DNA of 27,697 nucleotides, taken from JAGLHV01 sp023143305 [NCBI: Clostridia bacterium]. Lineage in GTDB: Bacteria > CBDUZB01 > JAGLHV01. The position numbers and the translations under genes are program-made. Positions 1 to 27,697 of the stretch are shown in pieces (position 1 is the first letter of the stretch; each line of letters begins with the position of its first letter). The DNA lies in assembly GCA_030637025.1 (NCBI GenBank), contig DAOVVV010000032.1:1-27697 (forward strand), written 5' to 3'. Below the pieces are notes generated by a model. It was not told the origin of the DNA. It searched no databases and was given only the letters and a program-made list of their open reading frames with translations.

Positions 1-201
1 GGGGAAATCTCTTTTCATATTCTTTCATCTAATTTTTGACACTACCTAATAATGAAATAATTACCTATTTAATATCTTTTATTTTTTTATAGCTCTTTTT
101 ACAGTATCGGAAAAGCTTAAATAATAGTTTATATAATATAAGTATAACCAAAAGGAACAAAAAAGCAAGGTGTTTTTTGTCTTTTAAGTGCTTAATATTT
201 T

Positions 202-210
202 TGTTATAAT
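202..210 (+). promoter_or_regulatory. Extended -10 promoter of dinB, probably giving a leaderless mRNA
   Basis: TGTTATAAT is a perfect extended -10 element (TG-n-TATAAT). The best -35 at 17-bp spacing is only TTTTAA at 182-187, as expected for an extended -10 promoter. Transcription would start at about 217-218, which is the A of the ATG at 218. No Shine-Dalgarno motif precedes that ATG or the one at 230, so a leaderless transcript is the simplest reading. This is inferred from motifs only. Confidence 0.5.
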
Positions 211-217
211 CAATATT

Positions 218-1402
218 ATGACAAAGTCAATGTTTAAAGAACGATATATTTTACATATTGATATGGATGCTTTTTTTGCGGCAATTGAGCAGAGGGATAA
301 TCCCCAATACCGGAAAAAACCAGTGATAGTAGGAGCAGAGCCTAAAGGAGGGAAAGGGAGAGGGGTTGTTTCTACCTGTTCCTATCAAGCCCGTAAATTT
401 GGTATTCATTCGGCAATGCCTATTTCTATAGCTTACCGCAAGTGCCCGGAGGCTATTTTTTTACCGGTAAATATGGAAAAATATCATCAGGTATCATTAG
501 AAATTGGAAAAATTTTAGATGAATTTACTCCTCAGGTTGAATGGGTTAGTATTGATGAGGCCTTTTTGGATATTACCGGAAGTTATCATCTTTTTGGTTC
601 TCCCTATGAGGTGGGAATGCTTTTAAAATCACGCATAAAAGAAGTAACTGGACTGACCGCTTCAATTGGGATAGCTCCCCAGAAATTTGCAGCAAAAATT
701 GCTTCTGATTTAAAAAAACCCGATGGATTAGTGCTGGTTAGCCAAAGATCTCTATCAGCTTTTCTCTGGCCGTTAAACGTCACTAAGATATGGGGTGCGG
801 GCAGAGAGACGGTGAAGGCATTAAATAGAAAAGGTATTTATACAATGGGTGATTTAGCCCTGAGAAAGGTTGAGGAAATGGTAAAGTTGTTGGGTAAAAA
901 CGGAGAACATTTCTGGCAGCTATCCAATGGTATTGATGGGAGGGCAGTGAAAACTCAAACCCGGATAAAATCAATAAGTAATGAATTTACTTTCCAACAG
1001 GACACAAATGACAAAGAAAAAATAGAAAGTGTTCTTTTATCGTTATGTGAAAAGGTTTCCCAACGCTTATATCAAAAAGAATTAAAAGCGAAAACAATTA
1101 CTTTAAAAATTCGTACGGGTAATTTTAGAACATACAACCGGGCAGTGACTATTGATGTTCCATCTAATTTCGCAAATGTAATTTTTAAAAGAATAAAAAA
1201 GATATATGATAATTTTCCCGTAAAAGGTAAAAAAATACGCCTGTTGGGGGTAAAGGTATCTAATTTTGGCGAAGGGGTAGTTCAGAGTGATTTTTTGAAT
1301 GAAAAAGGGGATAGGAAACAAAAGGAAATACAAAAGGCAATGGAAAAGATAAAAGATAAATTTGGTGAAGATGCCATTTATAGAAGCGGTGGAAAATTGT
1401 AG
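218..1402 (+). CDS. dinB: DNA polymerase IV (Y-family translesion polymerase)
   Basis: Error-prone lesion-bypass polymerase acting at stalled forks. From ATG 218 it is 394 aa, normal for DinB. The palm motif HIDMDAFFAAIE near residues 13-24 carries the first metal-binding Asp (D15) and an aromatic steric gate region (F19/F20). SIDEAFLD has the catalytic pair D113/E114. The region around residues 165-215 fits the thumb, and the C-terminal third has the little-finger pattern. An in-frame GTG at 188 would add ten residues but lies upstream of the predicted -10 element, so I reject it. ATG 230 (MFKERYILHID) is the closest alternative. The stop lies four bases from the stop of the convergent protease gene, with no visible terminator between them. 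The family is secure; the start is uncertain. Confidence 0.95.
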   Translation: MTKSMFKERYILHIDMDAFFAAIEQRDNPQYRKKPVIVGAEPKGGKGRGVVSTCSYQARKFGIHSAMPISIAYRKCPEAIFLPVNMEKYHQVSLEIGKILDEFTPQVEWVSIDEAFLDITGSYHLFGSPYEVGMLLKSRIKEVTGLTASIGIAPQKFAAKIASDLKKPDGLVLVSQRSLSAFLWPLNVTKIWGAGRETVKALNRKGIYTMGDLALRKVEEMVKLLGKNGEHFWQLSNGIDGRAVKTQTRIKSISNEFTFQQDTNDKEKIESVLLSLCEKVSQRLYQKELKAKTITLKIRTGNFRTYNRAVTIDVPSNFANVIFKRIKKIYDNFPVKGKKIRLLGVKVSNFGEGVVQSDFLNEKGDRKQKEIQKAMEKIKDKFGEDAIYRSGGKL

Positions 1403-1406
1403 TTTT

Positions 1407-2660
1407 TTATGTTTTAGAGATAGGTTGAGTTGCTTTTTTTATAGCCTGGATTCTTAATAAGACAGGAGGATGACTGTATTCTAAAAAAACTTTTAATGGA
1501 TGAGGGGTTAAGTTCCCCAGGTTATCAACAGTCAATTTTTTTAAAGCGGTAATAAATGCTTCTGGTTTTGGGTAAGAGGAAACAGCATATTGGTCAGCTT
1601 CATATTCATATTTACGGGAAAGAATTTTACCCAAAACGGAAAATAGCAGATTAATAGGAGAGTAAAGAAAACCAAAAAAGAACAAACTGGCATAGATAGA
1701 AGTTTGTTTCATTTTAAAAGCAGCAAATAGTCCCGGATTATTAATAAACAAAGAAAGAATGAAAAACATTAATCCGGAGGTAAGAATAGAAAAGATTATA
1801 CTTTTTACAATGTGTTTTTTCCGGTTATGGCCTATTTCATGAGCCAGGATGGATACGATTTCTTCTACCGTATGTTTTTCAATGAGGGTATCAAATAGAG
1901 CTATACGGCGGTATTTACCAAAACCGGTAAAGAAAGCATTTGTTTTTGTAGAACGCTTGGAAGCATCTATTTTAAAAATTCCTTTCATTTTAAAATTTTT
2001 TGACTTTGCATAATCTTCAATACTATTTTTAAGTTCCCCGTTTTCTAAAGGAAGAAACTTATAAAACAGGGGAATAATGAGTACCGGGGCAATGAAAAAT
2101 AAAAATAGTTGAAAACAAGAAAGAGCGGCCCAGCAGTAAAACCAGGCCCAGGGTCCTGTTTTATTAAAAAACCATAAAATTCCCAGAAAAGCTATTCCTC
2201 CCAGCAAAGCAGTTAAAAACCATCTTTTTAAAATGTCGCTAATAAAAGTCCTGATACTGGTTTTATTAAAACCGTATTTTTCTTCAATAACAAAAGTTTG
2301 ATAAATCCCAAAAGGTATATGTATTAATTGGGAGCCAAAGACTAAAATCGCAGCGAAAAGTAATCCGGTAAAAAGAAAATTGAATTGAAAACTCCTTGCC
2401 CACTGGTCAACAAAATTAAACCCGCCCAAAAGAATAAAGAAGATGATAAGCAAGGTAAAAGCAGCATCTTCAATTAAAGAAAAGATGGTATTCTCTTTTA
2501 AATAAGTTTGAGATTGGGTGTATTTATTGGCATTATAATATCCGGTAAATTCTTTGGGTAAAGCCGGCGCAGCATATTTTACATTTAAAATCCCAATAAG
2601 TAAGTTTAGTAAATATTCACCAAGTAAGATAAATAAAATGATAATCAAGTAAGTATTCAT
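1407..2660 (-). CDS. M48-family membrane metalloprotease (Ste24/CAAX prenyl protease 1 type)
   Basis: Integral-membrane zinc endopeptidase of 417 aa, the usual length for bacterial Ste24-like M48 proteins. The N-terminal part has the family pattern ALPKEFTGYYNANKY followed by SQTYLKENT, then several hydrophobic segments. The zinc site is HEIGH (H274, E275, H278), with the third ligand most likely E352 in KYEYEAD. More hydrophobic helices lie between the two motifs. In bacteria such enzymes are thought to act in membrane-protein quality control; no prenylated CaaX substrate is implied here. The ATG is preceded at good spacing by AAGGA on the minus strand. The gene is convergent with dinB and divergent from the 2.7-3.2 kb spacer. 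Family assignment is strong; the substrate is unknown. Confidence 0.92.
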   Translation of the reverse strand: MNTYLIIILFILLGEYLLNLLIGILNVKYAAPALPKEFTGYYNANKYTQSQTYLKENTIFSLIEDAAFTLLIIFFILLGGFNFVDQWARSFQFNFLFTGLLFAAILVFGSQLIHIPFGIYQTFVIEEKYGFNKTSIRTFISDILKRWFLTALLGGIAFLGILWFFNKTGPWAWFYCWAALSCFQLFLFFIAPVLIIPLFYKFLPLENGELKNSIEDYAKSKNFKMKGIFKIDASKRSTKTNAFFTGFGKYRRIALFDTLIEKHTVEEIVSILAHEIGHNRKKHIVKSIIFSILTSGLMFFILSLFINNPGLFAAFKMKQTSIYASLFFFGFLYSPINLLFSVLGKILSRKYEYEADQYAVSSYPKPEAFITALKKLTVDNLGNLTPHPLKVFLEYSHPPVLLRIQAIKKATQPISKT

Positions 2661-2771
2661 GGATAAGTATCCTTAAAAAAATATTTTTTATCTTTTATAA
2701 CCGGATGCCGTAATTGAAATCTTTGAAGTTTAAATTTTATGCAATAAGAATAACAGATTAATTAAAAGAAA

Positions 2772-3000
2772 TCAATTAAATAATTTCAAAGAATGGACAG
2801 GTTTAGGCACATGGTTTCCACCCTTTGGCTTTTCTTTATCATCTGCTTCCCGGGCAAGATTAATGCTTTGTTGTATGATTAATAAACTCTTCTATCCTTA
2901 ATTTATTTGCTTCCTTTATTTTCAGGCTGTGTCCAGATTTTTATGAGGCAGCTGTTTAGGTGTTCTTTTAAACTTTGTATACTCTTCTTTATTTAAATAA
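2772..3000 (-). pseudogene. Frameshifted remnant of an unidentified minus-strand gene
   Basis: On the minus strand this spacer reads as protein-like segments in successive frames. One segment contains SIQSLKEHLNSCLIKIW, the next LKIKEANKLRIEEF, and the last LLIIQQSINLAREADDKEKP, which continues to KPVHSLKLFN and a TGA at 2772-2774. Joined through two frameshifts they give a plausible charged, helical C-terminal end. No start or RBS remains. I do not recognise the family. The alternative is chance composition in AT-rich spacer DNA. Confidence 0.35.
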
Positions 3001-3062
3001 TTGTAGCTTACTTAGGTAGATACCCTGTGCCTGTAATTTCCATTTTAGAGGCATAAAATACA

Positions 3063-3091
3063 TTGACAAAAGCAGGAATTATTGATAAAAT
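3063..3091 (+). promoter_or_regulatory. Sigma-70-type promoter of the GGDEF response regulator
   Basis: A consensus TTGACA at 3063-3068, a 17-bp spacer and TAAAAT at 3086-3091, with an upstream TG making an extended -10 (TGATAAAAT). Predicted transcription start is near 3098, leaving a leader of about 85 nt before the ATG at 3183. The rest of the 2661-3182 spacer shows only the gene remnant described separately. Confidence 0.7.
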
Positions 3092-3182
3092 TAATTATTA
3101 ATGATGAGTGTATTACAAATTATTTACCAGGGGTAAAAAAAGCGGTTTTTTTGAAAAGAGAGGGTCAAAAAGGTGTTTTATT

Positions 3183-4628
3183 ATGATTAAAGAGGAAATT
3201 AAAGTAATAATAGTAGATGATGAACCGATTATTACTGAATCGTTAAGTAGTTCTTTAGAAGAGGAAAATTGGCATGTTTTTTCTACTAATCAGGGGGAAA
3301 AAGCTGTTGAGCTGGCGGAAAAAATTCGTCCTGATGTAGCCATTATAGATTTACAACTGCCCAATATAAGCGGTTTAGAAATAGCGCAGGCGATAAAAGA
3401 GATGGATTCGGGTGTGTGTATTATTATTATAACTGCTCATGCAAAAATGGAAACAGCTATAAGTGCATTATTAGGAGGAGCTTATGATTATATTACTAAA
3501 CCGTACGATATCAGTCATGTGAAATCAGTGGTACGAAAGGGATTAGAAAAACGTTTTCTTGCTTTAAAAAACAAAGAGCTGATCATAAGATTGAAAAGAG
3601 AAAAAAGAAGAGTAGAAGCTATTTTGGAAATAAGCAAAATGTTTAATGTAATCATTTCGTTAAGTGATTTAGTAGATTTCTGTGTGGTTAAGGTTTCCCA
3701 TATGTTAGAGGCACAAAGAGGATCTTTAATGCTGGTAGATAAAGAGTCAAAAGAACTTTTTATTTGCGGGGCCTATGGTTTAGACGAAAAAGTAGTTAAG
3801 GACACCAGATTAAGAATAGGAGAAAGCATTGCCGGCCGGGTAGTTGAATCGGGAGAACCTTTGTGCGTTGTTGATATTGAAAATGATATGCGTCTTTTAC
3901 GTAAAAATCAACCTATTTATGACTCTAAGTCTTTTATTTGTATCCCCTTAAAACAAGAGGAAGAGATTATCGGTGTATTTAATTTTTCCAACAAAGAACC
4001 TTTTTTTACTGAAGAAGATGTTTCTTTTGTTTCCATTGTTGCCCATCAGGCGGCTATTGCTATTCAAAAAATTCGTTTATATGATATGGTAACGAAATTA
4101 GCTATTACCGATGAATTAACCGGATTATTCAATCGTCGCTATTTTATTAGACAATTAAAAGAAGAGATTAAACGGAATAAGAGATATCATCGTTCTCTTT
4201 CCTTAATTATGTTTGATGTTGATGATTTTAAAGAATTTAATGATAATTACGGCCATTTAACAGGAGATGCTGTTCTTAAGAAAATAACGAAGATTTTAAT
4301 TGCTAATGTACGTAATGTAGATATTGTCAGCCGGTATGGAGGAGAAGAATTTATTGTTATTTTACCGGAAACTGATATTCAGGAAGCAGCAAGGGTGGCA
4401 GAAAAAATAAGAAAATCTTCAGAAGAGAGTCTTTTTACCAGAAAATTTCTAGGCAAAAACCAGGGAGGAAAAAAAGATATAAAAAAATTAACTGTTAGCG
4501 GAGGAGTAGCTGCTTATAAATCAGGTGAAGGATTAGAGTCATTTATTAAGAGAGTGGATAGTGTTCTTTATCGTGCTAAAAAAACAGGAAAAAATAAAAT
4601 TGAATGTGCTTCTTTGTCTCACAAGTAA
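3183..4628 (+). CDS. Response regulator diguanylate cyclase (REC-GAF-GGDEF)
   Basis: Cytoplasmic c-di-GMP synthase under two-component control, 481 aa from ATG 3183. That start has AAGGTG seven bases upstream; an in-frame GTG at 3108 would sit only about 10 nt from the predicted transcription start and has no SD. The receiver domain (about 6-120) has the acidic pocket D12/D13, phospho-acceptor D56, T84 and K106. A linker helix leads into a GAF domain (about 150-300). The GGDEF domain (about 310-478) has GGEEF at 386-390, a catalytically competent form. RxxD (R377, D380) sits exactly five residues before it, so the product-inhibition I-site is intact. No histidine kinase lies next to it, so it is an orphan regulator here. 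The signal bound by GAF is unknown. Confidence 0.93.
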   Translation: MIKEEIKVIIVDDEPIITESLSSSLEEENWHVFSTNQGEKAVELAEKIRPDVAIIDLQLPNISGLEIAQAIKEMDSGVCIIIITAHAKMETAISALLGGAYDYITKPYDISHVKSVVRKGLEKRFLALKNKELIIRLKREKRRVEAILEISKMFNVIISLSDLVDFCVVKVSHMLEAQRGSLMLVDKESKELFICGAYGLDEKVVKDTRLRIGESIAGRVVESGEPLCVVDIENDMRLLRKNQPIYDSKSFICIPLKQEEEIIGVFNFSNKEPFFTEEDVSFVSIVAHQAAIAIQKIRLYDMVTKLAITDELTGLFNRRYFIRQLKEEIKRNKRYHRSLSLIMFDVDDFKEFNDNYGHLTGDAVLKKITKILIANVRNVDIVSRYGGEEFIVILPETDIQEAARVAEKIRKSSEESLFTRKFLGKNQGGKKDIKKLTVSGGVAAYKSGEGLESFIKRVDSVLYRAKKTGKNKIECASLSHK

Positions 4629-4786
4629 TTTTATAGTTTGTTGAGTTTCCTTAGCTTTTTAAAATACACGCAACAATCTTTATCTATTTCCCCCAAAAAC
4701 CGGATTTTATTTTTCATCAAAAGAGACAATCTTTATGAAAAGCTTCAAAAGAATTTTCTTCAGGAAATGAAAGAAGAGAAATTCTC

Positions 4787-4815
4787 TTGCAATTATTTAA
4801 AAAGTTGTATAAAAT
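4787..4815 (+). promoter_or_regulatory. Putative promoter of the primase-like gene
   Basis: TTGCAA at 4787-4792, a 17-bp spacer and TAAAAT at 4810-4815 give a fair sigma-70 match (4/6 and 5/6). Predicted transcription start is about 4822, so the leader of about 100 nt would contain the hairpin at 4850-4871. No comparable -10 element is seen between that hairpin and the ATG at 4923. Confidence 0.4.
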
Positions 4816-4849
4816 AAATTGTTTTAATCTGTAAAAAAGGGTATCTATA

Positions 4850-4882
4850 AACTGTCTTTTGTGAGACAGTTCTTTTTATTTT
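4850..4882 (+). terminator. Intrinsic terminator, possibly a leader attenuator
   Basis: A perfect 8-bp stem (AACTGTCT / AGACAGTT) with a 6-nt loop is followed by CTTTTTATTTTATT. It may end transcription from the upstream GGDEF gene. It is only about 40-50 bp ahead of the next start codon and downstream of the only promoter candidate, so it could also act as an attenuator in the leader of the primase-like gene. Confidence 0.7.
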
Positions 4883-4922
4883 ATTAAAAAACAAAAAAGG
4901 ACAGATTAAGAAGGGTGATTAT

Positions 4923-6311
4923 ATGTTGAACTTGGCAGATTTTTATTTCCATCCCGAAGTGCGCAAAAGAATTATGGAATATTGTGGAGGGGAAAATGAT
5001 TTTTCTTCTTTTACAGCTGCAACGTTAGTCGGTTATGGAGAAAAATGGGTAGGTAAAAATTATGAACAACTTGGATTCCTTCCTCAAGAGGGGTTTGAGC
5101 AAATATTAGGAAACGGATGGGATATTTTTCGTTCGAGCTGGGATAATATGAGCAGTTTGGGGATTTTAGATGTAGAATATTTTAATTTGGATTATCCCGG
5201 AGAGATATATCTTCATCCTTACCGGACATTTAAAAAATTAGAGTTATTATATAAAACAATCTTAAGTGTTTTTTATAAATTTAACATTATCCCCTTAGTC
5301 ATTATGACTGGTCAAGGTTACCATTTTTCCTTTCGTTTACCTCAAAACAACAGAATTCATCAGAAAATTGAAGAAATAGGCAATATTCCATCTTCTGTAA
5401 AAAATAAATATATTGATTTAAAAAACAGGGGATTGTGTTTTTCTCTTCGTCAGGGGAAAGCTTACGAAGGGATGGGCAGGTTGATGGAATATATGACTCA
5501 TCTGGTTATTAAAAAAATGCGGAATAGTCTAATACCTGTTGTGTGCACTGATTTAGCCGTAGGAATGACTGATTCAGTACGGGAAGCGATTTCTCTGGAT
5601 TTATCTATGTATGGAGATCCCCTACATTTTCGACATATTCGTTGTCCGTTTAGTTCCTATCAAAAACACAGAAATCAGAAATTTCGAATTGGAGAATTAG
5701 CTACAAAAAGTCCTGTTCAGATTACTCTTCCCAGGACTGAAACAGTAAAACTGGAAGATTTATGCCAATGGAAAAATGATTTTCGAAAAGCCAGTGACTA
5801 TGCATCTAAAGTGGAAACCCGGATTCCGGATGTATCCATAGGATATGATAATTTAATTAGAAGTTACAAGCGTTCACAACTTTATCAGTTTCATAAGTAT
5901 TTTGATTCCCAGGAGCATGATTTGCCTTCTGTATGGGGGAAAACTTATGATCGTTTTGATTTAGGCAAGCTTCCTCCTTGCATAGCACATGCGCTTTCTT
6001 TTCCCAATGATAATTTATTAAAACCGACTAATATACAGGCTATTACGCGGGTATTGCTAAAGCAAAGATGGCATCCAAAACATATTGCCGGTCTTATTCG
6101 TTCTAAATATGAGCGAAATCATAGTTGGGGGGATATATGGATAAGAAATGATGCTAGTTTGCGTGCTGATTTTTATGTTCGGCTTTTTGCAGGATTATTG
6201 AGTGATGGAACGGATCAGGAAGAAGATTTAAATTGTACTTCTTATCAAAAGAAAGGGTATTGTTGGAAGAAGTGGTGTGGATATAATTTAGAGCATTATA
6301 AAATAAATTGA
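4923..6311 (+). CDS. Archaeo-eukaryotic primase-like protein with a PriL-like four-cysteine C-terminal domain
   Basis: 462 aa; the start ATG has AAGGGTG just upstream. I read it as a single-chain primase or primase-polymerase. The central region carries the order of motifs expected of the AEP superfamily: an acidic pair in LDVEYFNLDYPG (D83, E85), TGQGYHFSF with H134 (the sGxxxH-type motif), and LDLSMYGDPLHFRHIRCPFS, with D226 followed by R240-x-P242-x-S244 and K248. The last 110 residues start at LPPCI (C353) and end in NCTSYQKKGYCWKKWC (C438, C447, C452). One isolated cysteine before a helical stretch, then three clustered ones, matches the plan of the iron-sulfur C-terminal domain of primase large subunit PriL. 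No phage or plasmid genes flank it. Motif reading is by eye, without alignment. The function is inferred, and a zinc rather than Fe-S site is possible. Confidence 0.6.
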   Translation: MLNLADFYFHPEVRKRIMEYCGGENDFSSFTAATLVGYGEKWVGKNYEQLGFLPQEGFEQILGNGWDIFRSSWDNMSSLGILDVEYFNLDYPGEIYLHPYRTFKKLELLYKTILSVFYKFNIIPLVIMTGQGYHFSFRLPQNNRIHQKIEEIGNIPSSVKNKYIDLKNRGLCFSLRQGKAYEGMGRLMEYMTHLVIKKMRNSLIPVVCTDLAVGMTDSVREAISLDLSMYGDPLHFRHIRCPFSSYQKHRNQKFRIGELATKSPVQITLPRTETVKLEDLCQWKNDFRKASDYASKVETRIPDVSIGYDNLIRSYKRSQLYQFHKYFDSQEHDLPSVWGKTYDRFDLGKLPPCIAHALSFPNDNLLKPTNIQAITRVLLKQRWHPKHIAGLIRSKYERNHSWGDIWIRNDASLRADFYVRLFAGLLSDGTDQEEDLNCTSYQKKGYCWKKWCGYNLEHYKIN

Positions 6312-6377
6312 AACGGGTAAAGATTTATTAATCAGCAGGTTTTTTTTAGTTATTTTAAAAAGTGGAAATAAAATTAA

Positions 6378-7223
6378 ATGGAAATAGGTATTTCTACAGG
6401 GATTATTTATAATTATAATTTATTGGAAAATCTTTTTTTATTTAAAGAAGCGGGTTTTGATAGTATCGAAATTTGCTTTAATCCCCGATTGAATAAAGAT
6501 AGGTTTTATCAATTTAATTATCAAAACTGGCTTTATGTATATGAACTTAAAGATAAATTAAAAAGGCACGAATTGAAGGTGCATTCAATACATGCTCCTT
6601 ATTCCGGCACTTTTGACATTTCTGATTTAAGTGAGCGGCAGCGTATAAATACAGTGCATGAAATAAAACAGATTATCGATGTTTTAAGAGTTTTGGACGG
6701 AAGCAATTTGATTCTTCATCCTACAATAAAAGAAATTTGTGAAAATAATTTTGAAGAAAGAGGTAAATGGTTTAAACAGGTAACAAAAAGCCTTAAAAGT
6801 ATTGTAGCTTACGGTGAAAAAAAGGGGATTAAGATAGCAATTGAAAATATGCTGCCCCATCTTTTTTTTGGGGACTTTAATGATTTATTAAATTTAATCA
6901 ATCAGTTTGATTCTGAAAATCTAGGAATTTGCCTGGATACTTCCCATGCTAATTTAAGTAAAGGAGTTCTTGAAGCAGTAAGAAAATTCGGCCCAAAAAT
7001 TATTTCTTTACACATTTCTGATAATTATGGTAATGAAGACAGTCATTTTCCTCTGGGTGAAGGGAGTATCAACTGGAATGAATTTTTACATGAACTATTT
7101 AAAGTAAATTTTAAAGGGGTTTTTATGTTAGAAATTCTAAAAGAAGTAAAAGAAGAAGAGCTTCCTTCAATGTTAAAGAAAACATATGAAAATACAAGAA
7201 GATTTGTGGAGGGAAAACTTTGA
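6378..7223 (+). CDS. Sugar phosphate isomerase/epimerase-like TIM barrel (AP endonuclease 2 family)
   Basis: 281 aa, a complete xylose-isomerase-like TIM barrel (PF01261 type, as in IolE). The barrel strands are recognisable in order: GISTGI, DSIEICF, LKVHSIHAPYSG, LILHPT, IKIAIENM, LGICLDTSHAN, IISLHISDN and GVFMLEIL. The expected divalent-metal ligands are present as Glu in IAIEN, Asp and His in CLDTSH, His in SLHISD and Glu in MLEIL. DNA endonuclease IV shares the fold, but the sequence looks closer to sugar isomerases. Its TGA overlaps the TTG start of hisS by four bases, so the two are probably co-translated. The substrate cannot be inferred from the neighbours. Only a weak SD-like GTGGA precedes the ATG. 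Confidence 0.8.
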   Translation: MEIGISTGIIYNYNLLENLFLFKEAGFDSIEICFNPRLNKDRFYQFNYQNWLYVYELKDKLKRHELKVHSIHAPYSGTFDISDLSERQRINTVHEIKQIIDVLRVLDGSNLILHPTIKEICENNFEERGKWFKQVTKSLKSIVAYGEKKGIKIAIENMLPHLFFGDFNDLLNLINQFDSENLGICLDTSHANLSKGVLEAVRKFGPKIISLHISDNYGNEDSHFPLGEGSINWNEFLHELFKVNFKGVFMLEILKEVKEEELPSMLKKTYENTRRFVEGKL

Positions 7224-8530
7224 AATATGATTCTGTGCGGGGAACAAGAGATATTTTAAACGAAGAGGTTCTTAAATTACGTTACTTGGAAAATTTAGGT
7301 CGGGAGGTTTTTTCTTCCTATGGGTATAAAGAAATAATAATTCCTACTTTTGAGCGAACGGAACTTTTTACCCGTAGTATCGGGGAAGTATCGGATATTG
7401 TAGAAAAAGAAATGTATACTTTTCAGGATAAAAAGAGCAGGAGTTTGAGTTTGCGTCCGGAAGGTACTGCCGGTGTAGTGCGTGCCTATATACAACGCAG
7501 TTTGTATAGAGAAAATGCTTCCCTACGACTTTATTACTTGGGCCCAATGTTCAGGTATGAAAGGCCTCAGGCAGGTAGATATAGAGAGTTTCGTCAAATA
7601 GGTGCGGAATTCTTTGGTAGTGGGAGTACCAGGGGTGATGCAGAAATTATAAATGTGTTTATGGATTTTTTCGGGAAGGTGGGGTTGAAGGAGAAAGATT
7701 TCAAGCTTTATATCAATAATGTAGGGTGTGAAAGTTGTAGAAAAAAATACAAAGAGGTTTTTACCAATTCTATGCCGGATAATCTTTCTAACCTTTGTGT
7801 TGATTGTCAGAAAAGATTTTCCCGCAATCCTTTTCGGGTTTTGGATTGTAAAAATAAAAATTGCAGAGATTATATAAAAAATGTTCCCCTTATTTCCGGG
7901 TGTTTATGTCCGGATTGTAAGAAGAAAACACAAGAAATAAAAAAATATCTTAAGGAGTTAGACATAAAATATAAAGAAGACCCGTACTTAGTAAGGGGTT
8001 TAGATTATTATACCGGTATAGTTTTTGAAATAAAATGTAGCAAATTAGGAGCTCAGGATGCTATTGCTGCCGGGGGAAGATATGATACCTTAGTAAAAGA
8101 TATGGGCGGACATTCTGTGCCGGCAGTGGGTTGTGCACTTGGTTTAGAAAGGTTATTGGACGCGGTAAATTCGGAAGAAATTGATTTGCCCATAAAAAAA
8201 GAATTAGATGTATCTTTTGTTTGTTTAGGAGAAAGGGCTTTAGCCAAAGGTGTTGATTTAGCCGGTAGGTTACGATATAAGAAAGTTTCCTGTCAGGTAG
8301 ATTATAATGAAAAAAGTCTGAAAGCACAATTAAAAGAAGCGAATAGGTTGCAAGCAAAGTTTGCCGTTATTATAGGAGATGAGGAATTGCAAAAAGGGAT
8401 AGTAACTTTAAAGGATATGAAGGAAGAAACACAGAAAGAAGTAAAACAAGAGGAATTAACGGCTGAGATAAGAGGCCATGATAAAACAATAAGTCAACGA
8501 AGATTAGATCAAATAGAACAAAGACATTAA
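7220..8530 (+). CDS. hisS: Histidyl-tRNA synthetase
   Basis: Class II synthetase charging tRNA-His, 436 aa. It starts at TTG 7220, with GGAGGG six bases upstream inside the previous gene and the conserved opening KYDSVRGTRDI. Motif 2 is seen in FRYERPQAGRYREFRQIG, preceded by LRPEGTAGVVRAY. The HisRS-specific histidine-binding strand is LVRGLDYYTG, and motif 3 is AAGGRYD followed by GLERL. The insertion holds seven to nine cysteines (CESC, CVDC, LDCKNKNC, CLCPDC). Such cysteine pairs are common in this HisRS subgroup and may bind zinc. The C-terminal anticodon-binding domain follows, ending in a short charged tail. aspS lies 20 bp downstream, a common pairing. Confidence 0.97.
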   Translation: MKYDSVRGTRDILNEEVLKLRYLENLGREVFSSYGYKEIIIPTFERTELFTRSIGEVSDIVEKEMYTFQDKKSRSLSLRPEGTAGVVRAYIQRSLYRENASLRLYYLGPMFRYERPQAGRYREFRQIGAEFFGSGSTRGDAEIINVFMDFFGKVGLKEKDFKLYINNVGCESCRKKYKEVFTNSMPDNLSNLCVDCQKRFSRNPFRVLDCKNKNCRDYIKNVPLISGCLCPDCKKKTQEIKKYLKELDIKYKEDPYLVRGLDYYTGIVFEIKCSKLGAQDAIAAGGRYDTLVKDMGGHSVPAVGCALGLERLLDAVNSEEIDLPIKKELDVSFVCLGERALAKGVDLAGRLRYKKVSCQVDYNEKSLKAQLKEANRLQAKFAVIIGDEELQKGIVTLKDMKEETQKEVKQEELTAEIRGHDKTISQRRLDQIEQRH

Positions 8531-8550
8531 TTTAAAAACGGGAAAAATAA

Positions 8551-10299
8551 ATGAAATTAAAAAGAACGCATTATTGTGTGGAATTGGATAAAGATAATAT
8601 TGGGCAGGAAGTAGTTGTTTGTGGGTGGGTGAATTCACGGAGGGATCATGGGGGAGTTATTTTTATTGACTTGAGGGATAAAGGTGGGCTTCTCCAGGTA
8701 GTTTTTGATGCTAATTTTGAAATTGCTCATAAATTACGCAGTGAATATGTCTTAGCGGTTAAAGGGGAAATAAGAAGACGGCCTCCGGATACACAAAATC
8801 CCCATTTAAAAACAGGGGAAATTGAACTTGTTGCCGGAGAAGTGGAGTTATTGAATAAGTCTCTTACCCCCCCCTTTGAAATTTCTGAAAAAACCAAAAC
8901 TTCCGAAGAAATAAGATTAAAATATAGATATATTGATTTAAGGCGGCCGCAATTGTTAAAAAATTTCTTTCTGCGGCATAAAGTAACCAAGATAATAAGG
9001 GATATATTAGATAAAAAAGGGTTTATAGAAGTGGAAACACCTATTTTGACTAAGTCTACTCCGGAAGGGGCAAGAGATTATTTAGTTCCCAGCAGAGTTA
9101 ATCCCGGTGAATTTTTTGCTTTACCGCAATCTCCTCAATTGTTTAAACAACTTTTAATGGTTGCCGGGATGGATAAATATTTTCAAATTTGTAAATGTTT
9201 TAGAGATGAAGATTTAAGAGCAGATAGGCAACCGGAATTTACCCAGGTAGATTTAGAAATGTCTTTTATAGATGAAGAAGAAATTTTTGCTATAATTGAA
9301 GAGGTAATAAGTTCTATTTTTAAACTGGTATTAAATAAAGAAATAACCCGGCCTTTTTTGCGGTTAACTTATTCGGAAGTAATGGAAAAATATGGAACGG
9401 ATAAACCTGATTTACGTTTTGGTCTGGAGATTAGTGATCTTTCTAATATAGTTAATAATTGTCAATTTAAGGTTTTCAAAAGCGTCGTGGAAAAAGGCGG
9501 GAAGGTAAAAGGCATTCGGGTCCAAGGAGAGTTTTCCCGTAAAGAAATAGAAGAAATGACGGAATGGATTGCTTCTTTTGGGGCAAAAGGATTAGCCTGG
9601 ATGAAAGTAACTTCTAATGGATTAGAATCAAATATTACTAAATTTTTTGAAAAAGAAGAATTGCAGAAAATACAGGATAAAATGCAGGGAGGGGAAGGTG
9701 ATTTATTGTTATTTGTTGCGGATAAGGAGAAGATAGTAAATAATAGTTTAGCTAATTTGCGGTTGTATCTGGCCAAAAAAAATAAATTAATTAATCCGGA
9801 TAATTTCCATTTTTCCTGGATTACGGATTTTCCGCTTTTGGAATACAACGAAGAAGAAAAACGCCTGCAAGCTTTGCATCATCCTTTTACCGGTCCAAAA
9901 GAAGAAGATATTTCTCTTCTGAGCAAATCACCGCAAGAAGTTCGTTCCCGTGCTTATGATTTGGTTTTAAACGGTTATGAATTAGGAGGCGGGAGTATAA
10001 GGATTCATAATGCCTCATTACAAAGAGAACTGTTTAATGTTTTAGGAATTTCCAATGTTCAGGCAGAAGAAAAATTCGGATTTCTTTTGAAGGCCCTGGA
10101 TTTTGGTGCGCCTCCACACGGAGGAATAGCTTTAGGATTAGACCGTTTAATAATGCTTATGGTCGGGGCTGATTCTATCAGGGATGTAATTGCTTTTCCA
10201 AAAACTCAAAAAGCAATTTGTCTTTTAACCGAATCTCCTTCTTCTGTTGTCGAAAAACAATTGAGGGAATTACATATTAGATTGGATGTTAATGAATAA
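8551..10299 (+). CDS. aspS: Aspartyl-tRNA synthetase, bacterial type
   Basis: 582 aa, full length for a bacterial AspRS. It has an N-terminal OB-fold anticodon-binding domain (about 1-105), a class II core with motif 2 (FRDEDLRADRQPEFTQVD), an inserted GAD domain (about 290-410), and motif 3 (GLDRLIMLM) near the C terminus. In the OB fold the sequence is RRDHGG, with His at residue 33. Known non-discriminating bacterial AspRS enzymes, such as that of Pseudomonas aeruginosa, carry His there, while discriminating ones such as E. coli carry Leu. The enzyme may therefore also make Asp-tRNA-Asn for the amidotransferase route; this is inference. The coding end overlaps the phoH start. The SD is weak (a short G run eight to ten bases upstream). 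Confidence 0.97.
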   Translation: MKLKRTHYCVELDKDNIGQEVVVCGWVNSRRDHGGVIFIDLRDKGGLLQVVFDANFEIAHKLRSEYVLAVKGEIRRRPPDTQNPHLKTGEIELVAGEVELLNKSLTPPFEISEKTKTSEEIRLKYRYIDLRRPQLLKNFFLRHKVTKIIRDILDKKGFIEVETPILTKSTPEGARDYLVPSRVNPGEFFALPQSPQLFKQLLMVAGMDKYFQICKCFRDEDLRADRQPEFTQVDLEMSFIDEEEIFAIIEEVISSIFKLVLNKEITRPFLRLTYSEVMEKYGTDKPDLRFGLEISDLSNIVNNCQFKVFKSVVEKGGKVKGIRVQGEFSRKEIEEMTEWIASFGAKGLAWMKVTSNGLESNITKFFEKEELQKIQDKMQGGEGDLLLFVADKEKIVNNSLANLRLYLAKKNKLINPDNFHFSWITDFPLLEYNEEEKRLQALHHPFTGPKEEDISLLSKSPQEVRSRAYDLVLNGYELGGGSIRIHNASLQRELFNVLGISNVQAEEKFGFLLKALDFGAPPHGGIALGLDRLIMLMVGADSIRDVIAFPKTQKAICLLTESPSSVVEKQLRELHIRLDVNE

Positions 10300-11290
10300 A
10301 AATATTTTTTTAAAAGATAACGAAGAGAGTTTAAATCTCTGTGGGCAGCTTGATGAAAATCTGCATTTGATGGAAAATGCATTTAAGGTTGCTATTATTG
10401 CCAGAGGGAATAAACTTACTATAAAAGGGGAAGTAAGAAACATACAAAAAGCAGAAAAAGTTGTAGAAGAAATTTTAGAGGTGTATCGTTCAGGACACAT
10501 TCTTACCCGGCAGGAAATTAAATATATAATCGACCAAATCAAAATGGGGATGAAAGATAAGGTGTCTACTGTTTTTTCCGAAGTAATTTATACAACGCTA
10601 AAGGGCGAAAACATCAAAGCAAAAACCCTGCAACAACAAAAATATCTCCGGGCAATTAAGCAGTATGATATGGTTGTGGCTATAGGTCCGGCAGGTACCG
10701 GAAAAACTTATCTGGCAGTGGCTTCTGCTTTAGCTGCTTTAAAAGCAAAAGAAATTTCCCGTATTGTTTTAACCAGGCCTTTAGTAGAGGCGGGGGAAAA
10801 ATTAGGTTATTTACCGGGAGATTTGCAGGAAAAAGTAAATCCTTATTTGTATCCTCTTTACGATGCTTTTTTTCTTATGTTGGGCTATGAAAGATTTCAG
10901 AGATTACGGGAAGAAGAAATTGTAGAAGTGGTTCCTTTAGCTTATATGCGGGGGCGAACATTGAATGATGCGTTTATTATATTAGATGAAGCACAAAATA
11001 CCACTGCTGATCAGATGAAAATGTTTTTAACCAGATTGGGATTTGAATCCCGCATGGTTATTACCGGAGACATTACACAAATAGATTTAGAAAAGAAAGA
11101 TTTTTCCGGTTTGGTTCAAATGCAATATGTTTTAAAAAAGATAAAAGAAATTGAATTTATTAGTTTTTCCAGTAAGGATGTGATAAGACACAAATTAGTG
11201 AGCAGGATAATTGAAGCTTATTCTTTCTGGGAAAAGAAAAATAATTTTCACAAGTTTTCGGATAAGAGGGGACAACAGGCAAAAAAATAA
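10286..11290 (+). CDS. phoH: PhoH-family ATPase (YbeZ-like)
   Basis: 334 aa P-loop ATPase, usually co-encoded with YbeY and tied to RNA metabolism. The N-terminal 80 residues look like a KH-type RNA-binding segment (FKVAIIARGNKLTIKG). The Walker A motif is GPAGTGKT (134-141) and Walker B is IILDEAQN (D234, E235), followed by TRLGFESRMVITGDITQID, typical of PhoH. It starts inside the last codons of aspS. ATG 10286 and ATG 10292 are both possible, without a strong nearby SD, so translation is probably coupled. It heads the conserved block phoH-HD protein-ybeY-dgkA. The role in phosphate starvation implied by the name is not supported here. Confidence 0.95.
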   Translation: MLMNKNIFLKDNEESLNLCGQLDENLHLMENAFKVAIIARGNKLTIKGEVRNIQKAEKVVEEILEVYRSGHILTRQEIKYIIDQIKMGMKDKVSTVFSEVIYTTLKGENIKAKTLQQQKYLRAIKQYDMVVAIGPAGTGKTYLAVASALAALKAKEISRIVLTRPLVEAGEKLGYLPGDLQEKVNPYLYPLYDAFFLMLGYERFQRLREEEIVEVVPLAYMRGRTLNDAFIILDEAQNTTADQMKMFLTRLGFESRMVITGDITQIDLEKKDFSGLVQMQYVLKKIKEIEFISFSSKDVIRHKLVSRIIEAYSFWEKKNNFHKFSDKRGQQAKK

Positions 11291-11310
11291 TTTTAAAAAA
11301 GGAGAAGGTA

Positions 11311-12810
11311 ATGTTTGAATGGAGATTACCGTTAAGAAAATTATTGATACGCTTATTAAAATGGATAAAGAAAAAACCCTCAAAAACTTCTGTTAGAAGA
11401 AACGATGTTTTTTTAGGTCACAAAATACATATGCCGGTCTGGGCTGTAAGCAGTTTAACTTTTCTTATTTTATATTGGATTTTATTTCTTGAACTTGGCC
11501 TAAATTGGAATAATGCTTTAGGAATATTTCTTTTTATTTCTTTATTGATTTTTAGTACCAGGTTTTATTTACAGCGTTGTGCCCCGGAAGTTATTTCCAA
11601 TAACAATCGGTTGGCGTTACTCAGTGTTATAGCCAGTGTAATTGTTTTATTTATGGTAATGGTCGTAGAACTTAAATTGACAATGCCGGGTATTTCTCCT
11701 TATATTGTTCCTGTTCCGGCAGCAGCTATGTTGGCCACCATTCTTTTAGGAAGTAGTTCTGCGGGAATAATCGTTTTATTTTTAAGTATTATTTTGAGTG
11801 TATTAAACGGCTTTGATTTTAATTATTTTTTCGTAGCTTTAGTTGGTGGGATAACCGGAATCGGGAGTGTTTTAGGGGTACGCAATAGAAGGGATTTTAG
11901 ACGTGCAGGGTTGTTTGTAAATATTGCGAATATTATGGCAATATTGATTCTGGGTTTTTTACAAGATGTTTCTCCTTTTATAATCGGTAAAAATTGTTTA
12001 TGGGGAGTAGGAAATGGTTTTTTATCTGTAATTTTAGCCATAGGCCTCCTGCCTTATTTGGAAAATGCTTTTTTTATTACTACTGATATTAAACTTTTGG
12101 AATTAGCTGATTTTAACCAGCCTTTACTTAAAAGATTAATGTTAGAGGCCCCTGGAACTTATCATCATAGCCTTTTAGTGGGTAATTTAGTAGAAACGGC
12201 CTCAGAGGTAATCGGGGCTAATTCTCTGTTGGCTAGGGTTGGTGCTTATTATCATGATATTGGGAAGCTTAACAAACCGGAATATTTTATCGAGAATATT
12301 CCGGCTCTTAAAAGTAAACATGATAGTTTAGTTCCCTCCATGAGTAGCCTTATTTTAGTTTCGCATGTAAAAGATGGAGTAGCTCTGGCAAAGGAACATC
12401 GTTTGGACAAAGAAATAATAGATATTATTCAACAACATCATGGTACTTGTTTAATTCATTTTTTTTATCAGAGGGCATTGGAAGAATATGAATTAAAAAA
12501 AGTAGAAGAGGGGACTTATCGTTATCCGGGACCAAAACCTAAAACCAGAGAAGCAGCTTTAGTGATGTTGGCAGATGCGGTAGAAGCGGCTTCCCGTTCG
12601 TTAGAAGAACCATCTCATCGTAGAATAGAGGAGATAGTAAATAAAATTATTAATAATAAGTTTATTGATGAGCAGTTAAATGATTGTAATATTACCTTAT
12701 CTAATTTGCATCGTATCGCGGAAAGTTTTGTTCATTCTCTGGTTAGTATTTACCATTCAAGAATAGAATATCCCGGATATGGAGAAGAAAAAGATCAGGA
12801 AAAAAAATGA
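11311..12810 (+). CDS. Membrane HD phosphohydrolase, PgpH-type c-di-AMP phosphodiesterase without the large extracellular domain
   Basis: 499 aa; the start has GGAGAAGG upstream. After a basic N terminus come about seven hydrophobic segments (roughly 38-250) matching the 7TM part of PgpH/YqfF proteins. A cytoplasmic HD domain then starts at LEAPGTYHHSL (H285, H286), with HD at 315-316 in YYHDIGK, HH at 376-377 in QQHHGT and ADAVEAASRS further on. PgpH proteins of Firmicutes hydrolyse c-di-AMP and are about 700 aa or more. Here the extracellular 7TMR-HDED domain between the first TM helix and the 7TM bundle is missing, so any external sensing must differ. The gene sits between phoH and ybeY as in Firmicutes, and its stop overlaps the ybeY start (ATGA). 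Activity on c-di-AMP is inferred from the family. Confidence 0.9.
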   Translation: MFEWRLPLRKLLIRLLKWIKKKPSKTSVRRNDVFLGHKIHMPVWAVSSLTFLILYWILFLELGLNWNNALGIFLFISLLIFSTRFYLQRCAPEVISNNNRLALLSVIASVIVLFMVMVVELKLTMPGISPYIVPVPAAAMLATILLGSSSAGIIVLFLSIILSVLNGFDFNYFFVALVGGITGIGSVLGVRNRRDFRRAGLFVNIANIMAILILGFLQDVSPFIIGKNCLWGVGNGFLSVILAIGLLPYLENAFFITTDIKLLELADFNQPLLKRLMLEAPGTYHHSLLVGNLVETASEVIGANSLLARVGAYYHDIGKLNKPEYFIENIPALKSKHDSLVPSMSSLILVSHVKDGVALAKEHRLDKEIIDIIQQHHGTCLIHFFYQRALEEYELKKVEEGTYRYPGPKPKTREAALVMLADAVEAASRSLEEPSHRRIEEIVNKIINNKFIDEQLNDCNITLSNLHRIAESFVHSLVSIYHSRIEYPGYGEEKDQEKK

Positions 12811-13247
12811 TAATTTTAATTCATAATCTTCAAAAGGCAACGAAAATTAATCAACAGTATGTGAAAAAGGTTGTAAGAAAAACATTAAAGGCTAATAACT
12901 TCTTTGTAAATAGTAAGGTTAAAAAAAACACAGAAATGAATATAGTTTTTGTGGACAATAAATATATAAAGAAATTGAATAAAAAATATTTAAATAGAAA
13001 TTGTCCTACGGATGTAATATCTTTTTTGATAGGAGAAGGGGATATGTTCGGGGATGTTTTCATTTCTGTGGAACGGGCTAAAAAACAAGCAAAAGAACAG
13101 AATTGTCCTTTAAAAGAAGAATTAACTCTTTTGGTAGTTCATGGTGTTTTACATTTGTTGGGGTATGATCATATGACTAAAAAAGAAAATTTAATTATGA
13201 GGCGAAAAGAAAGTAATATTTTACAAGCCTGTTTAGATTTGGATTAG
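12807..13247 (+). CDS. ybeY: Endoribonuclease YbeY (rRNA maturation factor)
   Basis: 146 aa zinc-dependent RNase involved in 16S rRNA 3'-end maturation and ribosome quality control. The diagnostic HGVLHLLGYDH gives the three metal-binding histidines. Upstream are the conserved LNKKYLNRNCPTDVISF and GDVFIS segments. Its ATG overlaps the stop of the HD protein (ATGA), implying coupled translation; this is standard for this gene pair. The protein has a slightly longer, lysine-rich N terminus but is otherwise complete. Confidence 0.96.
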   Translation: MIILIHNLQKATKINQQYVKKVVRKTLKANNFFVNSKVKKNTEMNIVFVDNKYIKKLNKKYLNRNCPTDVISFLIGEGDMFGDVFISVERAKKQAKEQNCPLKEELTLLVVHGVLHLLGYDHMTKKENLIMRRKESNILQACLDLD

Positions 13248-13279
13248 TAAAGAGTTCAATCATTAAAGGGTTTTTTTAA

Positions 13280-14005
13280 ATGGAAATTATTAAAAATAAA
13301 ACATTATGGTCTAGTTTTAATAATGCAATCAAAGGAATAATTTATGTATTAAAAACACAGCGGAATATGCGGGTACATTTTTTGCTGGCATTTGGAATTT
13401 TAATTATTAGTTTGTTTTTAGATTTGACTAAATTTGAAATATTGATTCTTATTTTTGCCATAACAGTTGTTTTAATTGTGGAAATGATAAATACTGCAAT
13501 AGAAGTGGTTATAAATTTAATTACCGAAACTTATCATCCTTTGGCTAAAATGGCTAAGGATATTGCTGCCGGAGCTGTTTTATTTGCAGCGATAAATGCT
13601 TTTATTGTTGGGTATTTGATTTTTATGAAGTTTATAAAACTATATGTAGAATCTGATTTAGAAGTAGTATTGCTTAAAGTACAGCGTTCCCCGGAGTACA
13701 TTACTCTTATTTGTTTATTAGTAGTAATAATTTCAGTGCTTATGGGAAAGTCAATTTTTAAGAGGGGAAGTCCTTTATCCGGAGGAATGCCCAGTGGGCA
13801 TAGTGCTGTTGCTTTTGCTATTTGGACAATTACTTTGTATGTTCATCCGGATAATGTTCTTGTTCTTTCCGTGCCGGTTTTTATTCTGGCGGTTTTAGTC
13901 GTTCATAGCCGGATTGCTTTAGGAATTCATAATTGGTGGGAGGGTTTGACCGGGTCTTTTTTAGGTGTTTTAATTACCACATTAATTTTTCAATTATTTA
14001 GTTAA
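13280..14005 (+). CDS. DgkA-PAP2 fusion: undecaprenol/diacylglycerol kinase joined to a lipid phosphatase
   Basis: 241 aa membrane protein with two enzymatic halves. Residues 1-120 are a DgkA-family kinase, with three TM helices and the signature VEMINTAIEVVINL followed by AKDIAAGAV. Residues 130-241 are a PAP2 phosphatase, with GGMPSGH (nucleophile-region H174) and HSRIALGIHNWWE (R211, H217, E221). In Gram-positive-type bacteria the stand-alone DgkA at this position acts on undecaprenol. The fused pair would phosphorylate and dephosphorylate polyprenol-type lipids in the same membrane, consistent with lipid carrier recycling. SD AAAGGG is nine bases upstream. Which lipid is used, and whether both halves are active at once, cannot be seen. 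Confidence 0.88.
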   Translation: MEIIKNKTLWSSFNNAIKGIIYVLKTQRNMRVHFLLAFGILIISLFLDLTKFEILILIFAITVVLIVEMINTAIEVVINLITETYHPLAKMAKDIAAGAVLFAAINAFIVGYLIFMKFIKLYVESDLEVVLLKVQRSPEYITLICLLVVIISVLMGKSIFKRGSPLSGGMPSGHSAVAFAIWTITLYVHPDNVLVLSVPVFILAVLVVHSRIALGIHNWWEGLTGSFLGVLITTLIFQLFS

Positions 14006-14062
14006 TTTAAAAAAATTTATAAAATAATCTAAGTCTTATTTATTCTGAGAAACCGAAGGGGG

Positions 14063-14082
14063 CCCCGCAGCTTGCTGAGGGG
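14063..14082. repeat. GC-rich imperfect hairpin in the spacer after dgkA
   Basis: CCCC-G-CAG-cttg-CTG-A-GGGG folds into a 4+3 bp hairpin with one G-A mismatch, in an otherwise AT-rich spacer. A GTAG tetranucleotide partly overlaps its 3' end. No U-tract follows directly, so it is a poor terminator. It could be a degenerate copy of a dispersed palindromic element (REP-like), but there is no second copy in this window. Confidence 0.35.
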
Positions 14083-14143
14083 TAGTTGATTGCCGGCTAA
14101 AAAAATTTTGTGATTATTTATTGAAAAAAACAGGAGAAAATAG

Positions 14144-15181
14144 TTGTTTTTGTTTAAAGGATTAATTTTAGTAATATTATTAATGTGGTCATTCTTTTTT
14201 TCGTTAATGGAGACAATTTTTGTTTCTTTGGATAAATTTAAGATAAGAGAAATAAAAGAAAAAAAATCTTTTTTAAGTATTGACCGATTATTGGAAAAAC
14301 CATCCTGGTGGCTGACGGATATTCTGATAGGAAATACTTTAGTTAATATAATCTTTACTACCATGGCTATAAGTATGGCGGTTGATGTTACTTACAGGTG
14401 GTCTATTAAGAAGGAATGGATAACAGGGATAACGGCTGTTTTGGTAATGGTTATTATACTTGTCTTTGGAGAAATTATTCCCAAGACTTTAGCCCGGGTG
14501 CAAACAGTTAAGTTTTTTTCTTTAATGATTAAACCTTTTTTAACGGTGGATAAAATTTTGGTTCCGGCAAGTAAGCTATTTTTGTGGATCACCAATCTTT
14601 TTATTAAGCCCGGAAAAGAACAGCCGGAAAAAACAAAGGTAACGAAAAAAGAGTTATATTTTTTCTTGCGTACAGGCAGAAAAGAAGGAGCATTAGAAGA
14701 AGAAGAGGAGAAAATAATTTATCGGGTATTAGATTTGAAAGATATTTCCGCAGAGAGGATAATGACGCCTCGAAATAAAATAGATGCAATTTCTCTATCT
14801 CAAATTAAAGATAAAGAAGAACTTTTTTATAGGGTAATGGAAATAGGAAGATCTCGTATTCCGGTATATAAAGATAGTTTGGACAATATAAAAGGGATCC
14901 TTTATGTTAAGGATTTATTATCAGTCATAAGGGAAACGGAATCCTTTTCTATAATTAATTTTATGCATTCTACGTTTTTTGTTGAGCCGGATATAAAAAT
15001 AGATGATTTATTTAAAGAATTTAATGCTAAAAAAATACACATTGCTCTGGTAAAAGAAAAAGGAATTTTAAAAGGGCTGATAACCATGGAAGATATTATA
15101 GAAGAAATTGTAGGAGAAATTCTGGATGAATATGATTTGGGCAAGATTAGAGAAAGACAATATGGAGGATTTCGGTTATGA
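14144..15181 (+). CDS. CNNM/CorC-type membrane protein with tandem CBS domains (first of a pair)
   Basis: 345 aa, read from TTG 14144 with AGGAG seven bases upstream. The N-terminal DUF21/CNNM membrane domain has TM segments near 5-28, 55-80 and 92-112, ending in the hallmark GEIIPK. A CBS pair follows, starting around ERIMTPRNKIDAI (about 205) and running to EEIVGEILDEYD. Family members (CorC/HlyC, CNNM) are linked to Mg2+ efflux or homeostasis. The usual C-terminal CorC_HlyC domain of about 80 residues is absent; only about 14 residues follow DEYD. The stop overlaps the next gene, a paralogue, by four bases. A heteromeric pair is plausible. The transport substrate is inferred from the family. 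Confidence 0.88.
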   Translation: MFLFKGLILVILLMWSFFFSLMETIFVSLDKFKIREIKEKKSFLSIDRLLEKPSWWLTDILIGNTLVNIIFTTMAISMAVDVTYRWSIKKEWITGITAVLVMVIILVFGEIIPKTLARVQTVKFFSLMIKPFLTVDKILVPASKLFLWITNLFIKPGKEQPEKTKVTKKELYFFLRTGRKEGALEEEEEKIIYRVLDLKDISAERIMTPRNKIDAISLSQIKDKEELFYRVMEIGRSRIPVYKDSLDNIKGILYVKDLLSVIRETESFSIINFMHSTFFVEPDIKIDDLFKEFNAKKIHIALVKEKGILKGLITMEDIIEEIVGEILDEYDLGKIRERQYGGFRL

Positions 15182-16188
15182 TGATGGGAATTATCTCTCT
15201 AATTGTGTTGGTGTTTTTATTTTTAGGTGTTATTTTTTTTGCAGCGGGAGAAATAGGGCTTACGTCTTTAAATAAATGGACAATAAAAAAAATAATAGAT
15301 GAAAAGGGGAAAGAGGCTTGTTCTTTAGAAGCTTGGATAGAAAAGCCAAATCAATTGTTAACGACTATGCTGGTAGGCGGTAATTTAATGGTAATTGCTG
15401 TTTCAGCCTGGGCAGCAAATTTTGCTTTAAATCTTTCCTCTACTATGCACTGGAAAAAGCAATTAGTGCTTCCTGTTGTTACGATTATAACCTCTTTTTT
15501 TGTCTTGCTTTTTGGAGAAATAATACCTAAGGTTTTTACTCGTTATAATGCGGAAAAGGTATCCTTTTTGCTTATCAAGCCTCTTCTTCTGATTGATAAA
15601 ATTTTAAATCCGGTAGTTGGCCTTTTGGTAAAATTCACGGATTTAATTGTTTATCTTTTTGGGGGCCGGATAATAAAACAAGGTAATTTATTGACGGAGA
15701 AAGAAATTCGTAATTTAATAGATATCAGTCAAAAAGATGGCATTTTGGAAAAACAAGAAAAAGAAATGATTGAGGGCACTTTAGAATTTACAGACACAGT
15801 GGTAGGAGAGGTGATGATTCCTTTATCCGATATCGTGGCGATAGATAGTAGTAAATCTTCCGATGAAATAATTGATTTAGTAGTTGATATGGAATATTCT
15901 CGGGTCCCTATTTTTAAAGACAATGTAGCTAATATTATCGGTATTCTTTATACCAGGGATTTATTATATACCACTAAAAACGAATCTCTTTTTGTTCTTC
16001 AGGATATTATGCGTAAGGTTTATTTTATAGAAGAAAAACAAAAAATAGGTAAATTATTAAAAGAATTTAAAAAAGGCAATATCCATATAGCCATAGTAGT
16101 AGATAAAGATAAAAAGGCTTTAGGATTAGTAACTATCGAAGATTTAATCGAAGAAATATTCGGAGAAATTTTAGATGAATATGATTAG
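15178..16188 (+). CDS. CNNM/CorC-type membrane protein with tandem CBS domains (second of a pair)
   Basis: 336 aa paralogue of the preceding gene, starting at the overlapping ATG 15178 (ATGATGATG, three possible starts). Same plan: TM helices near 4-25, 58-82 and 92-115, the GEIIPK motif, then a CBS pair beginning at VGEVMIPLSDIVAI. The protein stops exactly at IFGEILDEYD, the point where related proteins normally enter the CorC_HlyC domain. The two proteins are clearly diverged, so they are not a recent duplication. Translation is probably coupled, suggesting a stoichiometric complex. Its job is probably Mg2+ or other divalent-ion handling by family analogy. It occupies the position where cdd/era are often found between dgkA and recO. 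Confidence 0.88.
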   Translation: MMMGIISLIVLVFLFLGVIFFAAGEIGLTSLNKWTIKKIIDEKGKEACSLEAWIEKPNQLLTTMLVGGNLMVIAVSAWAANFALNLSSTMHWKKQLVLPVVTIITSFFVLLFGEIIPKVFTRYNAEKVSFLLIKPLLLIDKILNPVVGLLVKFTDLIVYLFGGRIIKQGNLLTEKEIRNLIDISQKDGILEKQEKEMIEGTLEFTDTVVGEVMIPLSDIVAIDSSKSSDEIIDLVVDMEYSRVPIFKDNVANIIGILYTRDLLYTTKNESLFVLQDIMRKVYFIEEKQKIGKLLKEFKKGNIHIAIVVDKDKKALGLVTIEDLIEEIFGEILDEYD

Positions 16189-16287
16189 TAAACTTTTTTT
16201 CTGCCCGGAGTGAGTAAACAGGTAAATACCAACGACGGCAATGGTAAATCAGCATAAATGTTTTTTATAAAAAGAAGGTATTTTTAA

Positions 16288-17082
16288 GTGTATATAAACA
16301 CAGAGGCTTTTGTTTTAAAACACTATGACTTAAAAGAATCAGATAAAATTATAACTTTATATACCAGGGATTTAGGTAAAATTCAGGCGGTAGTAAAAGG
16401 AATAAGAAAGGCAAAAAGCAAATTAGCCGTCACCATGGAACCTTTTACGTATATTGATTTAACTCTTTATCGTAAATCTCAAAATAAATTGTTTACTATT
16501 ACCAATGGTAATATTAAATATTCCTTATATAAGATAAAAGAAGATTTTTTGCGGATAGTTTATGGGGATTATTTGTTGGAGTTGGTAGATAAATTAACAG
16601 AGACAGAGGAAAAAAATCGTGCACTTTTTAACCTGATAAAAGATTTTCTTTTTTTAATGGAATATAAAAGTGTGGAACTTATTCTGTGGTGTTTTAAAAT
16701 AAGATTTTTAAGTTTAATCGGTTATCAACTTTGTTTAGATATTTGCTCTCTTTGTGGAAAAAAAGTTCAGCCTTTTAAAAAAGGAATGGATTGGAAAATA
16801 GGATTTAGTCCCAAAGAAGGGGGGGTTCTTTGTTATCAGTGCAGAGGTATTTGCAATTACAAAGAGGATATTTCTCCGGGAGTAATAGAAGTGTTTAAAA
16901 AACTTTTAAAAATAAATTTAGATAAAATAGATTATTTGAAGTTTTCAGGTAAAATGCGTGAAGAAGTAAGACATAGTTTACAATATTTTTTGGCATATCA
17001 TTTATCCGGGGAGTTGAAAACACAACAATTCATTGAAAAAATTTCCCGCTATAAAGTATATGGTCAAGGGGTAAGAATATAA
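16288..17082 (+). CDS. recO: DNA repair protein RecO
   Basis: 264 aa recombination mediator that loads RecA with RecR and anneals ssDNA. It starts at GTG 16288, with AAGAAGG nine bases upstream. The N-terminal OB fold is clear (INTEAFVLKHYDLKESDKI followed by TRDLGKIQAVVKGIRK). The middle contains the zinc finger as two CxxC pairs: C153/C156 in CSLCGKK and C182/C185 in CYQCRG. The length is typical. It precedes glyQS as in Firmicutes-like clusters. The 98 bp upstream (16189-16287) hold no recognisable feature beyond the SD. Confidence 0.95.
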   Translation: MYINTEAFVLKHYDLKESDKIITLYTRDLGKIQAVVKGIRKAKSKLAVTMEPFTYIDLTLYRKSQNKLFTITNGNIKYSLYKIKEDFLRIVYGDYLLELVDKLTETEEKNRALFNLIKDFLFLMEYKSVELILWCFKIRFLSLIGYQLCLDICSLCGKKVQPFKKGMDWKIGFSPKEGGVLCYQCRGICNYKEDISPGVIEVFKKLLKINLDKIDYLKFSGKMREEVRHSLQYFLAYHLSGELKTQQFIEKISRYKVYGQGVRI

Positions 17083-17244
17083 TGGATAAAAAAAGTTATA
17101 TAAATGGAGCATAGTTAGAAAAAATAATAATTTGGCAATATTTCTTTATAATTGAGAATATAAAATTAGAAATTATGAACAAAAGAGATGTTATTAAGAT
17201 TATTGGCTAATAATAAAATGAAAAAGAAGGAGAATGGATTTAAA

Positions 17245-18114
17245 ATGACTTTTCAAGAAATTATTTTTGTACTGGAGAAATTTTGGGCAAAAGAAGGATG
17301 TGTTGTTTTTCAACCTTATGATATAGAAAAAGGTGCCGGAACTTTTAATCCGGCTACTTTTCTTAAATGTTTGGGACCTAAACCGTGGGCAGCATGTTAT
17401 GTAGAGCCTTCCCGCCGTCCTGCAGATGGAAGATACGGAGAAAATCCTAATCGTCTTCAGCAATATTATCAGTATCAGGTCATTGTAAAACCGCCTACTT
17501 CAAATATTCAAGAACTTTATTTAAGAAGTTTAAAAAAATTGGGTTTAGATTCTCATCGTCATGATATCCGTTTTGTTGAAGATAATTGGGAATCACCCAC
17601 CCTGGGTGCCTGGGGTTTGGGTTGGGAGGTACAGTTAGATGGGATGGAAATTACTCAATTTACCTATTTTCAACAAATAGGAGGTATAGATTTGAATCCC
17701 ATAAGTTGTGAAATTACTTATGGATTAGAGCGGATAGCTATGTATTTACAGAGACAGGATAACGTATTTGAATTGTTATGGTCGGATAAAGTTAAATATG
17801 GAGAGATACAATTATTAAATGAAATTCAGTTTTCTAAGTATAATTTTCAGGAAGCAAATTTAGAAATGTTATTTACTCTTTTTCAAATTTACGAACAAGA
17901 AGGCCGGAGATTATTACAAAAAGATCTGGTTTTACCGGCTTATGATTTTGTTATGAAATGTTCACATATATTTAATTTATTAGATGCTCGAGGAGCACTG
18001 AGTGTGACTGAGCGAATTAGCTTTATTGGCCGAATAAGAAATTTAGCCTGCCAGTCAGCTCGATTATACCTTAAAACTATAGAACTTGAAAGGGAAAAAG
18101 ATGGAAAAAAGTAA
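17245..18114 (+). CDS. glyQ: Glycyl-tRNA synthetase alpha subunit
   Basis: Catalytic subunit of the bacterial (alpha2-beta2) GlyRS. From ATG 17245, with AAGGAGA eleven bases upstream, the protein is 289 aa and begins [14 protein letters not shown], the normal family start. Upstream in-frame starts at 17188 and 17218 would add non-conserved residues. Diagnostic segments are [35 protein letters not shown] and [20 protein letters not shown]. It overlaps glyS by 14 bp. The 162-bp gap after recO has a lone TATAAT (17147-17152) without a -35, so a separate promoter is unproven. Confidence 0.97.
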
Positions 18115-20257
18115 GGACTTTTTATTAGAAATAGGAACAGAAGAGTTTCCGGCGACGTACATAAAACCAGCATTATCAGAAATGCAAAAACTTATGGAAG
18201 AAAAGCTTAAAGAAAGAGGAATTGATTATTCTAAATTGGTTGTTTATGCTACTCCCAGAAGGTTAGTACTTATAATCGAGGAGATAAATTGTAAAGGGAA
18301 AGAGGGGTTGTTAGAAATAAACGGGCCTCCTAAGAAGAGGGCTTTTGATCAAGACAATGTACCAACAGGAGTGGCTATTGGTTTTGCTAAAAAGTATGGG
18401 GTAGGGATTGAGGATTTGTTGGTTAAAAAGACCCAAAAAGGAGAATATATTTGTATAAAAAAGAAACAACCACCGGAAGATACAAAAAAAGCATTAGCAG
18501 AAATTGTTCCCCAAATTATTACTTCGTTAAATTTCCCTAGAACTATGCGATGGATAACCGGGAGTGATTTCCATTTTGCCCGCCCGATTAGATTGTTATT
18601 ATGCCTTTATGGAAACAAAACAGTTAAATTTACTTTTCAAAATATAAAGTCAGGTAATTATACTTATGGGCTTTATGCTTTATCCCGGCAGAAAGTAGTT
18701 ATTCCTCTTGTCGGAAAATATAAAGAGATTTTGCGAAATAATTGTGTTATTGTGGATATGGAAGAAAGAAAAAAAATAATTAATAAAGCAATTGCCCAGG
18801 TTGTTAGAAAAACCGGAGGGACGATACTGGAAGATAATAAGCTGGTAGAAGAAATAAATTTTCTTCTGGAATACCCTACTGCAATTTTGGGAAAGTTTCC
18901 GGAAAAATATTTAGATTTACCTAAAGAAGTTCTGATTACTTGTATGCGGCATCATCAAAAATATTTTTGCATAGTGGATAAAGAAGAAAAGCTTCTTCCT
19001 TTTTTTGTTGCTTTGCGCAATGGAACTTCGGAATATTTAGAAGTATTGAGAGAAGGATTGGAAAAAGTATTAGTGGCGCGTCTTCAGGATGCAGAATTTT
19101 ATTTTAAGCAAGATACCAAAACCCCTCTGGTAAAAAAAGTAGAAAAACTTAAAAAAGTTGTATATCATCAACAACTGGGTAGTTTGTATAATAAGGTCGA
19201 AAGAGTTATAAAAATTTCCGAATTTATTGCCCGGGAGGTGGAAGGGCTAAATTTTAACCTATCCACGGTAAAGCGTATTGCCCTTTTGTCTAAAGCGGAT
19301 TTAGTTACTGAAATGGTGAAAGAATTTCCTGAGTTAGAGGGAGTGATGGGAGAAATATATGCTCTTCATTGTGGGGAAGAAGAGATTGTATCTAAAGGAA
19401 TAAGAGAACATTATTTACCACAATCACTGGAAAGCGTGTTGCCCAAAACAGTAGAATCTTTAATAGTAAGTATTGCTGATAAAATGGATACAATTGCCGG
19501 TAATTTTTGTGTCGGGTTGATTCCTTCCGGTTCAGGAGACCCTTACGCTTTAAAAAAATGTGCCCAGGGAATTATCAGGATTATGATTGATAAAGGATGG
19601 CGTTTATCTTTAGGAAAATTGGTAAATTCATCGGTAGGGCTTTTTAATTTAGAAGAAGAAAAACAAAAGTTGCTAAAGCAGCAAATATTGCAGTTTTTTT
19701 ATCAAAGAATGGAAAATACTTTTACCTCTTTCCAGCTTAGTTACGATGAAATAGATGCTGTTTTAAGTGTGAAATTTGTAGATATAGCAGATAGTTTTAA
19801 GCGGGTTTGTACCCTTCATCGTTTTCGGCATTTGCCGGATTTTATACAATTAATTACTTTATTTAAAAGAGCATACAACATTGTTAAACAAGCAGAAAGG
19901 GAAGGAAGAGTAAAGAAAGATGATGGATGTTCCCGTGAGTTTGTTATAGCGGAGGTAAATATAGAATTACTGCAAGAACCTGCAGAAAAGGAACTCTGGG
20001 AAATTTTTAACCGGAAAGTAAAAGGACAAACAGAAAAATTATTAAAAGAAAGTAAATATGAAGAGGGGTTAAAAGTATTATTAAGTTTACAGGAATATAT
20101 AAATAATTTTTTCGACTCAGTAAAGATAATGGCGGAAAAGGAAGATTTACGAAATAATCGGTTGACTTTATTAAGAAATATTGTAGAATTATTCTTAAGA
20201 ATTGCTGATTTTTCAAAAATAGTGATTGAAGGTAAAAAAGAGTTTAAAAATAATTAA
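18101..20257 (+). CDS. glyS: Glycyl-tRNA synthetase beta subunit
   Basis: 718 aa from ATG 18101, chosen because AAAGGG lies upstream at good spacing and the sequence then opens with the family signature [16 protein letters not shown]. The beta subunit supplies tRNA binding and has an HD-like domain in the middle (region around 390-500, including [16 protein letters not shown]) and a C-terminal anticodon-binding DALR-like helical domain. FPRTMRW and CMRHHQKYF are also conserved landmarks. It overlaps the end of glyQ by 14 bp, the usual coupled arrangement. Length is normal for the family. Confidence 0.97.
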
Positions 20258-20273
20258 TATGAAAATAAAAAAT

Positions 20274-20302
20274 GGAGGTAATAAGTGAAAGGAGAAAAAA
20301 TG
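20274..20302 (+). promoter_or_regulatory. Two alternating ribosome-binding sites and start codons
   Basis: GGAGG (20274-20278) sits six bases before GTG 20285, and AAAGGAG (20288-20294) sits five bases before ATG 20300 in the same frame. Both starts are well supported, giving products that differ by five residues. The ATG gives the more family-like N terminus. Confidence 0.6.
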
Positions 20303-21598
20303 AATATTTTTGATAAATGTGACAAGTTTACAGTTGCGAAAGATGTAATGGCTACAGGATGTTATCCTTATTTCCGTCGGGTTGAATCAGGACAGGATCC
20401 GGAAGTCATTATTGAAGGGAAAAAAGTAATAATGATGGGGTCGAATAACTATCTTGGGTTAACTTCTTATTGGCGGTTAAAAGCATCATCTATTCGGGCA
20501 ACCCAGAAGTATGGGGTGGGTTGTGTTGGTTCCCGGTTTTTGAATGGGACCCTGGATATTCATGAAGAATTGGAAAAAAAATTAGCTACATTTGTAAGAA
20601 AAGAAAAAGCGATACTTTTTTCTACAGGAATGCAAGCAAATTTAGGTGCTCTTTCTTCGTTAGTTGGAAAGAATGATACAGTAATTACGGATAAATATGA
20701 CCATGCCAGTATTATTGATGGCTGCCGGCTTTCTTTTGGACAGATGAAAAGATTCAAACATAATGATATGCAGGATTTGGAGAGGGTTTTAATTCCTTTA
20801 AAAGATATGACAAAGTTGATTGTTGTTGATGGTATTTTTAGTATGGAAGGGGATATTGTTAATCTTCCTGAAATTGTAAGATTAGCTAAGAAATATAATG
20901 CTCAGGTTATGGTAGATGATGCTCATTCCTTAGGGGTTTTGGGAAAACAGGGAAGAGGGACTTGTGAATATTTTGGACTGACTGACGAAGTGGATATTAT
21001 TATGGGAACATTCTCCAAGGCTTTTGCTTCTGTAGGGGGATTTATTGCTGCCAATGACTCAATAGTTCATTATATTAAACATAATGCGCGAGCCTTAATT
21101 TTTAGCGCCAGCCTTCCTCCCAGTAATGTGGCTTCGGTGATGGCAGCTTTGGAAGTAATTAAAAAAGATAATTACCGAATTAAACGTTTGTGGCGTAACA
21201 CACACAAAATGATGAAAGGGTTTAAAAATTTAGGGTTTGATACCGGAACGAGTGATACTCCTATTATTCCCATTGTTGTTGGTGATGATTTTAAAGCTTT
21301 TCAAATGTGGCGCATGCTTTTTGATCTGGGAATCTTTACTACCCCGATAGTTTCTCCGGCTGTCCCTCCGGGAAGAGCTCTTATTCGGGTAAGCAATATG
21401 GCTACACATACGGATAAACAGTTAGATAAAGTATTAAAAATTTTTGGAGAAGTAGGAAGAGAGCTGGGTATTATTCCGTCCGTTAACAAAAAGGGAACCT
21501 GTTCCTCCGTAAACAAAAAAAGGTTTCGTTTCTGGGAAAAAATAAATAGGAATATGATAAAAAAATGGATGAAAAGATTGTGGAATATTAAATCTTAA
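20300..21598 (+). CDS. PLP-dependent alpha-oxoamine synthase (KBL / serine palmitoyltransferase-like)
   Basis: 432 aa from ATG 20300 (437 from GTG 20285). It is a fold-type I PLP enzyme that condenses an amino acid with an acyl-CoA. Landmarks are GSNNYLGLT, GVGCVGSRFLNGT, DKYDHASIIDG, VDDAHSLGVLG (PLP-ring Asp and His) and GTFSKAFASVGG, where K240 forms the Schiff base. KBL, BioF, HemA and SPT share this pattern. The opening FDKCDKFTVAKDVMATG and YPYFRR look to me more like SPT-like relatives than E. coli Kbl, but the substrate is not decidable. No tdh, sphingolipid or biotin genes are near. After IIPS there is a basic, tryptophan-containing tail of about 37 residues with a duplicated SVNKK, possibly membrane-associating. 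Confidence 0.85.
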   Translation: MNIFDKCDKFTVAKDVMATGCYPYFRRVESGQDPEVIIEGKKVIMMGSNNYLGLTSYWRLKASSIRATQKYGVGCVGSRFLNGTLDIHEELEKKLATFVRKEKAILFSTGMQANLGALSSLVGKNDTVITDKYDHASIIDGCRLSFGQMKRFKHNDMQDLERVLIPLKDMTKLIVVDGIFSMEGDIVNLPEIVRLAKKYNAQVMVDDAHSLGVLGKQGRGTCEYFGLTDEVDIIMGTFSKAFASVGGFIAANDSIVHYIKHNARALIFSASLPPSNVASVMAALEVIKKDNYRIKRLWRNTHKMMKGFKNLGFDTGTSDTPIIPIVVGDDFKAFQMWRMLFDLGIFTTPIVSPAVPPGRALIRVSNMATHTDKQLDKVLKIFGEVGRELGIIPSVNKKGTCSSVNKKRFRFWEKINRNMIKKWMKRLWNIKS

Positions 21599-21642
21599 TG
21601 CTAAAAAAGTAAGTAATAAAAATCTTTTACAAACCTTGATTA

Positions 21643-21656
21643 TGTAAAATTTTACA
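21643..21656. promoter_or_regulatory. Perfect 14-bp palindrome, candidate operator
   Basis: TGTAAAATTTTACA is exactly self-complementary and ends seven bases before the -35 box of the next promoter. A further half-site TTTTACA lies at 21625-21631. The position suits an activator, or a repressor that hinders polymerase binding. AT-rich palindromes can arise by chance, so this is a moderate call. Confidence 0.5.
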
Positions 21657-21663
21657 AAAAGAA

Positions 21664-21691
21664 TTGACAAATGAATAAAAAGTGATATTTT
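21664..21691 (+). promoter_or_regulatory. Promoter of the FHA-PP2C-kinase operon
   Basis: TTGACA at 21664-21669, a 16-bp spacer and TATTTT at 21686-21691 with a TG giving an extended -10 (TGATATTTT). Transcription would start near 21698, about 30 nt before the ATG. A strong SD (AAGGAGG at 21714-21720) lies in the short leader. Confidence 0.65.
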
Positions 21692-21728
21692 ATATAGATA
21701 AGGAAAAAATCAAAAGGAGGGTAAAAGG

Positions 21729-23849
21729 ATGGATGAAGATGTAAGAGGGCATGAAGAAGAAATGAACGAAGAAGAGCAGGGGGCAGAAGTAGATGAAAAA
21801 ACCTGTTTGGAAAGCAGTCCCAAAATAACAGTTAAAAAAGATACGGAAACAATATTAGAATATGAAATACTGAAAGATTTGGTAATTATTGGCCGGAGAG
21901 CAGGGAATGATATAGTCCTTGATAATCGCAAAGTATCCCGTAAACATGCTCAGATAAAAAGAGAAGGAGATAATTTTATTATAGAAGACTTACAGAGTAC
22001 AGGCGGTACAGAGATTAATGGAGAAAAAATAACGTCACGACAAATATTTACCGGGGAGATCATTAAAATAGGAGACTTTGAATTGCACTTTAATTCGGGT
22101 ATAGAAGGGGAAGAAAAAACAGTTTTTGAGGAAGATGATAAAACAATATTTGATGACGATAAAACGGTTTTCTATGAAGAAACGGTAGCTAAATTAATTG
22201 TTGAACGTTCGGTAAATCTTCAGGGGGAAATTAGTATAGAAGGGGAAGCTGTAATCGGACGGGGGGAAGAAGCTACTATTCAATTAGAGGACCAGCGTGC
22301 TTCCAGGGAACATTGTAAAATTGCGTTAGTAGATAGTAATTTCGTTATTACAGATTTAGAAAGTAGTAATGGTACTTATGTTAACGGGGAAAAGATAACT
22401 GAAAAATCCCTGGAAAATGGAGACAAAATTCAAATTGGTGATGCTGTTTTTGAATTTCAAATGGAAAAAGGCGTTAAAGGCGGAGCTAAAAAATTTATTG
22501 GAAAGCAACTGGTTAAAAAGGTAGGTTTAGTGGCATTAGGTGTATTTGTTTTTGTTGTGGTTTTTCAATTGGCCAATAGGGAAAAGCCGCATTCCGTAGT
22601 TCTTAGCCAAATATGGGAAAAACAAATCAAAGGGGAAATTCGGACCTCTCCTGCTATCGGAGATTTAAATAATGATACTTTTAACGATATTGTAGTGGGG
22701 GATACCGAAGGATTTATTTATGCCCTGGATGGCCGTACAGGAGGTAGTATCTGGAATAAACCGTATACTGCCGGACGGCCTATTCTTTCTTCTCCTGTAT
22801 TGGGTAATATTAATCATGAAGGTGGTAATTTAGATGTTATTGTTGGGGCAGAAAGGAAACGAATGCTTTCTGTAAAGGACCGGATGGATAGTTCCCTAAC
22901 AGGAAAAATATACGCTATTGATGGAGAAAAAGGGGATATGATTTGGGAAAGCAGTGTAGTTAAAGGGGGAATTGTTTCATCTCCGGCATTGGTAGATTTA
23001 AATACAGATAAAGTCCTGGATGTAGTTGTGGGGTCTAAGGATAGATTTGTTTATGCTCTGGATGGGAAACAGGGAGGAGAAGTCTGGAATTTTGAAACTA
23101 AAGGGGGAATAAGTGCCACCCCTTCTTTGACCGATATTGACAATGATGGGATTCTTGATGTAATTATTGGTTCTCAGGATAATATTTATGCTTTATCAGG
23201 TGCAAACGGGAAAAAATTATGGCTTTTTCATCACCTGGGAAATCCATCCTCGGCTGCTATAGGAAAATTTGATGATGATGAGATTGAAGATGTAGTTGTT
23301 GCTTTTGCCGGAGAAATAGTAGTGCTTAACGGAAAAACCGGTGCGATTATTTGGGAGTGGAAAAGTCCTGTGTTATTAACAGAAGAAACATTATTGCCCA
23401 TTGCTCCGGTTTTAGGCGACCTTAATAATGATGGCGTTTTAGATGTTGTCTGTGGTTCGGATAAGGGGCACGTTTATGCTGTAAATGGGGTAACCGAAGG
23501 GGAAAAATATCTCTGGGATTTTAATATGGGAGAAGAAATTCCGTCTTCTGCTGCACTTTTTGATTTTAACGGTGACAAAAGTCTTGATGTAGCTGTTATT
23601 TCTCAGACAGGCGTTATTTATTTAATTAGCGGAAAAGACGGACATTTGTTAGTTCAATTTGATATTAATGCGCCGGTGATAAGTTCTCTGGTTATTGCTG
23701 ATGTCAATGCTAATAAGATAGCCGATTTAGTAATTGGAACGCTGGACGGTAAAATTATAGTTGTAGAATCAAATGCAAAATGTAAAGAGAAAGAAATTAT
23801 CTGGGGTGTTTTAGGGGGAAATGAATTACATACTTCACTGAAGAAGTAA
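21729..23849 (+). CDS. Transmembrane double-FHA protein with an extracytoplasmic FG-GAP/PQQ-like beta-propeller
   Basis: 706 aa. The acidic N terminus is followed by FHA1 (about 45-122; G55 R56, S70 R71, H73, N97 G98) and FHA2 (about 170-240; G177 R178, S192 R193, H195, N214 G215 T216). A single TM segment lies near 264-282, preceded by lysines, so the FHA domains should be cytoplasmic. Outside are eight repeats of the form DLNNDxxxDVVVG, then Y-A-L-D-G, then G-x-x-W, with Ca2+-type acidic loops, forming a beta-propeller. FHA domains bind phosphothreonine. The linker between them holds three EKTVF / DKTIF / DKTVF motifs (T131, T139, T146), and DEKTCL (T25) lies before FHA1. FHA1 has TGGT where an NGT Asn is expected. 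It is first in an operon with a phosphatase and a kinase; an envelope sensor or scaffold is inferred. Confidence 0.88.
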   Translation: MDEDVRGHEEEMNEEEQGAEVDEKTCLESSPKITVKKDTETILEYEILKDLVIIGRRAGNDIVLDNRKVSRKHAQIKREGDNFIIEDLQSTGGTEINGEKITSRQIFTGEIIKIGDFELHFNSGIEGEEKTVFEEDDKTIFDDDKTVFYEETVAKLIVERSVNLQGEISIEGEAVIGRGEEATIQLEDQRASREHCKIALVDSNFVITDLESSNGTYVNGEKITEKSLENGDKIQIGDAVFEFQMEKGVKGGAKKFIGKQLVKKVGLVALGVFVFVVVFQLANREKPHSVVLSQIWEKQIKGEIRTSPAIGDLNNDTFNDIVVGDTEGFIYALDGRTGGSIWNKPYTAGRPILSSPVLGNINHEGGNLDVIVGAERKRMLSVKDRMDSSLTGKIYAIDGEKGDMIWESSVVKGGIVSSPALVDLNTDKVLDVVVGSKDRFVYALDGKQGGEVWNFETKGGISATPSLTDIDNDGILDVIIGSQDNIYALSGANGKKLWLFHHLGNPSSAAIGKFDDDEIEDVVVAFAGEIVVLNGKTGAIIWEWKSPVLLTEETLLPIAPVLGDLNNDGVLDVVCGSDKGHVYAVNGVTEGEKYLWDFNMGEEIPSSAALFDFNGDKSLDVAVISQTGVIYLISGKDGHLLVQFDINAPVISSLVIADVNANKIADLVIGTLDGKIIVVESNAKCKEKEIIWGVLGGNELHTSLKK

Positions 23850-23916
23850 ATAAGAGTAAAAGGCAAAAAATAATTCCCTGATTTTTATTATCACTTAAAA
23901 AGGAAAAACAAACAAA

Positions 23917-24690
23917 ATGAAAATTTCTGCTTTTAGTATTACTGATTTAGGAAGAAGACGTTCCTTAAATGAGGATTTTTGTATTTGCGACAATGAGAGA
24001 CAAATATATTTGGTTGCTGATGGAATGGGAGGAAGGGAAGGGGGAGAAGTGGCAAGTAGAATGGCGGGAGAAACTTTTCTGGCAAAAATTTCTCCCTTTT
24101 TGGAGGATGAAGATGTGACTTTCCCTTTTGAAATAAAAGAAGAAAGGGATTTTTTTTCTGCAATTATTAAATATGCTATGGAAGAGGCTAATACTGCAGT
24201 GTATCAGCATAGTTTAAATGAAACTTCAAAAAAAGGAATGGGAACGACTTTTACAGCAGCGATTCTTTATGACGGAAATCTTTATGTGGGCCATATTGGG
24301 GACTCAAGATTATATAGAATTCGCCAGAGGAATATTGCTCAACTCTCAGAGGATCATACGTTAGTACAACAAATGATAAAAGAAGGGCGTCTTGATGCTA
24401 AAGGAGCCCGAAATCATCAAAAAAAAAATGTAATTACCCGTTCCCTGGGACCAAAAAAGAAAATTAAACCCGATATTTTTTGTGAACGAATTATTCCCGG
24501 GGATATTTATTTGCTTTGTAGTGATGGTTTGTACCAGATGTTAGAAGATGAAGAATTATTCGGGGAACTTCTTTCTCTTGGAGAGAAGGATTTAGAAACT
24601 GTAGGTAAAAATCTTATTTTTATGGCTAATGAAAATGGAGGTAAGGATAATATCACTTTACTTCTTTTTAGAGTAGAGGAAGAAAATTAA
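23917..24690 (+). CDS. PP2C-family Ser/Thr protein phosphatase
   Basis: 257 aa cytoplasmic metal-dependent phosphatase, a compact bacterial PP2C (PstP/Stp type) without TM helices. The metal-binding motifs are all present: RRRSLNED (D20), LVADGMGG (D35), GTTFTAAIL, VGHIGDSRLY, LCSDGLYQM and NGGKDNITLLLF. It should reverse phosphorylation by the kinase encoded six bases downstream, acting on the FHA protein and others. An AAAGGA lies upstream at rather long spacing. The pairing of PP2C and kinase genes is common in bacteria. Confidence 0.95.
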   Translation: MKISAFSITDLGRRRSLNEDFCICDNERQIYLVADGMGGREGGEVASRMAGETFLAKISPFLEDEDVTFPFEIKEERDFFSAIIKYAMEEANTAVYQHSLNETSKKGMGTTFTAAILYDGNLYVGHIGDSRLYRIRQRNIAQLSEDHTLVQQMIKEGRLDAKGARNHQKKNVITRSLGPKKKIKPDIFCERIIPGDIYLLCSDGLYQMLEDEELFGELLSLGEKDLETVGKNLIFMANENGGKDNITLLLFRVEEEN

Positions 24691-24696
24691 TATAAA

Positions 24697-25851
24697 ATGC
24701 TTAAGGAATTAGGAAAATATAAAATAATTAAACAACTTAGTACAGGAAGCGCAGCTAATATTTATTTAGCAGTGCAAAAGAATCTGGAAAGACAGGTTGT
24801 TATTAAACAGTTAATGCGGGAATTTTCTCTGCATAAAAAACTGGTTGCCCGCTTTGAACAAGAAGCAAAGATAATTTCTTCCCTGCGGTATGATTCTATT
24901 ATTCATATTTACGATTACTGGAAAAAAGGTAATTCTTACTATATTGTGATGGAATACGTTTCCGGTAAGACCCTTAAAGAAATCCTCTTTCATTCTTCCT
25001 CCTTTCCTTTACCGGAAGGGTTAATCCTTTTCTACGAAATTATTAAAGCTCTGGAATATGCTCATAATCAGGGAGTTGTTCACCGTGATTTAAAACCGGC
25101 TAATATTATGATTTCTGAAGAGGGAAGGTTGAAAATTTTAGACTTTGGTATTGCTCATGTTGTGGAAAAAAATATGACGAACATGGGTGTAATTATCGGA
25201 ACTTATTCTTATATGTCTCCGGAACAGGCGGTGGGGAATAAAATAGATCACCGTTCGGATATTTTTTCTTTAGGGATAGTAATGTATGAACTTTTAAGCG
25301 GGAAAAAGCCTTTTAAAAAAGATGAACAGGGAGAAGTGACTGAGAAAATAATTAACCAAAAACCCCTTTCCGTAAGGAAAATTAATTCCCAAATTCCCTG
25401 GGGGGTAGGGAGAATTATAAAAAAATGTTTGAGAAAGAAACCGAATAAACGATTTCAGAATATGGGGCAAATTAAAAAAAAGTTAGAAAAATATATTCGT
25501 AAATTACCCCTGGACCATCAGTCAGTGCTAAAGAAATTTGTAGAAGATTCAACCCCATTACCTGACCAAAAGACCATTTTAATGGAGAAAATAGAAAAGA
25601 AAGAAAAAAAAGAGAAAAAAACAAAGAAGAAAAAAAGTAAAATAAAAGAAAAAATAGCAAAGCTTAAAGCTTTTTTCCAAATAAAAAATAAACCGCGTTT
25701 AAAATTTTTCATAATAACATTATTATTATTTATTCTCTTTGTCGAGGTAGAATTTATCTTTAACTATTTTAATATTACCTTTAAGATACAAAAAGAATGG
25801 GTAATATCTTTAGGTAAATGGATTTTTTCCATTATGAAAAAAATTTCCTAA
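24697..25851 (+). CDS. Membrane-anchored Ser/Thr protein kinase (Hanks type)
   Basis: 384 aa. The kinase domain (about 8-270) has catalytic K37 in VVIKQ, HRDLKPAN with D131, DFG at 149-151 and YMSPEQ in the activation segment. The glycine loop is LSTGSAANIY, keeping only the middle Gly; this is atypical, but all other catalytic residues are intact. A lysine/glutamate-rich juxtamembrane stretch (about 298-330) precedes one TM helix (about 337-355). Only about 29 residues follow outside, with no PASTA or other sensor domain. DQKTIL (T293) in the linker repeats the K-T-[VI]-[FL] motif of the FHA protein and is a likely autophosphorylation site. It is translated from the same operon as the PP2C gene. 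External signals may come through the FHA-propeller protein instead. Confidence 0.93.
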   Translation: MLKELGKYKIIKQLSTGSAANIYLAVQKNLERQVVIKQLMREFSLHKKLVARFEQEAKIISSLRYDSIIHIYDYWKKGNSYYIVMEYVSGKTLKEILFHSSSFPLPEGLILFYEIIKALEYAHNQGVVHRDLKPANIMISEEGRLKILDFGIAHVVEKNMTNMGVIIGTYSYMSPEQAVGNKIDHRSDIFSLGIVMYELLSGKKPFKKDEQGEVTEKIINQKPLSVRKINSQIPWGVGRIIKKCLRKKPNKRFQNMGQIKKKLEKYIRKLPLDHQSVLKKFVEDSTPLPDQKTILMEKIEKKEKKEKKTKKKKSKIKEKIAKLKAFFQIKNKPRLKFFIITLLLFILFVEVEFIFNYFNITFKIQKEWVISLGKWIFSIMKKIS

Positions 25852-25870
25852 AGCACTTCTCGTATTGCGA

Positions 25871-25885
25871 TCCGGTACCCCCGGA
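25871..25885 (+). terminator. Small hairpin after the kinase gene, weak terminator candidate
   Basis: TCCGG-taccc-CCGGA forms a 5-bp GC-rich stem 20 bp after the kinase stop. The following tract (AAAGTTT) is a poor U-run, so termination here may be inefficient or absent. Confidence 0.3.
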
Positions 25886-25949
25886 AAAGTTTAATATAAA
25901 TGAGTCTATATAAATATTGAAAAAAAAGTTTAAATAGGTTTGCTTAATG

Positions 25950-26002
25950 AAGCAAAATATATTTTTTTCTGGAGGCGTAATTTTAATTAGGATATTTTGC
26001 TT
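25950..26002. repeat. 11-bp inverted repeat with a 31-bp spacer
   Basis: AAGCAAAATAT (25950-25960) and its exact reverse complement (25992-26002) flank a segment containing CTGGAGGCG. It lies in the 227-bp gap before the propeller gene. It may be an RNA stem or a binding site. No ORF follows the internal GGAGG at usable spacing. Nothing else was recognised in this gap. Confidence 0.4.
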
Positions 26003-26078
26003 TTATTTTGTTGATTTTTTGGTAGAGGTAAGAAGAGAGGGCAGGATAAAAATAAAACAGATAGGGTAATTATTTCAG

Positions 26079-27697
26079 GTGAAAAGAAAATATTTAACAT
26101 TTTATAAAATAGGATTATTTTTTTTGGTTTATCTTGGATTTATGTTTATTTTTAATATTAAAGTTTGGGCGGGAACATTGATTACTCTTTCTTCGACAAG
26201 CTATGACAGGGGTAATAGTGAGATAGCGAACGGAGTGGCGGCAGATAGTAATAATAATATTATTATTACCGGAGAAAGTTACAACGGAACAAATTATGAT
26301 TGGTTTACCATAAAATATGATAGTAATTTAGTAATTATTAGTTCGATAGTTTATGATGCGGGTGGTTCAAATGACGAGTTAGCATATGACGTGACTGTAG
26401 ACGGTAATGATAATATTATTGTTACCGGGTATAGTAATAATGGAATAAATGATAATTATTTTACCATAAAATATGATAATAATTTAGTAGTTATTACTTC
26501 GGCAGGTTATGATGGGGGTGGTGATGACGTAGCGTATGGAGTGACGGTAGATGGTAATAATAATATTATTGTTGCCGGATATACTACTATTATTATTGGA
26601 CTAGATCGGGATTATTTAACCATAAAATATGATAGCAATTTAGTGATTATTTCTTCGGTAGCTTATGATGTGAGTAATTTTGATTATGCGGAGGGAGTGG
26701 CGACGGATGATAATAATAATATTATTGTTACCGGAAAAGTAAATGATGATTATTTAACCGTAAAATATGATAGTAATTTAATGGTTATTTCTTCGGCGAC
26801 CTATGATGGGTTTAGTGCTGATTGGGCGTATGGAGTTACGGCAGATAGTAATAATGATATTATTGTTACCGGAGAAAGGTTCAACGGAACAGAGTATGAT
26901 TATTTAACTATAAAATATGATAGTAATTTAGTAGTTATTTCTTCAGTGGCCTATGATGGGGGTAGCAATGATTATGCGGAGGGGGTGACGACAGATGACA
27001 CTAATAATATTATTGTTGTCGGAGGAAGTAGGATTGGAGGAGATTATGATTATTTTACTATAAAATATGATAGTAATTTAGTAGTTATTTCTTCGGCGGT
27101 CTATGATGGGAGTAATTTGGATGAGGCGTACGCAGTAACGACGGATGGCAATAATAATATTATTGTTACCGGGGTTCATAATAGTTCAGGAAATTATGAT
27201 TATTTTACCATAAAATATCTTGGTTCACCTCAGGTATTTTCTCTTTCTCCTTTCTTTGCCTTTTCCGGAGAGACATTATATATTGTTGTTAACGGTTTAA
27301 ATTTTTATAATGGGGCTGATATTATGTTTAGTGGCACAGGAATAACTATAAATTCGGTTGATTTTATTAGTGCTACTCAATTGCGAGCTAATATTACCAT
27401 TGATGATAATGCTTTTTCCGGCAGCAGGGATATTACGGTGGCTAATATTGATGAAGCAACAGGGATATTGGCAGGAGGATTTGAAATCAGGGGAAACATT
27501 AGTTATCAGGAGGAAGATGATTCTCGTTTTGTTAAACTAACCCCGAAGATAATTACGCCTAACGGGGATGGAATAAATGATGTAGCTAATTTTATTTTTA
27601 CCAATCCTAATAACGAAACAGTTGAAGGAATGATATTTGATTTATCGGGCAGTGTGGTGAGGGATAACTTACCATCAAGTAGTATTACATCTTTAAC
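26079..27697 (+). CDS. Secreted SBBP-type seven-repeat beta-propeller protein, 3' end outside the window
   Basis: An open frame of 539 codons running off the window, starting at GTG 26079. An in-frame TAA lies just upstream, and ATAGGG about a dozen bases upstream may serve as SD. The first 31 residues form a signal peptide (KRK, a hydrophobic stretch, then VWA before Gly). Seven repeats of about 50 residues follow (Tyr at 42, 92, 144, 196, 242, 292, 342), each of the form YDxxxxDxAxGVTxDxNNNIIVTG then YDYFTIKYDSNLVVISS. This matches SBBP repeats. Residues 384-470 resemble an IPT/TIG-like Ig domain. The end, PKIITPNGDGINDVANF, is the start of a CHU_C or FlgD-like C-terminal module seen in surface and secreted proteins. 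The target is unknown. The reading frame is uninterrupted. Confidence 0.88.
   Translation, partial: MKRKYLTFYKIGLFFLVYLGFMFIFNIKVWAGTLITLSSTSYDRGNSEIANGVAADSNNNIIITGESYNGTNYDWFTIKYDSNLVIISSIVYDAGGSNDELAYDVTVDGNDNIIVTGYSNNGINDNYFTIKYDNNLVVITSAGYDGGGDDVAYGVTVDGNNNIIVAGYTTIIIGLDRDYLTIKYDSNLVIISSVAYDVSNFDYAEGVATDDNNNIIVTGKVNDDYLTVKYDSNLMVISSATYDGFSADWAYGVTADSNNDIIVTGERFNGTEYDYLTIKYDSNLVVISSVAYDGGSNDYAEGVTTDDTNNIIVVGGSRIGGDYDYFTIKYDSNLVVISSAVYDGSNLDEAYAVTTDGNNNIIVTGVHNSSGNYDYFTIKYLGSPQVFSLSPFFAFSGETLYIVVNGLNFYNGADIMFSGTGITINSVDFISATQLRANITIDDNAFSGSRDITVANIDEATGILAGGFEIRGNISYQEEDDSRFVKLTPKIITPNGDGINDVANFIFTNPNNETVEGMIFDLSGSVVRDNLPSSSITSL
26202..27218 (+). repeat. Seven in-frame coding repeats of about 150 bp
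   Basis: Degenerate tandem repeats of 46-52 codons encoding the propeller blades. Each has a run of AAT codons followed by ATT codons, encoding N-N-N-I-I. This creates local AT palindromes; the one in the first repeat is exactly self-complementary over 22 bp (26248-26269). The repeats differ at many positions, so they are old coding repeats, not a recent tandem expansion. Confidence 0.85.

Follow-up and report, generated by a model that had tools for sequence, protein, structure and literature searches.

Introduction

Can a bacterial chromosome encode a primase in which AEP-type catalytic motifs and a PriL-like cysteine domain are joined in one chain, and which task would such a protein have in the cell? 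The question is raised by a gene in a 27,697-nucleotide stretch of bacterial DNA, here called the window, for which a sequence-only reading had proposed this architecture and, as possible roles, a repair or restart primase, a domesticated mobile-element primase or an archaeal acquisition. A PriS-PriL fusion is reportedly present in N. equitans. According to the cited part of PMC3973330, the only earlier reports of fusions similar to PolpTN2, the fused PriS-/PriL-like protein of the Thermococcus plasmid pTN2, concerned N. equitans and a provirus of Bacillus. The bacterial AEPs classified in a 2018 survey (PrimPol-PV1-type, PriCT-bearing) were located nearly exclusively on mobile elements, as stated in the section of PMC5862659 used here; further background is found in excerpts of PMC10345425. 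In mycobacteria, Prim-PolC together with LigC fills short gaps in base-excision repair (BER), most efficiently after EndoIV (PMC5663958; also PMC7442782; both in extract). Our analysis identifies the gene as a member of a chromosomal primase-polymerase (Prim-Pol) family in little-known bacteria, which is unnamed in the family libraries searched.

Results and Discussion

Gene and catalytic domain

The open reading frame at 4923-6311 on the forward strand is intact, starts with ATG and encodes 462 amino acids, the coordinates including the stop codon. All motif residues that had been named from the sequence were confirmed at their positions, namely D83, E85, T129, G132, H134, D226, R240, P242, S244 and K248 as well as the cysteines C353, C438, C447 and C452. 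Features of the locus are collected in Table 1. An Rfam scan of the whole window gave no match.

Table 1. Positions of the Prim-Pol gene, its motifs and adjoining features in the window.
Feature	Position	Strand	Evidence
Terminator-like hairpin with T run just 5' of the Prim-Pol gene	4850..4871	+	pattern match only; 1 found versus 1.2 expected by chance
Possible ribosome binding site GAAGGGTG, five bases 5' of the ATG	4910..4917	+	read by eye
Single-chain AEP/Prim-Pol with C-terminal Cys4 helical domain, 462 aa	4923..6311	+	intact ORF; fold, profile and alignment
AEP motif I, D83-x-E85, predicted strand 77-88	5169..5177	+	34/34 rows reaching both residues
AEP motif II, TGQGYH with H134, start of predicted strand 132-140	5307..5324	+	alignment with LigD motif II
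AEP motif III region, D226 to K248, with R237, R240, S244 and K248	5598..5666	+	35/35 rows, five residues
C-terminal half, residues 286-462, predicted helical; assigned to the PriCT/PriL type from its cysteine pattern and weak matches	5778..6308	+	model, profiles
C353 in LPPCI, isolated cysteine	5979..5981	+	28/35 rows
C438-x8-C447-x4-C452 cluster	6234..6278	+	spacing in 26/28 Cys-bearing members
Partner AP_endonuc_2 (PF01261) TIM barrel, 281 aa, nine endonuclease IV metal-ligand positions	6378..7223	+	PF01261, 141.6 bits

The conservation of the catalytic residues was followed in a homologue alignment of 35 rows, one of them N-terminally truncated; the very divergent L044:1587 had been excluded beforehand, and L005, which is cut by a contig end, was left out of the 36-protein set. 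D83, E85, G132 and H134 are invariant in the 34 rows covering these positions, and no row deviates at D226, R237, R240, S244 or K248 (35 of 35). The AlphaFold model of the 462-aa protein (pLDDT 82.9, pTM 0.87) assigns D83 and E85 to strand 77-88 and H134 to strand 132-140, while strand 220-226 ends with D226. Each of these residues therefore sits within a strand or at its border, which is also the arrangement known from AEPs.

A fold search with VIA-align returned Prim-PolC as the top match with Z 17.0 and 3.5 Å over 252 residues, followed by LigD-type polymerases (Z 16.5 to 15.8), CAPP (13.4) and PriS (about 12). All 50 fold matches listed are Prim-Pols or primase-bearing complexes by title, 49 of them at Z of at least 9.0 and pRN1 at 7.8. 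Foldseek gave no match at E ≤0.001, the best reaching E 3.8e-3, and a viral fold library yielded weak matches only, none of them at E 0.001.

Profile-profile comparison by hhalign of the N-terminal half with 20 LigD polymerase domains resulted in P 0.00095 and a score of 32.2, at an HHsuite probability of 22%. This score was reached by none of 100 column-shuffled profiles (maximum 24.8), and 19 unrelated neighbour-gene profiles scored at most 19.7 against LigD. The TGxGYHF block falls on the LigD motif II block, and the relaxed alignment pairs the VLDVEYF strand with the FDLD strand of LigD; in global mode the comparison is weaker (P 0.01). The LigD set was taken from 22 LigD-type loci over the cut-off, of which L093 was dropped for its frame and L103 was unused, and L044:1587 (515 aa, an extreme branch) was excluded from the profile comparisons as well. 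By phmmer and hmmsearch against the PDB sequences, the window protein and three alignments found neither an AEP nor a PriL. PF01896 (PriS) matched neither the window protein nor the family locus in G001-G003, and TIGR02778 (LigD polymerase) gave no match at E 1 in carriers G001-G003 and G021.

Since the invariant residues, the fold match and the LigD profile match are taken together, we regard membership of the first 300 residues in the AEP/Prim-Pol domains as established at the level of sequence comparison and structural prediction; identity as an AEP nucleotidyltransferase is hardly in doubt. The catalytic assignment of the sequence-only reading, including the similarity to AEP profiles that it had called for, is borne out by these data.

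C-terminal cysteine domain

Residues 286-462 are predicted to be helical (pLDDT 83.1, pTM 0.78). The full set of four cysteines is present in 28 of the 35 alignment rows. Among these, the last cysteine is displaced in G262 and the last three are irregularly spaced in G258. The set is absent from the other seven rows, six of which form one supported clade (99/100), the seventh being a long branch; in G216, one of the rows without the set, a tail CC pair aligns to two of the cysteine positions. L049, a copy of L003, was removed before the tree and the copy counts were made. The expected conservation of the cysteines among homologues thus holds for the main group and fails for a side group.

With 85 residues the distance from the first to the second cysteine is close to the 89-90 of PolpTN2-type domains from seven archaeal plasmids, and against the profile of these seven PriL-like domains the LPPCI block outscored 199 of 200 shuffles (P 0.014, over only 10 columns). 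In hhalign global mode the same C-terminal half gave a null result against the archaeal-plasmid PriL-like profile (P 0.74), and a portion of it aligned with PolpTN2 residues 332-390, which lie before the PriL-like part of that protein (P 0.094). The final cluster of the window protein, C-x8-C-x4-C followed by NLEHY, resembles C-x8-C-x3-C followed by NPLQLY in S. solfataricus PriL and C-x10-C-x5-C followed by NPLTYY in P. abyssi PriL. PF04104 (PriL C-terminal domain) gave no match over its curated cut-off. Comparison with short PriL fragments was null, both for a yeast Pri2 fragment, a tiny template against which 51 of 200 shuffles scored as high, and for two archaeal PriL tails (193 of 200 shuffles), likewise tiny templates and poorly aligned by MAFFT. 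A fold search with the C-terminal model returned nothing above Z 3.8 (saposin) and no PriL chain among the matches listed; the pRN1 helix bundle (Z 3.4 and 3.3) and RepB' (2.8) tie with unrelated rows. Absence from this list does not rule a family out.

By cysteine pattern and model, it is plausible that the C-terminal half is a helical domain of the PriCT/PriL type built around a Cys4 metal centre, and it is likely that the four cysteines bind a metal, either as 4Fe-4S or as zinc. Homology to PriL is plausible and unproven, because a PF04104 match and a PriL fold match are missing and the short PriL fragments gave null results; the reading as a PriS-PriL fusion that joins both activities is likewise unproven. 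Of the PriL-like domain proposed from the sequence, the pattern of one isolated and three later cysteines, its spacing and the LPPCI profile score stand, while neither the family model nor the folds listed nor the short PriL fragments gave a match.

Similar to the window protein, PolpTN2 has an AEP part followed by a domain with one plus three cysteines, and the motif I and II regions of both align (P 0.056). In contrast, PolpTN2 is above 900 aa long, contains PriCT-1 and winged-helix domains, is plasmid-borne and shows Q at the position of the histidine in motif II (PMC5862659, in the section consulted); these features are absent here, where the protein has 462 aa and H134 is invariant. With PriS-PriL the window family shares the AEP motifs and the PriS fold, but it lacks matches to PF01896 and PF04104 and co-occurs with DnaG. 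Apart from this, the PolpTN2-like proteins of pEXT9a, pIRI33, pMETVU01 and pAMT7 (L121-L124) show cysteine spacings of 89, 15 and 4, compared to 90, 6 and 9 in pTN2; for three of these four archaeal plasmids the PLSDB table lists no gene under the match.

Distribution of the family

A scan of genome contigs revealed seven family loci, and a whole-genome search found the gene in seven of 98 sampled genomes. With the family profile, 19 of 386 sampled bacterial genomes matched, and 18 convincing carriers were left after G060 had been rejected, its match covering 78 residues at E 3.9e-4. All three genomes searched from the nearest genome's phylum, which belong to one genus, carry the gene, as do two of three from the G032 phylum. 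Among 16 genomes of the phylum to which G075 belongs it occurs in eight, comprising all seven of family f73 and one of another family. DnaG is found in 18/18 carriers (17 over the cut-off, fragmentary in G235), which excludes the Prim-Pol as a replacement of DnaG.

Against Pfam, NCBIfam, PADLOC and PHROG the window protein gave no match up to E 1; one of three other members scanned showed a chance-level PHROG match (E 0.33). No description of the family appeared among the search results listed from the open-licence PMC literature.

Cysteine-bearing and cysteine-less copies occur together in six of the seven f73 genomes. The cysteine-less sister group comprises L042:3048-4343, L043:6353-7645, L063:10004-11299, L077, L079 and L080; in L042 and L063 this copy is flanked by a PIN-PhoH gene and a PHP-domain gene on one side and by a ClpC-like gene on the other. 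Tandem copies were observed at L051:2443-5276 and L044:1587-4475. The L044 pair, the first of which is extremely divergent with 515 aa, may represent a two-subunit form.

Genomic neighbourhood and partner protein

In the window the genes follow in the order DinB, response-regulator diguanylate cyclase, Prim-Pol, TIM barrel, hisS, aspS, PhoH-family gene, HDIG protein and ybeY, with recO further on. The proximity of a DinB polymerase and RecO, to which attention had been drawn earlier, is real (188-1402 and 16288-17082) but does not recur: among 26 other neighbourhood loci compared, DinB was found in one (L052, about 5 kb away) and RecO in none. The order from the Prim-Pol gene over the TIM barrel, hisS and aspS to the PhoH-family gene is found again in a different bacterial family (L058, genome G241) and in L004, L006 and L007, where one or two genes separate aspS from the PhoH-family gene and the names were taken from BLAST clustering. 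In L050 and L052 the family genes were placed by the family HMM, as a simple gene caller had predicted false antisense ORFs over them.

In the window, the next gene downstream in the same orientation codes for an AP_endonuc_2 TIM barrel. This also holds for G001, G002, G003, G021, G135, G241, G262 and G341, which are eight of the 18 carriers and represent six of 12 families. The 18 carriers contain 51 AP_endonuc_2 matches in total, one to four per genome. Under a simple null model with a density of one gene per kilobase, 0.024 genomes with direct adjacency are expected compared to the eight observed; treating the families as independent of one another, this gives P about 2e-14. This count means less if the pair was co-inherited over deep time; the conservation remains. 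We consider a functional link between Prim-Pol and TIM barrel very likely.

The nine metal-ligand positions considered are those of the trinuclear site of E. coli Nfo. Aligned with six true Nfo proteins of the carriers, the directly adjacent TIM barrels keep these nine positions in 9/9 cases, and nine of ten partner-type proteins aligned have all of them. In the partner-type TIM barrel at L042:9607-10569, which lies near the cysteine-less copy without adjoining it, two of the nine are lost. PF01261 is common to the partner and to the endonuclease IV/CbiR proteins, and the endonuclease IV ligand positions are kept in it, while the partners are below the Nfo and CbiR cut-offs (6/6): all six tested are far below the 129.65 bits of TIGR00587 (Nfo), and below the cut-off of every other NCBIfam model matched as well. 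Since a true Nfo over the cut-off is encoded elsewhere in ten of the 18 carriers, the partner was also rejected as the ordinary Nfo of the cell.

G071 and G212 encode an HhH-GPD DNA glycosylase at a distance of a few genes on the downstream side. The corresponding genes are located at L050:13729-14601 and L054:8434-8922, and the family copies at these two loci are sisters in the tree.

Proposed function

Instead of copying the chromosome, the Prim-Pol probably serves to fill or restart damaged DNA, because the four-cysteine tail is conserved and a repair-nuclease-like gene is a frequent neighbour. Among the roles proposed earlier, repair or restart fits best. Our preferred reading, a chromosomal AEP primase-polymerase that acts in DNA repair beside DnaG with an EndoIV-like phosphodiesterase as partner, is tentative and as a whole stays just below even confidence. 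The same caution applies to short-gap repair as the main role, to which we give slightly less than an even chance. D83, E85 and D226 would hold two metals and catalyse nucleotidyl transfer, and the Cys4-stabilised C-terminal domain, with 4Fe-4S or zinc, may grip the template or the primer end, as is thought for PriCT/PriL domains. The EndoIV-like TIM barrel encoded downstream would open or clean a damaged 3' end, to which the Prim-Pol could then add one or a few nucleotides.

This repair reading draws on the likeness to Prim-PolC and the LigD polymerases, which provide the best folds (Z 17.0 and 16.5), show profile similarity over motifs I and II and are chromosomal too. EndoIV is moreover the working partner of Prim-PolC in mycobacterial BER (PMC5663958, in extract). 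Also in favour are the cysteines kept or lost as a set, the presence of DnaG, the adjacent TIM barrel with its EndoIV ligand positions, the HhH-GPD glycosylase genes and the core chromosomal surroundings. The window family differs from both by its extra helical Cys4 domain and by the missing TIGR02778 match (G001-G003, G021). Further points against repair are that Ku is present in one of 18 carriers only, that no DNA ligase was found among the neighbours annotated, which are a part of all neighbours, and that ten of 18 carriers have no adjacent TIM barrel. The TIM barrel, which scores below the Nfo cut-off and has the uncharacterised MJ1311 and then sugar epimerases as its best solved relatives, may moreover not act on DNA at all. 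Against gap filling in particular stands the observation that PriCT/PriL-type domains usually accompany priming (parts of PMC5862659 and PMC4434180).

A wider interpretation would see in the family a single-chain PriS-PriL-like Fe-S primase, native to and vertically kept in several candidate bacterial phyla beside DnaG, which forms a two-gene repair module with the EndoIV-like phosphodiesterase and is the cellular bacterial counterpart of the archaeo-eukaryotic primase. We hold this to be doubtful.

As PriCT/PriL domains go along with priming, the strongest rival is a repriming or restart primase. In the manner of eukaryotic PrimPol or PriSL, it would begin primers de novo at stalled forks or beyond lesions, and its Cys4 domain would bind either the initiating nucleotide or the 5' end of the primer. 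An AEP part followed by a helical cysteine domain is the layout of priming enzymes, of which PolpTN2 has primase activity (PMC3973330, in the part cited), and the PriL C-terminal domain has been proposed to aid primer initiation (PMC4434180, in extract). The cysteine spacing, similar to that of archaeal PriL, and the presence of CAPP and PriS among the fold matches point in the same direction. The best fold matches, however, are gap-filling repair polymerases, and the partner among the neighbours annotated is an EndoIV-like protein and not a helicase, so that we judge repriming to be unlikely as the main role.

It is rather improbable that the gene is a domesticated replication primase of a mobile element, kept as a bystander or spare replication initiator. 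The distribution over 18 of 386 sampled bacteria is patchy, as this origin would suggest, and published PriCT-bearing bacterial AEPs are nearly all on mobile elements, as far as the consulted section of PMC5862659 reports. But no relative of the window protein was found in the phage, plasmid and IMG/VR collections, nor of the family alignment in IMG/VR, of one divergent, cysteine-less member among the phages or of one divergent member among the plasmids. Furthermore, the core-gene surroundings are common to different bacterial families, and the gene is present in every genome searched of its phylum (3/3) and of family f73 (7/7). The chromosomal location outside any phage or plasmid, which had been suggested from the window, agrees with these results.

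Quite improbable is also that the AEP fold serves a reaction outside DNA repair, e.g. RNA end repair or the synthesis of a small nucleotide product, with the TIM barrel as a sugar- or nucleotide-metabolising partner. The nearest solved relative of the TIM barrel is the uncharacterised MJ1311, followed by IolI and sugar epimerases; among the NCBIfam models it scores highest, yet below the cut-off, with that of the cobamide phosphodiesterase CbiR. Several copies of the Prim-Pol gene adjoin glycosyltransferase, DUF374 or tRNA-synthetase genes, which also fits such a reaction. Opposed to it are the complete AEP catalytic set with a C-terminal layout of the DNA-binding type and the nine EndoIV ligand positions kept in the TIM barrel, whereas IolI has altered zinc binding according to a title in the reference list of PMC7733943.

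A Prim-Pol of defence or CRISPR adaptation is highly improbable: CAPP, with fold Z 13.4, has a PriCT-like C-terminal domain with conserved cysteines (PMC8211822, in the part cited), but PADLOC was negative for 4/4 family members, no cas gene was found among the annotated part of the neighbours, and the N-terminal TPR domain of CAPP_A, for which the window protein has no room, and its cas neighbours were not seen for the window family.

With a chromosomal Cys4 AEP and its EndoIV-like partner, base-excision or restart repair in bacteria would reach further than the LigC/LigD systems. PriCT-type bacterial AEPs in print are nearly all mobile-element-borne, while the window family is chromosomal, absent from the libraries searched and found beside DnaG in several small phyla. 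Its compact single-chain proteins lend themselves to studies on the function of PriL-type cysteine domains, because versions with and without the cysteines coexist in the f73 genomes mentioned above.

At 20285-25851 the window further contains a BioF/Kbl/serine-palmitoyltransferase-like gene, followed by ORFs that on visual inspection resemble a protein with FHA repeats, a phosphatase of the PP2C type and a Ser/Thr kinase, possibly a signalling cluster.
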